Source: an uncultured bacterium (lineage in GTDB: Bacteria > Actinomycetota > Actinomycetes > S36-B12 > CAIYMF01). From it: a DNA stretch of 64,000 bases. A program made the position numbers and the translations under genes. Below are positions 1 through 64,000 of the stretch, one piece after another. Every line of letters begins with the position of its first letter. The first letter of the stretch is position 1. The stretch is taken from positions 1 to 64,000 of the forward strand of contig CAIKEU010000079.1 in assembly GCA_903826575.1 (NCBI GenBank), in the 5' to 3' direction. The notes below the pieces were generated by a model. It saw only the letters and a program-made list of their open reading frames with translations. It searched no databases and was not told where the DNA came from.

Positions 1-1356
1 CAACTCAATGATTCCGCACGCGATCACTTGTGGATGCACTTCACGCGCCACTCAACCTACGAGCACGGCTCTCCGATTCCAATCATCACCCGCGGTGATG
101 GCGCGTACATCTACGACGTTCACGGCAAGCGCTACCTCGATGGTCTCGCGGGTCTGTTCACGGTTCAGGCCGGACATGGTCGCGCGGAGTTGGCTGATGC
201 CGCTGCCAAGCAGATGCAAGAGCTCGCCTTCTTCCCGCTGTGGTCATACGCACATCCGTCATCGATCGAGTTGGCTGAGCGCCTCACCCAGTACACGCCG
301 GGCGACTTGAACCGCGTGTTCTTCACCACCGGTGGTGGCGAGGCTGTTGAGTCCGCTTGGAAGCTTGCCAAGCAGTACTTCAAGATGACCGGAAAGCCCA
401 TGAAGCACAAGGTCATCAGCCGCTCGGTCGCCTACCACGGCACCCCGCAGGGCGCCCTGTCCATCACGGGTATCCCGGACGCCAAGAAGTACTTCGAGCC
501 ACTCGTTCCAGGTACGTTCCGCGTTCCGAACACGAACTTCTACCGCGCGCCACAGCACGGCGACGACGCTGAGGCTTTCGGCCGCTGGTGTGCCGATCGC
601 ATCGAAGAGGCAATCGAGTTCGAGGGCCCCGACACCGTCGCCGCTGTGTTCCTTGAGCCGGTTCAGAACTCCGGCGGCTGTTTCCCACCACCGCCCGGAT
701 ACCTGCAGCGCGTTCGCGAAATCTGCGACAAGCACGATGTGCTGATGGTGGCCGATGAGGTCATCTGCGCATTCGGACGTATCGGTGACATGTTCGCCTC
801 GTCCCGTTACGGCATCGTCCCGGACATCATCACGTGCGCCAAGGGAATGACCTCGGGTTACTCCCCCATCGGCGCGATGATCGCGAGCGATCGCCTGTTC
901 GAGCCTTTCAAGGAAGGCCACAACTACTTCGCTCACGGCTACACCTTCGGTGGACACCCGGTTTCAGCGGCAGTTGCGTTGGCCAACCTCGACATCTTCG
1001 AGCGTGAAGGTCTCAACCAGCATGTTCGCGATAACGAGGGTGCATTCCGATCAACGCTCGAGAAGTTGAAGGATCTCGACATCGTCGGCGACGTTCGCGG
1101 TGACGGCTACTTCTACGGAATCGAACTGGTCAAGGACAAGGCAACGAAGGAAACCTTCAACGAAGAGGAATCCGAACTGCTGCTACGCGGCTTCCTGTCC
1201 AAAGCACTGTTTGAGGCGGGCCTTTACTGCCGCGCTGACGATCGTGGCGACCCGGTCATCCAGCTCTCACCACCGCTGATCATTGGTCAGACAGAGTTCG
1301 ATGAGATCGAGCAGATCCTGCGCTCAGTTCTCACCGAGGCTCAGTCGATTCTCTGA
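1..1356 (+). CDS. Class III PLP aminotransferase, 5' end outside the window
   Basis: The reading frame is open from base 1 and continues upstream, so the N-terminus is missing. A TTG at 28 and an ATG at 34 are in frame, but family members carry an N-terminal segment before this His-Leu-Trp-Met-His-Phe stretch. The sequence shows the fold-type I PLP hallmarks: a GGGEAVESAWKLA phosphate-binding region, the LMVADEV aspartate that contacts the pyridine nitrogen, and the CAKGMTSGYSP lysine that forms the Schiff base. Such omega-aminotransferases transfer amino groups from putrescine, beta-alanine or similar amines to pyruvate or 2-oxoglutarate. Neighbouring PuuB-like oxidase and cupin genes favour a polyamine or omega-amine substrate. 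The exact substrate is not decidable here. Confidence 0.9.
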   Translation, partial: QLNDSARDHLWMHFTRHSTYEHGSPIPIITRGDGAYIYDVHGKRYLDGLAGLFTVQAGHGRAELADAAAKQMQELAFFPLWSYAHPSSIELAERLTQYTPGDLNRVFFTTGGGEAVESAWKLAKQYFKMTGKPMKHKVISRSVAYHGTPQGALSITGIPDAKKYFEPLVPGTFRVPNTNFYRAPQHGDDAEAFGRWCADRIEEAIEFEGPDTVAAVFLEPVQNSGGCFPPPPGYLQRVREICDKHDVLMVADEVICAFGRIGDMFASSRYGIVPDIITCAKGMTSGYSPIGAMIASDRLFEPFKEGHNYFAHGYTFGGHPVSAAVALANLDIFEREGLNQHVRDNEGAFRSTLEKLKDLDIVGDVRGDGYFYGIELVKDKATKETFNEEESELLLRGFLSKALFEAGLYCRADDRGDPVIQLSPPLIIGQTEFDEIEQILRSVLTEAQSIL

Positions 1357-1372
1357 TCCGAAGTTTCCACAA

Positions 1373-1414
1373 CAATGGGACGCGATGTACATCCGTGTAT
1401 GTCGCGTCCCATTG
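1373..1414 (+). terminator. Hairpin terminator after the aminotransferase
   Basis: A 19-bp stem (arms 1373-1391 and 1396-1414) with two G-U pairs closes a 4-nt loop, 16 bases after the aminotransferase stop. There is no clear T tract, as is common for actinobacterial terminators. It separates the aminotransferase transcript from the flavoprotein genes that follow. Confidence 0.65.
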
Positions 1415-1453
1415 CACATCATCCAACGCTCGCAATAACCGCCGAAGGACATC

Positions 1454-2116
1454 ATGAGCAGCGCTGAGTTACCCGCACCCGGATCAACGGATCGCACCCG
1501 CGTGCGTCGCTTTCCTGACAATGCACGCTTCGATCGCGAACTCTTGCACTCGATTCTGGATGACGGCCTGCTCGCGTACGTAGCTGTCACCGACGACGAG
1601 GGACAGCCGTACATCTTGCCCACTGCATATGCCCGCGATGGCGACCGCATCCTGTTCCATGGCTCGACGGGTTCTCGCTTGTTTCGCCGCCTCGCCGATG
1701 GTGAGCGCACCTGCCTCACTGTCACGCACGTCGACGGCTTAGTCCTGGCTCGCTCGGCGTTTGAGAGTTCGATGAACTACCGCAGCGTGATGGTGCTCGG
1801 CACGTGCACCGCTCTGGAGGGCGACGACAAGGCATTTGCACTCAAAGTGATCTCCGATCACTTGCTGCCCGGCCGCTGGGAAGACATCCGTCAGCCTTCC
1901 AAGAAGGAAGATGCTGCGACGATTGTTCTCGCCCTAACGCTGACTGAGGTAAGCATCAAGGTCAGTGCTGGCGATCCAGATGACGCCGAGGAAGATGTAG
2001 ATCGTCCGATTTGGGCCGGCCAGGTGCCGATCACCGAATCGTTTGGTACGCCGATCCCCGACGAAAAGGGCGCCGCCTTCCCCGTCCCGGCATATGTGCA
2101 AGGGTGGACAAGGTGA
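1454..2116 (+). CDS. Pyridoxamine 5'-phosphate oxidase-family (NimA-like) flavoprotein
   Basis: This 220-residue protein has the split-barrel flavin-binding fold of the PPOX/Pyridox_ox_2 group. Diagnostic parts are the N-terminal LAYVAVTDDEGQPYILPTAY strands, the LFHGSTGSRLFRRL phosphate-binding turn and the central SSMNYRSVMVLGTC strand. Members bind FMN, F420 or haem, and most have no assigned substrate. The ATG at 1454 follows a GAAGGA ribosome site. The stop overlaps the GTG start of the next gene by four bases, so the two are translationally coupled. This placement suggests a helper role in amine catabolism, but that is inference. It is too divergent to be called PdxH. Confidence 0.85.
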   Translation: MSSAELPAPGSTDRTRVRRFPDNARFDRELLHSILDDGLLAYVAVTDDEGQPYILPTAYARDGDRILFHGSTGSRLFRRLADGERTCLTVTHVDGLVLARSAFESSMNYRSVMVLGTCTALEGDDKAFALKVISDHLLPGRWEDIRQPSKKEDAATIVLALTLTEVSIKVSAGDPDDAEEDVDRPIWAGQVPITESFGTPIPDEKGAAFPVPAYVQGWTR

Positions 2117-3528
2117 GCACTACACCGATGAACGCTAACTCAAATGAGCAGTACCGAAGTACGTCACTGTGGTGGGACACCCTTCCTGATGAGCTCGTCG
2201 GCACCTCTCGCTCCGCACTGACCGAAACCCGAACCGCTGACGTGTGCATCGTCGGGGCTGGCTACACCGGCCTGTGGACGGCGTATTACCTGTCGCAATC
2301 CCATCCCGAACTTGACATCGTCATCCTTGAATCAGAGGTTGCTGGTTTCGGCGCAAGTGGACGTAACGGTGGCTGGGTTTCGGCTTACTTCCCCACCTCA
2401 CTCGAGACGGTCGCAAAGACCTCTTCGCGCGAAGCTGCCGTGTCCCTTCAGCACATGTTTTTCGACACCGTCCAAGAGGTTGGTCGAGTCGCGCAAGCCG
2501 AAGGAATCGACTGCCATTACGAACGTGGCGGCACAGTCTCGCTAGCGCGAACGCCTGTCCAACTCGCACGAGCCCGTGAAGATATCGACTACCACCGTTC
2601 CTGGGGCTTCGGCGAAGAGCACTACCAACTCCTCTCGGCAGATGAAGCGCGCGAGCGCGTAGGCGCAACGGATGTTCTCGGCGGTACATTCTCGCCTCAC
2701 TGCGCAGCAATTCATCCCGCTCGTCTTGCCCGCGGATTGGCCAATGTCGTTGAGCGTCAAGGTGTAACGATCTACGAACACACCAAAGTCACCTCATTTG
2801 AGCCAGGCGTCGTACGCACCGATCACGGCTACGTAAAGGCGAAGAAGATCGTGCGCGCCACCGAGGCATGGACCTCACAGCTACCCGGCCACGATCGTGA
2901 TGTCATTCCCGTGTACTCGCTCATGCTGGCCACTGAGCCTCTCCCCCAAGACTTTTGGGATGAGGTTGGAATCGTTGGACGTGAGACATTCGGTGATCAG
3001 CGTCACCTCATCATCTACGGCCAGCGCACTCAAGACAATCGGTTTGCCTTCGGTGGACGCGGCGCTCCGTATCACTACGGGTCAGAGATTCGTCCGGAAT
3101 TTGACCGCGATCAAAACGTCTTCACCGGCCTCTGGGAAGTTCTGACCGAAATGTTCCCTTCACTTTCTGGTCATATCGTCACGCACAACTGGGGTGGCCC
3201 GCTGGGTATTCCACGTGACTGGTACCCGTCAGTTGGATTTGATGCGGCAACCGGAATCGGTTGGGGCGGAGGCTATGTCGGCGATGGCGTCGCATCGGCC
3301 AATCTTGCAGGACACACGCTGGCAGATCTACTAACTGGAGCTCGCACCGAGCGCACGGCACTGCCATGGGCCAACCGGAAGTCGCCAAAGTGGGAGCCCG
3401 AGCCATTTCGCTGGATCGGTGTCAACGCGGGCCTGCGCACAATGAGCGCAGCGGACGCCGAGGAAGCTCGCACCGGCAAGCCATCACGCCGGGCGCAACT
3501 TCTTTCTCCCCTACTCGGCGGACACTAA
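2113..3528 (+). CDS. FAD-dependent amine oxidase, DAO family (PuuB-like)
   Basis: A 471-residue flavoenzyme. The N-terminal dinucleotide-binding motif VCIVGAGYTGLWTAYYL is followed by GFGASGRNGGW, a block typical of DAO-family gamma-glutamylputrescine or glycine oxidases. The C-terminal GIGWGGGYVGDGVASANLAG segment is the second FAD contact. The family oxidises C-N bonds with oxygen as acceptor, giving an aldehyde or keto product, ammonia and peroxide. The GTG at 2113 is chosen because it overlaps the previous stop (GTGA) and has an AGGG upstream; an ATG at 2128 is an alternative. Together with the upstream aminotransferase it fits a polyamine pathway, although no gamma-glutamyl ligase is present in the window. 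Confidence 0.85.
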   Translation: MSTTPMNANSNEQYRSTSLWWDTLPDELVGTSRSALTETRTADVCIVGAGYTGLWTAYYLSQSHPELDIVILESEVAGFGASGRNGGWVSAYFPTSLETVAKTSSREAAVSLQHMFFDTVQEVGRVAQAEGIDCHYERGGTVSLARTPVQLARAREDIDYHRSWGFGEEHYQLLSADEARERVGATDVLGGTFSPHCAAIHPARLARGLANVVERQGVTIYEHTKVTSFEPGVVRTDHGYVKAKKIVRATEAWTSQLPGHDRDVIPVYSLMLATEPLPQDFWDEVGIVGRETFGDQRHLIIYGQRTQDNRFAFGGRGAPYHYGSEIRPEFDRDQNVFTGLWEVLTEMFPSLSGHIVTHNWGGPLGIPRDWYPSVGFDAATGIGWGGGYVGDGVASANLAGHTLADLLTGARTERTALPWANRKSPKWEPEPFRWIGVNAGLRTMSAADAEEARTGKPSRRAQLLSPLLGGH

Positions 3529-3584
3529 GAATCAACGCACTAACATCAATGGCAACTGTCACGTCCCTAACTACGGAGATTCAC

Positions 3585-3950
3585 ATGACGACTCAAGACG
3601 AACTGCGCACCATGGTTGTCGCTTACGGCGATGTTCTTGACGGAGCTCTCGAACCACTTGGTCCGCGCGTTGGTTTCGACAGCGGTGACCCTCAGACGAG
3701 CGGTATCTCGTTCTTCGAAGGTCACGGTGTCTCGGTCGGCGTGTGGGAGTGCACACCAGGCGGCTGGACAATCGTTGACCGTCCCAATACTGAGACGATG
3801 ATGCTGCTCGGCGGCGTCGCGCGCATCACCCCAGCCGACGGTGAGCCAGTCGAGCTCGAAGAGGGTGACGTCTTCGTTTTGCCCAAGGGTTGGTCAGGGC
3901 GATGGGATGTTGTGGAGACCGTGCGCAAGTTCTACATCATCGCCGAATAG
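3585..3950 (+). CDS. Small cupin (DUF861/cupin_3 type)
   Basis: A 121-residue single-domain cupin. The second cupin motif reads GEPVELEEGDVFVLPKGWSGRWDV, and the conserved C-terminal WDVVETVRKFYII is typical of the DUF861 group that includes the EutQ C-terminal domain and ureidoglycine aminohydrolase. The ATG at 3585 is preceded by GGAG at good spacing; an in-frame ATG at 3549 lacks one. Similar cupins commonly sit beside PuuB-like amine oxidases, and the spacing here (56 bases) suggests one transcript. Its reaction is unknown. Confidence 0.82.
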   Translation: MTTQDELRTMVVAYGDVLDGALEPLGPRVGFDSGDPQTSGISFFEGHGVSVGVWECTPGGWTIVDRPNTETMMLLGGVARITPADGEPVELEEGDVFVLPKGWSGRWDVVETVRKFYIIAE

Positions 3951-3962
3951 TTGGGGAGAACG

Positions 3963-4406
3963 ATGCCTACCTTCCGCGCAACTCTTGAGCTCAACGGCAA
4001 GACCGCCACCGGAGTGGAAGTACCCCAAAGCGTCGTCGACGAGCTCGGTTCGGGTAAGCGCCCTGCCGTACGCATGACCGTCAACGGACATACGTGGCCC
4101 AACACGGTCGCTGTCATGGGTGGACGCATTCTCATCGGGATCAGCGCCGAGAACCGCAAACTCGCGGGAGTCGAAGCCGGTGACGTCATCGACGTCACTC
4201 TCGAACTCGATACCTCAACGCGCGAGGTTGAGATTCCCGCCGATGTGAAGGCCGCCTTCAAGGAGAACAAGGTCGCGGCCGATGGATTCGAAAAGCTCTC
4301 CTACAGCAATCAGCGACGCCGGATCATGCCGATCGAGGATGCGAAGACCGACCAGACGAGACAGCGCCGAATAGACAAGATGATCGCTGACCTATCAGCA
4401 TCCTGA
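3963..4406 (+). CDS. YdeI/OmdA-like protein with DUF1905 domain
   Basis: A 147-residue protein. The N-terminal half is a DUF1905 beta-barrel: the first strand FRATLELNGK, the ligand-like VPQSVVDELGSGKRPAVRMTVNG, and GRILIGISAENRKLAGVEAGD. The C-terminal helices (VKAAFKENKVAADGFEKLSYSNQRRRI and the following IEDAKTDQTRQRRIDKMI) match the YdeI/OmpD-associated family. Proteins of this group have been linked to envelope stress or bacteriocin protection in some bacteria, but no enzymatic role is established. The ATG at 3963 has a GGGGAGA site and lies 12 bases from the cupin stop, so it probably rides on the same mRNA. Confidence 0.85.
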   Translation: MPTFRATLELNGKTATGVEVPQSVVDELGSGKRPAVRMTVNGHTWPNTVAVMGGRILIGISAENRKLAGVEAGDVIDVTLELDTSTREVEIPADVKAAFKENKVAADGFEKLSYSNQRRRIMPIEDAKTDQTRQRRIDKMIADLSAS

Positions 4407-4422
4407 TCGGCGGCAAACGGGC

Positions 4423-5082
4423 CTAGAACGACGTCAGCGTTTCATTGATGTAGAGAACGGCCATATGAATCTGTGCCTTCAACAGTGCATCGTTACGTTG
4501 CCCGCCGTGAACGCTGTAGTCAACGGCGGACGTGAGCGCGATAACAACATTGAAAGCCAAAATCTTGGCTTCACGTTCCGGTAGCCGCGGATTTCGCACC
4601 TGGAATACAGCCGCAAGCTGATCACTCACGCGATGATCGTCATCGCGGTCTGCAGAGTGAAGTTCGGGAACAGCTTGGTAGATCGCACGCATAACCAGGC
4701 CAGCCGGCTCGTCGATGCGCAACTGCGCCACTTGCTTGAGTCCGGTAAACATCGTCTCTTCAAGATCATCGGTCTCAAGCGCCTTGATGTAGGGCGCCAT
4801 GACGACCATGCGTCGCTCGCTCATCCGTTGGAAGATCTCATTGACGATCGCGTATTTGTCTGGGAAATAAGAGTAAATCGCCGTGATGCTCACGCCAGCA
4901 CGCGAGGCAACAGCGTTCGTGTTGAATGATTCCCAGCCTGATTCGTCCAGAATTTCGGCGGCCGCCACGCAGATACGATCGACGGTGGCTCGTGATCGCG
5001 CCTGAACGGGGGTGCGACGGCGCGCAGAGGGATCATGGGCGCTGATTGTCACCCTTAATGGTGACATGGAATCCATGATCAA
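4423..5082 (-). CDS. TetR-family transcriptional regulator
   Basis: The 219-residue protein has an N-terminal helix-turn-helix near residues 30-75. It is recognisable by RATVDRICVAAAEILDESGW, the recognition helix VASRAGVSITAIYSYFPDK and the following YAIVNEIFQRM. The C-terminal half is the variable ligand-binding helical domain. It converges with the YdeI-like gene and stands alone on its strand. The target is unknown; the amine-oxidation genes on one side and the ene-reductase on the other are candidates. The ATG at 5082 gives the longest form, and ATGs at 5076 and 5067 are also possible. Confidence 0.9.
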   Translation of the reverse strand: MIMDSMSPLRVTISAHDPSARRRTPVQARSRATVDRICVAAAEILDESGWESFNTNAVASRAGVSITAIYSYFPDKYAIVNEIFQRMSERRMVVMAPYIKALETDDLEETMFTGLKQVAQLRIDEPAGLVMRAIYQAVPELHSADRDDDHRVSDQLAAVFQVRNPRLPEREAKILAFNVVIALTSAVDYSVHGGQRNDALLKAQIHMAVLYINETLTSF

Positions 5083-5170
5083 ACCCGCAGGACCATGTTC
5101 AAAGTGGCCAGAGTCTCACCCAACAAGACACAGAACGGGCATATCACTCACAATAAACATGTAACGATCT

Positions 5171-5223
5171 TGAACGCGTGGTGTGGCTCTCGAACGGGGG
5201 ACGAGAGCCACACCACGCGTTCA
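5171..5223. terminator. Perfect 22-bp inverted repeat with a T tract on the + side
   Basis: Arms 5171-5192 and 5202-5223 are exact reverse complements around a 9-nt loop, and six T residues follow at 5225-5230 on the + strand. It lies 33 bases beyond the stop of the leftward ene-reductase gene, so it probably ends that transcript. However, the T tract points the other way, where no rightward gene is visible. It may act in both directions. Confidence 0.7.
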
Positions 5224-5256
5224 GTTTTTTGCTTCTCTTCCGGCTTCGCTAGGCCT

Positions 5257-6321
5257 TCAGTGTCGACCGCGTACCAGCTGCGGGGCCCACTCAATATCTG
5301 CACCTAACTCATGCGCTGCGCGCAACGCCCATCGCGGCTCACGCAGCATCGCACGACCAATCATGACCGCATCAGCCTGACCGAAGGCGATGATCTCCTC
5401 AGCTTGAGCTGGCTCGGTAATCAAACCCACTGCGGCAGTGGCCACTCCCGCTTCACGTCGCACAGTCTCAGCGAACGGGACCTGGAAGCCGGGCCCAACC
5501 GCGATTGCCTGTTGCGGATCGAGTCCTGCCGTTGACACATCCACCAGATCGACACCGAGGGCTGCAGCCCGTCGCGCAAACTCCACAGTGGAGGGCAGAT
5601 CCCAGCCGCCATCCACCCAGTCCGTCGCCGATACCCGCAGCAGTAGCGGACGATCATCGGGCCACACCGCGCGCACTGCCTCAATGATCTCCAGTGGATA
5701 GGCCATTCGACCCTCGAGATTGCCGCCGTACCCGTCCTTACGAACATTGGACAGCGGCGACAAAAACTCGTGCAGTAAGTACCCATGCGCAGCGTGAATC
5801 TCGATCACATCAACATTAATTTCAGCGGCCCACTTTGCCGACTGAACAAACCCGTCTTTGACGCGCGCAAGGTCGTCGGAAGTCATCTCGCGTGGCACGT
5901 CAAACGGGCCGAAGGCCAGTGCCGACGGAGCAACCGTCTCCCAGCCCCCATCAGCGATCGCGACTGAACCTGAACCCTTCCACGGAGCGAAGGTGGAGGC
6001 CTTGCGACCTGCATGTGCTAGTTGAATTCCAAAAGGCACGCCTTGAGACTCAACAGCAGCGACGATCGGTTCGAGCGCTTCTGCATGAGCCTGCGACCAC
6101 AGGCCGAGATCTTCCGGCGCGATGCGTCCATCTGGGGTCACCGCCGTGGCTTCGGTCATCACCAAGCCGGCCCGACCGGTGGCCAAGGCACCGAGATGGA
6201 TCAGCTGCCAGTTGTTGGCGAGGCCATCGACACAGCTGTACTGGCACATTGGGCTCACCCACGCACGATTACTGAAAGTCGTTCCGCGGAGGGTTAATGG
6301 GCTAAAAAGGGCGCTTGTCAT
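5257..6321 (-). CDS. NADH:flavin oxidoreductase, old yellow enzyme (YqjM-like)
   Basis: A 354-residue FMN TIM-barrel ene-reductase. Key blocks are the N-terminal LFSPLTLRG and SPMCQYS (the cysteine that tunes FMN in YqjM-type enzymes), the IQLAHAGRKAS substrate-binding His region, EIHAAHGYLLHEFLSPLSNVR with its conserved His and Tyr, and the FMN phosphate-binding AVGLITEPAQAEE and DAVMIGRAMLREPRW. The family reduces activated C=C bonds with NAD(P)H. The ATG at 6321 is chosen by homology because the LFxPLTLRG start motif follows at once; the frame stays open upstream to 6396. It is divergent from the glutaryl-CoA dehydrogenase operon and shares a 122-bp control region with it. Confidence 0.9.
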   Translation of the reverse strand: MTSALFSPLTLRGTTFSNRAWVSPMCQYSCVDGLANNWQLIHLGALATGRAGLVMTEATAVTPDGRIAPEDLGLWSQAHAEALEPIVAAVESQGVPFGIQLAHAGRKASTFAPWKGSGSVAIADGGWETVAPSALAFGPFDVPREMTSDDLARVKDGFVQSAKWAAEINVDVIEIHAAHGYLLHEFLSPLSNVRKDGYGGNLEGRMAYPLEIIEAVRAVWPDDRPLLLRVSATDWVDGGWDLPSTVEFARRAAALGVDLVDVSTAGLDPQQAIAVGPGFQVPFAETVRREAGVATAAVGLITEPAQAEEIIAFGQADAVMIGRAMLREPRWALRAAHELGADIEWAPQLVRGRH

Positions 6322-6385
6322 TTCTCCATTTTGGCCGACGCCGTTGTGGCTAGCATCACGGGCCCCATCGGACAACAAAGTGGAT

Positions 6386-6397
6386 ATTGGATCCAAT
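6386..6397. promoter_or_regulatory. Palindromic operator ATTGGATCCAAT
   Basis: A perfect 12-bp palindrome sits in the divergent region between the ene-reductase and the glutaryl-CoA dehydrogenase gene, 47 bp before the latter's ATG. FadR/FCD-type GntR repressors typically bind short palindromes of this size, and such a regulator is the third gene of the rightward operon. This makes it a candidate autoregulatory site. Assignment is by inference. Confidence 0.5.
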
Positions 6398-6443
6398 TTC
6401 GACTAGCCTGATGCCACACTGTTCTAACGTTTTGGGAGTCACT

Positions 6444-7622
6444 ATGGCCGGCACACCGCAATCACCCTTCGCACTACTGGATTTGGACGGCCTTCTGTCC
6501 GAGGAAGAGCGCGCAATTCGCGATGTTGTTCGCAGTTACGTTGATAGCCGCATCAAGCCGCAGGTCGGCGACTGGTTTGAAGCCGGCACGATTCCCGCAC
6601 GCGAACTCGCAAAAGAAATGGGTGAACTTGGGCTCCTTGGCATGCACCTCGAGGGGTACGGCTGTGCCGGCACGAGCGCGACAGCTTACGGCCTTGCATG
6701 CCTCGAACTCGAAGCCGGCGACTCGGGCATCCGCTCGCTAGTCAGCGTGACCGGATCCCTTGCGATGTATGCAATTCACAGCTTTGGTTCCGACGAGCAG
6801 AAGAACGAGTGGCTCCCCCGCATGGCCACCGGTGAAGCACTGGGCTGCTTCGGCCTGACCGAGGCCGACTTCGGTTCGAATCCAAGTGGCATGCGCACCA
6901 ACGCCAAGCGCGATGGCGACGACTGGATCATCAATGGCTCAAAGATGTGGATCACAAACGGTAACGTCGCCGATGTCGCGGTCGTATGGGCACAGACCGA
7001 TGACGGAATCCGTGGCTTCGTGATCCCGACAAACACACCAGGATTCAATGCACGTGAGATTCACAAGAAGATGTCGCTACGAGCATCTATCACCAGTGAA
7101 CTTACGTTCCAAGACCTTCGCTTGCCGGCCAGCGCAATGCTTCCTGGCGTGAGGGGTCTACGCGGTCCATTGTCATGCCTCAATGAAGCACGCTTTGGCA
7201 TCGTGTTCGGAACTCTAGGTGCAGCCCGCGATTGCCTGGAGACTGCCATCGATTACGCAATTAATCGTGAGCAGTTCGACCGTCCCATCGCCGCATTCCA
7301 AATGACCCAGAAGAAGCTCGCCGACATGTGCCTCGAGCTCGACAAGGGCTTCCTTCTCGCCCTTCACCTTGGTCGCTTGAAGGACGCGCACACCATTCGT
7401 CCCGAGCAGGTAAGCGTCGGCAAGCTCAACAACGCGCGTGAATCCCTTGCCATCGCTCGTGAATGCCGCTCGATCCTTGGCGGTAATGGCATCACACTCG
7501 AGTACCCGATCATTCGCCACATGAACAATCTCGAGTCCGTGTTCACCTACGAGGGCACCAACGAAATGCACACCCTCGTCGTCGGCGAAGCACTCACCGG
7601 AATCGCGGCGTACCGCGGATGA
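6444..7622 (+). CDS. gcdH: Glutaryl-CoA dehydrogenase (acyl-CoA dehydrogenase family)
   Basis: A 392-residue FAD acyl-CoA dehydrogenase. It has the FAD and substrate signatures CFGLTEADFGSNPSGM and MWITNGNVADVAVVWA. The catalytic base Glu370 lies in FTYEGTNEMHTL, the position and context used by glutaryl-CoA dehydrogenases. The N-terminus LDLDGLLSEEERAIRDVVR and the RSLVSVTGSLAMYAIHSFGS block also match that subgroup. It would oxidise and decarboxylate glutaryl-CoA to crotonyl-CoA in lysine or glutarate breakdown. The ATG at 6444 has a TGGGAG site, and the frame is open for 57 bases upstream. Its stop overlaps the CoA-transferase start (ATGA). Confidence 0.92.
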   Translation: MAGTPQSPFALLDLDGLLSEEERAIRDVVRSYVDSRIKPQVGDWFEAGTIPARELAKEMGELGLLGMHLEGYGCAGTSATAYGLACLELEAGDSGIRSLVSVTGSLAMYAIHSFGSDEQKNEWLPRMATGEALGCFGLTEADFGSNPSGMRTNAKRDGDDWIINGSKMWITNGNVADVAVVWAQTDDGIRGFVIPTNTPGFNAREIHKKMSLRASITSELTFQDLRLPASAMLPGVRGLRGPLSCLNEARFGIVFGTLGAARDCLETAIDYAINREQFDRPIAAFQMTQKKLADMCLELDKGFLLALHLGRLKDAHTIRPEQVSVGKLNNARESLAIARECRSILGGNGITLEYPIIRHMNNLESVFTYEGTNEMHTLVVGEALTGIAAYRG

Positions 7623-8746
7623 CGGGAGCACTCGACGGCATTGTCGTCGCGGATTTCTCTCGAGTGCTTGCTGGCCCCTACGCCACCATGCTGCTAGGAG
7701 ATCTGGGCGCCGAGGTCGTCAAGGTGGAGCGAGCAGGGGTTGGCGACGATACCCGCGGCTGGGGTCCACCCTTTGACCCGACGGGAATGGCGACGTACTT
7801 CGGTTCGATCAACCGCAACAAGTCGTCGCTGTTTCTCGACTTGGGGTCAGACGACGGGATGATCGAGGCGCTAGCCCTGGCTCATCGAGCTGACATCATG
7901 ATCGAGAACTTTAAGACTGGCAGCTTCGATCGCATGGGCCTCGGCTACGAGGCGATCAGCGCGGTGAACCCAGGAGTTATCTACTGCTCGATTAGTGGAT
8001 TCGGATCTGGGACTGGCGCTGAGCTGCCCGGCTATGACCTACTCGTGCAGGCCATGGGTGGGCTCATGTCCGTCACCGGCCCAGCGCCTGGTGAACCGAC
8101 AAAAGTGGGCGTCGCGCTCGTCGATGTCATAACGGGACTGCATGCGGTGTACGGCATTTTGGCGGCCTTGCATCACCGCTCTGTTACGGGCGTAGGCCAA
8201 CACGTCGAGGTAAATCTACTGTCATCACTTCTATCGGCGATGGTCAATCAATCTGCATCGCAGGTTGCCGGTGGAGTAACCCCCGGAATCTTGGGTAACG
8301 ACCATCCATCGATCGCCCCCTACTCGGTGTACGCCACACGTGATCGGCAGCTCATCATCGCGGTGGGTAACGATCAACAATTCCGTTCGACCGTAGCGGT
8401 TCTTGGCATCCCTGAGATGGCGGACGACGAGCGTTTCGCCACCAACACCGCACGTGTGGCCCATCGCGACCTCGTCCGCACGATGATGGAAGAGCGACTT
8501 GTCACCAAGGGCGCCGATCACTGGTATGCAGAATTGACGAAGGTTGGCGTACCGTCTGGCCCGATTAACGACATCGCCACGGCGTTCGACTTGGCTAGCG
8601 GTCTTGGGTTAAACCCCATTGTGAATGTTGATGGGTCGCCGATTCCACTGGTAGCCAATCCACTGCAGATGTCCGCCACCCCACCGACGTACCGGCTAGC
8701 ACCTCCCACCATGCCAGGGTCGACGACATCGATTGATGCCACATGA
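7619..8746 (+). CDS. Class III CoA-transferase (CaiB/BaiF family)
   Basis: A 375-residue family III CoA-transferase. The N-terminal VVADFSRVLAGPYATMLLGDLGAEVVKVE is the family signature. Asp169 in VALVDVITG is the residue that forms the aspartyl-CoA thioester in formyl-CoA transferase. GLHAVYGILAALHHR follows as expected. Four-base overlaps on both sides tie it to gcdH and the regulator. The context suggests that it activates glutarate, probably with succinyl-CoA as CoA donor, to feed the dehydrogenase. The substrate is inferred from that context only. Confidence 0.9.
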   Translation: MTGALDGIVVADFSRVLAGPYATMLLGDLGAEVVKVERAGVGDDTRGWGPPFDPTGMATYFGSINRNKSSLFLDLGSDDGMIEALALAHRADIMIENFKTGSFDRMGLGYEAISAVNPGVIYCSISGFGSGTGAELPGYDLLVQAMGGLMSVTGPAPGEPTKVGVALVDVITGLHAVYGILAALHHRSVTGVGQHVEVNLLSSLLSAMVNQSASQVAGGVTPGILGNDHPSIAPYSVYATRDRQLIIAVGNDQQFRSTVAVLGIPEMADDERFATNTARVAHRDLVRTMMEERLVTKGADHWYAELTKVGVPSGPINDIATAFDLASGLGLNPIVNVDGSPIPLVANPLQMSATPPTYRLAPPTMPGSTTSIDAT

Positions 8747-9402
8747 CCGCTGCCCTGTTCACCAAGCCACCCACCGCACAGGAGGCCGTACTCGCTGAAA
8801 TGCGTCGCCTTTTGGTAACTGGCGAGTTGGCACCCGGCACCCCGATTCGCCAAGAGGCCCTTGCTGATCGGCTAGGCGTTTCGCGAGTACCCGTGCGCGA
8901 AGCGCTCAAAGTACTTGAAGGCGAAGGACATGTTGAGTACTCACCACATCGCGGCTACGTGGTCGCAGAGTTGTCCGTAGAGGATCTTGTCGAGGTTTAC
9001 CGTCTTCGTGAACTACTTGAGGCTGAGGCGATCAGGGTTGCGGTGCCCAAGCTCACGCCAACCGATCTCGAGGCGATCGAGCTCGCTGCGGCTGACGTGA
9101 CCGCCGCAGGCCTACGCGCGGATTTGGCCGACGTCACAACCGCCAATCGAGCGTTTCACTTCCTGCTGTTCGACGCGGCCGGCCTGCCGCGACTCTCGCG
9201 AACGCTACGTCAGCTGTGGGATGCCACCGACGTCTACCGGTCCGTGTACTTTGCCGCACCGGCAAACCGCAGTCGCGTCAATGACGAACATGACGAACTT
9301 ATCGCAGCACTTCGCGTCGGTGATGTGCGCGCTGCAATCGCGGCTCAAGCCGCACACCGTGCACATTCGGTCGAAGCCGTGAGTAACGCACTCACCACCT
9401 GA
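8743..9402 (+). CDS. GntR-family regulator, FadR/FCD subgroup
   Basis: A 219-residue protein with an N-terminal winged helix (residues ~15-75, including LGVSRVPVREALKVLEGEGHVEYSPHRGY). An all-helical FCD ligand domain follows, with the metal-binding FHFLLFDAAG and HDELIAALRVGDVRAAIAAQAAH blocks. FCD regulators usually sense carboxylates or acyl-CoA compounds. It is the last gene of the gcdH operon by a four-base ATGA overlap. The 12-bp palindrome at 6386-6397 is its most likely operator, so it would regulate its own operon and perhaps the divergent ene-reductase. Confidence 0.92.
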   Translation: MTAALFTKPPTAQEAVLAEMRRLLVTGELAPGTPIRQEALADRLGVSRVPVREALKVLEGEGHVEYSPHRGYVVAELSVEDLVEVYRLRELLEAEAIRVAVPKLTPTDLEAIELAAADVTAAGLRADLADVTTANRAFHFLLFDAAGLPRLSRTLRQLWDATDVYRSVYFAAPANRSRVNDEHDELIAALRVGDVRAAIAAQAAHRAHSVEAVSNALTT

Positions 9403-9434
9403 TCGACGAAAACGTCGACCACCGAAACAAACAG

Positions 9435-11327
9435 TTATTCGCCTGATTGTTCGAGCAGCGGCCTGATGCGATCCAAAACGCTGATGTCGTCGATCGTGCT
9501 CGGCGGTGCCTCGGGTCGTCCGTCGGCGATCCCCCGCATGGTCCGACGCAAGATTTTGCCCGAGCGCGTTTTCGGCAGAGCTGGCACGACCACAACCGAT
9601 TTCAGCGCAGCAACAGGACCGATCTGATCGCGGATGGCGGCGACCACCTCGGCCTGAAGGACTGACGGATCAATCTCGACCCCGCTCTTGAGCACGACGA
9701 AGGCACGAGGCACCTGACCTTTGAGCGCATCCAGCACGCCAATGACTGCGCACTCAGCGACTGCGGGATGCGTGGCCACGACAGCCTCCATCGATCCGGT
9801 CGAAAGTCGATGGCCCGCAACGTTAATGACGTCGTCCGTGCGACCCATGACGTAGATGTAACCGTCGGCATCGACATTGCCACCATCACCGGTGGCGTAG
9901 TAGCCCGGGAACACCGAAAGGTAGGAATCGATGTAGCGCTGGTCGTCATTCCAAAGCGTCGGCAACGTGCCCGGCGGCAACGGCAACTTGATCGCAATGT
10001 TGCCATCGACGGATGCATCGAGAAGCTGGCCAGTCTCGTCAAGCACGTCAACGATGTAGCCAGGCATCGCCAAACTCGGTGAGCCCGGTTTGATTGGTAG
10101 CTCATCAAAGCCACGTGGGCTGGCCGCGATCGGCCACCCAGTTTCGGTCTGCCACCAATTGTCGACGATCGGAATGTTCAGGTGCTGGCTTGCCCAATGG
10201 TAGGTCTCTGGATCGAGGCGCTCCCCCGCTAAGAAGAGTGTCCTCAGCGATGAGATGTCGTGCCCAGCAAGGAGTTCTGCATTGGGATCCTCTTTCTTGA
10301 TGGCCCGAAATGCCGTTGGCGCAGTGAAGAGCGCATTGACCTTGTGCTCGGCAACAACACGCCAAAACGCGCCAGCATCGGGGGTACCGACGGGCTTTCC
10401 TTCGTAAAGCACAGTGGTAGCACCGGCGAGCAGCGGTGCGTACACGATGTATGAATGGCCGACGACCCAGCCCACATCGCTCGCGGCCCAGAAGACTTCG
10501 CCAGCGTTTACGCCATAGATGTTCGGCATGCTCCACGTCAACGCAACCGCATGACCGCCGTTGTCGCGGACGATTCCCTTCGGCTTACCCGTGGTCCCTG
10601 ACGTGTACAGGATGTAGAGTGGATCGGTGGCAGCAACTGCGACGCAGTCATGCGGCGTGGCCGCGCTCATCGACTCAACCCAATCGTGATCGATGAAACC
10701 CATATCTGCATGTACTTGAGGGCGCTGGAGAATCACCGTCGCGGTTGGCTTGTGTTCAGCAAGCTCAAGCGCCTTATCAAGCATGGGCTTGTATTCAATG
10801 ACCCGCGCGCCTTCGATCCCACATGACGCAGACACAACCACAGTCGGAGTCGCGTCATCAATACGAATCGCGAGTTCGTTCGGTGCGAAGCCACCAAAGA
10901 CCACCGAATGCACCGCACCTAGCCGCGCGGTGGCCAGCATGGCAATAAGCGCCTCGGGCACCATCGGCATGTAGATGATGACCCGGTCACCCGCGCTAAC
11001 TCCTAGCGAGGCCAGGACGCCAGCAAACAATGCAACCTCGTCGCGCAATTCCCGGTAGGTCAGCGAACGTGACCCCTCGGCCACAGCACTGTCATAGATC
11101 AGAGCTGTGCGATCACCATGGCCGGCTTCAACATGCCGATCGACTGCGTTAAAGCACGTGTTGAGGCGACCATCGCTGAACCACCGATAGAACGGTGGAT
11201 TCGAATCGTCGACAACCGTCGTCGGGGGTTCCACCCAATCAACGAGTTGGGCCGCCTCACCCCAGAATGCAACCGGATCATGAACACTTCGAGCGTACGC
11301 GGCCGTGTAGTCGCCTGCGGATCCCAT
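9435..11327 (-). CDS. prpE: Propionyl-CoA synthetase
   Basis: A 630-residue ANL-superfamily acyl-CoA ligase. The adenylation P-loop is YILYTSGTTGKPKGIVRDNGGHAVAL, the acyl pocket region is FWAASDVGWVVGHSYIVYAPLL, and DNWWQTETGWPI is followed by the GYYATGDGG hinge. The catalytic Lys591 lies in KTRSGKILRRTMR. The ACS-type N-terminus VHDPVAFWGEAA and IVRDNGGH are typical of PrpE rather than acetyl-CoA synthetase. It makes propionyl-CoA from propionate, ATP and CoA. The ATG at 11327 has a strong AAAGGAG site. It converges with the gcdH operon. It could also recycle propionate escaping from the microcompartment pathway encoded 40 kb away. Confidence 0.92.
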   Translation of the reverse strand: MGSAGDYTAAYARSVHDPVAFWGEAAQLVDWVEPPTTVVDDSNPPFYRWFSDGRLNTCFNAVDRHVEAGHGDRTALIYDSAVAEGSRSLTYRELRDEVALFAGVLASLGVSAGDRVIIYMPMVPEALIAMLATARLGAVHSVVFGGFAPNELAIRIDDATPTVVVSASCGIEGARVIEYKPMLDKALELAEHKPTATVILQRPQVHADMGFIDHDWVESMSAATPHDCVAVAATDPLYILYTSGTTGKPKGIVRDNGGHAVALTWSMPNIYGVNAGEVFWAASDVGWVVGHSYIVYAPLLAGATTVLYEGKPVGTPDAGAFWRVVAEHKVNALFTAPTAFRAIKKEDPNAELLAGHDISSLRTLFLAGERLDPETYHWASQHLNIPIVDNWWQTETGWPIAASPRGFDELPIKPGSPSLAMPGYIVDVLDETGQLLDASVDGNIAIKLPLPPGTLPTLWNDDQRYIDSYLSVFPGYYATGDGGNVDADGYIYVMGRTDDVINVAGHRLSTGSMEAVVATHPAVAECAVIGVLDALKGQVPRAFVVLKSGVEIDPSVLQAEVVAAIRDQIGPVAALKSVVVVPALPKTRSGKILRRTMRGIADGRPEAPPSTIDDISVLDRIRPLLEQSGE

Positions 11328-11349
11328 GTCACTCCTTTACGATGACGGC

Positions 11350-12483
11350 CTACTGCTCAGCAGCCGCCAATTGCCCACACGCACCATCAATTTCGCGCCC
11401 GCGAGTATCGCGAACGGTAACAGCAATTCCAGCTGATTCAAGCCGTCTTACAAACTCGCGTTCATCTTCCGGACGTGACGCAGTCCATTTCGATCCAGGC
11501 GTCGGGTTGAGCGGAATGAGATTGACGTGTACAGGCTTGCCTCGCAACCGCTTGGCCAATAGATCCGCGCGCCACGCCTGATCGTTAATGTCCTTGATCA
11601 GCGCGTATTCGATCGACACCCGACGGTTAGTGGCCCGCGCGTACTCCCAAGCCGCATCAAGTACCTCTGACACGTTCCAGCGATTATTGATCGGCACGAG
11701 AGTGTCGCGCAGCTCGTCATCGGGGGCATGTAGAGACACAGCCAGGGTGACGGGAATACCTTCGGTCGCAAGCTGACGAATGCGCGGAACTAAACCAACC
11801 GTAGACACGGTAATTCCGCGGGCCGACATACCCAGACCACTCGGACTTGGCTCGGTCAGGCGACGAACCGCACGCATCACCGCATCGTAATTAGCCAGCG
11901 GCTCACCCATACCCATGAACACAACGTTGGAGACTCGGCCGACCCCGCCCGGAACATCGCCACGGCTCAGTTCAGCCGCGCCGGCAACAACCTGATCAAC
12001 AATCTCAGCGGTGCTCAGATTACGGGTGAGGCCTGATTGTCCAGTGGCACAGAAGGGACAGTTCATCCCGCAGCCCACCTGGCTGGACACGCACATCGTG
12101 ACGCGCTCCGGGTAGCGCATCAGCACGCTCTCCACCAGAACCCCATCATGTAGGCGCCACAGAGTCTTGCGGGTTGTTCCATTGTCGCAGGTGACTTCAC
12201 GAACGAGTGACATCATCGACGGGGTCAACGCCTCGGCCAACTGCTCGCGTTGCGCTGCCGGAACGTCCGTCCACTCGCCCGAATCGCGGACAAGTCTGGT
12301 GAAGTACTGCCGCGAAACCTGATCGGCACGAAAGGCTGGAAGTCCCATTTCCTGAACGAGTTCGCGACGCTCAAGCGTGGTCAGATCGGCAAGATGCCGC
12401 GGCGGCTTACGCCGACGTACTGGCGCGTCAAAGAGCAATTCGCCGGGCTTTAAGGTGACGGGCATTTCCAGATCTTCAGCCAT
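11350..12483 (-). CDS. rlmN: 23S rRNA (A2503-C2)/tRNA (A37) methyltransferase RlmN
   Basis: A 377-residue radical-SAM methyltransferase. The iron-sulfur motif C-x3-C-x2-C is at Cys138, Cys142 and Cys145 in [27 protein letters not shown] block and the C-terminal cysteine in [10 protein letters not shown], which forms the protein-RNA thioether, are present. It methylates A2503 of 23S rRNA. It closes the rpsB-to-rlmN run and is the last housekeeping gene on the left before catabolic genes begin. The ATG at 12483 lies 6 bases after the cdsA stop, suggesting co-transcription. Confidence 0.95.
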
Positions 12484-12489
12484 GGCTGA

Positions 12490-13338
12490 TCACGGTCCTA
12501 GGTAGGTACGTAGAAGTAGCCAACCGGTGAACGCGTTGGGCAACACTGAATCGAGCCGATCTAAAAGACCACCATGTCCCGGGAGCAGGTGGCTCATATC
12601 CTTAACGCCGAGATCGCGTTTAATGGCCGATTCGATGAAATCTCCAGCCGTGGCGGTGATCGTCATGATGATCCCGGTGATCAGGCCCTGCCACCAAGGC
12701 GCATGCCACAGCCATACGAACAAGCCAACGCCAACCATTCCCTGAAGAATGATTGAGCCGGCGAATCCTTCCCATGACTTTTTCGGCGAGATATTCGGCG
12801 CCATTGGGTGACGTCCCGCCAACACTCCTGCCGCATACCCACCGATATCACTGGCGACGGTGAGAACGATGACGGTAATTACCCGCTGAGCGCCATGCGA
12901 TGAGGTGAGCATGAGACTAACGAAACTTGCCAGCAGGCCGGTGTAGGCCAGCGCAAAAATCGACACCGAGACGTCGACGAGATAGCCCTCAACACCAGCG
13001 ACGAGGCGGTAACCAAGGATGATCAACACCGTGACGGCAAACACCGCCAACATCGGCACAGCACCCCACCAATAGGCGGCCTGCGGCATAGCGGCGGCGC
13101 CTATCGCTGCGGGCACCGCCACCAGATTGATGTTGCGCTGCGCGGCCGCACCACGGAGTTCGAAAACGCTGATGACCATTGCAACCGAAACGATGACACT
13201 GAAAACGGCCGGGGCGAATAACGCCGGGATCAAGACGAGCCCGACCCCTAGAAAAAGCCCAACTCCGACCGCCGCAAACAGGTTGCGACCGGCCCTGCCG
13301 GTTGAGGCAGGTGCCTCGACGACGTTGTCATCAGCCAT
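12490..13338 (-). CDS. cdsA: Phosphatidate cytidylyltransferase
   Basis: A 282-residue integral membrane enzyme with about eight hydrophobic helices. The C-terminal CDP-diglyceride synthase signature is present (SPKKSWEGFAGS, then DFIESAIKRDLGVKDMSHLLPGHGGLLDRLDS). It makes CDP-diacylglycerol from phosphatidate and CTP at the inner membrane. A polar, unstructured N-terminus precedes the first helix. The start at 13338 (ATG) is preferred; a GTG at 13356 is in frame and still free of the frr gene. It belongs to the rpsB-tsf-pyrH-frr-cdsA-rlmN run. Confidence 0.93.
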   Translation of the reverse strand: MADDNVVEAPASTGRAGRNLFAAVGVGLFLGVGLVLIPALFAPAVFSVIVSVAMVISVFELRGAAAQRNINLVAVPAAIGAAAMPQAAYWWGAVPMLAVFAVTVLIILGYRLVAGVEGYLVDVSVSIFALAYTGLLASFVSLMLTSSHGAQRVITVIVLTVASDIGGYAAGVLAGRHPMAPNISPKKSWEGFAGSIILQGMVGVGLFVWLWHAPWWQGLITGIIMTITATAGDFIESAIKRDLGVKDMSHLLPGHGGLLDRLDSVLPNAFTGWLLLRTYLGP

Positions 13339-13363
13339 AGCATGTGGTCGAGCCACGAGGTCG

Positions 13364-13921
13364 TTAAACCTCGAGCAGCTCGGCCTCCTTGTGCTTGAGC
13401 AGTTCGTCGATCCCAGAGACATGCTTGGACGTCAGATCGTCCAGCGTCTTTTCTGCACGGCGGGCGTCATCTTCACCGACATCGCCGTCCTTTACGAGCT
13501 TATCGAGAACGTCCTTGGCATGACGGCGGATGTTGCGCATCGAGATACGCGCGTCCTCTGCCTTTGCCCGCGCCACCTTGATGAACTCTTTACGTCGTTC
13601 TTCGGTCAACTGGGGGAAGCTGATGCGAATGACATTGCCATCGTTCGTGGGATTAACGCCGAGATCAGAATCGCGAATGGCCTTCTCAATCGTGTTCATC
13701 GCACCTTTGTCGTACGGGGTGATCACGACGAGGCGGGCCTCAGGAATCGCGAAACCAGCCATCTGCGTGACGGGTGTCATCGTGCCGTAGTAGTCCGCGA
13801 CAATCTTGTTGAACATCGCAGTGTTGGCGCGTCCGGTTCGAATGCCAGCGAAATCGTCCTTGGCGACACTGATCGCCTTGTCCATCTTTTCCTCGGCCTC
13901 GAGCAGAGTTTCGTCAATCAC
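13364..13921 (-). CDS. frr: Ribosome recycling factor
   Basis: A 185-residue protein of the usual length, starting with GTG. The long three-helix bundle is recognisable in [22 protein letters not shown] and the C-terminal [22 protein letters not shown]. The beta domain contains [21 protein letters not shown] and [23 protein letters not shown] splits post-termination ribosomes together with EF-G. It lies 94 bases downstream of pyrH, the standard order. Confidence 0.96.
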
Positions 13922-14015
13922 AGTGATCTCCTGTCATCGTGTCAGTGCGAACATTTCGTCACGTCATGTGAAGTTGTCTCGTGCAGTCGTGCGTGACATA
14001 TACGGAAGATATGAC

Positions 14016-14867
<852 letters not shown>

Positions 14868-14873
14868 CTAATG

Positions 14874-14914
14874 CCCGCAGGCGAGTCTGTCAGATAGACA
14901 GACTCGCCTGCGGG
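14874..14914 (-). terminator. Perfect 18-bp hairpin between tsf and pyrH
   Basis: Arms 14874-14891 and 14897-14914 pair exactly around a 5-nt loop, starting 3 bases after the tsf stop. In the direction of transcription it is followed by CATTAGTG rather than a T run. It may terminate or attenuate rpsB-tsf transcription before pyrH, or stabilise the tsf 3' end. Confidence 0.7.
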
Positions 14915-14917
14915 GTC

Positions 14918-15733
14918 TTAGGAACCGATCTCGAAACGGGCGAACTTCGAAACCTTGGTGCCGGCCTCGGCTAGAACAGCCTCAACCGTCTTCTTGGAGT
15001 CGAGGACCGAGGACTGCTCGAGGAGCACATTGTCCTTGAAGAACGAGTTGACGCGGCCTTCGATGATCTTCGGCAGCGCCGCCTCTGGCTTGCCCTCTTC
15101 CTTGGCAGTGGCCTCGGCAACACGACGCTCGGTCTCCACGACATCGGCCGGAACCTCGTCGCGTGTCACGAACGACGGACGCATCGCGGCAATCTGCATG
15201 GCGACGGAGCGGGCGGTGTCTTCAGAGCCTTCGTAGGCAACGAGAACGCCAACCTGCGCCGGTAGGTCTGCAGCACGCTTGTGCAGGTAGACAGCTACTG
15301 GGCCGTCGAGCAGTGCAACGCGACCAAGCTCAAGCTTTTCGCCGATAACCGCTGAGAGGCCGTCGACCTCTTCCTTCACAGTACGACCACTCTCAAGCGT
15401 GGTGTCGAGCAGAGCATCGCGACTATCGACCTTGCCTGCAGCCGCAGCGGTAACGATCTGGTTGGCAAGGGTCAAGAAGTCGGCGTTCTTGGCGACGAAG
15501 TCGGTCTCGCACAGAACCTCAACGAGTGCACCATCGGCAGCTACAACCAGTCCATTGGTTGCTTCACGCTCGGCGCCACGCTTTGCGGCCTTGGCGGCAC
15601 CACTAATACGAAGGGCCTCGATGGCAGCGTCGAAATCGCCATCATTCTCAACGAGTGCCTTCTTGCACTCCATCATGCCCGCGCCAGTTTGGTCGCGGAG
15701 CTTCTTCACGTCGGCGGCGGTGATCTCGGCCAT
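14918..15733 (-). CDS. tsf: Elongation factor Ts
   Basis: A 271-residue EF-Ts. The N-terminal [26 protein letters not shown] is the UBA-like domain, and [13 protein letters not shown] is the TDFV motif that contacts EF-Tu. The C-terminal [24 protein letters not shown] completes the protein. It exchanges GDP for GTP on EF-Tu. The ATG at 15733 follows a GAGAGAG purine run; the frame is open six codons upstream. It is the second gene after rpsB, with a hairpin in the spacer. Confidence 0.96.
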
Positions 15734-15815
15734 GGCGTGACTCTCTCTCATGGTTTACATCTTCAACGGATGGGGGTCATTTCGTGCTGAGTCGTACAGA
15801 TCGTGCGTCTCGTCA

Positions 15816-15851
15816 TCGCGGCCCGGGTTCCACTAAGGACCCAGGCCGCGA
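15816..15851 (-). terminator. Imperfect hairpin between rpsB and tsf
   Basis: A GC-rich inverted repeat with a roughly 15-bp stem, one bulged base and a loop of about 5 nt lies in the 193-base spacer after rpsB. It has no T tract. Position and shape suggest a partial terminator or a processing site that lets rpsB and tsf be expressed at different levels. Confidence 0.45.
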
Positions 15852-15926
15852 ATCTGACGTCGTATCAGGTGGCCCGAGAGTCAACTGACGGGTGCGGTAA
15901 ACCGCGGTTCAAGCAGCGAACGCACA

Positions 15927-16817
15927 TTACTCCGCTGCTGGAGCTTCGACTGACTCTGCAGCTTCCACTGCTTCGGCAGCCTCGGGTACCTCAACGGCCT
16001 CGGCCGCAACTTCCGGCGCAGCCTCTGCGGCAGTATCAGATCCGGTGAGCAGAGCGGTCTCCCACTCAGCTAGCGGCTCATCAACAGCCACCTGGCCCTC
16101 ATCGGCGGTGATTCCGCTCGCGCGGCTTGCACGCGTCATCAGACCGTCGGCCACTGCATCTGCGATCACGCGGGTGAGGAGAGCCACTGCGCGGATCGCG
16201 TCGTCATTGCCCGGGATCGGGAAATCAACTTCGTCTGGATCACAGTTGGTGTCGAGGATCGCGATCACCGGGATGCGAAGCTTTTTGGCTTCGGCGATCG
16301 CGATGTGCTCCTTCTTGGTGTCGACAATCCACACAGCACTCGGCTGCTTGGACATGTCGCGAATACCACCAAGGGTCTTAACTAACTTGTCCTTCTCACG
16401 CTTGAGAACGAGGAGTTCCTTCTTCGTCAGACCTGAGCCAGCAACATCGTCGTAGTCGATGAGTTCGAGTTCCTTCATGCGCTGCAACCGCTTGTGAACG
16501 GTCTGGAAGTTCGTGAGCATTCCACCGAGCCAACGCTCGTTTACATAAGGCATGCCAACGCGGGTTGCCTGCTCGGCGATGGGCTCCTGTGCCTGCTTCT
16601 TGGTACCGATGAACATCACCGAACCGCCGTGGGCAACAGTTTCCTTAACGAATTCGTAGGCACGATCGATGTACGTCAGCGACTGCTGAAGATCGATGAT
16701 GTAGATGCCGTTGCGCTCGTTGAAGATGAATCGCTTCATCTTCGGGTTCCAACGGCGGGTCTGATGCCCGAAGTGCACGCCGCTTTCCAGCAGCTGCTTC
16801 ATTGTTACGACGGCCAT
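15927..16817 (-). CDS. rpsB: 30S ribosomal protein S2 with Ala/Glu-rich C-terminal tail
   Basis: A 296-residue S2. The conserved start [31 protein letters not shown] and [20 protein letters not shown] are clear. The fold ends near residue 250. The last ~40 residues are a low-complexity tail of Ala, Glu, Val and Pro, as seen in many actinobacteria but long here. S2 binds the 30S head-platform junction and recruits S1. The ATG at 16817 has an AAGGAG site nine bases upstream. It heads the rpsB-tsf operon. Confidence 0.96.
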
Positions 16818-17138
16818 GGCCTATCGCTCCTTCATCTGGCGCCGAGGCGCGGCAAGCCGAAGCTCAGCCGACGCGGCAGCGCCCACTCGGTTGTTCATCG
16901 AACCGGTTGGCTCGATGCCTGACTCCCGCCGGAGAGACTGACCGAGTGAACTCGGACCGAAGTCGGCCGCCACCTACGTGCGATGGAATGCGGGCGTGCG
17001 ATGTCAGCCCTAGGGCTGCAGGCTCAGTCTACGGGTTTGCAGTGCTGAGCAGAAATCGGTCCTAACGCGCTCGGCGAGTCATCCACATGTTCCTGGGCGT
17101 CGCACGACCGTAACGGGCTGAAATGACAGGTTGTCGGC
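16818..17138 (-). promoter_or_regulatory. rpsB upstream region, no gene seen
   Basis: This 321-bp space separates rpsB from the rightward M23-like gene and must hold promoters for both. Visible elements are an exact 12-bp palindrome, AGCCCTAGGGCT, at 17006-17017, and a TAGACT hexamer read leftwards at 17031-17026 that would suit a -10 box. A small 6-bp hairpin is at 16942-16955, and the rpsB ribosome site AAGGAG lies near the left end. No convincing -35 box was found. The long leader would allow autogenous control by S2, but no known leader fold was recognised. Confidence 0.4.
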
Positions 17139-17765
17139 ATGCTCATCGTGCCGTTGGCCTTAGTCGCCGTGCTCATGTCTACAACTTTGACGCAATCAGC
17201 GACAGCAGCGTGGGTCGCGCCCGTCGGCCCGCCAACGCTCATAGTGCGGGCATTCGATCGCCCAGTTCCCAATTGGCTACCTGGCCATCGAGGAGTCGAC
17301 TTGCGCGCCGTCAAGGGCGAGCAGATCCGGGCCGCCGGTGCAGGGCGAATCATCTGGTCGGGCTCCATCGTGGGACGAGGAGTCGTCGTAATTTCGCATG
17401 CCAATGGCCTGCGCACGACATACGAACCAGTTCGAAGCGCGGTGGTCGTGGGGCAGTTTGTCCGGGCCGGCGAACCGATCGGCTATATCGACGCTGGCCA
17501 GTCCCACTGTGGCGGGCCTACTTGGTGCCTACATTGGGGTCTGCGTCGTGGAGTCGACTACCTCGACCCAATGCTGCTGATCCATCTCGGTCGACCCCGA
17601 TTGATTCCAGTTCAGGACAATGCGCCGACAAAGCCGGCCAATCACGCGACGGCTAATAGTCCGCGGCAGCCAAGCGGGCCCTCAGTTGAAGGACCGCCTT
17701 GGTGTGCATCTGACAGATGCGGGATTCGGTTACACCGAGAACTTGGCCGATCTCAGCCAACGTAA
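17139..17765 (+). CDS. Secreted M23/LytM-like protein, catalytic histidines missing
   Basis: A 208-residue exported protein. Residues 1-24 form a signal peptide (hydrophobic core followed by ATAA), then a LytM/M23 domain. Two metal ligands are present as His50 and Asp54 in GHRGVDLRA, and the third as His132 in CLHWG. The two histidines that act in catalysis in LytM are replaced: Cys130 stands at the first position of HxH, and Glu-Pro (96-97) stands where the usual Tyr-x-His-Leu lies. It may therefore bind zinc or peptidoglycan without cleaving it, as EnvC and NlpD do. Its 3' end overlaps the opposing sigma gene by 113 bases. Confidence 0.82.
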
Positions 17766-18633
17766 GACCCTCGTAGTAGTAGAGGGTCACGACGATCTTC
17801 TCCCGCTCGGGCAGTCCTTGGATCGCCTGAGCGAGGATGACCTTGGTTTCCTCACTCTCGAACGCACCCATCGGGTCGGGAGCATTTTTATCTTCCAAGG
17901 TGTCGCCCAGAGTGCCCTTGTCACCTCGGTCAGCACCCGAGTTCATCAACTCATCGAGGGCAACGACGTTAACGAAGGAAACCTGATTGAAAATCGCATG
18001 CAGGTCTTCGAGCGACACACCCATCTGCTCTGCAACTTCAGGCTCCGTCGGCGTGCGCTGCAATTTGGCCTCGAGGGCCTGATAGGCACGCTCAACGTCG
18101 CGCGCCTTGGAGCGCACAGACCGAGGAATCCAGTCGATGGAACGCAGTTCGTCGATGATTGCACCACGAATACGGTTGATCGCGTATGTCTCAAACTTGA
18201 TGGCACGATCGAGATCGAATTTCTCGATCGCATCAATCAGGCCGAAGATTCCGTACGAGACAAGGTCTCCCTGTTCGACGTTGGGCGGTAATCCGACACC
18301 AACGCGACCTGCAACGTATTTGACCAACGGTGAGTAATGGAGGATTAGACGCTCACGTAAGTGCTGATCGCCGGTTGCTTTGAAGCCTTCCCACAACTCG
18401 CGCAGCGCAGCATCACCGTCCGCCTTGGCCTGAGCCTTCTCATCCTCCGTCGGCGTGAGGTCGATCGCGTCCAGATCGTCGATGCTCACGAGGGCCTGAC
18501 CGACGGCCTCGTCCGTCTCGACGTCGTCGGTCTCTTCGTCCTCATCCACGTCGAGCCCATCAACGTCAACTTCGACGTCGGAGTCCTGCGTGTCTGAGTC
18601 CGCGGACTCATGCTCGCGGATGCGCCTGCTCAT
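17653..18633 (-). CDS. whiG: RNA polymerase sigma factor, WhiG/FliA family, with acidic N-terminus
   Basis: A 326-residue group 3 sigma factor. Region 2 ([22 protein letters not shown], then [39 protein letters not shown]), region 3 ([24 protein letters not shown]) and region 4 ([38 protein letters not shown]) are complete. Gene order next to the M23-like gene and rpsB matches whiG of streptomycetes. About 75 N-terminal residues precede region 2 and are dominated by Asp and Glu, which typical WhiG/FliA proteins lack. No flagellar or anti-sigma gene is in the window. The 5' end overlaps xerC by 26 bases. Confidence 0.92.
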
Positions 18634-19540
18634 ACGTTGACCTTAACCGTTCGACACTGACATGGGTATAAATCTGCGTAGTTGCGAGCGTAGCGTGCCC
18701 AAGTATTTCTTGGACGGTCCGTAGGTCCGCGCCTCCCTCCAATAGGTGAGTCGCCGCCGAGTGGCGAAGTCCGTGAGGACCCATGTCGGGCGCACCTGGC
18801 ACGTGCGTGAGCATGCTGTGAACCACGGCCCGCACTGTCCGGGGGTCAATTCTCTTACCCCGTGCCCCCAAAATCAGCGCGGCACCAGACTCACCGGTGA
18901 CGAGCGTCGGGCGACCCTGGTCGAGATAGGTATCGAGGGCGTGCTGGGCCGGAATTCCGTATGGGACGACGCGTTCCTTACCACCCTTGCCGAGAACACG
19001 CAGGGTGCGACGGCCGTCGTCGATATCGTCAATATCGAGCCCGACCAGCTCCCCCACCCGCATCCCTGAGGCGTAGAGAAGTTCCAGAATGCATCGATCA
19101 CGGATATGCACCGGATCGCTATCGTCGGCGGCGACCAATGCAACCGACATGAGGTCTATCGCCTCGTCCTGCTTGAGCACACTGGGTAGAGCACGACGCG
19201 AGGTTGGTGTAGCCAAACGATCACCCGGATCCGTCGCGATCAACCCACGCCGAAAAGCCCACGCGGTAAAGACTCGAGCACTCGCCGCACGACGAGCAAT
19301 TGTCGTGCGCGAGTTCCCCACATCATCCTGCGCGGCGAGCCAGCCACGCAGATCGGTCAAGTCCAGATCAGCTAAACCGACGGCACCTGCGTCACAGCAG
19401 AAGCCCAGCAAACTGGCAACGTCGCCACGATAAGCACGAACTGTGTGCTCGCTTCGACCAAGTTCGCTCAACAAATGCGCTGTAAACGCGTCTAGCGCTT
19501 GGTACATATCTGCCGATAACTCGATGGACGGCTTGCTCAC
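18608..19540 (-). CDS. xerC: Tyrosine recombinase XerC
   Basis: A 310-residue tyrosine recombinase. The N-terminal SAM-like core-binding domain spans residues ~10-95, and the catalytic domain carries Arg in [14 protein letters not shown], Lys in [13 protein letters not shown], His-x-x-Arg in [14 protein letters not shown], His in [13 protein letters not shown] and Tyr in the following YTHVS. XerC acts with XerD at dif to resolve chromosome dimers. Its location between dprA and whiG is the usual actinobacterial one, arguing for the housekeeping enzyme rather than an integrase. The GTG at 19540 is chosen because it leaves a 31-base gap to dprA. Confidence 0.93.
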
Positions 19541-19571
19541 ATCCCTACGTTGTGCGCACTGACGACTTGAG

Positions 19572-20741
19572 TCAATACGACGCGCCGCCAAGAACCGCTC
19601 GACGAACGATCGACCATCCCCCGGAGCGTCGTTCGACGAGGCCCTCAAGTTCGAGTCGAGTTAAAGCCACGAGAACCTCGTTGGCCGTGACGCCCGCTTC
19701 TCGCGCAACGTCACTTGCACTCGTCACCCCTTGGCTCGGAAACGCGTCTAACACCGCGCGGGCAACCGAATCGATTCGGTCGAGGTGAGTCCGTGCACCT
19801 TCCGGAATTGGTGCGAGGTCCTGTCCCAATTCGCCAACAGCTTCAATCACTTCAGCAGCACTCGTCACCAGATGGGCGCCATTACGCAAAATCTGGTGGA
19901 CTCCACTTGATAACGGTGACGTAATTGGCCCCGGCGTTCCGAGGACCGGCCGATCGAGGTCAAGAGCGGCACGGGCTGTGGCTAGAGAACCAGACCGAAC
20001 AGCAGCTTCGATGACAACGGTTCCGCGCGTGAGCGCAGCGATCACTCGATTTCGAACTAGAAAACGTGCTCGATGTGGCACGGCGCCGGGAGCAACCTCC
20101 GAGATCAGGAATCCATCGCGACCTATCGACTCAAACATCGACTCGTTTCGCGGCGGATAGGAGACATCTACCCCGCAGGCCAACACTGCTGCGGTTATCC
20201 CGTTGACGGCGAGAGCACCGCGATGGGCGGCAGCGTCGATCCCGAAAGCCCCGCCTGACACAACTGCCCAGCCGGCCGACCCAAGATCCGATGCCATGTC
20301 GCTGGCGATTCGTGCCCCATAGGTCGTACACGCTCGCGCACCCACAACCGCAACAGATCTCAACATGGCTATCCGCAGATTTTGCGATCCCCGAATCCAC
20401 AGCGCCCACGGCGTTGCGATACCTAGATCGTCGAGTTGGGTCGGCCACTCGAGATCACCGGGAATCACCAGACGTCCACCAAGCCGTCGCACCTTCTCGA
20501 GATCTGAGACCGGATCAGAGCGTGTCAGTCGCGCACCCAATCGAGCATGGAGCTCGGGCATCACGTCCGGTAACGCAATGCGCTCAATCGTTTCCAGTAC
20601 ACCGTGATCAGCCACCAACTGGGCAATTCTGAGATCACCAGGCTCGGCAACCGAGGTCAAAAGCGCACGTCGGGTTCGTTCGTCAGCGCCACGCATCCAC
20701 TCGAGCACCCTCGCTGCAGACATCACATCGATATCTGACAT
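19572..20741 (-). CDS. dprA: DNA-processing protein DprA
   Basis: A 389-residue DprA/Smf. The Rossmann-like core has VAVVGARACTTYG, AVVSGGAFGIDAAAHRGAL, TAAVLACGVDVSYPPRNESM, SEVAPGAVPHRARFLVRNRVIAALT and GPITSPLSSGVHQILRNGAHLV. The C-terminal winged-helix domain (VARAVLDAFPSQGVTSASDVAREAGVTANEVLVALTRLEL, interrupted normally) is also present. It loads RecA on incoming single-stranded DNA. The ATG at 20741 lies one base after the yifB stop, which indicates coupling. With YifB it forms the competence-related pair common in this gene neighbourhood. Confidence 0.93.
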   Translation of the reverse strand: MSDIDVMSAARVLEWMRGADERTRRALLTSVAEPGDLRIAQLVADHGVLETIERIALPDVMPELHARLGARLTRSDPVSDLEKVRRLGGRLVIPGDLEWPTQLDDLGIATPWALWIRGSQNLRIAMLRSVAVVGARACTTYGARIASDMASDLGSAGWAVVSGGAFGIDAAAHRGALAVNGITAAVLACGVDVSYPPRNESMFESIGRDGFLISEVAPGAVPHRARFLVRNRVIAALTRGTVVIEAAVRSGSLATARAALDLDRPVLGTPGPITSPLSSGVHQILRNGAHLVTSAAEVIEAVGELGQDLAPIPEGARTHLDRIDSVARAVLDAFPSQGVTSASDVAREAGVTANEVLVALTRLELEGLVERRSGGWSIVRRAVLGGASY

Positions 20742-20742
20742 G

Positions 20743-22317
20743 TCAGGCGACCCACGATGTGTCGCCAGCGCGATGTGCAAGGGCTGCGAGAACATCCGAC
20801 GGTTCCGGTGACGCATGACCGGCAAGATCAGCGACCGTCCACGCCACCTTGGCAACCCGATCAGCACCGCGCGGCGAGATGTGTCCACGCATCAGGGCTG
20901 AGTTGAGCGGCTCAGCGGCAGCTATTGACAATCGATAGTGTCGATGAAGCTCGGGGCCGGGAACATCATTGTTCATCGACCAGGGTGAACCTCGGAATCG
21001 ATCTCGCGCACGATCACGCGCTTGCAGAACCCGAGCAGCCACGACGGCAGTGGGTTCGGCGTTGGCTTCACCGAAGGCGAGATCGGCCAAGGTCGGACGG
21101 CTGAGCATGACCCGCAGATCGATCCGATCCATGAGCGGGCCGCTAACTCTGGCCAGGTACGAGCGACGTTGCTGCGAACTACATGTGCAGCGTGCGGTAT
21201 TGCCCGATGATGACGATGCAGCATAGCCACACGGGCAGGGATTCATCGCAAGTACTAGTTGGAATCGCGCCGGCAGTTGCACATGGAATCCCGACCGGTT
21301 AATAACGATGACCCCCGATTCCAGTGGCTGACGCAGTGCTTCCAAGGTTGCCGGTCGGAACTCTGGCGCTTCATCGAGGAACAGGACTCCGCGATGCGCC
21401 AGTGACACCATGCCGATTCGCGGGGTTGACGAACCACCGCCGACGAGTGCCGCATAAGTTGCGGTGTGATGAGGCGACTCGAACGGTGGTGTGGTGACTA
21501 ACTCACCCTTGCGCAGCGACCGACCTGCCACTGAATGAATCGACGTGACTTCCAAGGAACTGTGCTCATCGAGGGCGGGCAGCAGGCCAGGAAGCCGCGC
21601 GGCCAAGAGGGTCTTGCCAATCCCAGGCTCCCCCACCATCGCTAAGTGGTGTCCACCAGCAGCGGCCAGCTCCAACGCGGCACGCGCCTCGAACTGCCCC
21701 CGAACGTCCGCGAGATCCGGCACCGGCGGACTGTGATGCTCAGGGGTGTTTTCGACGGCGTCGCTGATGGGTTCATCGTTGAGTTCCGCATCGGGTGGAT
21801 CCTCACCACGGGCTAGGGCAACGAGCCCGGCGAGTGTGCGTACACCGACAACATCGAGATCGGTAACCAAGCCTGCTTCGGCAGCGTTTGCGTGCGGAAC
21901 AATCAGTCGGCGAGCCCCTGCCCGGTGGGCCGCGATCGCAGTAACGAGGGCTCCACGCACGGGACGCAGCCGCCCGTCCAAGCTCAACTCTCCGACGATC
22001 ACCCACTGCGCCACGATGTCGCGCGGGATCTGTCCACTTGCAGCTAAGAGTGCGGCCGCGATTGCTGCGTCGAGGGTCGGGCCCTTCTTCGGTAGTTCAG
22101 CCGGAGACAAGCCCACCGTATTTTTTGGACCCGGCCAGTCAAGTCCGCTCGTCAAGAATGCCGAGCGACAACGATCACGTGCCTCGCCAACCAGTTTGTC
22201 GGCAAGACCAACGACGGAGAATCCGGACACTCCGATCGACACGTGGGCCTCGACATCCACAACGCAGCCTTCAACGCCAAGCAGAACTACCCCTCTGGTG
22301 CGCGCAATGCCCGTCAT
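20743..22317 (-). CDS. YifB/ComM-family AAA+ ATPase
   Basis: A 524-residue protein with three parts: an N-terminal Lon-like S5/protease-fold domain (VVLLGVEGCVVDVEAHVSIG, then NTVGLSPAELPKKGPTLD), a central Mg-chelatase AAA+ domain with Walker A LAMVGEPGIGKTLLAARLPG and Walker B VLFLDEAPEF, and a C-terminal YifB domain. NPCPCGYA, followed by further cysteines, marks the family. ComM in Vibrio is a helicase that helps branch migration during transformation. Whether this organism is competent cannot be judged here. It lies between yraN and dprA in one leftward run. Confidence 0.92.
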   Translation of the reverse strand: MTGIARTRGVVLLGVEGCVVDVEAHVSIGVSGFSVVGLADKLVGEARDRCRSAFLTSGLDWPGPKNTVGLSPAELPKKGPTLDAAIAAALLAASGQIPRDIVAQWVIVGELSLDGRLRPVRGALVTAIAAHRAGARRLIVPHANAAEAGLVTDLDVVGVRTLAGLVALARGEDPPDAELNDEPISDAVENTPEHHSPPVPDLADVRGQFEARAALELAAAGGHHLAMVGEPGIGKTLLAARLPGLLPALDEHSSLEVTSIHSVAGRSLRKGELVTTPPFESPHHTATYAALVGGGSSTPRIGMVSLAHRGVLFLDEAPEFRPATLEALRQPLESGVIVINRSGFHVQLPARFQLVLAMNPCPCGYAASSSSGNTARCTCSSQQRRSYLARVSGPLMDRIDLRVMLSRPTLADLAFGEANAEPTAVVAARVLQARDRARDRFRGSPWSMNNDVPGPELHRHYRLSIAAAEPLNSALMRGHISPRGADRVAKVAWTVADLAGHASPEPSDVLAALAHRAGDTSWVA

Positions 22318-22338
22318 GCCAAATCACCGTCGACTCCG

Positions 22339-22785
22339 CTAGTGAAGATCACGAATATGCTCCACAACTGTTGCTCCGGTGAACGGACGCAAAACGCATA
22401 ACGCGTCAATGCGGACCGATGACGGCCGAACTCCGCGGTCTCGAATCCATGCCGCGGCCAGTCGTTCTAGTCGATGCAACTTGTCTTGCGTTATGGCATC
22501 GAACGGTGACCCGTAGCGCAGTGAACTTCGGGTCTTGACTTCACAAATGACGAGAGTGTTTCTTTCGCGGGCGACGATGTCGATCTCGCCTATTGCGCAG
22601 CGCCAATTGCGATCCAGAATCGTCAAACCGTCGTCACGAAGATGTTGAACAGCGAGGGACTCTCCAAATCGTCCGAGAACATCCTTGCGATGTTGATGCT
22701 GCCCCGCGGCGGCGGAAGCGGCGCGAGAAGAGGAGCCAGGACTTTGCGAGGGTGTAGTTCGTTGCACAAGCAGAGCCTGATCCAC
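22339..22785 (-). CDS. YraN/UPF0102 nuclease-like protein
   Basis: The recognisable UPF0102 domain starts about 30 residues into this version: GRFGESLAVQHLRDDGLTILDRNW, then CAIGEIDIVARERNTLVICEVKTRSS, which carries the restriction-endonuclease-like Glu...Asp...Glu-x-Lys pattern. The biochemical role is not established. There is no ATG in frame. GTG codons at 22809, 22785 and 22767 and a TTG at 22872 (overlapping rnhB) are all possible; the start given is a compromise that avoids the overlap. It sits between rnhB and yifB as in other actinobacteria. Confidence 0.85.
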   Translation of the reverse strand: MDQALLVQRTTPSQSPGSSSRAASAAAGQHQHRKDVLGRFGESLAVQHLRDDGLTILDRNWRCAIGEIDIVARERNTLVICEVKTRSSLRYGSPFDAITQDKLHRLERLAAAWIRDRGVRPSSVRIDALCVLRPFTGATVVEHIRDLH

Positions 22786-22835
22786 CGTCAACGGCGCAGC
22801 ACTCCACACGTGTGCCGCGTGTGCACGACCCGCGA

Positions 22836-23528
22836 CTACGCGCCCTGTGTGGACAGTTCTGGGATGGCCCAACTCTTACGGTGTTCGTCGCACGGACCGA
22901 AACGACGCAGCGCATCAAGGTGCTCCGGAGCGCTGTAGCCCTTGTTTTCGGCCCAGCCGTACTGCGGATACGTTGCCGAAAGGTTGACCATCATTGTGTC
23001 CCGTGTTGTCTTAGCTAACACCGAAGCGGCGGCCACACCTGAGCACGCCATATCGGCCTTAACTCGAGTTGTCACAGGTGTTACCTCGTCAAGCACGTCA
23101 GGTGATGCCACAGTTCCATCTTCATGGAACAGCGCCGGCTCTGGGCGAGATACCCAGTCATAACTGCCGTCCAGCAGAACATGGCCCGGCCATTCTGGAA
23201 GCTGAGTAAAGGCCCGCTCAGCGGCACATCGCATTGCGCGCATGAGACCAATAGCATCGATTTCCGCTGCTGACGCATGCCCCACCGCCCACGCTGGAGC
23301 CCACACGTGCAACTTGGGGACGAGACGTTGGCGTGCGGCCGCCGAGAGTAACTTCGAATCACGCACTCCCGTCGGCGCGGACCGCGTCTGGAGGTCAACG
23401 AGCACGACGCCGACCGTTACCGGCCCGCCCAAAGCACCGCGCCCGACCTCGTCGACGCACGCAAGCCAGCGAACACCCGTCCGACGTAAGAGTTCGCGCT
23501 CAAACCGAAGTGTCGGCGCCGCATTCAC
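22836..23528 (-). CDS. rnhB: Ribonuclease HII
   Basis: A 230-residue RNase HII. The metal-binding motif DEVGRGALGGPV, the VRDSKLLSAAARQRL helix, LLDGSYDW and VKADMACSGVAAASVLAKTTRD carry the expected acidic residues. It nicks RNA in RNA-DNA hybrids and single ribonucleotides in DNA. Its ATG overlaps the stop of the Nudix gene (ATGA), so the two are coupled. Confidence 0.95.
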   Translation of the reverse strand: MNAAPTLRFERELLRRTGVRWLACVDEVGRGALGGPVTVGVVLVDLQTRSAPTGVRDSKLLSAAARQRLVPKLHVWAPAWAVGHASAAEIDAIGLMRAMRCAAERAFTQLPEWPGHVLLDGSYDWVSRPEPALFHEDGTVASPDVLDEVTPVTTRVKADMACSGVAAASVLAKTTRDTMMVNLSATYPQYGWAENKGYSAPEHLDALRRFGPCDEHRKSWAIPELSTQGA

Positions 23529-24031
23529 GGGAGCACTTCACCGCCCACTTCGACGGGTTCGGCCGGAACCCCATCACGGAGAAGTTCAGCCAAGCGCTGG
23601 GGTAAGTCTGGTGGTGCGAGTAAGTCCCGGGTTTGGATATCAACAAGGGCCGCGACATCAAACCACCCATGACCGGTAACCCAGGAACGTTCGTCGTCAC
23701 CCATATTTACAAAGGACGGCTCGAACTCCGCCTCGACGTGAGCGACGAAGTACCGCTCGTACTGTTCAAAAGGGATCCCGTCATAAGAAAATCGACTCGT
23801 CCGATTCCACACGTGGGCGCCGAGAGAGATCGTCATACCGATCTCCTCAAAGAACTCGCGGATCGCTGCCTGCTCGGCATTTTCACCGGGCTCAACTCCA
23901 CCACCCGGCGCATGCCAGATCGCAAACTGTGGACGAGCTGGATCGTGACCCCTCAGTAGCAACACCCGACCGGCCTGCGAAATAGCCAGAATTCGCGAAC
24001 AGGTTCGTTGAATGCGGTCAACCTCGTCCAT
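23525..24031 (-). CDS. Nudix hydrolase
   Basis: A 168-residue protein with a complete Nudix box: GGGVEPGENAEQAAIREFFEEIG matches G-x5-E-x7-R-E-x2-E-E-x-G. Strands such as RVLLLRGHDPARPQFAIWHAPG precede it. The long C-terminal part with HGWFDVAALVDIQ resembles Nudix proteins of unknown substrate. It lies between lepB and rnhB, overlapping rnhB by four bases. The substrate is not predictable. Confidence 0.9.
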   Translation of the reverse strand: MDEVDRIQRTCSRILAISQAGRVLLLRGHDPARPQFAIWHAPGGGVEPGENAEQAAIREFFEEIGMTISLGAHVWNRTSRFSYDGIPFEQYERYFVAHVEAEFEPSFVNMGDDERSWVTGHGWFDVAALVDIQTRDLLAPPDLPQRLAELLRDGVPAEPVEVGGEVLP

Positions 24032-24042
24032 CGAGATCGACC

Positions 24043-24816
24043 CTACGGTGACGACGAGGCCGGAGCTGCTTCACCGGCCGGTGCAGACGCAGATGAGGAA
24101 GGTGCCGGCTGATTACTGATGGCGGGGTTGCTGAACAGATCAGGGATCGGCTCACCACTCCAGCTCGACACCGGCCAGATGACATACGCAACTCGGCCCA
24201 CGACATTGCTCAGCGGAACGGTGCCGCTGTTCTCATCGAGGTGGTATCGCGAATCAGAGGAGTCCCCCCGGTTGTCACCCATCACAAAGACGCGATCCTG
24301 AGGCACGGTGATGTTGAACTGAACCTGATCGGTTGAACCCGGTGGCTTGAGATACGGTTCGACCAATGTCACCCCGTTCAAGACAATGCGCCCTTCAGGG
24401 CTGCAGCACTTGACGTTGTCACCGCCAATACCGATCACGCGCTTAACCAAATCCTTACCGGTATCTGACGGCAGCAGGCCCACCCACATGAGTGCGTTAC
24501 GTAGGACTCCAGCAATGCCCGCCGGCGGCTCAGGATCAGGCAGCCAGTGCGAAGGATCGCTGAATACGACGATCTCACCTCGCTGAACTCCACCAAAGTG
24601 ATTGCTCAATTTCGAGACGAGAATTCGGTCCTGAATCTGAAGAGTGTTCTCCATCGATCCCGAAGGAACGAAGAATGCTTGTGCTATGAACGTGCGAACA
24701 AAGAACGAGAGCAGCAACGCGACAACAACAATGATGAATAACTCTCGTCCGAGAGATGGGTCGGAGTGTTCTTTACGCCGATCTGCAACGCGATCCTGTG
24801 GGTTAGCGTCGGTCAC
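24043..24816 (-). CDS. lepB: Type I signal peptidase (second of a tandem pair)
   Basis: A 257-residue S26 peptidase. A single N-terminal membrane helix (~residues 25-45) is followed by box B FFVPSGSMENTLQIQDRI with the nucleophile Ser, box D DLVKRVIGIGGDNVK with the general-base Lys, and box E MGDNRGDSSDSRYH. The C-terminal ~40 residues are Ala, Ser and Pro rich. It removes signal peptides outside the membrane. The GTG start overlaps the previous lepB stop by four bases. Confidence 0.93.
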   Translation of the reverse strand: MTDANPQDRVADRRKEHSDPSLGRELFIIVVVALLLSFFVRTFIAQAFFVPSGSMENTLQIQDRILVSKLSNHFGGVQRGEIVVFSDPSHWLPDPEPPAGIAGVLRNALMWVGLLPSDTGKDLVKRVIGIGGDNVKCCSPEGRIVLNGVTLVEPYLKPPGSTDQVQFNITVPQDRVFVMGDNRGDSSDSRYHLDENSGTVPLSNVVGRVAYVIWPVSSWSGEPIPDLFSNPAISNQPAPSSSASAPAGEAAPASSSP

Positions 24817-25583
24817 TTTCCAGACCGCGCTAACCCGGGCTGGTTATATGTCTCCGGGATCGGTAAGACCTGAGCGTGTTGCAGGGGCCACAAGATCACA
24901 AAAGCACGACCAATCACTCGATCAACCGGGACGAATCCGCCGCCAGGATCCCCGAGGTGCGCACGTGAGTCACTACTCGCGGCGCGATGGTCACCTAGCA
25001 CAAATAGTTTCCCATCCGGAACGGTGATATCAAAAGGCACGTCACTCGGCGAGTTGCCCGGAAAGAGGTACGACGTCTCGTCCAAGTACACGCCATTGAC
25101 AGACACGCGACCTTGGACGTCGCAGCACACGACGTGATCGCCGCCAACACCTACGACGCGCTTGACGAAGTCTCGCTCATTAGGGGCCGCGAAGCCCACC
25201 AATTGACCGAACCACGACATCACCTGCTGAATCGGATTGCCCGGTGCCGGGATCGTGAATTCGGGGGCGAACGAGTCAAGGCCGTCGAAGACCACGATGT
25301 CTCCGCGCTCGATAGGCCGGGTGTGATACGCGACCTTGTTAACTAAGACTCGGTCACCAACAGCAAGGGTGTTCTCCATCGACCCCGAAGGGATAAAGAA
25401 CGCCTGCACCAAGAACGTCTTGACTAAAAACGCTAGGAAGAACGCGATCCCAATCAGCACCAGAAACTCTAGGAACAGGGATCGCTCCCGATCAGGACGT
25501 TGCGTCGACGGGCGAGTATGACTGCCAGACGCACCTGCCGGCGCGGTTGAAGACATGTGCTGCGCCCCCAGAGGAATCGTCAT
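24813..25583 (-). CDS. lepB: Type I signal peptidase (first of a tandem pair)
   Basis: A 256-residue paralogue of the next gene. It has a membrane helix near residues 35-55 (LEFLVLIGIAFFLAFLVKTF), FFIPSGSMENTLAVGDRVLVNK with the catalytic Ser, DFVKRVVGVGGDHVVCC with the catalytic Lys, and LGDHRAASSDSRAHL. Both copies keep all catalytic residues. The ATG at 25583 gives the longest form, and ATG 25556 is also possible. It lies downstream of rplS, the standard place for lepB. Confidence 0.93.
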   Translation of the reverse strand: MTIPLGAQHMSSTAPAGASGSHTRPSTQRPDRERSLFLEFLVLIGIAFFLAFLVKTFLVQAFFIPSGSMENTLAVGDRVLVNKVAYHTRPIERGDIVVFDGLDSFAPEFTIPAPGNPIQQVMSWFGQLVGFAAPNERDFVKRVVGVGGDHVVCCDVQGRVSVNGVYLDETSYLFPGNSPSDVPFDITVPDGKLFVLGDHRAASSDSRAHLGDPGGGFVPVDRVIGRAFVILWPLQHAQVLPIPETYNQPGLARSGK

Positions 25584-25709
25584 GATCTTACGAGGTTAAC
25601 TGCTCAACGATTAGTTGGGCAGAAAATGCAGACCCCTAAATCGCGATTCCTAACCCCCAAAAATGGGTTCATCTGGAACCGGAGACCACGCAGGGCCACC
25701 CGAGATTGA

Positions 25710-26066
25710 CTACTTGGCGACGTTGTCGCGCTTCTCGCGGATCTTGGCCTTCTTGCCGCGGAGGTCGCGAAGGTAGTACAGCTTGGCGCGACGAACATCA
25801 CCGCGGGTCACAAGCTCGATTTTTTCGACGATCGGAGTGTGAACGGGGAACGTACGCTCAACACCAACGCCGAAGCTCACCTTGCGCACAGTGAAGGTCT
25901 CGCGAACTCCACCACCCTGACGACGAATAACCACGCCCTGGAAGAGCTGGATACGCGAACGGTTACCTTCAACGACCTTCACGTGAACCTTGAGGGTGTC
26001 ACCCGGGCGGAAGTCAGGGATATCGCTCTTGAGCGACGCTGCATCGACGAGATCGAGCGTATTCAT
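25710..26066 (-). CDS. rplS: 50S ribosomal protein L19
   Basis: A 118-residue L19. [29 protein letters not shown], then [30 protein letters not shown] and [21 protein letters not shown] are the full conserved protein. It sits at the 30S-50S interface. The ATG at 26066 is selected by its AGGAG site; the frame is open ten codons further. A 206-base spacer to trmD leaves room for its own promoter. Confidence 0.97.
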
Positions 26067-26272
26067 TGTGTACTCCTGGTGAGGGCCACAGGTCACCCAC
26101 GTACATGGATTCGGATGGAACGGACATCATGCGATATTCGCCAGCCACAGCCGGACTGCGATGACCCCCCTGTGGCAGGATCCGTCGCTCGAACCCCCCA
26201 AGTGTGCCATAGGGCGCACGGGAGCATGAAATCGAGCCGCGGCTGCCCGCTCAACTAAGGCCGCCCCGCTCG

Positions 26273-26983
26273 CTACTGGGATTGATCCTGCTGGAGATCA
26301 GGTCGGAATTGAGCAGTTCGCTGCAGCGCCTGTGCGCGACGCCATGCGGCAATCCGGCCATGATCGCCAGACAGCAGGATCTCGGGTACCTCTAGTTCGC
26401 GCCAGCGGGGTGGCTTGGTGTAGATCGGCCCTTCGAGCAGCCCTTCCATCGCACCAGGGGCAAACGAATCGTCCATGACGCTTTGAGGGTTACCAAGCAC
26501 GCCCGGTAACAAACGGGCCGCAGCCTCGATCATGACCAGCGCAGCAACTTCACCACCAGCGAGCACATAATCGCCAACGCTGACCTCATCGATTCGAGTG
26601 CGTTGGGCAAAATGTTCGGCCACCCTCGAGTCAATTCCCTCGTACCGGCCACAGGCGAAGATGAGCCACTCATCATCGGCAAATTCCTGGGCCACGGTCT
26701 GATTAAAGGTTCGACCACTTGGGGTTGGCACGACGAGCCTCGGCTGTCCCGGCGCTTGGTCGAGGATGAAATCAAGAGCTTCACCCCACGGCTCTGGTTT
26801 CATCACCATGCCGGGCCCGCCCCCATAGGGCGTGTCGTCCACGGTGCGATGACGGTCATGGGTGAACTCGCGCAGGTCGTGGATGCGTACATCCAAGGTT
26901 CCTGCGGCGATGGCTTTACCCACCAGCGATACGTCAAGTGGTCCTAGATAGTCAGGGAAGATTGTGACGACGTCGATGCGCAT
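26273..26983 (-). CDS. trmD: tRNA (guanine37-N1)-methyltransferase
   Basis: A 236-residue SPOUT enzyme. [27 protein letters not shown] and the trefoil-knot SAM site ([32 protein letters not shown], then [14 protein letters not shown]) are present. It methylates G37 of tRNAs that read CNN codons, which prevents frameshifting. It starts three bases after the rimM stop, in the conserved rpsP-khpA-rimM-trmD-rplS order. Confidence 0.97.
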
Positions 26984-26986
26984 GAA

Positions 26987-27577
26987 TTAGGGACCAGAAT
27001 CCGGCTCGACCGTCGACTCGGCAACCGAATCGGCACTGGGATCGACACTGGGCACAGACTCCGGTTCGTCGAGTTCAAGCAGTCCCGGTGGCGGACTGAC
27101 AACAACACGTCCACCGAAGACGTCAATCGTCGGAACGAATTCGGTAACGAAGGGGACGAGCAACTCGCGGCTGTCAGGGCGGATTATCGACAGTAAATCC
27201 TGCGAGGGCAGATGAATCACGTCTACGACCTCGCCGAGCGATGAACCATCACCTAATTCAGCGCGTAAGCCGCGAAGTTGGTGGTCGTAGAACTCGTCAG
27301 GATCCTCAGGGGTATCTGTGTCCTCCACCTGCGCTGACAACATCACGTCCCGCAACGCTTCAGCGGCATTACGGTCAACAACGCCCTCGAGTGCCAGAAG
27401 CATCCGACCTTGATGCCAGCGAACCGAGGCAACCGTCAAAGGTCCCATCGACGCCGGTTCAGTCAATAAAACAGCGCCGGGCGCATACCGATCGTCTGGT
27501 GAATCGGTGCGAACCTCAACGGTCACTTCCCCACGGATCCCGTGGGGACGACCGATCCGACCGATGACGACCTGCAT
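26987..27577 (-). CDS. rimM: Ribosome maturation factor RimM
   Basis: A 196-residue protein. The N-terminal RimM barrel begins VVIGRIGRPHGIRGEVTVEV, and the C-terminal PRC-barrel part contains EFYDHQLRGLRAELGDGSSLGEVVDVIHLPSQDLL and LLVPFVTEFVPTID. About 30 acidic, low-complexity residues extend the C-terminus. It assists assembly of the 30S head by binding S19. The ATG start is clear. Confidence 0.95.
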   Translation of the reverse strand: MQVVIGRIGRPHGIRGEVTVEVRTDSPDDRYAPGAVLLTEPASMGPLTVASVRWHQGRMLLALEGVVDRNAAEALRDVMLSAQVEDTDTPEDPDEFYDHQLRGLRAELGDGSSLGEVVDVIHLPSQDLLSIIRPDSRELLVPFVTEFVPTIDVFGGRVVVSPPPGLLELDEPESVPSVDPSADSVAESTVEPDSGP

Positions 27578-27598
27578 GGTGCGCCCGGCGCTTAACAG

Positions 27599-27838
27599 TT
27601 AGCGTTCGCCGACGTCGAGGAAGTCGATGCGTACACCCTTGCCATCGGCCAGAGCCCCGACAACGGTGCGCAGGGAAGTAGCGGTACGACCACTCTTACC
27701 AATAATGCGACCCATGTCTTCTGGGTTTACTCGGACCTCAAGGCTCGGGCCACGACGACCCGTGCGCTGGCGTACTTCAACATCCTCAGGGTGATCAACG
27801 ATCCCCTTGACAAGGTGTTCGAGTGCGTCTTCTAGCAC
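27599..27838 (-). CDS. khpA: KH-domain RNA-binding protein KhpA
   Basis: A 79-residue single KH domain with the GxxG loop IGKSGRTATSLRTVVGALA. VLEDALEHLVKGIVDHPEDVEV is the conserved start. The GTG at 27838 lies one base after the rpsP stop, indicating coupling. KhpA forms dimers, often with KhpB, and binds RNA; in several Gram-positive bacteria it affects cell elongation and division. Length and position between rpsP and rimM are standard. Confidence 0.94.
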   Translation of the reverse strand: MLEDALEHLVKGIVDHPEDVEVRQRTGRRGPSLEVRVNPEDMGRIIGKSGRTATSLRTVVGALADGKGVRIDFLDVGER

Positions 27839-27839
27839 G

Positions 27840-28460
27840 TCAGGCCTCAGTCGACTCTTCTGCGGATTCGGCAACTGCCTCATCGGCAACGGCTTGGGCA
27901 GCCTCAGGAGCCTCGGCAACGACATCTTCGGCGGCAGCCTCGTCGGCGACAACCTCAGCAGCCACTTCCTGCGCTGCAGCTTCGTCGGCTACAGCTTCGT
28001 CGGCTACAACCTCGGCGGGAGCGGCCTCGTCGGCAGCAACCTCGGCTACAACCTCTTCGGCCTTGGGCTCAGCAGCGGCCTTCTTCTTCGGTGTCGTCGC
28101 TTCCTTGACGGGTTCGTTGGCAGCCTCAAGTGCGGCAGCTTCGAACACCGTCTTCTTGTCGACCTTAGCCGGGGCAACGCGAAGCGTGCCCTCCTGGCCG
28201 GGCAGACCCTTGAACTTCTGCCAGTCACCCGTGACCTTGAGAATCGCAGTAACTGCCTCGGTCGGCTGTGCGCCAACGCTGAGCCAGTACTGCGCGCGCT
28301 CGGAATCGACGCGAATCAGGCTCGGCTCCTCCTTGGGCTGGTAGATGCCGATCTCTTCAATGGCACGGCCGTCACGCTTGGTGCGTGCGTCGGCGATGAC
28401 AATGCGGTACTGCGGGTTGCGCATCTTGCCCATGCGCTTGAGCTTGATCTTGACAGCCAC
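27840..28460 (-). CDS. rpsP: 30S ribosomal protein S16 with long acidic Ala-rich tail
   Basis: The first ~85 residues are ordinary S16: [34 protein letters not shown], then GIYQPKEEP and [15 protein letters not shown]. The protein then runs to 206 residues, against roughly 80-165 in most bacteria. The extra part has a short Lys-rich stretch and then about 90 residues made almost only of Ala, Glu, Val and Asp, with near-repeats of VADEA. The start is GTG. The tail is probably disordered and solvent-exposed. It heads the rpsP-khpA-rimM-trmD group. Confidence 0.95.
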
Positions 28461-28651
28461 GGGGTGGACTTCTCCTCGAGATAAGTGGGTGGATGCATAT
28501 CGTTCGCGTGGGGTGCGACGACCATGCTTCCGATGACCTCATTCATTGCGGACCGGTTAGAGGGCCGCCCACGATGACGAGATAACCCGCCTATCGTGCC
28601 AGATGACGGGCCGTTGCACTAAATCGCGGTCGGTTTTAGGGGCTGTTGCCG

Positions 28652-30217
28652 CTATTTCCCGTCGAGAAGACCCTTGAACTCGGGCGGAAGGTCCCCAAGT
28701 TGCGCGGCAAGTTCAGCGGGATCAAAACTGCCAAACCCACTATCAGCAGGAACAACCAGCCCACTGCCAGCTCTGGTGTCTGCACCTGATCGCTTCGCCG
28801 GATTGCCACTTCGCTTGGCGCCCTTACCCTTCTGGACCTGGGCTTTTTGCTTGGCCTTGGCACGCTTACCAGCACCGCCAAACCCGGGCATGCCCGGCAT
28901 CCCTGGCATTCCTCCCCCAGCTCGCATCTGCTTCATAACCTTTTGCGCTTCGACGAAGCGTTCCACCAGTTGGTTAACCGCAGAAACTTCCACACCCGAT
29001 CCGCGAGCGATACGAGCGCGGCGCGATCCATTGAGAATCTTGTGATCGGCTCGCTCAGCCGGTGTCATCGAACGAATGATGGCCGCGACCCGATCGAGTT
29101 CCCTTTCGTCGAAATCTTCGAGTTGGGCTTTCATATCACCCATTCCCGGGAGCATCCCGAGGATCTTGGTGAGCGAACCCATCTTTTTGAGGCCCATCAT
29201 CTGCTCAAGAAAATCCTCGAGAGTGAAGTCGTCGCCAGAGGCAACCTTCGACGCCATGCGGGCTTGCTGTTCGACATCGAAGGCCCGCTCGGCCTGCTCG
29301 ATCAGCGTGAGGACGTCACCCATATCAAGAATGCGTGAAGCCATTCGATCCGGGTGGAAGGTCTCAAGGTCGGTGAGCTTCTCACCCACGGACGCGAAGA
29401 CGATCGGCTTACCCGTAACCGTGACGATGGACAAGGCGGCGCCACCGCGGGCATCACCGTCGAGTTTGGAAAGGACAACCGCGTCGATGCCGATCGCCTC
29501 ATCGAAGGCGACGGCCGTGCGCACAGAATCCTGGCCGATCATTGCGTCAACAACGAGCAGTGTTTCGTCGGGCTGAATTGCGTCACGGACCTGTCGCAAT
29601 TGACCCATGAGTTCTTCGTCGATCGCCAAACGTCCGGCCGTATCGACAATGACGATGTCGTACAACTTAGATGTCGCTAGCTCGATTCCGCTGCGGGCAA
29701 CGGCAATCGGGTCGCCTACCCCATTGCCAGGCTCCGGCGCATGGATCGCAACACCGGCGCGCTGCGCAACAACACTCAACTGATCAACGGCATTTGGACG
29801 CTGAAGATCGGCTGCGACGAGTAGCGGCGCATGACCAGCCTCGCGCAGGTGTAGCGCCAACTTTCCGGCAAGTGTCGTCTTACCAGCACCCTGAAGACCT
29901 GCCAGCAAAATAACCGTCGGCGGAGTTTTCGCGTACTGAAGGCGCCGGGTCGCACCGCCAAGGATCCCGATCAGTTCCTCGTGGACGATCTTGACGATCT
30001 GCTGCGCGGGATTGAGTGCTTGATTGACGTCATCGGCTAACGCGCGTTCACGAACCCGGTCGGTGAACTCGCGCACAACGGGCAGGGCTACGTCAGCATC
30101 GAGCAGCGCCGTTCGGATGTCTCGCACGGTTGCATCGACGTCGGCCTCAGACAGCCGTCCTTTGCCACGAAGGTTCTTGAACGTGGCTGCTAGCCGATCA
30201 GACAGCGAGGTGAACAA
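28652..30217 (-). CDS. ffh: Signal recognition particle GTPase Ffh
   Basis: A 521-residue SRP54. The N domain (LSDRLAATFKNLRGKGRLSE) and G domain (G1 LLAGLQGAGKTTLAGKLAL, G3 VDTAGRLAIDEELM, G4 LSKLDGDARGGAAL) are complete. The methionine-rich M domain (LEDFLEQMMGLKKMGSLTKILGML) and a glycine/methionine tail follow. It binds signal sequences and 4.5S RNA and docks on FtsY. A TTG at 30217, with AAGGA six bases upstream, is the only sensible start. ftsY lies 4.5 kb upstream on the same strand. Confidence 0.96.
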   Translation of the reverse strand: MFTSLSDRLAATFKNLRGKGRLSEADVDATVRDIRTALLDADVALPVVREFTDRVRERALADDVNQALNPAQQIVKIVHEELIGILGGATRRLQYAKTPPTVILLAGLQGAGKTTLAGKLALHLREAGHAPLLVAADLQRPNAVDQLSVVAQRAGVAIHAPEPGNGVGDPIAVARSGIELATSKLYDIVIVDTAGRLAIDEELMGQLRQVRDAIQPDETLLVVDAMIGQDSVRTAVAFDEAIGIDAVVLSKLDGDARGGAALSIVTVTGKPIVFASVGEKLTDLETFHPDRMASRILDMGDVLTLIEQAERAFDVEQQARMASKVASGDDFTLEDFLEQMMGLKKMGSLTKILGMLPGMGDMKAQLEDFDERELDRVAAIIRSMTPAERADHKILNGSRRARIARGSGVEVSAVNQLVERFVEAQKVMKQMRAGGGMPGMPGMPGFGGAGKRAKAKQKAQVQKGKGAKRSGNPAKRSGADTRAGSGLVVPADSGFGSFDPAELAAQLGDLPPEFKGLLDGK

Positions 30218-30351
30218 GGATCATCCTTACCAGTACGGTTCTCGATCCCGCCGCGGGGCGGAGCTGCGTCAGTAGACGCTCGTACAGCCTAACTTGCCTG
30301 GGCCGTGCCCGCCGACCCCATCGCCGTGGACCGACACCACACGTTTCTCGA

Positions 30352-32763
30352 TCACTTCGGGCGACCGTCATCAACCAAAGCATCTGACACCGCGGCGACT
30401 ACCGCATCACCGGCGAAGTGGGCCAATGGCTCCCCCGATGCGTCCACGACGTAGAAGACGTCCACAACCTCAGACCCGAAGGTGGCAACCCGGGCCGCGG
30501 TAATACTGGCCCCCACGTGGGCAATCGCCCCGGTGATCCGGTGTAGAAGCCCGGGAGCATCGTGGGCGCGCACCTCCAAGACGGTCGCCCTCGCGCTCGC
30601 TCCTGAAATGATCTCCACCCGAGGCTGCGCGATGCCCAACGGAACGCGATGGCTGCGCTCCCGGATGGCTAATCGCTCTCCTACATCGAAAGTTCCTGAT
30701 GCCGCTCTGGAGATATCCTCGCGAAGTCGGCTCACCGGCGGCGGCTCACCAAACACGGGCAGAACGGTCCACACCTGAACGGCTCGTAGTTGACCGCCTA
30801 ACGACCGGACGGTCTCGACTTGAGCCGCACGCACTGCACAGCGATGCACGGCTAACACTCCGGCGACCGTAGACAACAGTCCGACTCGATCTGGCGCAAC
30901 GACAGTTATTACGGAAAAGTGCTCGTCATGGTCTACATGAACGACCACACGGTCGGACTCGAGATCGTCTGCGATCTGCTCCAGGCGATCGTTCGAGCCC
31001 GGCGTTGTTGAACCACCGGACACAGTGCCGGCGCGGCGTCGTAATTCTGTTCGGGTGCGAGAGACGAGGTCGTCAACCAGTGACTGTTTCCAATCACTCC
31101 ATGCTGCCGGCCCAGTCGCAGCAGCGTCAGCCTGAGCGAGCGCATAGAGCAGGTCGAGCATTCGCTCGTCGCCAACCGCATCGGCAACCGTCTGAACCGT
31201 CGACGGATCGTCTAGATCGCGACGAGTAGCCGATTCCGGCAACAACAGGTGATGCTCAACCATCCCACACAGGACCTGCGAATCGGCTTGGTTGAACCCA
31301 CATTCGGGTGCGATCTTTTCGACGAGACGCACGCCCACCGTGGTGTGATTCCCGGGACGGGCCTTTCCGATGTCGTGAAGCAGGGCACCCATAAGCAACA
31401 GATCCGGTCGGTCCACGTGCCGGGAGTAGGGCACCGACTGAACCGCCGTCTCAACGAGATGTCGGTCAACGGTATAAAGGTGCACCGGATTGTATTGGGG
31501 CGCACTGCGCACAACCGACCATTGCGGAATCAGCCGGCTCCACAAATCCTGCTGATCGAGCGCCTCCCAAACGGGCACCGCGGACGATCCAGCACCCAAA
31601 AGGGACACTAGCGAATCGCGAGCTTCAACCGGCCACGGCACAGGCATCGGCGCACTCGTCAGCGCCAACCGCTCAACGGCGTGGGGCGCGATTCGCAAAC
31701 CAGCCTGGGCTGCGGCGGCGGCCAGGCGCAAGATCAAAACGGGATCGTTCTCCGGCCGAACCTCGGCCGCCAGCACAACTTCGCCATCGTGCACGACAAC
31801 CCCATCGGCCAAAGGAACGCGATCATTCTTCTGCGCGTCTATCCGTCGCCTACGGCTCAACAGTCGATGGGTACTGCGCCGTTGTAGTCGCTCTACGCGA
31901 TGCCAGGTGACGTCCGATGCATATGCGATCGCTCGCCCAGCGGTGGACAGCGAGCGCAGCAACTGATCGGACGCATCATCACCGTGAAAGCCAAGCCGCC
32001 GCGCAATATCTGGACGATCTTGGGCAACAACGATGTCGGTCGAACGTCCCGTTGACAGATGCAGTGCGTCTCGAGCATCGAGGAGAACGTCACGGGACTG
32101 AGCCAAACCAGCAATGGGCGCGTCAGTGACCCACGATGCAGCCACGGCGCGAAGCGCAACGATGTCGCGCAATCCCCCGTGGCTATCTTTCACGTTCGGT
32201 TCGAGTAGATAGGCGAGTTCACCGGCCCGACTAGCGCGCTCAGTCACATTCTCGTGCAACTCGGTCAATCGTCGAGGAGCGAGTGCTCGCCAATCACCGA
32301 GGATCGATTCGCGCACCGATTTCGCTAGCGCCGAATCACCGGAAATCGCTCTGGCGTCAAGGAATCCGAGAACGACTTTCAAATCAGTGGCAGCGAGCCT
32401 ACGCATTTCGGCCGGCGTGCGTACCGAATGGTCGAGTTTGATCCCCGAATCCCACATGGGGTACCACAACGCGTCTGCTACCTGACTGACCCGGGCGCCA
32501 ACCGCAGCGGCGGGATGGAGTAACACCAGATCGATATCACTGCCTGGCGCTAGCTCACGGCGGCCGTAGCCGCCAACAGCGATGAGGGCAGCGCCGATCG
32601 TGGCAGCACCGGACACGACGAACAAACCATGGATCCAGCGATCAGTCACATCTGCTAGCGCGCGTCGCCGATCAGCCGAGGCTAGGTCCTCGCGGGCAAG
32701 CAGCGACGTGCGCGCAGCGATAAACGATTTGGTCAGATCGTCTGCCGACATCGAATCAGCCAT
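30352..32763 (-). CDS. glnD: [Protein-PII] nucleotidyltransferase/removing enzyme GlnD
   Basis: An 803-residue four-domain sensor. The nucleotidyltransferase domain has GGYGRRELAPGSDIDLVLLH, the HD domain has LLMGALLHDIGKARPGNH and GMVEHHLLLPESATRRD, and two C-terminal ACT domains have VVAPDRVGLLSTVAGVLAV and AHDAPGLLHRITGAIAHVG. It modifies PII according to glutamine level; in actinobacteria the modification of GlnK is adenylylation. The ATG at 32763 with a nearby GAGG is preferred over a GTG at 32775. It ends the amt-glnB-glnD operon. Confidence 0.94.
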   Translation of the reverse strand: MADSMSADDLTKSFIAARTSLLAREDLASADRRRALADVTDRWIHGLFVVSGAATIGAALIAVGGYGRRELAPGSDIDLVLLHPAAAVGARVSQVADALWYPMWDSGIKLDHSVRTPAEMRRLAATDLKVVLGFLDARAISGDSALAKSVRESILGDWRALAPRRLTELHENVTERASRAGELAYLLEPNVKDSHGGLRDIVALRAVAASWVTDAPIAGLAQSRDVLLDARDALHLSTGRSTDIVVAQDRPDIARRLGFHGDDASDQLLRSLSTAGRAIAYASDVTWHRVERLQRRSTHRLLSRRRRIDAQKNDRVPLADGVVVHDGEVVLAAEVRPENDPVLILRLAAAAAQAGLRIAPHAVERLALTSAPMPVPWPVEARDSLVSLLGAGSSAVPVWEALDQQDLWSRLIPQWSVVRSAPQYNPVHLYTVDRHLVETAVQSVPYSRHVDRPDLLLMGALLHDIGKARPGNHTTVGVRLVEKIAPECGFNQADSQVLCGMVEHHLLLPESATRRDLDDPSTVQTVADAVGDERMLDLLYALAQADAAATGPAAWSDWKQSLVDDLVSRTRTELRRRAGTVSGGSTTPGSNDRLEQIADDLESDRVVVHVDHDEHFSVITVVAPDRVGLLSTVAGVLAVHRCAVRAAQVETVRSLGGQLRAVQVWTVLPVFGEPPPVSRLREDISRAASGTFDVGERLAIRERSHRVPLGIAQPRVEIISGASARATVLEVRAHDAPGLLHRITGAIAHVGASITAARVATFGSEVVDVFYVVDASGEPLAHFAGDAVVAAVSDALVDDGRPK

Positions 32764-32775
32764 GTGCCTCGTCAC

Positions 32776-34466
<1,691 letters not shown>

Positions 34467-34492
34467 TCAGGTTCCCCTCCACGATGCAATGG

Positions 34493-34532
34493 AAAAGACG
34501 CGTCCGATGCCGCGTCAGGCATCCGGCGCGTC
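34493..34532 (-). terminator. Intrinsic terminator/attenuator directly before amt
   Basis: Read leftwards, arms 34532-34518 and 34511-34497 form a 15-bp stem with one mismatch and one wobble pair around a 6-nt loop. TTTT follows immediately at 34496-34493. It lies 163 bases after the ftsY stop and only 27 bases before the amt start codon. It therefore either ends ftsY transcripts or acts as an attenuator inside the amt leader. Confidence 0.6.
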
Positions 34533-34695
34533 TATGCGTCGAACTGGGGTAATCACATCGCAGTCATGTTGCAAAGCCGCACGTCGCAGGTTTCATGCAC
34601 GTGACGATTTGCGCCGTCGTGTTACGCCAATGTGTCGGGAACCGTGAGTAGTCGGCGAAACCGTCGATACCCCCGTCGCGGATTCGAAACTCCAA

Positions 34696-35844
34696 CTACT
34701 CAAGCAAGGCGTCGACGAAGGTTTCGACGTCGAAGGGGGCGAGGTCGTCAGGTCCTTCACCCAGACCGACGAGCTTGACCGGAACACCAAGATCACGCTG
34801 AACGGCGGCAATAATTCCGCCTTTCGCAGTGCCGTCGAGCTTTGTCAACACGATGCCCGTGACATCCACAACCTCAGCGAATACCTGCGCTTGGCGCACC
34901 CCATTTTGACCAGTTGTTGCATCGAGGACGAGCAGGACTTCGTCAACGGGTGCTTGCTTCTCGACAACGCGCTTCACCTTGCCAAGTTCGTCCATCAAGC
35001 CTGACTTGGTGTGCAAACGTCCGGCGGTGTCAATGACGACGACGTCAGCGCCCTGAGCGACCGCCTCCTTCACAGCATCGAATGCAACCGCTGCGGGATC
35101 GGCGCCCTCGGGGCCAGTGACCACGGTGGCGCCAACTCGATCGCCCCAGGTTTGCAATTGCTGCGACGCGGCCGCGCGGAACGTATCGGCCGCACCCAGA
35201 ACGACGGTTCGACCATCGCCAACAAGTGCGCGCGCAAGCTTGCCCGTTGTGGTTGTCTTACCCGTGCCGTTCACGCCGACAACAAGAATCACGGACGGAC
35301 GCCCATCTGCGTGAGTGACCAATTCACGACTCATCGTCGGGTCAAGCAGTTCGATGAGTTCCTCACGAAGCATCGTGCGCGCAGCAACTGGATCTGACAC
35401 ACCATCGACGCGAACCCTCTTCTTGAGCGACTCGATCAATTCCGTCGTGGGCGCCACCCCCAGGTCGGAGGCCAGGAGCGTCTCCTCCACCTCATCCCAG
35501 GTGGCCTGATCAATGTGATCGCGCGACAACAGAGCCAGCAGGCCCTGACCGACAGCTGAGTTTGACCGAGCCAGTCGCGAACGAAGTCGTGCGAGTCTGC
35601 CCGCTGACGGCGTCGGCAGCGTTGATTCCGGAACGGGTGTCAGTTCAGTGACCGTCGGCTCAGCGGCTGTCGGCTCAGTAACCGACAAATCAGGGCCGAT
35701 CTCATCTGTCGTCGACGGAATCTGCGCAGTCGTAGGGCTTGGTTCGATGGATGAGGGCGCGGAGCCACGGCGAAGGAAGCCAACGGTAGTGCCAACCGCC
35801 ACGAGCACGGCCAAGCCGATGAGAATGTACTCAATGGGCGTCAT
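34696..35844 (-). CDS. ftsY: Signal recognition particle receptor FtsY
   Basis: A 382-residue SRP receptor. Residues 1-25 form a membrane helix (IEYILIGLAVLVAVGTTVGFL), followed by a Pro/Thr/Glu-rich linker to ~85 and the NG domain. The GTPase motifs are VGVNGTGKTTTTGKLARAL, DTFRAAASQQLQTW, VDTAGRLHTKSGLMDEL and LTKLDGTAKGG. A true N-terminal anchor is typical of actinobacterial FtsY. The ATG at 35844 has GGAG six bases upstream. It follows smc by 38 bases. Confidence 0.96.
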   Translation of the reverse strand: MTPIEYILIGLAVLVAVGTTVGFLRRGSAPSSIEPSPTTAQIPSTTDEIGPDLSVTEPTAAEPTVTELTPVPESTLPTPSAGRLARLRSRLARSNSAVGQGLLALLSRDHIDQATWDEVEETLLASDLGVAPTTELIESLKKRVRVDGVSDPVAARTMLREELIELLDPTMSRELVTHADGRPSVILVVGVNGTGKTTTTGKLARALVGDGRTVVLGAADTFRAAASQQLQTWGDRVGATVVTGPEGADPAAVAFDAVKEAVAQGADVVVIDTAGRLHTKSGLMDELGKVKRVVEKQAPVDEVLLVLDATTGQNGVRQAQVFAEVVDVTGIVLTKLDGTAKGGIIAAVQRDLGVPVKLVGLGEGPDDLAPFDVETFVDALLE

Positions 35845-35882
35845 GAATTAACTCCAGTTGACTTTGCTACGTACGCAACGGA

Positions 35883-38800
35883 TTAAGCCGGTAGCGCTTC
35901 CTGCGATACATCGATGGTTTCACCCTCGTCGCCATCTTCGCGCAGCCGTTGACCGATGACCGTCGTCACGCCATCACCACGCATCGAGACGCCGTAGAGC
36001 GCATCGGCAATCTCCATCGTGCGCTTCTGGTGGGTGATCACAAGTAATTGTGAGTCAGCCCGTAACTCTTCAAGAAGTTCCAGGAGACGGCCCAGGTTGA
36101 CGTCATCGAGCGCGGCCTCTACCTCATCCATGATGTAGAACGGACTTGGCCGAGCCTTGAACAACGCCACGAGGAACGCGACCGCAGTAAGCGATCGTTC
36201 ACCGCCGGACAGCAGCGAAAGTCGCTTAACTTTCTTGCCCGGTGGGCGCGCCTCGACCTCGATGCCTGTGGTCAACAAATCATTCGGGTCGGTCAGGATC
36301 AATCGGCCTTCGCCACCTGGGAACAGGCGACTAAAGGCTGACTCGAATTCACGTTCGACGTCCGCGTAGGCCTCGGAGAAAACCTGCTGCACCCGTTCGT
36401 CGACATCCTTGACAATGTTGAGCAGGTCTGCACGTGAACGCTTGAGGTCATCAAGTTGCTCATTCAGGAACTGGTGACGCTCCTCCAGCGCGCTGAACTC
36501 TTCAAGGGCCAGCGGGTTCACCTTGCCGAGCAGGTTCAGTTGACGTTCAGCGGAGCGGAATCGCTTCTCCTGCTCGTCGCGCTCGTACGGGTAAGCGTCG
36601 GGCTCAGGCGCGTTGGGATCAACCTCATCACCGGGTGCGATCTGGGATGGGGGCACCAGCACGTCCGGCCCGTACTCGTTGAAGAGTGTTTCTGCATCAA
36701 TGCCGAACTCTTCCATAGCCTTGGACTCAAGCGCCTCGATGCGAAGTCGCTGTTCGGCCCGCGCCATTTCGTCACGATGAACCGACGAGGTTAAGGACTC
36801 AAGCTCAGTGCGCAACTCACGTACCTGCGCGCGCACGGCCGCAAGTTCTGTCTCACGCGTCTGCTTTGCCTGCTCGGCTGCATCACGTTCACCAGATGCA
36901 ATAGACAGTGAGATTTCAAGCCGATCAAGTGCTGCCTGCGCTCCCGCAAGAACAGCGGTGGCAGTCGCGGCAGCCCGGGCCCGCGCCTCTCGTCGTTCAA
37001 CCTGACGGGCACGCGCATGACGCTCCTGCACCGCGGCCCGCTCGAGCTGATCAGCTCGTTCACCCAGCGCGCGAAGCCGCTCTTCACCAGTGCGAACCGC
37101 AAGACGAGCGTCGACCTCTGCCTGACGCGCTAGGACACCAGCCTCACTGAGTCGGTCCCGTTCATCAGTGGACGGATCGCCCTCATCTGGCGCTTCCTCG
37201 GCCGCTATTAGCCGCGCACGCAGTTCATCGAGGGTTAACTCATCCGAGTCGCGAGCCTCTCGCGCTGCAGTAACGGCATTGGCTAGGCGATCCGCTTCGG
37301 CTGTTGCGCTGCGCGCGGCAGACCCAAGTTGACCAAGTTGCTCTGCTACCGCAGCCATACGGGCGTCGGAGTCGTGCAGACGACTCAGAGTTTCATCAAA
37401 AGCGGACTGTGCGCCGGTCACAGCTTCGACGGCGACTCCGAGTTCAAAGCGAATGCGCTCGCCAGAATGTGTAACCTCGGCGAGCTTGGCGCGCGCCTCA
37501 TCGACAGCGGCTTGAACTTCAAGCAATGACGGAGCCGAAGACGAACCTCCGTAGGCGAATCCTTGGCCGAGCACATCTCCGTCACGTGTCACCGCGATGA
37601 CATCGCGGGTCGAAATCAGCGATTGCGCGATCGTGAGATCGTCGACGACCGCTACCCGATCCAGCGCGATCAAAAGGGATCCGCGGAGTTCATCCGGTGC
37701 GGTAATGACGTCGACTGCCCACTGTGCACCTGACGGCAATTCCGGCCAGGTAGCGCGATCAGGTGTGCTGACACCACCAACAAGGAGCGACGCCCGACCT
37801 GCGTCATCGGACTTCAACAACGACAGCGCATCAACGGCAGGACCAGCCGAGCCAACCGCCACCGCGTCGGCCAGCGGGCCGAGTGCGGCAGAGACAGCTG
37901 TTTGGAAACCACTGCGAACCTGCACGAGAGCGGCCACCGTACCGAGAACCCCGGACAGGCGCTCACCCGCAGCCATGACAGCGGCTCCACCGTCCTTGCG
38001 CGCGAGCCCAAGTTCCAGCGCTTCTACGCGGGCTGCCAGCGCATGTCGATCGCGCTCAACTTCCTGCTCGGTAATGCGCAGGGCAGACAGAAGATTTTCC
38101 GTTTCCGCCAACGTTCGAGCGGCAGATTCATGCTCAGTATCAAGACCGACTTCACCCTCATCAAGCCCTGCGACCTGCGTCTCGAGAGTGTGGAAATCGG
38201 CAGTTGCCTTGTCTGAGCGCGCCCGCGCCTCGGCAATCTGAGCTGTGAGCCGATCAAGTTCCGCGGTTCGCGCTTCCAGACGCTCCTGAGCCGCGTGCAC
38301 CTGACCAGTTAGGCGAACCAGGCCTTCACGGCGATCTGCCGCCGCACGCACCAAACTCGATAGCCGCTTGTCTTCAGCCGCAAGATCGGCCTCAATCGCC
38401 GCGCGCGTGGTGGTGGATTCGGCGAGTAACTCGCGATCAGTCAGCACCTTGCGCTGTAGCGCCGACTCGTCGGCCCGAACAGAGGCTGCCTCAGCTTCGA
38501 GCTCTTCCGGCTCGCGACCGCGACGTTCCTCTTCGGGCTCGGGGGCAAGGTTCTTGACCCGCTCCCCGGCCAATGCAGCAGTAGAGCGCACTCGCTCACG
38601 CAAACTCGATAGGCGGAACCACGTGTCTTGAGCCTGCGCAAAAGCCGGTGCGTCTCCCGCGATTTCGCCGTCGAGGTCCGTCTCGCGAACCACCGCTGCT
38701 TCAAGAGCGGTCTCGACAACGGTGCGACGTTCGCGCAGCGCCGTCTCGTCAGCAACCTCCTGATCGAGGTTGTCGGTCAGGGTCATCAGATCATCAGCCA

Positions 38801-39488
38801 TTAGGCGAAGACGAGAATCGCGAAGATCGGCTTGAATAACCGCGGCTCGACGCGCGACCTCAGCCTGACGTCCCAAGGGCTTGAGCTGTCGACGTAGTTC
38901 GGTGGTGAGATCTTGCAGACGGGTGAGATTGCTTTGCATCGCGTCGAGTTTGCGCAGAGCTTTCTCTTTGCGCTTGCGATGCTTGAGCACGCCAGCGGCT
39001 TCTTCAACAAAGCCCCGTCGTTCCTCCGGCGTCGCTGACAGCACCTGGTCCAACTGGCCCTGGCCAACGATGACGTGCATTTCACGGCCGATACCCGAAT
39101 CAGAGAGCAATTCCTGTACGTCTAGCAGACGACTTGGATTGCCATTGATCGCGTACTCACTTCCACCATTGCGGAACATCGTGCGCGAGATGGTGACTTC
39201 GGAGTAGTCGATCGGAAGTGCGCCATCGGTGTTGTCGATGGTGAGAACAACCTCAGCGCGGCCAAGCGGCGGCCGACCGGCAGTGCCAGCGAAGATGACA
39301 TCTTCCATCTTGCCGCCACGCAGACTCTTTGCGCCCTGCTCACCCATGACCCACGCGATGGCGTCGACAACATTGGATTTGCCCGAGCCATTAGGACCGA
39401 CGACACACGTGATGCCCGGTTCGAAGTGCAAGGTCGTCGAAGACGCGAAGGACTTAAAGCCCCTCAGGGTCAAACTCTTCAGGTGCAC
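35883..39488 (-). CDS. smc: Chromosome segregation protein SMC
   Basis: A 1201-residue SMC with full architecture. The N-terminal ATPase half has Walker A VVGPNGSGKSNVVDAIAWV. Two long coiled coils flank a hinge at roughly residues 500-640 (LSGVLGTVAALVQVRSGFQ to GDVLGQGFAYGG). The C-terminal half has the signature LSGGERSLTAVAFLVALF and Walker B FYIMDEVEAALDDVN. It organises and separates chromosomes with ScpA and ScpB. The start is GTG. It lies between acyP and ftsY, the standard actinobacterial order. Confidence 0.97.
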   Translation of the reverse strand: MHLKSLTLRGFKSFASSTTLHFEPGITCVVGPNGSGKSNVVDAIAWVMGEQGAKSLRGGKMEDVIFAGTAGRPPLGRAEVVLTIDNTDGALPIDYSEVTISRTMFRNGGSEYAINGNPSRLLDVQELLSDSGIGREMHVIVGQGQLDQVLSATPEERRGFVEEAAGVLKHRKRKEKALRKLDAMQSNLTRLQDLTTELRRQLKPLGRQAEVARRAAVIQADLRDSRLRLMADDLMTLTDNLDQEVADETALRERRTVVETALEAAVVRETDLDGEIAGDAPAFAQAQDTWFRLSSLRERVRSTAALAGERVKNLAPEPEEERRGREPEELEAEAASVRADESALQRKVLTDRELLAESTTTRAAIEADLAAEDKRLSSLVRAAADRREGLVRLTGQVHAAQERLEARTAELDRLTAQIAEARARSDKATADFHTLETQVAGLDEGEVGLDTEHESAARTLAETENLLSALRITEQEVERDRHALAARVEALELGLARKDGGAAVMAAGERLSGVLGTVAALVQVRSGFQTAVSAALGPLADAVAVGSAGPAVDALSLLKSDDAGRASLLVGGVSTPDRATWPELPSGAQWAVDVITAPDELRGSLLIALDRVAVVDDLTIAQSLISTRDVIAVTRDGDVLGQGFAYGGSSSAPSLLEVQAAVDEARAKLAEVTHSGERIRFELGVAVEAVTGAQSAFDETLSRLHDSDARMAAVAEQLGQLGSAARSATAEADRLANAVTAAREARDSDELTLDELRARLIAAEEAPDEGDPSTDERDRLSEAGVLARQAEVDARLAVRTGEERLRALGERADQLERAAVQERHARARQVERREARARAAATATAVLAGAQAALDRLEISLSIASGERDAAEQAKQTRETELAAVRAQVRELRTELESLTSSVHRDEMARAEQRLRIEALESKAMEEFGIDAETLFNEYGPDVLVPPSQIAPGDEVDPNAPEPDAYPYERDEQEKRFRSAERQLNLLGKVNPLALEEFSALEERHQFLNEQLDDLKRSRADLLNIVKDVDERVQQVFSEAYADVEREFESAFSRLFPGGEGRLILTDPNDLLTTGIEVEARPPGKKVKRLSLLSGGERSLTAVAFLVALFKARPSPFYIMDEVEAALDDVNLGRLLELLEELRADSQLLVITHQKRTMEIADALYGVSMRGDGVTTVIGQRLREDGDEGETIDVSQEALPA

Positions 39489-39629
39489 GCGGGTGGCTCC
39501 AGGCGCAATAGGCGTCGGGGGGTCACGGGGAAGACCTTCACCCTACCCCGTCGTGGGCGCCCCGGGCGCGGGAGTCCCCCACGTGAGCAATTATTTATCT
39601 CACCGAGCGGTAAACACGAGTTCGTGACG

Positions 39630-39917
39630 TCATCTCTCAACGAAACCACGCAGACCTTTGGGGTCAGACCACTGAGCTACGACCGAATCGACCCGTCCCG
39701 GCGTCGTACCCGACTCCACCCGTCGCAGCAGTTCGGCACAGACGCTCGATACTCCTTCTGCGACGATCTCAACGCGGCCGTCGTCGGTATTTCGGGCCCA
39801 CCCCGTTAGCCCAAGTTCCAATGCTTGGGACCTGGTCCACCAGCGAAAACCGACTCCTTGGACCGCCCCCCGAACCCACGCCGTCAGCCGGACCGGACCG
39901 GCCGCCCCACCTACCAT
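39630..39917 (-). CDS. acyP: Acylphosphatase
   Basis: A 95-residue acylphosphatase. [20 protein letters not shown] carries the catalytic Arg and phosphate loop, and [17 protein letters not shown] carries the catalytic Asn. It hydrolyses carboxyl-phosphate bonds in small acyl phosphates. The ATG at 39917 overlaps the mutM stop by seven bases; an ATG at 39953 would extend it twelve residues inside mutM and is less likely. Confidence 0.92.
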
Positions 39918-40783
39918 CGCGCGTTCCGCGGCGTCCGTTGGCACCGGGGGCAACGGAAGGAAGACCTGTTCATGAACGGTTCACGGACGATGAGACGACC
40001 GCACCGCGGACACGGTTCGTTTTCTTGCCCGTATGCGTTCAACGACACGTCAAAGTAGCCCGATTCGCCATTCACATTTACGTACAGGGCGTCAAACGAG
40101 GTGCCACCTTGCGCCAAGGCCTGCGACATGACTTCTTGCACCTCGCCGAGCAGTTCCAGAGCCCGAGCAGGTGACAGTCCATCGGCCGGGTGCGCGTAGT
40201 GCAGTTGAGCCCTCCAGAGCGCCTCGTCGGCATAAATATTGCCTATCCCTGACACAACTGTCTGATCAAGTAGGGCACGCTTAAGGCCGGTTCGTCGGGA
40301 CTTCAAAGCTGAGATGAAATCAGCGCTTCGATGATGCGGGTCGAGCGGATCACGTGCGATGTGCACCACCGTGGAGGGCACCAAACCGCCGCCCCCGTCG
40401 CTGACAAGTTCATCAAGAGCCATGCCACCGAATGTTCGTTGGTCGACGAAGCGCAGTTCGCGTCCACCAGCAGCAAACCTGACGCGGATCCGGAGATGTT
40501 TTTCATCTGGTGCATCTGGCGGCCGAACGAGAAGTTGTCCACTCATCCCAAGATGACCGACAACGGCGCTGTCACGACCGTCGAGCACGAACCAGAGATA
40601 CTTACCTCGACGACTGACTGATGTGATCTGTCGTCCAACTAGGCGAGCGGCGAAATCGATCGGGCCCGGTTCATGACGTCGGATGGCTCGGGGGTGAAGA
40701 ACCTCAACGGCAGATACGGTGCGACCCGTAACAAAGCGAGCTAGGCCACTGCGTACGACCTCGACTTCAGGTAACTCAGGCAC
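39911..40783 (-). CDS. mutM: Formamidopyrimidine-DNA glycosylase
   Basis: A 290-residue Fpg. The mature N-terminus [13 protein letters not shown] provides the catalytic Pro and Glu. The helix-two-turn-helix ([30 protein letters not shown]) follows. The C-terminal zinc finger has four cysteines in [19 protein letters not shown] and the following CPRCQ. It excises 8-oxoguanine. The start is GTG, one base overlapping the rnc stop (TAGTG). Confidence 0.96.
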
Positions 40784-41520
40784 TAGCCAGGCAATTCACT
40801 GGTCGCCTGTCGGTGCGCTAGGGACTGATAGGCGGCCTCGGCAGCGTGCTGCTCCGCCTCTTTCTTGCTCGCGCCATGCCCTGCACCAAACAAGTCATCA
40901 CCGACGCGGACGCGGGCTACAAAAGCCTTTTGATGGTCCGGTCCGCTCTCTTCGATGACGTACTCGGGAACGCCCACCGCTTGTGCGGCACACAACTCTT
41001 GCAGAGAGGTTTTCCAATCCAGCCCAGCTCCAAGGGCGGCCGCCTGCTCGATGAGAGGATCAAACAGGCGGTGCACTAACTCAGTGGCAATGTCCAGGCC
41101 GCGATCGATGTACACGGCGCCAATCACGGCCTCGACTGTGTCAGCGACGATGGAAGACTTATCTCGACCACCCGTCGTTTCTTCCCCCCGCCCTAGGCGC
41201 AGGTGGGCGCCTAAACCAAGTTCGCGTCCTACCCCAGCCAGGGCCCGGGAATTGACCACAGCGGCGCGCAGTTTTGCCAGTTGGCCCTCGGGCAAATCAG
41301 GGTGCTGACGAAACAGGGTGTCAGTTACGACGAGACCAAGAACTGAGTCGCCTAGGAACTCCAGACGCTCATTGGTGGGAATGCCACCGTTCTCATACGC
41401 GAAGGACCTGTGCGTGAGTGCTCGCTCGAGAATGGCATCGTCGACAGAGACTGCAAGCCGCTCCATCAAAGCGCGACGACCCGGATCCGACGTATCGGAG
41501 CGGTCGGCAGCTGACGTCAC
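40783..41520 (-). CDS. rnc: Ribonuclease III
   Basis: A 245-residue RNase III. The catalytic signature [18 protein letters not shown] and the second acidic cluster [19 protein letters not shown] are present. A C-terminal double-stranded-RNA-binding domain ends [21 protein letters not shown]. It processes rRNA precursors and other duplex RNA. The GTG at 41520 is chosen because GAGGTGG lies five bases before it; another GTG at 41529 is weaker. Confidence 0.95.
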
Positions 41521-41631
41521 CAAAACCACCTCATTGCATGGGAATTGAATACATCCACCACAACGATGGCATCGCGTCCACTACTGACGCGCTTATACAG
41601 GCTAAACGTGCGCGCCTGACTCACGACTGAC

Positions 41632-41808
41632 CTACAGGTCGATTACCTGACGGCCGTTGTATTCGCCGTCGGCGTCAACACGGTGAGGGATGACGTACTC
41701 AACCCGACCATTGCGCACGACGCGGTTGATCTGCGGCATCTTGGCCTTCCACTGCGAACGGCGGTGACGGGTGTTGCTGCGGGAAGTCTTCCGCTTCGGA
41801 ACGGCCAT
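41632..41808 (-). CDS. rpmF: 50S ribosomal protein L32
   Basis: A 58-residue L32 found by reading the leftward strand. It begins [20 protein letters not shown] and ends [17 protein letters not shown]. The zinc-binding cysteine pairs of C+ type L32 are absent, so it is the cysteine-free form seen in many actinobacteria. The ATG at 41808 lies four bases after the DUF177 stop, the usual DUF177-rpmF pair. Confidence 0.93.
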
Positions 41809-41812
41809 TGCC

Positions 41813-42442
41813 CTAGCTCTCTTCTCGGTCTGTTCGGTCTTCGGGACGTACCTGAGGCAGTTCGTCGTCAGCGGGAGCCGACTGCGAACCGTTCCCTAGA
41901 GCGCCTAATGCCGCCCATCGGGGGTCTATCACGTCGTGACTATGTGCGGGATTATCGCTGAGATTAAATCCGCACTCCGGGCACAACCCTGCACAATCTT
42001 CCTGACATAACGGTGCAATAGGCAAATCGAGCACCACTGCATCGCGCAATACCGGTTCGAGATCTAGCAGGTCCCCGTCGAGGTACAGCGTTTCGTCGTC
42101 TTCGTCCTGATCATCCACTGCATCCTTATTTGGCCGCCCGTAAGCGTCCAGTTCTGGATAGCGGTACAGCTCTTGGAGATCAACATCCATCTGGTCAGCG
42201 ATTGGATCGAGACAGCGGCTGCACTCCCCGAGGAGATTGACCACCGCAGAACCAGTCACCAGGACCCCTTCGACAACGGACTCAAGCCGAATACTCAACT
42301 CAATATCCGAGCCTGCCGGTACCCCAATCGCACTGACGCCGATACCTTCTGGAGCCGGCACTGTGTAAGAGACCTCGCGCATTGACCCGGCTCGGCGCCC
42401 CAGCTCATGAGTATCGATCACAAGGGGCGAACGCGGGTTCAA
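41813..42442 (-). CDS. DUF177 (YceD-like) protein
   Basis: A 209-residue protein of the YceD/DUF177 family. The blocks are a [15 protein letters not shown] start, [22 protein letters not shown], and the cysteine-bearing [24 protein letters not shown], which may bind zinc. The family is linked to 23S rRNA processing and almost always precedes rpmF, as here. A stretch of acidic residues sits in the middle. The start given is a TTG with no strong ribosome site, so the exact N-terminus is uncertain. Confidence 0.88.
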
Positions 42443-42591
42443 CGTGCTCAGGGCAGCCTTCCAGTGCTGGAATCAGACGAAACGGCGTCAGCGAGGCCGA
42501 CACGCCAGAGTAACGGAAATCAGCGTCCGTCCCAAATGCTCCGCCGTTCGACGTCGCGATTAGGGGCATGGCCGAGGCGAGTTCACGCCGA

Positions 42592-43074
42592 TCACGTAGG
42601 AAGGTCGTCCGAAGCGAGCTCTTCGTAATCCTGACGTCCATGAATTTTCTCACGTCCGCGTTGAACAGCCTGGATCGTTTTGTGGAGGGCGACCTCGAAA
42701 TTAGCCAACTTGGCGTCGACGTAGTCATCGGTTTCTCTGCGCATCCGCAGGGCCTCAGCGTCAGCTTCGGTCAAGATGGCGTCCGATTCAGCCTCGGCAG
42801 CCCGGTAGATCTCTTCCTTGCTGACCAGAATGCGCGCCTCTTCCTTGGCCTGTTCAATGATGAGCACTGCGTCGCGCTGGGCATCTTGGATGATGACCTC
42901 GCGATCGGCTAGAACATCGTCAGCATGCGCTAGAGACTCAGGGAGTAGTGCGCGAGCCTCGTCGAGTAGATCAAGTAACTGGGCGCGGTTGACCACGCAC
43001 GATGCCGACATGGGCATCGCCCTAGCGCTCTCCACCAATGCGGAAAGATCGTCAAGTTTGTCGTGGATGTCCAC
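42592..43074 (-). CDS. sepIVA: SepIVA-like DivIVA-family coiled-coil septation protein
   Basis: A 160-residue soluble protein that is mostly helical. The N-terminal part (VDIHDKLDDLSALVESARAMPMS, then CVVNRAQLLDLLDEARALLPESLAHA) is followed by a long Glu/Ala/Arg-rich coiled coil (IIEQAKEEARILVSKEEIYRAAEAESDAIL). It matches mycobacterial SepIVA (Rv2927c/MSMEG_2416) in sequence style and in position next to rnc and DUF177. That protein is needed for septation and polar growth. The GTG at 43074 has a GAGGAAGG site. Orthology rests on synteny plus motif recall, not a search. Confidence 0.8.
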   Translation of the reverse strand: MDIHDKLDDLSALVESARAMPMSASCVVNRAQLLDLLDEARALLPESLAHADDVLADREVIIQDAQRDAVLIIEQAKEEARILVSKEEIYRAAEAESDAILTEADAEALRMRRETDDYVDAKLANFEVALHKTIQAVQRGREKIHGRQDYEELASDDLPT

Positions 43075-43193
43075 GTGTGCCCTTCCTCGGATCCGGTGTA
43101 GCCGCCTCGCGGCGTTCGTGCGTTTTGACGTCGGCCCCTCAAAAATGAGAACTGCCAACCTCGGGAGAACCCCATTAAGTATCCCCTACGCGA

Positions 43194-43676
43194 CTAGTTT
43201 GCACCCCGTACGCGCTCAATGAGCCGTTCGCCCACCGAATCAGGAACCAGACCTGTGATGTCTCCGCCGTACGTCACAACTTCCTTGATCAAGCTTGACG
43301 ACAGAAAGCTATACAGCGGATTCGTACTGATAAACAGAGTTTCGACCTTTGCCAAGCGGTGGTTCATCTGAGCCATTTGAAGTTCGTAGTCGAAGTCGCT
43401 AACCGCTCGAAGTCCTTTGACGATTGCTGGGATGTCGTTTTCGCGGCAGTAGTCAACGAGCAGTCCGTGGAAAGAATCCACCACGACGTTCGGATATGGG
43501 GCAACGACCTCACGCAGCATCTCAATACGTTCATCGACAGTGAAAAGACTGCTCTTCGTTTTGTTAATCAACACACCAACAACAACCTGATCGAAGATCT
43601 CACTAGCCCGGACGAAAACGTCCAGGTGGCCGTTGGTCACGGGATCGAAAGATCCGGGGCACACCGCCTTGCGCAC
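43194..43676 (-). CDS. coaD: Phosphopantetheine adenylyltransferase
   Basis: A 160-residue PPAT. The nucleotidyltransferase motif CPGSFDPVTNGHLDVFVRAS (T/HxGH), VVVGVLINKTKSSLFT, VKGLRAVSDFDYELQMAQMNHRL and the C-terminal FLSSSLIKEVVTYGGD are all present. It makes dephospho-CoA from 4'-phosphopantetheine. The start is GTG. It follows rsmD as in most actinobacteria. Confidence 0.96.
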   Translation of the reverse strand: MRKAVCPGSFDPVTNGHLDVFVRASEIFDQVVVGVLINKTKSSLFTVDERIEMLREVVAPYPNVVVDSFHGLLVDYCRENDIPAIVKGLRAVSDFDYELQMAQMNHRLAKVETLFISTNPLYSFLSSSLIKEVVTYGGDITGLVPDSVGERLIERVRGAN

Positions 43677-43727
43677 GACAATCTCCTCCTCGTCAGGTGT
43701 TACCTCGAGCTGCCCGGGGGCAGACGA

Positions 43728-44297
43728 TTACGTGTCGAGACCGTACCAAATACCCGTCACAAGTGCCGTGTCCCCGTACTTCTTAGGTTCAGCAATCTCA
43801 AAGCCACATGGCCAATCAATCGCGGCCGTACGTACAGCGCGTTCAACAACAACAGTGGCACCGTCCGCGAGCCACTGTTGTTCGACGAGGTTGGTCAGAA
43901 TCTGACTGAGAACCGCGCCTTCGACCTCGTAAGGAGGGTCAAGAAACAGCAGATCGAACGGTTCTGAGGGCGCGGAGAGTACGATCTGGGCCACATCTCC
44001 TAGCCGCACGAGCGCACCATTCAGACCGACCGTTGCGATATTCGCGGTGATGATGTCAGTTGCTTTGCGGTCCTTCTCGACCATCAATACATGCCCAGCA
44101 CCACGGGACAACGCCTCAAGGCCAACGGCTCCGGAGCCTGCGAAAAAGTCCACTACCCGCAGCCCTGCGAAACCACCGAGCGAACTGTGCCACGACGAAA
44201 ACATGGCCTCGCGCACCCGATCAGAGGTAGGTCGCGTCCCCGTCGCAGGCACAGTCAAGCGACGACCTCGGGCCGCACCAGCGATGATGCGGGTCAT
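43728..44297 (-). CDS. rsmD: 16S rRNA (guanine966-N2)-methyltransferase RsmD
   Basis: A 189-residue Rossmann methyltransferase. RIIAGAARGRRLTVPATGTRPTSDRVREAMF is the family start, VVDFFAGSGAVGLEALSRGA is the SAM-binding motif I, and LLFLDPPYE is the catalytic motif IV. It methylates G966 of 16S rRNA. The ATG at 44297 is clear. It is paired with coaD in the usual order. Confidence 0.95.
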   Translation of the reverse strand: MTRIIAGAARGRRLTVPATGTRPTSDRVREAMFSSWHSSLGGFAGLRVVDFFAGSGAVGLEALSRGAGHVLMVEKDRKATDIITANIATVGLNGALVRLGDVAQIVLSAPSEPFDLLFLDPPYEVEGAVLSQILTNLVEQQWLADGATVVVERAVRTAAIDWPCGFEIAEPKKYGDTALVTGIWYGLDT

Positions 44298-44343
44298 CGA
44301 TCACCGCGAGCGGTGGGTCGTTGAGACATGGGCGTGACCCGAT

Positions 44344-45258
44344 CTACGCAGACGGACCGGCGGATGACGAGTGCGCGAGCAGGTCGTCGACGATCTCGTC
44401 AATGGAGCCAACGACGACGCTTAAATGGCCCTCACCTGTGAGCAGATGCGATCGGGCAAACGGCATCGCAGCCACCAGCCACTGGCCATGAGAATAGGGA
44501 ACCATCAAGTCTTCAGAACCCTGCCAAATTGAGACGGGAACGTTGATCGAGGCCAGATCAAATCCCCACGGCTGGGTGAATGCGAGATCGTCATCGACCC
44601 AGCCATCGGCACTGTGTTCTACCGCTTCGCGGAACGAAGCGGCGAGATCGTCACCGAAGCCAGCACCGAGGTAGTCACGGTCTACCTCCGGTAGGAGCGA
44701 CGCCATCTCTGCGACGATTCCGTCTGCAGTGACGGTGGCAAGTCCCTCGCGAGCTGCCCCAAGAGCCGGAGCGAGCACGGATTCCCCTGCAAGTGCCGCG
44801 CCGAACTCGTCGATGTTGTCTTGACCCATTCCGGCCATCCAGTTAAGGCTGTCGATGGATTCGGCATAGGGAGCAACCCCGGCTAGCGATGCGACCCCGA
44901 GGATCCGGTCGGGAAGCAGCGCAGCGCAGGCCAGCGCATGTGGCCCCCCTCCGGACCAGCCCATCGTGAACGCCTGCGAGATGCCGAGCCGATCGAGGAT
45001 CTCCCTAGCATCGTTGGCGACATCAGCCACTCGGCGTCCTGGCTGACGCGTCGAGGTTGCGTAACCCGGACGCGACCATGACAGCACCGCCAGCCCACGC
45101 GACTCGGCCACCGCAAGGACGTCACAAGACACGCGCCCACTACTCGGCGTTCCGTGGTGGTACATCACTACTGCGGAGTTGGGGTCGTCCGACCCACTCA
45201 GTCGAACGTCTAGATGGCGCCCGTCAGCCAGAGTGATGAGCTGCGAAGTTGAGGTCAT
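44344..45258 (-). CDS. Alpha/beta-fold hydrolase
   Basis: A 304-residue hydrolase. The oxyanion-hole motif is VMYHHGTPSSGR, the nucleophile elbow is TMGWSGGGPHAL, the acid is probably the Asp in WQGSEDLMVPYSHGQWL, and the catalytic His is in LTGEGHLSVV. The substrate cannot be told from sequence. Its ATG overlaps the recG stop (ATGA), so it is co-transcribed with recG, an insertion relative to the common recG-rsmD order. Confidence 0.88.
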   Translation of the reverse strand: MTSTSQLITLADGRHLDVRLSGSDDPNSAVVMYHHGTPSSGRVSCDVLAVAESRGLAVLSWSRPGYATSTRQPGRRVADVANDAREILDRLGISQAFTMGWSGGGPHALACAALLPDRILGVASLAGVAPYAESIDSLNWMAGMGQDNIDEFGAALAGESVLAPALGAAREGLATVTADGIVAEMASLLPEVDRDYLGAGFGDDLAASFREAVEHSADGWVDDDLAFTQPWGFDLASINVPVSIWQGSEDLMVPYSHGQWLVAAMPFARSHLLTGEGHLSVVVGSIDEIVDDLLAHSSSAGPSA

Positions 45259-47501
45259 GATTTCTCCAAATAGTCTGCCTGATCATCATCCAACAGCGCG
45301 GCGACCGCACGCGCGAGTGCAGGTGACTGCGCGAGCTCCGGATCACTCGCGACAATGGCGGTTGCTTCGTCGCGAGCTGAGTCGATGATGTCCTCATCGC
45401 GCAGAACTGAAAGCATCCGCAAACTTGACTTTCGCCCCGATTGAACAGCGCCCAGCACATCACCCTCACGTCGCTGCTCGAGATCTATTCGCGACAATTC
45501 GAAGCCGTCGATCGTTGCAGCCACTGCATCTAGTCTTTCGCGAGCTGGTGAGCCGATTGGGGATTCACTGACCAGCAGAGCCAGCCCCGGGTGGCCACCT
45601 CGGCCGACACGTCCGCGCAATTGATGGAGTTGGGAAACGCCGAAGCGGTCGGCGTCCATGATCACCATGACCGTTGAGTTGGGAACGTCAACACCAACCT
45701 CGATCACCGTCGTCGCGATGAGAACGTCGATTCCGTCGCTCGACGATGGACCGGCAGCAAATCGACGCATGATGTCGTCCTTTTCGTCCGACGGTAGTCG
45801 CCCGTGCAGAACCGCGACGCGGAGCCCGGCCAACGGTCCGTCAGACAACATGGGGGCTAGATCAAGGACGGCAATCGGCGGCCGACGTGCGGACGTCGTT
45901 TGCGAAGAATCGTCGGGCTCGTCAACATCCTCATCCGATGAACCCGTCGAACCGTCGCCAATTCGTGGGGCAACGACGTACACCTGATGTCCAGATTCAA
46001 CCTCTTCACGAACGCGCGTCCAGACGCGCGCTAACAGATCTGGACGTTCAACTGCTGGTACCACGTGACTGGTGATTGGCGCCCGGCCTTGTGGGAGTTC
46101 AGACAGGGTCGAGACGTCGAGATCGCCAAACACCGTCATCGCAACGGTTCGCGGAATCGGCGTGGCTGTCATGACGAGAACGTGTGGACGTGAACCGTCG
46201 CGAGACTTGACCGTCAGGGCAGCGCGCTGCTCGACGCCAAACCGATGCTGTTCGTCAATAACAGCAAGACCTAAATCAAAGAACTGGACGCGATCCTCTA
46301 GCAATGCGTGGGTGCCGATCACGATCCCCGCATCACCAACGCTGATGTCAAGCAGTGCTTGACGCCGACGGGCCACATTCAACGAACCCGTCAGCAGCGC
46401 CACGCGCGTTCCGGAATCAAGGCCACCCATCATTCCGCGCTCTGCAAGCGGGCCGAGCATGTTTGTGATTGACCGAAAGTGCTGAGCTGCAAGGACTTCT
46501 GTTGGCGCCAGGAGAACCGCTTGGCCGCCAGCGTCCACAACGGCAAGCATTGCCCGCAATGCGACGAGCGTCTTCCCACTCCCGACCTCTCCCTGCAGGA
46601 GTCGATTCATCGGATGGGTTTGAGCAATGTCGTCAAAGATCACTGAGCCGATCTCAACCTGACCAGCCGTCAACGTGAAGGGGAGCTTGGAGTCGAAGGC
46701 AGCAAGGATTCCATTGGGTTTGGCCACGCGCGCGGTGGCCTGGAGCGCCGAGTGGGCAAAGCGCCGCTGAGCAAGAACGGTCTGCAGGACGAATGCCTCA
46801 TCCCATCGAAGTCGCTGCTGGGCCGCATTGACGTGAGCCCGAGACTCGGGCCTATGGATCGCCAGCAATGCCGGCCGCAATCCCATGAGTTCATGTGAAA
46901 TGCGCGTGGATTCTGGTAGCGGATCGTCCACATCGCTGGGCATCTGATCCAGCACAATTCCCACTGCACTGGCAATCTTCCACGACGACATCGCGGCCGT
47001 CGCCGGATAAACCGGGATCAGCGCACCGGCGTACGAGAGAACGGATTCATCTGCAACATCGGCAAGCTCTGTCGAATCGGGAAGCAGCACATAATCTGGG
47101 TGCGCAAGCTGGCGTTGAGATCTGAAAACGCCGACTTTGCCTGAGAACAAACCCACGCGACCTTCGCGCAAGTCCTTGGCTCGCCACGACTGCTTAAAGA
47201 ATGTCAATACCAGCGAGCCATGCCCATCGGTTACGACGACCTCGAGTCGATCGGTTCGACGGTTCGTCTTGCGATCCACATACGTCTTGGAATCAACTTT
47301 CGAGATGCGCGCCATCACCGTGACATGCTCATCAACTTGCAGTGATGCAAGGTCTGATAACTGCCCCCGCTCCGCATACCGACGCGGATAGTGACGCAGC
47401 AGATCTTCAACAGTCCGAAGGCCAAGACCGGATTCCAGGGCCTTGGCGGTCTTTGCCCCAATCACCGGCGCCAACGGATCACCAAAGTGCAGTTCAGCCA
47501 C
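45255..47501 (-). CDS. recG: ATP-dependent DNA helicase RecG
   Basis: A 748-residue helicase. The N-terminal wedge/OB domain contains LLRHYPRRYAERGQL and VTDGHGSLVLTFFKQSW. The helicase core has Walker A MNRLLQGEVGSGKTLVALRAML, LLAPTEVLAAQHF, VIDEQHRFGVEQR, VMTATPIPRT, and the C-terminal LIATTVIEVGVDVPNSTVMVI and QLHQLRGRVGRGGH. It reverses stalled forks. An acidic Ser/Asp-rich insert lies between the two helicase lobes (DGSTGSSDEDVDEPDDS). The start is GTG. Confidence 0.95.
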   Translation of the reverse strand: MAELHFGDPLAPVIGAKTAKALESGLGLRTVEDLLRHYPRRYAERGQLSDLASLQVDEHVTVMARISKVDSKTYVDRKTNRRTDRLEVVVTDGHGSLVLTFFKQSWRAKDLREGRVGLFSGKVGVFRSQRQLAHPDYVLLPDSTELADVADESVLSYAGALIPVYPATAAMSSWKIASAVGIVLDQMPSDVDDPLPESTRISHELMGLRPALLAIHRPESRAHVNAAQQRLRWDEAFVLQTVLAQRRFAHSALQATARVAKPNGILAAFDSKLPFTLTAGQVEIGSVIFDDIAQTHPMNRLLQGEVGSGKTLVALRAMLAVVDAGGQAVLLAPTEVLAAQHFRSITNMLGPLAERGMMGGLDSGTRVALLTGSLNVARRRQALLDISVGDAGIVIGTHALLEDRVQFFDLGLAVIDEQHRFGVEQRAALTVKSRDGSRPHVLVMTATPIPRTVAMTVFGDLDVSTLSELPQGRAPITSHVVPAVERPDLLARVWTRVREEVESGHQVYVVAPRIGDGSTGSSDEDVDEPDDSSQTTSARRPPIAVLDLAPMLSDGPLAGLRVAVLHGRLPSDEKDDIMRRFAAGPSSSDGIDVLIATTVIEVGVDVPNSTVMVIMDADRFGVSQLHQLRGRVGRGGHPGLALLVSESPIGSPARERLDAVAATIDGFELSRIDLEQRREGDVLGAVQSGRKSSLRMLSVLRDEDIIDSARDEATAIVASDPELAQSPALARAVAALLDDDQADYLEKS

Positions 47502-47536
47502 GTCGCATCACCGCCTGCGGTCTGACTCGAGCACGA

Positions 47537-49171
47537 CTACTCAACTCCAACGATTAATGGCCACACCGGTTGACCGCCGTCGTAGTTCGACACCTCAATG
47601 GCCGGATGCTCTCGACGAATCCGCTTAACGACGTCCGCGATCATCGCAGCAGACGAATCCTGTCCGAGCACGAGCGTCACCAACTCACCACCGGCCGAGA
47701 GCAACCGAGACAGGAGCCGATACGCGACGTCCGACACGTCATGACCGATCTCAACGACGTCACCTTCGATGATCCCGAGAACATCCCCCTCGGAGCAAAG
47801 TCCAGCACTTGTCATGGCGTTTCGGGTCGCAATCGACACTCCCCCGTAGCGGGTGGCGGTCGCGGCACGCGTCATAGCGAGCACATCACTGTCGAAACGA
47901 GTCTGCGGATCATGAACCGCCACAGCGGCCAATGTCTGAACAATCGACCGCGTCGGGATCACCGTGACGCTCAGACCTTCGGCACGCGCCAATTCCGCTG
48001 CCGCCTCGGCCGCCGATCGGATTCCCGAGGAGCTCGGCAGAACGATGACCTCTGACCCTCCACAACCTTTTACAGCTGTCAGAATTTCCCCTGTCGATGG
48101 GGCGATACGTCCGTGTGCACGAACAACAGTCACGCCCGACGAGGCGAGCAGATCGTCCATCCCCTGACCGTGAGCGACAGCCACAACGTGCCGAGATTGG
48201 TCGACTCGGGCCGGAGTTGCGGACACTTCGTCGCTGTCGAACGGGTAGGCAAACACCTGAGCCGACACCCGCAAATCAGCGATGCGAATCTTAGCTGGAC
48301 GGCCTACGGCCAAGCCGGCCTCAATGACCGAGCCGACATCGTCTGTGTGGACGTGAACACTCCACGTAGGCTCGGCCCCCGCGACAACAATCGACGTACC
48401 GGTGGTAGCGAGTTGCTCACGAAACTGGTCCATGCGATCAGCCGAGCATTCGAGGAAATACATGACCTCGAAGGCGCCGTCACCATTGGTACATTCATCG
48501 ACCCGTGGATGCGCGAGTACTTCCGGCACCGCATCGACTCGACATCCCGTGACTACTTCGACGAGCGACTCAAGTAGAACAACTAGTCCTCGTCCGCCGG
48601 CGTCGACAACGCCGGCGCGAGCCAGCGCCGGCAACTGTTCGGGAGTGTGCTCCAAGGCAGTGGCCGCATCAAGAGCAACCTGACGCACGAGATCATTCAG
48701 AGAACACGCAGCGTCGGCTGCCAACGCAGCGTTTGCGCTGTCGGCGGCCGCCCGAGCGACGGTGAGAATCGTCCCCTCCGTCGGAGCCCCCACAGCGGCG
48801 TAGGCGGACGCGTTCGCTGCCGATAGGGCTGCGACGACATCGCTGGTGCCCGCCGGGCCAGCAACAACGAGCCGGTCAAGTAAGGCCCGCACATATTGGC
48901 TCAGGATGATCCCAGAGTTACCTCGAGCGCCGGCCAATGCAGCCGACGAAAAAGAATCCGCGAGAACTCGTCCACTGACCCCGGGCGCTAATCCATCGGT
49001 AGCGCGCACACCCGCAGCCATGGTGAGGGCCATATTCGATCCGGTGTCACCATCGGGCACGGGGAAAACATTGAGCGCATTGATCTCTGCCTGGTGTCGT
49101 TCCAGAGCATCCGCGGCGAGGGTTAGCCAGTGACGTACCGCTTGCGCATCGAGGTCACGAAGCACGCACAT
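47537..49171 (-). CDS. DAK2/FakA-like (YloV family) kinase
   Basis: A 544-residue protein. The N-terminal Dak2 domain has INALNVFPVPDGDTGSNMALTM and GARGNSGIILSQYVRALLD, which bind ATP-Mg. The middle region is found in FakA, and the C-terminal DegV/Dak1-like part carries EVIVLPSSSGIRSAAEAAAELA and RTAVSIATRN-like segments. FakA activates exogenous fatty acids with a FakB carrier in Gram-positives; the actinobacterial role is not proven. The start is within a cluster (GTG 49174, ATG 49171, GTG 49165) behind a GGGAGGG site. It faces rpmB and precedes recG. Confidence 0.88.
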   Translation of the reverse strand: MCVLRDLDAQAVRHWLTLAADALERHQAEINALNVFPVPDGDTGSNMALTMAAGVRATDGLAPGVSGRVLADSFSSAALAGARGNSGIILSQYVRALLDRLVVAGPAGTSDVVAALSAANASAYAAVGAPTEGTILTVARAAADSANAALAADAACSLNDLVRQVALDAATALEHTPEQLPALARAGVVDAGGRGLVVLLESLVEVVTGCRVDAVPEVLAHPRVDECTNGDGAFEVMYFLECSADRMDQFREQLATTGTSIVVAGAEPTWSVHVHTDDVGSVIEAGLAVGRPAKIRIADLRVSAQVFAYPFDSDEVSATPARVDQSRHVVAVAHGQGMDDLLASSGVTVVRAHGRIAPSTGEILTAVKGCGGSEVIVLPSSSGIRSAAEAAAELARAEGLSVTVIPTRSIVQTLAAVAVHDPQTRFDSDVLAMTRAATATRYGGVSIATRNAMTSAGLCSEGDVLGIIEGDVVEIGHDVSDVAYRLLSRLLSAGGELVTLVLGQDSSAAMIADVVKRIRREHPAIEVSNYDGGQPVWPLIVGVE

Positions 49172-49290
49172 CACCCTCCCACCACTGTCGCGAGCCGAAT
49201 GCCGGACGACACGCAGCCTAGCCAGCGCCGATAGAGTCGCAACTGCCTCGGTTGGTGCCTCGCGGCTGACGACGCTGCACAGACCTCGGT

Positions 49291-49319
49291 TTGGGCATCC
49301 GGCCCATGCCCTGTACTCT
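49291..49319 (+). promoter_or_regulatory. Likely rpmB promoter
   Basis: TTGGGC at 49291-49296 and TACTCT at 49314-49319 are separated by 17 bp, a good sigma-70-type arrangement, and lie 65 bp before the rpmB start. The predicted start point would be near 49326. Confidence 0.5.
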
Positions 49320-49384
49320 AGAGCGGTTGCCCGGTTAGTTCCGAGCACCGTGATCTGACTCCATCGACTGTTAGGACTGTGACT

Positions 49385-49573
49385 GTGGCTGCCAACTGCG
49401 ACGTCTGCGGCAAGGGCCCAGGCTTCGGCCACTCAATTTCGCACTCACACGTGCGTACCAAGCGCCGCTGGAACCCAAATATTCAGACCGTTCGCGCCAT
49501 GGTGGGTAAGACTCCCAAGCGTTTGAACGTCTGCACCTCCTGCATCAAGGCGGGCAAAGTCACCCGAGTGTGA
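49385..49573 (+). CDS. rpmB: 50S ribosomal protein L28
   Basis: A 62-residue L28 of the zinc-binding (C+) type, with cysteine pairs in [16 protein letters not shown] and [27 protein letters not shown] is the central motif. The GTG at 49385 is preferred to the GTG at 49379 because AGGA lies eight bases upstream of it. It is divergent from the fakA-like gene, the standard actinobacterial arrangement. Confidence 0.95.
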
Positions 49574-49590
49574 CGTCTCACGTAATCTCC

Positions 49591-49627
49591 AATGAAGGGC
49601 CGCATCCAATGGATGTGGCCCTTCATT
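49591..49627 (+). terminator. Intrinsic terminator after rpmB
   Basis: A 17-bp stem with one G-U pair (arms 49591-49607 and 49611-49627) closes a 3-nt loop and ends in a short T run, 18 bases after the rpmB stop. It fits a rho-independent terminator for rpmB. Confidence 0.8.
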
Positions 49628-49695
49628 TTGTGCAAACCTGTTGAGCGATCAGAGGGCCGACAGGCGACAACCGCTTGGCATGGGACACTTGGGGC

Positions 49696-49917
49696 ATGAG
49701 TATCGGGCAGATCGTCGACGTAGAAATCGGGCCGGAGGGTATCAAACTCGGCCAGTTGATCAAGTTTGTCAACGCAGTGGAAACCGGTGGAGAGGCGAAG
49801 ACCCTGCTGGAATCGGGTCTTGTACGCGTTAACGGAAACCCTGAAAAGCGTCGCGGGGCGCAGCTCAGTCAAGGTGATGTTGTGACGGTGGCCGGCAAAT
49901 CTTGGCGGATCGTATAA
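49696..49917 (+). CDS. Small S4-domain RNA-binding protein (YaaA/RlbA-like)
   Basis: A 73-residue protein that is a single S4 domain: IKLGQLIKFVNAVETGGEAKTLLESGLVRVNGNPEKRR, then GDVVTVAGKSWRIV. Stand-alone S4 proteins of this kind bind structured RNA and some act in 50S assembly. The ATG at 49696 is the natural start, although its ribosome site is weak; the frame is open seven codons upstream. It converges with thiL. Confidence 0.88.
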   Translation: MSIGQIVDVEIGPEGIKLGQLIKFVNAVETGGEAKTLLESGLVRVNGNPEKRRGAQLSQGDVVTVAGKSWRIV

Positions 49918-49927
49918 CGCTCGATCT

Positions 49928-50872
49928 TTATGACCTGAAGTGATCCCAGCCGCCGGCGGGATCGACGGTCTGGCCATCCACGACGATACCGGGATCGCCG
50001 TCGCGCACGTCACCGATCATCGCGAACCCGTCTGGTAAACCACTGCGCGCCGGAAATGTCGCAACAAGCGCGTGATCATCACCGCCTGTCAGAACCCAGG
50101 TCAGCGGATCTGCGTTGAAAGCCGCAGCAGCCTGTGCGACAGCCTCCTCGACAACTAGTAGATCGCTCTGGATGTGCATCGAGCAGTTGGAGGCAATCCC
50201 GATGTGGCGAACATCGCTGACAAGACCATCAGAGATATCGATCATCGACGTCGCACCGTAGATGGCGGCTGAAACCCCTTGTGCATAAGGCGGTTCCGGA
50301 ACTCGATGAGCGTCGACGAGGACGCGAGGTGAGCGAAAACCGCGGCCAAGAATCGCCAACCCCGCTGCAGCCCAGCCCAATCGGCCGGCAATAGCAATGA
50401 CGTCGCCCGGCTTCGCTCCCGCCCGTGTTACCGCCTGCCTGCCCTGCAAATCTCCTAACACGGTTACGGAGATGGTGATCAATTCGGATCGAACAATGTC
50501 GCCGCCAACGATGCGAGCACCGACTCGTTCACACTCGAGGGCAAGACCCTCGGTTAGCTCAGAAACCCAGCTCACCTCAGTGTTGGCAGGAACGGCGAGC
50601 CCGACGACACATGCCGTCGGGTGCGCGCCCATCGCAGCGATATCCGCCAGATTTTGGGCGGCCGCCTTCCGTCCAACATCATGTCCGGACGACCAATCCC
50701 GACGAAAGTGACGGCCTTCTACAAGCATGTCCGTAGAGACCACAACCCGGCCGTCAGGTGCCTGCACCACGGCAGCATCGTCGCCTGGACCAAGTAGCAC
50801 GTGCGCGGTTGGGGCAAATCGCGTCGTAACCAGATCGATCAGTCCGAACTCCCCAAGTTCGCCTACGTCCAC
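49928..50872 (-). CDS. thiL: Thiamine-monophosphate kinase
   Basis: A 314-residue ThiL. It has LLGPGDDAAVV near the N-terminus, STDMLVEGRHFRRDW and KAAAQNLADIAAMGAHPTACVVGLAVP of the PurM-like ATP-binding half, and MIDISDGLVSDVRHIG and VLTGGDDHALVATFP of the C-terminal half. It makes thiamine pyrophosphate. The GTG at 50872 has GGAG seven bases upstream and is preferred to a TTG at 50878. Confidence 0.94.
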   Translation of the reverse strand: MDVGELGEFGLIDLVTTRFAPTAHVLLGPGDDAAVVQAPDGRVVVSTDMLVEGRHFRRDWSSGHDVGRKAAAQNLADIAAMGAHPTACVVGLAVPANTEVSWVSELTEGLALECERVGARIVGGDIVRSELITISVTVLGDLQGRQAVTRAGAKPGDVIAIAGRLGWAAAGLAILGRGFRSPRVLVDAHRVPEPPYAQGVSAAIYGATSMIDISDGLVSDVRHIGIASNCSMHIQSDLLVVEEAVAQAAAAFNADPLTWVLTGGDDHALVATFPARSGLPDGFAMIGDVRDGDPGIVVDGQTVDPAGGWDHFRS

Positions 50873-51116
50873 ACTCAATCTCCGTCCTAGGCGTCATCTG
50901 GTATCACTGCGAAACCTGCCACTACGGCACCTCAAACAGTGAACAGGTGGTACCGCAATGCAATGAAGATCCTGCTACACAGCGGAGTCAAAGTAGCGCT
51001 GCCCTCGCCCCGATTGCCCACCTTTCATCCTTGGGCGATAGTCTGACGCAGCAGACAATGATGTCCGTACGTCCCAGGGGCGTCTTTGCCCCACCACATT
51101 CCGCAAGGGGGCTGCC

Positions 51117-51353
51117 ATGATTGTGCAGGCATACATCTTGATTCAGACTGAGGTCGGCAAGTCGTCGCATGTGAGCGGCCAAATTGGCCAGATCAAAGGT
51201 GTGACTCTGGCCGAAGACGTCACAGGTCCCTATGACGTGATTGTCCGGGCGGAAGCGCAAAACTTCGACGAACTTGGTAAGTCCGTCGTGGCCAAGATTC
51301 AGGCCGTCGAGGGAATCACCCGAACGTTGACGTGCCCCGTCATTCACCTGTGA
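51117..51353 (+). CDS. Stand-alone Lrp/AsnC ligand-binding (RAM) domain protein
   Basis: A 78-residue protein that is only the effector-binding beta-alpha-beta domain of Lrp/AsnC regulators, without a DNA-binding domain: VQAYILIQTEVGKSSHVSGQI, then VTGPYDVIVRAEAQNFDELGK. Such solitary RAM proteins are common in actinobacteria and may bind amino acids or assemble with full-length Lrp. AAGGGGG precedes the ATG. It lies between thiL and the DUF3515 gene, a frequent neighbourhood. Confidence 0.9.
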   Translation: MIVQAYILIQTEVGKSSHVSGQIGQIKGVTLAEDVTGPYDVIVRAEAQNFDELGKSVVAKIQAVEGITRTLTCPVIHL

Positions 51354-51373
51354 AGTAACGGCTTAGTCCCCTC

Positions 51374-51826
51374 ATGACATTCATCGCACGGGCAGTGATG
51401 CTCGTGGCCGCAACAGGCCTCTTGGCCGGATGCTCTCGAGGCGTGGATGTCTCCGTTCCGAGCCCGGCACCAACCGGCCCCGGGGCATATGCATGTGCAG
51501 CACTGCACGGCCGTCTGCCCGATGAGGTTGTCACCCAAAAGGTCGTGGCCTCACATCCGAACTCGGATCTCACCAGTGCTTGGGGAAATCCGGCGATCAC
51601 CATTCGCTGCGGGGTGCAGCCACCGCTGGTCAATCCAGCCGGGCAGCTGATCGCCGTCGATGGTGTCGACTGGTATCCCGAAAAGTTCAGTGGCGGTTAC
51701 CGATTCACCACGGTACATAGAGCTCTGTTCGTCGAGGTGAACGTACCGAGCAATTACGCTCCGGAAGCTGATGTACTAGCTGACTTATCGCCGTCTATTG
51801 CTGCCACAATTCCCAAGGCTGGCTGA
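51374..51826 (+). CDS. DUF3515 lipoprotein
   Basis: A 150-residue exported protein. A short signal peptide ends in the lipobox LLAGC, with Cys20 as the predicted lipidated residue. The DUF3515 domain then has CAALHGRLPDEVV, WGNPAITIRCGVQPP, VDGVDWYPEKFSGGYRFTTVHR and VEVNVPSNYAPEADVLADLS. Its function is unknown. In many actinobacteria it lies beside ddl and thiL; ddl is not present here, which marks where the conserved order breaks and the microcompartment locus begins. Confidence 0.88.
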   Translation: MTFIARAVMLVAATGLLAGCSRGVDVSVPSPAPTGPGAYACAALHGRLPDEVVTQKVVASHPNSDLTSAWGNPAITIRCGVQPPLVNPAGQLIAVDGVDWYPEKFSGGYRFTTVHRALFVEVNVPSNYAPEADVLADLSPSIAATIPKAG

Positions 51827-52020
51827 CGCACATCGACGACTGACTCGTCAGAGTTGTTTCGCGATTCCTTGCCACCGTCAAGGTCGAGATCGAACCTAAT
51901 CACGCTATCCCCCTACTCAACGCCGTATGACATTGCGCTATCAGTGTGCCCCTGTTGTCGCGGACGTCTCAGCAACTCGCGGAGTGTTCGCGTAAACCCA
52001 GACCGTACCAAACACGCTCC

Positions 52021-52818
52021 TTAATCATCTTCAGAACGCACTTCGACGATCCTGCCACGAACCCGCGGCTGCCCATCAGCACTAGGTTTACCAAACGTCC
52101 GCACCGTTATCCTCGTCCGATCGGCTCGAAAGAGATCATGGGAATACTCGAATGGACGTCCGTCAGCGTCGGCGGTTGTACGAGTGACGGAGATAAGCGC
52201 TGACCCGGCAGGAACGTCCAGCACGAGAGCCTCGCTGTCTCCAGCGGAAAGAACTTCCAGTTGCTCGACGGCCTCATACGGACCAACTCCGTACTCCTGC
52301 TCCATGAGTTCATAGAGAGAACCACCTAGGGGCCGCTCGAGCAGACCAGGGAATCTCTCCGCCGGAAGTTGGACATGCTCCAGGGAAATGGGCAGTCCGT
52401 CGGCAAGCCGAATTCGAACGAGATCGAAAACCAGTTCGTCATCACGTAGAGCCAATGCGTGTGCCGCGTCTGCCTCTGGATGAACGACAGCGGCACTAAT
52501 GACTCGTGTTCCGGCCACGTATCCTTGTCCACGAAGCAGGGCTGGCACACCCACGATCCGGGACAGATCCCGATCAATCTTTTCGCGTGCCACGAAGGTG
52601 CCACCACCACGTCCGGGGACGCGTCGAACCGTGCCATCCAACTCAAGGGCTGCTAGCGCCTGCCGCACCGTTGTTCGACTGACACCGAGTTGAAGTGCCA
52701 AATCGCGCTCGGCTCCCAGCCGCTGGCCGGGCCGCAACGCACCTGAGCGGATCATGGAGACCAGATTGCGGCGCGCCTCATCGGCTGTCGGGCCCAGTGT
52801 GGCTTCCTGCGCGGTCAT
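52021..52818 (-). CDS. GntR-family regulator, HutC/UTRA subgroup, of the BMC locus
   Basis: A 265-residue regulator. The N-terminal winged helix (residues ~12-75) contains RPGQRLGAERDLALQLGVSRTTVRQALAALELDG and the wing VRRVPGRGGGTFVA. The C-terminal UTRA ligand domain contains LARIRLADGLPISLEH-like strands and ALISVTRTTADADGRPFEYSHDLFRADR. It is the last gene of the leftward BMC operon. RMM-type loci of mycobacteria also carry a GntR gene beside the dehydrogenase. GGTC/GACC elements at 59992-60269 are candidate operators. ATG 52818 is chosen over 52824 because AAGG lies six bases upstream. Confidence 0.92.
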   Translation of the reverse strand: MTAQEATLGPTADEARRNLVSMIRSGALRPGQRLGAERDLALQLGVSRTTVRQALAALELDGTVRRVPGRGGGTFVAREKIDRDLSRIVGVPALLRGQGYVAGTRVISAAVVHPEADAAHALALRDDELVFDLVRIRLADGLPISLEHVQLPAERFPGLLERPLGGSLYELMEQEYGVGPYEAVEQLEVLSAGDSEALVLDVPAGSALISVTRTTADADGRPFEYSHDLFRADRTRITVRTFGKPSADGQPRVRGRIVEVRSEDD

Positions 52819-52875
52819 CGACATCCTTATCCGGTGCGCCCATGCCGGACGTACGCAGAGACTAGCCTGTGTTGA

Positions 52876-53661
52876 CTACTCGGTGACTTCAAGCGCCGCG
52901 AGTGACTCGGGAAGAATTTGTCCGCCATCAATAATCAGCGCCTGCCCCGTAACGTAGGCGGCCTCGTCGGTGGCAAAGAACAGCGCGGCATTACCGATGT
53001 CGTCCACCTCGCCGAGGCGACGCAGCGGAATTGATGACTCCATCGAGGCGCGATACTCCGGACCCATCTCCGCCAATCCTTCAGTGGCGATATTGCCTGG
53101 CAGCACTGCGTTTACCGTGATACCGCGGTGCGCAAACTCAATAGCAGCCGTGCGCATGAAGCCGAGCTGTGCGGCTTTACTTGCACCGTAATGCGCCCAT
53201 CCGGGAAATCCAGTTACCGGGCCGGTGATTGACGAGGTCAGAATGATTCGGCCGTGGCTGGAATCAGTAAGCGCAGGCAGGCAGGACTGAACGGACAGGA
53301 ACGTACCTTTCACGTTCGTGTCGAAAACTAGGTCCATGTCCGCCTCGGACATGGTGGAGAAGGGAGCACCTGGGAAGATTCCAGCGTTGGCACACAGAAT
53401 ATCGATTCCGCCATTGCGCTCGATCGCTGTCGCAGCCATTTCTTCATTGTGAGACTTCTGGGAGATATCTCCGAGCAGGTACGTCACGGTGCCGTCACCA
53501 AGTGCTGTTAGCTCCGCAGCTGCTGCCACGGCTGACGCTTCGTCACGACCGGTGATGAGAACGTTGGCACCCGCTTTGGCGAAGACACGGGCAATTCCCT
53601 TGCCAATCCCCTTCGTTCCCCCGGTAACGATAACCGAGCGACCAGCGATAGAGGTAAACAT
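52876..53661 (-). CDS. Short-chain dehydrogenase, likely 1-amino-2-propanol dehydrogenase
   Basis: A 261-residue classical SDR. The cofactor motif TGGTKGIGKGIA is near residue 15, NAG near 92, and the catalytic Ser-Tyr-Lys at about 144, 158 and 162 (the last two in YGASK). IDGG closes the fold. Gene order relative to the regulator, kinase and shell genes matches the RMM locus of Mycobacterium smegmatis, whose SDR oxidises (S)-1-amino-2-propanol to aminoacetone. The specific substrate is inferred from that synteny. The ATG at 53661 has AGGAG five bases upstream. Confidence 0.85.
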   Translation of the reverse strand: MFTSIAGRSVIVTGGTKGIGKGIARVFAKAGANVLITGRDEASAVAAAAELTALGDGTVTYLLGDISQKSHNEEMAATAIERNGGIDILCANAGIFPGAPFSTMSEADMDLVFDTNVKGTFLSVQSCLPALTDSSHGRIILTSSITGPVTGFPGWAHYGASKAAQLGFMRTAAIEFAHRGITVNAVLPGNIATEGLAEMGPEYRASMESSIPLRRLGEVDDIGNAALFFATDEAAYVTGQALIIDGGQILPESLAALEVTE

Positions 53662-53723
53662 ATTCACTCCTGCACTATGACGAATTGACGTGAGGTGGAC
53701 TGTTCTTGGATCCGATCTAACTA

Positions 53724-54701
53724 CTAACTGAAGTTACTTAGGTACGTCTCGGCGAGATCGCATGACGTAAACGTGAACTGTTCACCCAGAGCCTGCGCCT
53801 CGGGAACAGCTGCGTGGTCGCCAACCCACGCCACCAGTAACAGACGACGTAACATCACGAATGTGGGCAGCTCAGCGATTTCTTCCGCAGACAGGGCGCC
53901 CTCCGTCAGGTAGCCACTGATCCACGAATCGATCAACTCCGGCACCACAGGGTAGTGCTCGATGAACGAGAGCGAAGAGCCGAGATCGTAGAGATACCAA
54001 CTGAATCCGCAATCGTCGAAATCGATGACGTTCACATCGGGGCCTTCGACGAGCAAGTTTGCCAACCGCATGTCCGCGTGCACAAGACCGAATCGGTCCG
54101 GACCTTTTCCGAACGCGTGAAGACGCGCTTTCAAAGTATCCGAGCAGCGTCCCAAAATGAGCCGTTCTGCTGGGCCTACTCCCATACCGTCCTGCCATGG
54201 CCCCCAATGGCCACGCTCACCAAGGGACGTGTCGTAATCCCAGGTGAATCGGGTGAAGTTGGCTGGCTGCTGCCACGTCTTTGCGTGGCGGTGCAGCCGC
54301 GCGGTGATTGCCCCGATTTGGGCGAAGTCGGCAACGAGTCGCTCTTCGGGAGGCTCAACACCGGTCAACCATTCGAAGGCCACGACGAAACGCTCTTCGC
54401 CGTCCGGGTGGGCTACAGCGATAACGCTGCGTCCGTCAGGAGTGGCGCGGATGGGCGCTGTTTGAACAATCTCATCGGTCCGTAACGCCTCGATCCACAT
54501 CAGCTCGCTCTCGATCGCTTCGCGCGTGTGGTAGTTCGTTCGGTGCACACGGATTACGAAGCGAGTGTCACCGTCGTCGAGGCGGTACGTCGCATTTTCT
54601 GAGACGTTGAGCAGGGTCAGTTGCGCGTCGGGACGTCCATGTTCCGCGGCAGCTGCACGCGCAAAGACTTCAAGCCGTACGGTATCGAGCGCCTCGCTCA
54701 C
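53724..54701 (-). CDS. APH-family phosphotransferase, putative amino-alcohol kinase
   Basis: A 325-residue kinase of the aminoglycoside/choline-kinase fold. Brenner's motif is LVHADMRLANLLVEG (Asp210 as base, Asn215 for metal), and the metal-binding Asp is in NVIDFDDCG (about 227). The N-lobe LLNVSENATYRLDD, then RFVIRVHR, resembles homoserine-kinase-like APHs. In RMM loci this enzyme is proposed to phosphorylate the hydroxyl of 1-amino-2-propanol so that the PLP enzyme can eliminate phosphate. AAGGGAG precedes the GTG at 54701. Resistance to aminoglycosides is not suggested. Confidence 0.85.
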   Translation of the reverse strand: MSEALDTVRLEVFARAAAAEHGRPDAQLTLLNVSENATYRLDDGDTRFVIRVHRTNYHTREAIESELMWIEALRTDEIVQTAPIRATPDGRSVIAVAHPDGEERFVVAFEWLTGVEPPEERLVADFAQIGAITARLHRHAKTWQQPANFTRFTWDYDTSLGERGHWGPWQDGMGVGPAERLILGRCSDTLKARLHAFGKGPDRFGLVHADMRLANLLVEGPDVNVIDFDDCGFSWYLYDLGSSLSFIEHYPVVPELIDSWISGYLTEGALSAEEIAELPTFVMLRRLLLVAWVGDHAAVPEAQALGEQFTFTSCDLAETYLSNFS

Positions 54702-54773
54702 ACCAACTCCCTTTCACATCCCCGTGATCCGAACACCACTGATAGCGACGACATCGAGCGGTAGTGCGAGAGA

Positions 54774-55424
54774 TTACTGCCCGCGACCTTCGATTGACTC
54801 AAGGACTCGAGTAATTGCCTCTTGTGCCTTGAGAACACCAGCGGTAGTGCCACCGATATACACCCGACCGGCGGCGCCGATCATCTGAACATCGACGAGA
54901 ACATTTTCGGGGGCAACCTTTTCAGCCTCGTTCGCTGCAACGGCGGCGAAGAGGGCAGGTGTCATTTCGTACACGAGCAAGCTCTGCCCCGGTAGAAGCA
55001 TTGACGCTTGACGGTTCCGATTGATGATCACCGCATGCTGATCAGTAACGTTTTCGATCACGTCGTGGTACAGAACTCGCGGAGCGAGCTGATCAGTCGG
55101 AACTGCGTTCAAACCATCGAGAATCGCCTGACCAGCCGCCATCACGTCATCAAGTGACGACGAGTGGATTTCCAGCACGCCGAACTGGCGCTCGACGAAC
55201 AGGATACCTGGCTCAATGTCAGGCACGCTCGTAAGTGCGAGGTGCGTTACGCGCTCAATTGCGAGCCCGGGTGCAACCTCGACGATGAGTGCATGTTGAC
55301 CGGCGAACGGCGGGTACCCACGAGCACGCGTAGGCGTGCCCATGTACGCGGCGAACTGCTGCTGGAGGTCTTCCACCAGCAGGTAGACGCGTAACTCAGG
55401 TCCCGCGAACGGGACTGAGGTCAC
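54774..55424 (-). CDS. BMC-T shell protein (tandem BMC domains), first trimer
   Basis: A 216-residue tandem-domain shell protein. Domain 1 covers ~30-120 (HALIVEVAPGLAIERVTHLAL, then GILFVERQFGVLEIH) and domain 2 ~125-212 (HAVIINRNRQASMLLPGQSLLVYEMTPALFA, then VDVQMIGAAGRVYIGGTTAGV). Such proteins form pseudohexameric trimers with a central pore. It shares the ERQFGxLEIH and IGAxGRVYxxG blocks with the second BMC-T at 56506. Both differ from Pdu-type BMC-T and match the RMM type. The GTG start overlaps the BMC-H stop. Confidence 0.9.
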   Translation of the reverse strand: MTSVPFAGPELRVYLLVEDLQQQFAAYMGTPTRARGYPPFAGQHALIVEVAPGLAIERVTHLALTSVPDIEPGILFVERQFGVLEIHSSSLDDVMAAGQAILDGLNAVPTDQLAPRVLYHDVIENVTDQHAVIINRNRQASMLLPGQSLLVYEMTPALFAAVAANEAEKVAPENVLVDVQMIGAAGRVYIGGTTAGVLKAQEAITRVLESIEGRGQ

Positions 55425-55711
55425 GCGGACGCCTCACCCGAAACGTTGAAGTGCTTCGAGAGCTCGTTGTGCGGACGTGGGATCACGTGAACGGAAACCA
55501 GTTCGCCGATCGACGATGCAGTCTCTGCGCCAGCTTCAGTGGCAGCCTTGACCGCGCCGACATCGCCAACGATCGTGATGGCAACAAGACCGTCACCAAC
55601 CTGGTCGCGACCAACGATGACAACGTTGGCAGCCTTGACCATGGCATCGGCGGCAGCGAGTGCGGCTACATATCCCTTGGTCTCAATGAGACCAATTGCG
55701 TTGTTCGACAT
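55421..55711 (-). CDS. BMC-H hexameric shell protein
   Basis: A 96-residue single BMC domain: AIGLIETKGYVAALAAADAMVKAANVVIVGRDQVGDGLVAITIVGDVGAVKAA (interrupted by no gaps) and the C-terminal VSVHVIPRPHNELSKHF. This is the canonical PduA/EutM-like hexamer that tiles shell facets. The pore loop, normally Lys-Ile-Gly-Ser-Gly, appears here as GRDQVGDGLV. AAGGAG lies before the ATG at 55711. It is the only BMC-H gene in the window, so it probably supplies most of the shell. Confidence 0.95.
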   Translation of the reverse strand: MSNNAIGLIETKGYVAALAAADAMVKAANVVIVGRDQVGDGLVAITIVGDVGAVKAATEAGAETASSIGELVSVHVIPRPHNELSKHFNVSGEASA

Positions 55712-55790
55712 TGCTGTCTCCTTCTGTGTTCGCCACGTTTTCGTGGACAGTTCGGGTCACCACGTGAGACGTGGACTGATGGGTAAAGAA

Positions 55791-56069
55791 CTACTTCTTA
55801 CGGGTCTTAACTGTGTCCGTTGCAGACGGGACGGGATCGATCGAGCCGATGATGAGGGCATCGATCGGCGGTGCTACGGGCCCCGGAAACCAGGACGCCG
55901 CGACAGAACCGGTGGCGACGAGAACAGTCTCGCCAACACCAGAGCCGAGGACATCGAAAGCGATGAGCTTCGCTCCACCATCGATCTCGACCTCAAGGAA
56001 TGCACCTGCAGGAATCTGCTCCAGTCGACGGCTGGCCCAGACATTGCCGATTACCTTCGCGCGCAGCAT
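55791..56069 (-). CDS. BMC-P pentameric vertex protein (EutN/CcmL family)
   Basis: A 92-residue EutN/CcmL protein: MLRAKVIGNVWASRRLEQIPAGAFLEVEID, then AFDVLGSGVGETVLVATGSVAASWF and APPIDALIIGSID. The GxGxxVLVxxGS turn is the family mark. Pentamers cap the shell vertices. The ATG at 56069 shares its A with the TGA of the upstream gene and has AAGGAG five bases away. One vertex gene with one hexamer and two trimers makes a minimal complete shell. Confidence 0.95.
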   Translation of the reverse strand: MLRAKVIGNVWASRRLEQIPAGAFLEVEIDGGAKLIAFDVLGSGVGETVLVATGSVAASWFPGPVAPPIDALIIGSIDPVPSATDTVKTRKK

Positions 56070-56509
56070 CACGTCTCCTTTGTGATTTTCACGCCAGCCG
56101 CCCGTGCGCGATCGCGCGCGAGCGGAGTCATGACAGCCCGCTTACCGAGTACGAGAATCGCACCCGAATCAGCGGCCTCGCGGACATGCTTTTCCGTTAC
56201 GGCACCCTTTTCCACACGAACAATCGCATCAGATACGACGCTCGTCGAGGCCGGGGCCACATGTGACACAGTCGAAACTGCTAAACGGAAACTTCGGGTT
56301 CCGGCGACAATCGCATCTCGCTCAGCCTGAGTGGCTGTGGCGACTCGTCGCGCGAACGCATTCAGTTCAGCGTCCGAGTTGATGTTGACTACCTCGGTGG
56401 GAGAACCGGCTGGGTCAAGCGCCATTGTTTGCGGGACAACATCAGCGAGTACTTGCCGCACCATTTGGCGCAGCAAGTCTCGCTCGTTATCACCTAGGCC
56501 CACGGTCAC
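56069..56509 (-). CDS. Uncharacterised BMC-operon protein with EutQ-N-like C-terminus
   Basis: A 146-residue protein with no recognised enzyme signature. Residues ~5-26 (ERDLLRQMVRQVLADVV) form an amphipathic helix like those that target proteins into shells. Residues ~45-98 are a small helical/beta region. Residues ~100-143 (VTEKHVREAADSGAILVLGKRA, then MTPLARDRARAAGVKI) resemble the short motif at the N-terminus of EutQ and in other BMC-associated proteins. It corresponds by position to the unstudied MSMEG_0274 of the RMM locus. It overlaps both neighbours by three or four bases, so it is tightly coupled to shell genes. Confidence 0.8.
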   Translation of the reverse strand: MTVGLGDNERDLLRQMVRQVLADVVPQTMALDPAGSPTEVVNINSDAELNAFARRVATATQAERDAIVAGTRSFRLAVSTVSHVAPASTSVVSDAIVRVEKGAVTEKHVREAADSGAILVLGKRAVMTPLARDRARAAGVKITKET

Positions 56510-57108
56510 TGCACACCTCGTAGCGAGGCCTCGGCAGCTTCAGCGGCCTGCCGCACATTACTTTCAGTTCCAGAGAGGTAAACCCTCCCGGTGGCACCGA
56601 TCATGCGGTAGTCAACAACCTTGATATCGGCCGCCTTCTCCGCTTCGTTGGTCGCAAGAATCGCGTACGACGCAGGGGCCATCTCAAGGACGAATAGCGA
56701 CTCACCTGGCAGGGCCATCGAGCCAACCTTGTTGCGGTTGATGAGAAAGGCATGTTGACGATCAAGCATCGTGACGATTCGCGAGGCCAGAATTTGCGGG
56801 CGAACTGCCGACGACGTATCCGTTCCCAGCGCATCGAGTACGGCCTCGCCAGCCGCTTTCACCTGCCCGGTCGGACCATGAATCTCGAGGTAACCGAACT
56901 GGCGCTCAACGACCAAAATGCCAGCCTGGACTTCCGCATACTTGAGGGCGACGTCAGTCAGCGGCTCGATATCCAACCCCGGCGCTACCTCAATGATCTG
57001 TGCTGCCACATCTGCCCGCGGCAGCGCGCCCTTGATCCACGTGCCGAGGTAACACATCGTCTGCGGCTGCAGGCGATCAAGGAAGATGAACGAACGAAGT
57101 TCTGCCAC
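56506..57108 (-). CDS. BMC-T shell protein (tandem BMC domains), second trimer
   Basis: A 200-residue tandem BMC protein. Domain 1 is at ~30-110 (IIEVAPGLDIEPLTDVALKYAEVQAGILVVERQFGYLEIHG, with no gap) and domain 2 at ~115-195 (HAFLINRNKVGSMALPGESLFVLEMAPASYA, then VVDYRMIGATGRVYLSGTESNV). It is a clear paralogue of the 54774-55424 protein but has a shorter N-terminus and diverged middle loops, so the two trimers probably form different pores. The start is GTG, six bases after the aldehyde dehydrogenase stop. Confidence 0.9.
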   Translation of the reverse strand: MAELRSFIFLDRLQPQTMCYLGTWIKGALPRADVAAQIIEVAPGLDIEPLTDVALKYAEVQAGILVVERQFGYLEIHGPTGQVKAAGEAVLDALGTDTSSAVRPQILASRIVTMLDRQHAFLINRNKVGSMALPGESLFVLEMAPASYAILATNEAEKAADIKVVDYRMIGATGRVYLSGTESNVRQAAEAAEASLRGVQ

Positions 57109-57113
57109 GTAGG

Positions 57114-58679
57114 TCAGCCCCTGACAATCGCATTGAGCTCTTCAATGATCAGACGACGAATTTCATCGCGTAATTCATCTGGGGCGTCGTTGGACATTGC
57201 AACGGTAGATGGAACAAGTGGAGCTGCAGTCAAATCGTTCGAGGCCCGCGGATATGCAGGCACAGCAGCGGTCGGGGTGTGCCACGGGGTCAACCCAGCA
57301 AAGTCCGCCATCGGCACTAAGGCATCGGTGTTGTACGCAATGCGCGTCCAGTTGATCAGATGCTTCGGTTCGAGGTTCTCCCCCACCGACGAGCGGCCAA
57401 GGAAGCCAGTGCCGATGGTCATGGTCGGTGCAAGATTCGTTTCGATACCCGATGCGCCGAGGCTGTTGCCCACGTTTACTGAGACGCGCAGAACTCGCAC
57501 GGCAGCTGAGAAAGCCATGATTGTCTGAGGATTCGACGAGTGGATAGCAGCCGAATGTCCCTGACCAGTAATGCGAAGGACCGCCTGAGCCGCATCGATT
57601 CCACGACTAACGTTAGGCACACGCACGAGGCCAAGCACTGGGCACAACTTCTCGTGAGCCAACGGCTCTTCGGGAACGACGAGGTCGAAGGGTGCCACCA
57701 GAATCTTTGTGCGTGCATTCACCCGAACGTTGGCCGCGGCCGCAATCGCAGTGGCATCCTTGCCCACCCACTTCGGATCAAAATGACCCTCGGGGAAAAC
57801 AAGATCGCGAACGCGATCACGCTCGTCATCGGAAAGAAGGTGTGCACCTGCACGAGTCATCGCGTTGAGCAGTGCCGCAGCAGCGGACTCTTCAACGATC
57901 AGAACACTCTCGTTCGTGCAAAGGATGGAGTTATCGAACGACTTGCTTTCGACGATTCGTTGTGCGGTCGCGTTGAGATCTGCAGTCGCATCAACCAGTA
58001 CCGGCACATTTCCTGGGCCAACCCCAATAGCCGGATTACCACTGCGGTAGGCAGCGCGAACCATCGGAGTTCCGCCAGTGGCCAAGATCACGTCCGTTCG
58101 AGGATCGGTCATCAGAGCGTTAATGAGTGGAATAGACGGCTCTTCAACGACCTGAATACATCCGTCGGGAGCACCGGCGGCAACAGCCGCGGCCGCCATC
58201 GTGCGCGCTGCTTCGGCGCACACGGCTTTGGCGTAGGGGTGCGGGCTGATGACGATTGCATTTCGCGTTAGCAGCGCCAACATAATCTTGAACATGACCG
58301 TCGCAACCGGATTTGTCGACGGTGTCAGCGCGAGCACGACGCCGGCAGGTCGCGGAACTTCAACCATTTTGTCGGAGCTGTCGATCACGACATCGATGTA
58401 GTCGCTCGCGCGGTACTTCGCCGCGATGCCTGTTGAACAGGCAAGATTTTTGAGCAACTTGTGCTCGGCAACTCCATAGCCCGTCTCACGCACTGCCCAC
58501 TCGGCAAATTCCTTTGAGCGCGCGGCACCGGCCTGCGCAGTGGCGTCGACGATGCGCTGCACGGTCGCAGCGTCGTAGGTGGCGAACGCACGCGCAGCCC
58601 ATTCGGCGCGCTCGATCATTGCTCGGCCGCGCGGGACGCCGGCGGGGTCAAGTGGCATTTCAAACATTGTGTCAACCAT
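57114..58679 (-). CDS. BMC CoA-acylating aldehyde dehydrogenase with C-terminal encapsulation peptide
   Basis: A 521-residue PduP/EutE-like dehydrogenase. VEVPRPAGVVLALTPSTNPVATVMFK and GGTPMVRAAY are cofactor contacts. The nucleophile Cys254 is in FDNSILCTNES. Residues ~499-521 (APDELRDEIRRLIIEELNAI) form an amphipathic helix after a loose linker, which is a C-terminal encapsulation peptide as in RMM-type enzymes; PduP carries it at the N-terminus instead. It would turn propionaldehyde, CoA and NAD into propionyl-CoA in the lumen. Its ATG overlaps the aminotransferase stop (TAATG). Confidence 0.92.
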   Translation of the reverse strand: MVDTMFEMPLDPAGVPRGRAMIERAEWAARAFATYDAATVQRIVDATAQAGAARSKEFAEWAVRETGYGVAEHKLLKNLACSTGIAAKYRASDYIDVVIDSSDKMVEVPRPAGVVLALTPSTNPVATVMFKIMLALLTRNAIVISPHPYAKAVCAEAARTMAAAAVAAGAPDGCIQVVEEPSIPLINALMTDPRTDVILATGGTPMVRAAYRSGNPAIGVGPGNVPVLVDATADLNATAQRIVESKSFDNSILCTNESVLIVEESAAAALLNAMTRAGAHLLSDDERDRVRDLVFPEGHFDPKWVGKDATAIAAAANVRVNARTKILVAPFDLVVPEEPLAHEKLCPVLGLVRVPNVSRGIDAAQAVLRITGQGHSAAIHSSNPQTIMAFSAAVRVLRVSVNVGNSLGASGIETNLAPTMTIGTGFLGRSSVGENLEPKHLINWTRIAYNTDALVPMADFAGLTPWHTPTAAVPAYPRASNDLTAAPLVPSTVAMSNDAPDELRDEIRRLIIEELNAIVRG

Positions 58680-59977
58680 TAGCGGAACTTCCGTTCTGAC
58701 ATCACATCGGCCCGGGCCTTGGCAATGCCAACCTCGGTTCGATCGAGCAGTTCCTCGGCAAGTTCCGGCTTCACAAGAATGCCTGGCTTGTATTGCAGTA
58801 CCCGGGGATCCAGGGTCGAGAAGATCGCCCAGACACCATTTTCGTAAAGGCGCTTCATTACGAACTTCGCACCCTGCGGGTCCGCAAACTCCAGACCCAT
58901 AACGACGCCGTTTTGCCTGATGCCTATGAACCAGTCGGGATACGTAGCCTGAATCTCTCGCAGGCCTCTACCGATGAAGTCAGAGATGTAGTGCACCATC
59001 GAACGAGTCTCCGGGCGATTGCAGATCTCCAAAGCCTTCAGCGCAGCAATACAGCCGAGCTCGGCCCCGCCGAAGGTGGAGATGTGTCCGAAGCCGTCCT
59101 CAGTGAGCCATCCAGCACATCGCTCACTGACCAGCACGGCAGCAATCGGGTACATGCCGCCGGAAATTCCCTTGCCCGTCACCAAGATGTCTGGCTCGAT
59201 GCCGTGCTTGGTGATTCCCCAGAGTTCGCCGGTACGCATCAGGCCGGTCTGAACTTCGTCAGCAATGTATAGAGCGTCGTACTTTTCGCACAACTGCTTC
59301 ACGGCTTCGAGATAGCCGGGGTTGGGCAGCGGGAAGCCGTACGTCGCGGGGATTGTCTCCATGATGACGGCAGCAATATCGCGGCCCTTAAGGACCTCTT
59401 CCATCGCTTCGAGATCATTGAAGGGGACGTGCGGGAAGTCTTCTTCATTGTCCGATAGGAACAGTTTGGAGAACCGATCGTCACCGGTACCAACAGCTAG
59501 ACCGGTATGACCGTGATACGCCTTGATAATCGACAGGATTTTGCGCTTCTGCGTCGCGTGGCGAGCAGTCTTGATCGCGATATCGATCGCCTCGCCACCA
59601 CCAGATCCGTAAATCACCTTGGTCAGGTTTTTCGGTGCGCTGGCTATCAGCGACTCAGCCAGTGCGGTACGAGCCAGCGACGGGAAGTGGTGGTTGCCCA
59701 TGTCGAAGTGCTGCATGGCGACCGTGATTGCCTGAACCATCTCGCGGTTGCGGTGACCGAGGTTGTACGTGCCCCCGTTGAGATGTGCGTCGATCAGGCG
59801 CTTGCCCGAGACGTCGTAGATGAAGTACTCCTCGCGGCGGTCAATAACCAGCGGGATTCCGGACTCTGACCAGAAACTGGTCTTGCCCGGATTCCAGTAC
59901 TCCTTGCTCTTCTCAAGCACCTCATCCTTTGAGGCGAAAGAGAAGAAGCCGTAGTCCAGCGCAGTGGCATCGGACAT
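58679..59977 (-). CDS. Class III PLP enzyme of the BMC, putative amino-alcohol-phosphate phospho-lyase
   Basis: A 432-residue fold-type I PLP enzyme. YGSGGGEAIDIAIKTAR binds the phosphate, Asp240 in YIADEVQTG pairs with the pyridine nitrogen, and Lys269 in LVTGKGISGGMYP forms the Schiff base. It is annotated as aminotransferase in the family. In RMM loci it is proposed to act as a phospho-lyase, releasing ammonia and phosphate from 1-amino-2-propanol phosphate to give propionaldehyde. Ethanolamine-phosphate phospho-lyase is a class III relative with that chemistry. The ATG at 59977 with a GGGAGG site heads the operon. Confidence 0.88.
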   Translation of the reverse strand: MSDATALDYGFFSFASKDEVLEKSKEYWNPGKTSFWSESGIPLVIDRREEYFIYDVSGKRLIDAHLNGGTYNLGHRNREMVQAITVAMQHFDMGNHHFPSLARTALAESLIASAPKNLTKVIYGSGGGEAIDIAIKTARHATQKRKILSIIKAYHGHTGLAVGTGDDRFSKLFLSDNEEDFPHVPFNDLEAMEEVLKGRDIAAVIMETIPATYGFPLPNPGYLEAVKQLCEKYDALYIADEVQTGLMRTGELWGITKHGIEPDILVTGKGISGGMYPIAAVLVSERCAGWLTEDGFGHISTFGGAELGCIAALKALEICNRPETRSMVHYISDFIGRGLREIQATYPDWFIGIRQNGVVMGLEFADPQGAKFVMKRLYENGVWAIFSTLDPRVLQYKPGILVKPELAEELLDRTEVGIAKARADVMSERKFR

Positions 59978-59991
59978 GGGACCTCCCGCTC

Positions 59992-60003
59992 GGTCAGTAG
60001 ACC
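59992..60003. promoter_or_regulatory. Candidate GntR operator O1
   Basis: GGTC-AGTA-GACC lies between the predicted -10 box and the first start codon of the BMC operon. HutC-type regulators such as DasR bind GGTC-TA-GACC-like sites, so this is a candidate target of the GntR gene at 52021-52818. Confidence 0.45.
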
Positions 60004-60005
60004 AA

Positions 60006-60033
60006 ATCATACCGATTATTCATACCAATACAA
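60006..60033 (-). promoter_or_regulatory. Predicted leftward promoter of the BMC operon
   Basis: Read leftwards, TTGTAT (60033-60028) and TATGAT (60011-60006) are 16 bp apart, a reasonable sigma-70 promoter ending 28 bp before the ATG at 59977. The flanking inverted repeats would let a bound repressor block it. Confidence 0.5.
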
Positions 60034-60056
60034 GACCAATTCTTGATCAATTGGTC
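60034..60056. promoter_or_regulatory. Candidate GntR operator O2
   Basis: Perfect 8-bp inverted repeat GACCAATT / AATTGGTC with a 7-bp spacer, abutting the predicted -35 box of the BMC operon on its upstream side. It is made of the same GACC/GGTC half-site as O1. Confidence 0.5.
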
Positions 60057-60308
60057 GCAAGGAAAACCGCACTGCGTCGTCATTCGGCGTGTCCATGACG
60101 TTTCGTCCGTGTAAAACTTGCCAGTTCGTGAGCGTGACGGACGCTAAAGTGCCACGTCACCACGGAATTGGTTCGGGAAAGTGCTTGATTCGGTCCACTA
60201 ACTAACGACATACTCCCCTCCAACATGTGATCGGGGTCACCAGAAACCGAATCACTCGTTTGGTCCACTGTTAAGCGCGCATCCGCGAGCGAAAGGAACA
60301 TCACTCGA

Positions 60309-61895
60309 ATGAGTACTGCCCTACCCGGCGATCACCAACTGACCGCCAACGAGCACAACAAACTGAAGGCCGGCACCGTTGGGCTCTTCGGCGTGCTGTT
60401 CATGGCACTCGCTAACGCAGCGCCGATCACAGCCATGACAGGTAACGTGCCGATCGCTATCGCGTTCGGCAACGGCATCTACGCTCCCGCCGGATTTGTC
60501 CTGGCCACGATCGTTCTGACGCTGTTCACGATCGGATTCATCTCGATGGCCCGCTACATCACCACGACCGGTGCTTTCTACGGCTTCATCAGCCATGGCC
60601 TCGGCCAGATCTGGGGTATGGCGACTGGCTTCATGGCCACGATGTGTTACATCGTGTTTGAGGGGTCACTCATCGGAATCTTCGCCTACTTCGCAAGCCA
60701 AGCGATTAACACCTGGACAGGTGCGACCATTAACTGGCTGCTCATTGCCCTCATCGGCATCATCCTGGTCGGCGTCCTTGGATACTTCGACATCTCGATT
60801 GCCGCCAAACTCTTGGGCTTCTTCCTGATCTGTGAGGTTGTACTGCTTGCCGCTCTCGCCTTCTCGGTGCTCTTCAAGGGTGGCGGCCCCGACGGCCTCA
60901 TGTCCGACATCGTCAATCCACTGAACGCATTCAAGAGCATGCCAGAAGGTGGCGGCACCAATCCGGCCGTCATGGTTGGCGACCCAGCAGCACCCATCGC
61001 AGCTGGTGCCGCAGCCCTGGGTGTGTTCTTCGCATTCTGGTCTTGGATCGGTTTCGAGACGACCGCGGTCTACGGCGAAGAGTCGCGCAACCCGCGCAAG
61101 ATCGTTCCTCAGGCAACGTTGTTCGCGGTTATAGCACTCGGTGTCTTCTACTCATTCGTTTCATGGATGGTTATCGCCGGTAACGGTGCCAACCAGGCGA
61201 TCACGAAGTCGTACACGAACGCCATCACCATGTTCACCGATCTCGCGGTTGCGAACCTCGGCGGTGAATGGGTCCGAACCGTCTACTTGGTTCTCATCGT
61301 TTCGGGTTCCTTCGCTTGCGCGTTGGCCTTCCACAACGCAGCCTCGCGTTACCTCTACGCGATCGGCCGTGAGGTGCCCGCTCTGCGCAGCAACCTTGGC
61401 GCGACGCACGCAACGCACGGCTCACCGCACATCGCATCGATCGTTCAGACGATCATTACCGTCCTGCTCACGGTCGGTTTCTACTTCCTAACGCCAAACG
61501 GTAGCGATGTTCTTCAAGGCGGCTACATCTTCGAATACGGCCTGCTGGCCCTACTCGGAACTCTGGCCATCCTGCTGGTCATGGCAATTTGTTCGATCGC
61601 CGTCATCTGGTACTTCTGGGTCAAGAAGGTACACACGGGTAACGTCTTCTCGACGCTGATCGCACCAGCACTTGGCTTCCTCGGCATGATGTACGTCGTT
61701 TACCTGCTCCTGAGCAACATCACCTTCGCCGGTGGTGGCGCCGCGGGTTCAGCATTCTTCGTCGCTATCCCGTGGATTACCCTGGCCACATTCGTTGCCG
61801 GTCTGCTATTCGCCCTCTGGATCAAGAAGAGCCAGCCAGACGTGTACGCAGAAATCGGACGCACTGTGCTTGAAGAAGCTCACGAGCGCGTCTAA
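60309..61895 (+). CDS. APC-superfamily amino acid/amine permease
   Basis: A 528-residue permease with about twelve to fourteen membrane helices. The unwound first helix shows LMALANAAPITAMTGNVPIAIAFGNG, and FWSWIGFETTAVYGEESRNPRKIVPQA is the conserved helix 6/loop of the APC family. It is divergent from the BMC operon, matching the permease of RMM loci, and probably imports 1-amino-2-propanol or a related amine. The ATG at 60309 follows AAAGGAA. A strong hairpin ends its transcript at 61922-61964. Confidence 0.9.
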   Translation: MSTALPGDHQLTANEHNKLKAGTVGLFGVLFMALANAAPITAMTGNVPIAIAFGNGIYAPAGFVLATIVLTLFTIGFISMARYITTTGAFYGFISHGLGQIWGMATGFMATMCYIVFEGSLIGIFAYFASQAINTWTGATINWLLIALIGIILVGVLGYFDISIAAKLLGFFLICEVVLLAALAFSVLFKGGGPDGLMSDIVNPLNAFKSMPEGGGTNPAVMVGDPAAPIAAGAAALGVFFAFWSWIGFETTAVYGEESRNPRKIVPQATLFAVIALGVFYSFVSWMVIAGNGANQAITKSYTNAITMFTDLAVANLGGEWVRTVYLVLIVSGSFACALAFHNAASRYLYAIGREVPALRSNLGATHATHGSPHIASIVQTIITVLLTVGFYFLTPNGSDVLQGGYIFEYGLLALLGTLAILLVMAICSIAVIWYFWVKKVHTGNVFSTLIAPALGFLGMMYVVYLLLSNITFAGGGAAGSAFFVAIPWITLATFVAGLLFALWIKKSQPDVYAEIGRTVLEEAHERV

Positions 61896-61921
61896 GCACT
61901 GTTGCACTTCCCGTAACTGAT

Positions 61922-61964
61922 CTGCGGGGTGCGTTGCGTGGTTTCCACGTAACGCACCCCGCAG
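61922..61964 (+). terminator. Hairpin terminator after the permease
   Basis: A 20-bp stem with a single G-U pair (arms 61922-61941 and 61945-61964) closes a TTT loop, 26 bases after the permease stop. TAATTT follows. It should largely separate the permease mRNA from the diol dehydratase gene 54 bases further on, implying a separate promoter or controlled read-through for the latter. Confidence 0.75.
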
Positions 61965-62018
61965 TAATTTCTGGCACTACCGTTTACCCATGAGAACTGC
62001 TAAGGAGCGCCCGCAACC

Positions 62019-64000
62019 ATGAATGACACCGATCGCATCGGCCGGTTTCGCTTCATGGACGCTCAACGAGTCAACCTAGACGGGTTCGCGGTCGAAGATG
62101 AATCGCTTGGACTCATCGCCTTTAGTGCTGAGGCCGACCCCGAACCAACGCTTGTCCTTGACGCGCATGGCAACGTGGTCGAAATGGACGGCCGGGAGGC
62201 GGCGAACTTCGATCTCATCGACGAATTCATCGCCCGACACGGTCTTGACCTCAGCGTCGCCTCGGAGGTTATGGCACTCGACGACGTTGAGTTCGCGCGT
62301 CGAATCGTCGACATAAACGTTCCTCGGGCCGAGATCATTCGGCTTGCTGCGGGGGCAACCCCGGCGAAACTTGCGCGTGTCCTTTCCCGGCTCCGCGCAG
62401 CCGAGCTCGTCATCGCAATGACGAAGATGCGCGCACGCAAGACCCCGAGCAACCAGGCACATGTCACAAACAGATCAGACGATCCGCTGCTGCTTGCTGC
62501 CGATGCCGCGACAGCAGCAGCCTTCGGATTCCGCGAAATCGAAACCACCGTTCCCGTGCTCGGTGATGCGCCGAGTAACGCGGTGGCTGTGTCGATTGGT
62601 GCTGCGGTGGGCGCCGTTGGCGTGCTCGTACAGTGCTCAGTTGAGGAGGCACTCGAACTCGAACTCGGGATGGCGGGGCTCGTCTCCTACGCAGAGACCG
62701 TCTCGATCTACGGAACTGAGCAGATTTTTATTGATGGCGACGACACCCCATGGTCCAAGGCGCTGTTGACCTCTGCTTATGCAAGCCGCGGAATGAAGAT
62801 GCGCGTTACATCCGGTGGCGGCTCTGAGGCACTCATGGGGGCTGCGGAAAATCGGTCCATTTTCTACCTCGAGGCTCGCTGTGTGTCGCTCGCCAGAGCC
62901 CTTGGGACACAAGGTGTTCAGAACGGTGGGATTGACGCCGCGTCCGTCTCGGGATCCGTGCCCGGCGGTGCGCGCAGCATGATGGCTGAAAACCTCATGG
63001 TGATGATGCGTAATCTCGAGGCGTGCACGGGAAACGATGCGCTCATGAGCGAGTCGGATGTAAGGCGCACCTCACGCACCCATCCGATCTTTATCGCCGG
63101 AACTGATTTCGTCTGCTCAGGTTTCGGATCGATTCAGCGCTACGACAATATGTTTGGCCCTAGTCAATGGAACTCTGAAGACATCGACGATTTCCTCATC
63201 ATGCAGCGTGACTGGACCGTCGATGGCGGCCTGCGTAGTGCTTCCGAGCCCGAGGTTGCCCGTTTACGACGTCGCGCGGCTCATGCCGTCCGGGACGTCT
63301 ACCGCTTCCTCGGCCTAGCCGACTTTGATGATTCCTGGGTCGAGCAGGCTATAGACGCCGCCGGTTCAAAGGACATCCCAGCAGCCGATCTCATGACCCC
63401 CCTTGATGCATCGCGAATCATTCGCCAGTCTCGCGTCACGATGGTGGACGTCGTCGCAGCACTTGATGCATGCGGGTACGAAATCGAAGCAGAGCGCCTA
63501 CTCGCGATGCTGCACGCACGCGTTGACGGTGATTACCTCCACACTGCTGCCATCTTCGACGAGCAGATGAACGTGATGTCTCTGGTTACAGATGCCAACG
63601 ATTATGCGGGGCCCGGCACGGGTTACGAGATCACCGGAACGCGGCTCACCGAACTCAATGGCGTACGTCAACAGCGATCGGTCAGCGACCTGCGCGATGA
63701 ACAGGCCGCTGCTGCCGGAAATCACTTCACTGTCGTCGGCGCCGCCGCAGCGGGATCGGACCCGACAGAAGTCACCATCGGAGTGTCCGCAGCCACGGGA
63801 CGGGCGATCTGGACAACGCTTTCTGGTCTTTCCGTCGTAGACGTACTTGACGAGTTGTTAGCCGGACTCGAGGAGGAGGGCTGCCGCGGGCGGATTATCC
63901 GAATCAACGACACCGTCGACCTCGGAATGATCGGGCTGACGGCTGCACGGTTGTCGGGATCCGGTATCGGGATTGGGTTGCAGGCAAAGGGCACTGCGTT
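62019..64000 (+). CDS. B12-dependent diol/glycerol dehydratase, fused large and medium subunits, cut by the window end
   Basis: The frame is open from ATG 62019 (AAGGAG eleven bases upstream) to the last base: 660 residues without a stop. Residues 1-~550 align with PduC, with a constant +5 offset and no gaps through the active site. Gln146, His148, Glu175, Glu226, Gln301, Asp340 and Ser367 match catalytic or metal-binding Gln141, His143, Glu170, Glu221, Gln296, Asp335 and Ser362. After a short linker, residues ~568-660 align with the PduD core (LLAGLEEEGCRGRIIRI, then LSGSGIGIGLQAKGT). Ser301 of PduC is Asp306 here, and Gln336 is Ala341. The small subunit and a reactivase would be expected beyond the edge. 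Confidence 0.93.
   Translation, partial: MNDTDRIGRFRFMDAQRVNLDGFAVEDESLGLIAFSAEADPEPTLVLDAHGNVVEMDGREAANFDLIDEFIARHGLDLSVASEVMALDDVEFARRIVDINVPRAEIIRLAAGATPAKLARVLSRLRAAELVIAMTKMRARKTPSNQAHVTNRSDDPLLLAADAATAAAFGFREIETTVPVLGDAPSNAVAVSIGAAVGAVGVLVQCSVEEALELELGMAGLVSYAETVSIYGTEQIFIDGDDTPWSKALLTSAYASRGMKMRVTSGGGSEALMGAAENRSIFYLEARCVSLARALGTQGVQNGGIDAASVSGSVPGGARSMMAENLMVMMRNLEACTGNDALMSESDVRRTSRTHPIFIAGTDFVCSGFGSIQRYDNMFGPSQWNSEDIDDFLIMQRDWTVDGGLRSASEPEVARLRRRAAHAVRDVYRFLGLADFDDSWVEQAIDAAGSKDIPAADLMTPLDASRIIRQSRVTMVDVVAALDACGYEIEAERLLAMLHARVDGDYLHTAAIFDEQMNVMSLVTDANDYAGPGTGYEITGTRLTELNGVRQQRSVSDLRDEQAAAAGNHFTVVGAAAAGSDPTEVTIGVSAATGRAIWTTLSGLSVVDVLDELLAGLEEEGCRGRIIRINDTVDLGMIGLTAARLSGSGIGIGLQAKGTA

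Follow-up and report, generated by a model that had tools for sequence, protein, structure and literature searches.

The dehydratase gene at the end of the window (the whole stretch of 64,000 nucleotides analysed here) encodes an aspartate, Asp306, where PduC of Klebsiella oxytoca has Ser301, and it belongs to a clade in which this aspartate is fixed. What we observed directly is the altered residues and how far they are fixed, the intact catalytic apparatus and the genes around the dehydratase. On the best reading of the sequence evidence, to which we assign a probability of roughly 0.48, the preferred substrate would be an amine-bearing diol, with the Asp306 carboxylate pairing with a cationic group near C3. 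The simplest such compound would be 3-amino-1,2-propanediol, for which we know of no common natural source; the amine could sit on C3 or, given the small residue at 341, at the next position, and Ala341 would enlarge the pocket in the window’s subclade. The usual B12 radical 1,2-hydroxyl shift would convert 3-amino-1,2-propanediol to 3-aminopropanal, which might be oxidised by the locus’s own aldehyde dehydrogenase or a different one. What we infer is that the substrate carries an amine, which compound it is and what becomes of the product. Somewhat more tentatively, the Asp301 clade, which spans actinobacteria, rhizobia and two proteobacterial bins, may constitute an undescribed class of B12-dependent amino-diol dehydratases. 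These would work together with a kinase, a PLP enzyme and an SDR as a module of amino-alcohol catabolism, joined to a microcompartment in RMM2.

The dehydratase and its substrate pocket

The open reading frame that begins at 62019 encodes the fused large and medium subunits of a coenzyme-B12-dependent diol/glycerol dehydratase (Table 1). At full length in the contig it has 747 amino acids, with residues 1-660 inside the window and the rest beyond its end, and Pfam matches to the whole gene place Dehydratase_LU (1e-224) and Dehydratase_MU (3e-25) in one chain. The small subunit is encoded by the next gene (64214-64621 of the contig), completing the set of large, medium and small domains, and is followed by a reactivase gene (64636-66306 of the contig; L107:2637-4307) with DDR and DDR_swiveling domains. 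The metal-ligand and catalytic residues Q141, H143, E170, E221, Q296, D335 and S362 (PduC numbering) are all present, and the canonical C3 pocket pair, Ser301/Gln336, is replaced by Asp306/Ala341. The protein is a member of the diol/glycerol dehydratase fold family with a different class of pocket, and its catalytic apparatus is complete, predicting an active-site-complete enzyme. An AlphaFold model built with 29 sequences (mean pLDDT 85) gives 1.6-1.7 A over 544 residues when superposed on 1DIO/3AUJ. A hairpin with a 20-bp stem and a 3-base loop (61922..61964, + strand) separates the permease and dehydratase genes; it is terminator-like with a poor T tail and may uncouple the two. An Rfam scan at the dehydratase returned no cobalamin riboswitch or other element at gathering score.

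Table 1. Features of the window and of its dehydratase gene
Feature	Position	Strand	Basis
GntR/UTRA regulator	52021..52824	-	
SDR	52876..53667	-	
APH-family kinase	53724..54701	-	Pfam APH; weak match to kinase-lyase fusions PRK06149/PRK06148
BMC-T double-domain shell protein, second copy	54774..55424	-	NCBIfam CcmP-like
BMC-H shell protein	55421..55711	-	
BMC-P (EutN/CcmL) shell protein	55791..56072	-	
RMM-locus protein, conserved, no Pfam match	56069..56509	-	Recurrence across loci
BMC-T double-domain shell protein	56506..57108	-	Pfam BMC, NCBIfam CcmP-like
Aldehyde dehydrogenase, CoA-acylating type	57114..58679	-	NCBIfam AdhE/EutE-type models
Class-III PLP enzyme, aminotransferase fold	58679..60010	-	Pfam Aminotran_3
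APC-family amine/amino-acid permease, same strand as dehydratase	60309..61895	+	Pfam AA_permease_2
B12-dependent dehydratase, fused large + medium subunit	62019..64000, on to contig position 64262	+	Pfam
Asp306 (PduC Ser301, substrate C3 position), codon GAC	62934..62936	+	Alignment
Ala341 (PduC Gln336), codon GCG	63039..63041	+	Alignment

An earlier note on this DNA had read Ser301 as Asp306 and Gln336 as Ala341, and both substitutions are borne out by the codons and by an alignment to 1DIO, 1IWP, 9VII and K. oxytoca PduC that is gap-free across both pocket stretches: Q301-N-G-G-I305-D306 in the window enzyme stands against Q296-N-G-S-V300-S301 in PduC, and N-D340-A341 against N-D335-Q336. 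The note’s claim of conserved catalytic and metal-binding residues likewise holds, with all 15 catalytic, metal-site and coenzyme-site positions examined retained (141, 143, 170, 172, 205, 208, 221, 222, 224, 226, 261, 296, 335, 362 and 374) and none of them varying in 107/107 Asp-type sequences. Val300 (Ile305) and Phe374 (Phe379), described there as kept or conservatively replaced, are Ile or Val and invariably Phe, respectively, throughout the same set.

That positions 301 and 336 govern substrate range, as the note maintained, agrees with published mutants, which show changed inactivation by glycerol and accept longer 1,2-diols and 1,2,4-butanetriol, and with the changed substrate range of S301A/Q336A (PMC9850924; PMC7674605). 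Its placement of residue 301 near the substrate C3 is matched by the 3AUJ glycerol complex, in which S301 hydrogen-bonds the glycerol 3-OH (PMC9850924). Since residue 301 contacts C3 in published structures, Asp306 should lie opposite the C3 substituent, the position at which the proposed amino-diol class has its acidic residue. This contact and the S301A/Q336A effect argue for an amino diol, whose ammonium group Asp306 may hold.

Counting against the amine, the 3-OH of glycerol could serve just as well as the hydrogen-bonding partner of a carboxylate. A neutral-diol enzyme, an explanation we think rather unlikely, would convert 1,2-propanediol or glycerol (Asp accepting the 3-OH hydrogen bond) to propionaldehyde or 3-hydroxypropanal and feed an aldehyde dehydrogenase and microcompartment also handling propionaldehyde from 1-amino-2-propanol, making RMM2 bifunctional. 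The catalytic residues are all those of a diol dehydratase and propionyl-CoA has been proposed as the RMM output (PMC8156839), but a carboxylate opposite the C3 methyl of 1,2-propanediol would be unfavourable. Growth on 1,2-propanediol by Paracoccus yeei TT13, which is listed with RMM2, might seem to favour the neutral diol; the genome paper, however, reports the pdu operon as missing and infers that the route runs via lactate (PMC5773746), and we rejected this growth as evidence.

The Asp301 clade

Close relatives and more distant ones were combined into an alignment of 127 sequences, of which 107 have Asp and 20 have Ser at position 301. Asp is fixed in 107/107 members of one clade, at identities down to about 50%, against Ser in 20/20 of the others, a pattern that, judged from these sequences, exceeds chance. 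The clade is old, and its actinobacterial members come from several lineages. In a tree of 54 sequences one S/D change suffices, and the branch separating the Ser side has 100/99 support. The single, strongly supported split and the presence of Asp throughout a clade with intact catalytic residues both point toward an amino diol; that the change from S to D occurred once counts against it, since neighbour counts then cease to be independent.

Position 336 varies in the Asp set (n = 107: Ala 71, Asn 27, Ser 5, Thr 4), so Asp301 is the character that matters; in the Ser set (n = 20) it is Gln in 19 and Ala in one. Closer relatives of the window enzyme (65-94% identity over the match, both positions readable) have Asp and Ala without exception. 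Genomes that appear to be Mycobacterium carry three paralog groups, namely Ser/Gln, Asp/Ser-or-Thr and Asp/Asn, and the RMM-linked copies are Asp/Asn, so Asp with Ala is not a general signature. One fused dehydratase (L119; G322:C1 about 783468-785117) combines Ser301 with Ala336; it forms a long branch next to the canonical clade and shows both features, fusion and Ala336, in the absence of Asp301.

Further residues specific to the clade are Gly299, Glu340, Gly365 and mostly Arg369 (PduC numbering), and N369R, H340E, S365G and Y178D change along with position 301. Such linked changes would suit an Asp306 that is held by another protein group (e.g., Arg at PduC 369) or touches the adenosyl ribose, leaving substrate range as it was. 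This strikes us as improbable, as the residue touches the substrate in 3AUJ and eight sequences keep Asp301 without Arg369; an obligate Asp301-Arg369 pair was rejected on the latter ground. In the open literature, a scope outside which most subscription journals lie, we found neither a description of the Asp branch nor a B12 amino-diol dehydratase.

Gene neighbourhoods within and beyond RMM2

With a diol dehydratase adjoining BMC genes, and with an aminotransferase-fold enzyme, aldehyde dehydrogenase, phosphotransferase, SDR, permease and GntR regulator, the window locus is RMM2 in the sense of Axen et al. 2014 (PMC4207490). RMM2 loci with a dehydratase have been known since that study, which considered the enzyme probably unused by the compartment and offered as an alternative the bifunctional compartment that a neutral-diol enzyme would imply (PMC4207490). 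The kinase is proposed to be an amino-alcohol kinase, and the class-III PLP enzyme, whose nearest solved chains are aminotransferases, a putative amino-alcohol-phosphate lyase. In most RMM loci the gene for the 146-residue RMM-locus protein is conserved between those for BMC-P and BMC-T. The divergent promoter region of the PLP-enzyme and permease genes (60011-60308) contains a repeated GGTCCACT and an ACCAATT...AATTGGT palindrome, which are possible GntR operators; inspection by eye upstream of the dehydratase revealed no similar motif.

Sharing a locus with 1-amino-2-propanol genes, and a fold with ethanolamine ammonia-lyase (Z 20), the dehydratase might instead be a B12 ammonia-lyase built on the diol-dehydratase frame, acting directly on a vicinal amino alcohol such as that one in parallel to the kinase/lyase route. 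We hold this to be very improbable: Asp306 lies at the C3 end, the amine of 1-amino-2-propanol would be at C1 near the metal, and the diol-binding metal ligands are all retained.

The usual neighbours in the Asp clade are a putative amino-alcohol kinase, a class-III PLP enzyme, an SDR and an amine-type permease. Among the 55 Asp/Ala loci whose flank on one side reaches 6 kb or more, 42 have both kinase and PLP enzyme; shell genes accompany these in 34 and are missing in 8, and contig ends cut many of the other loci. The two genes also occur together at 16 of 27 Asp/Asn loci (11 with shell genes, 5 without), whereas 0/10 Ser-type loci with comparable flanks have them (Fisher p about 6e-5, a value that is descriptive only because the S/D change occurred once and neighbour counts are not independent tests). 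This contrast supports an amino-diol substrate, as does the amine-type permease that is the only such neighbour of the mycobacterial Asp/Ser-Thr group and of L120. The amine-linked neighbourhood asserted in the earlier note stands in part: actinobacterial Asp-type dehydratases adjoin amino-alcohol genes, as do the rhizobial ones, there with other genes, but amine genes are absent near 11 of 27 Asp/Asn copies, these being mycobacterial. Those copies weigh against the amino diol together with L101, among whose ORFs no homologue of amino-alcohol genes was found.

Loci that lack shell genes (e.g., L081, L091-L093, L178, L184, L186, L187 and L190) retain the dehydratase with the kinase and PLP enzyme, mostly accompanied by the SDR and permease, and most of them also lack the RMM aldehyde dehydrogenase. 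Retention of the dehydratase with amino-alcohol genes argues for the amino diol and, where shell and aldehyde dehydrogenase are missing, against a neutral diol. The suggestion that Asp306/Ala341 might co-occur with RMM shell genes did not survive the family alignment; the pair is not specific to them, since mycobacterial RMM loci are Asp/Asn and Asp is also found without a shell, and it was rejected as a marker.

On two rhizobial plasmids (Shinella and Agrobacterium) the gene for an Asp-type fused dehydratase stands in a single run with those for a small subunit, an SDR, an APH kinase, a class-III PLP enzyme, a GntR-FCD regulator and an ABC importer. The kinase and PLP enzyme are of the PRK06148/06149 type, the latter being 25% identical to its RMM counterpart. 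As judged from the sequences, these runs are a second assembly of the same gene combination from distantly related genes, and their repeated pairing with SDR, kinase, PLP enzyme and GntR lends further support to the amino diol, on the evidence of two plasmids.

The canonical Ser/Gln paralog and eutB are about 4-6 kb apart in 7/13 mycobacterial genomes (e.g., G747:C1 4338369-4345855, plus six others), so a diol dehydratase can neighbour amine genes; perhaps the proximity reflects that both enzymes make aldehydes with B12. This arrangement favours the neutral diol, and it weakens the case from neighbouring genes, which we rejected as proving that the substrate is an amine. Gene context favours the amine and does not establish it, neighbourhood alone being weak evidence.

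Other genes recur near the dehydratase in relatives. Between permease and dehydratase, on the dehydratase strand, L033:8512-9971 and its equivalents in 34 related loci encode an acetamidase/formamidase-family protein (29 loci), an HbpS-like protein (29 loci) or both (24 loci); the window has neither. An amide hydrolase of this family is compatible with an amine-releasing step. Downstream of the dehydratase operon in small-genome freshwater actinobacteria, L043:8034-15632 and its equivalents form a nitrogen-compound island with an Amidohydro_3 enzyme, a fused urease gamma-beta gene, urease alpha-like genes, an AAT-type acyltransferase, a DAO oxidoreductase and an ABC transporter.

The annotation of every Asp-type gene is propanediol/glycerol dehydratase. 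One or two such genes are present in many mycobacteria, and no role has been assigned to the RMM2 dehydratase since 2014. If Asp marks amine substrates, a single residue would divide two substrate classes, a new catabolic route would be predicted and RMM2 would be a microcompartment fed by two substrates.

Comparison with known systems

The window enzyme resembles K. oxytoca PduCDE (1DIO, 1UC4, 3AUJ) in its fold, metal and catalytic residues, separate small subunit and reactivase. It differs from PduCDE in overall sequence (47% identity), in the replacement of Ser301 by Asp, Gln336 by Ala, Ser299 by Gly, Asn369 by Arg and His340 by Glu, and in its fused large and medium subunits; no separate reactivase small subunit was seen adjoining the gene. 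Glycerol dehydratase of Klebsiella pneumoniae (1IWP) shares the family and mechanism, with the same pocket differences as for diol dehydratase. Ethanolamine ammonia-lyase, EutBC (3ABO), likewise uses B12 radical chemistry in the same barrel (Z 20) and has an amine as its substrate, but identity is 12-13% over the alignment, and subunits and substrate-binding residues differ. The PRK06148/PRK06149 kinase and PLP phospholyase pairs strongly match the rhizobial pair beside the Asp-type dehydratase and are distantly related to the RMM kinase and PLP enzyme; the known fusions come without a dehydratase. Finally, the locus has the shell proteins, aldehyde dehydrogenase, aminotransferase-fold enzyme, kinase, SDR, permease, GntR regulator and dehydratase of RMM2 (PMC4207490). 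Unlike the 2014 reading, which placed the dehydratase probably outside the work of the compartment, the pocket change and the shell-less loci link it to the amino-alcohol genes and not to the shell.
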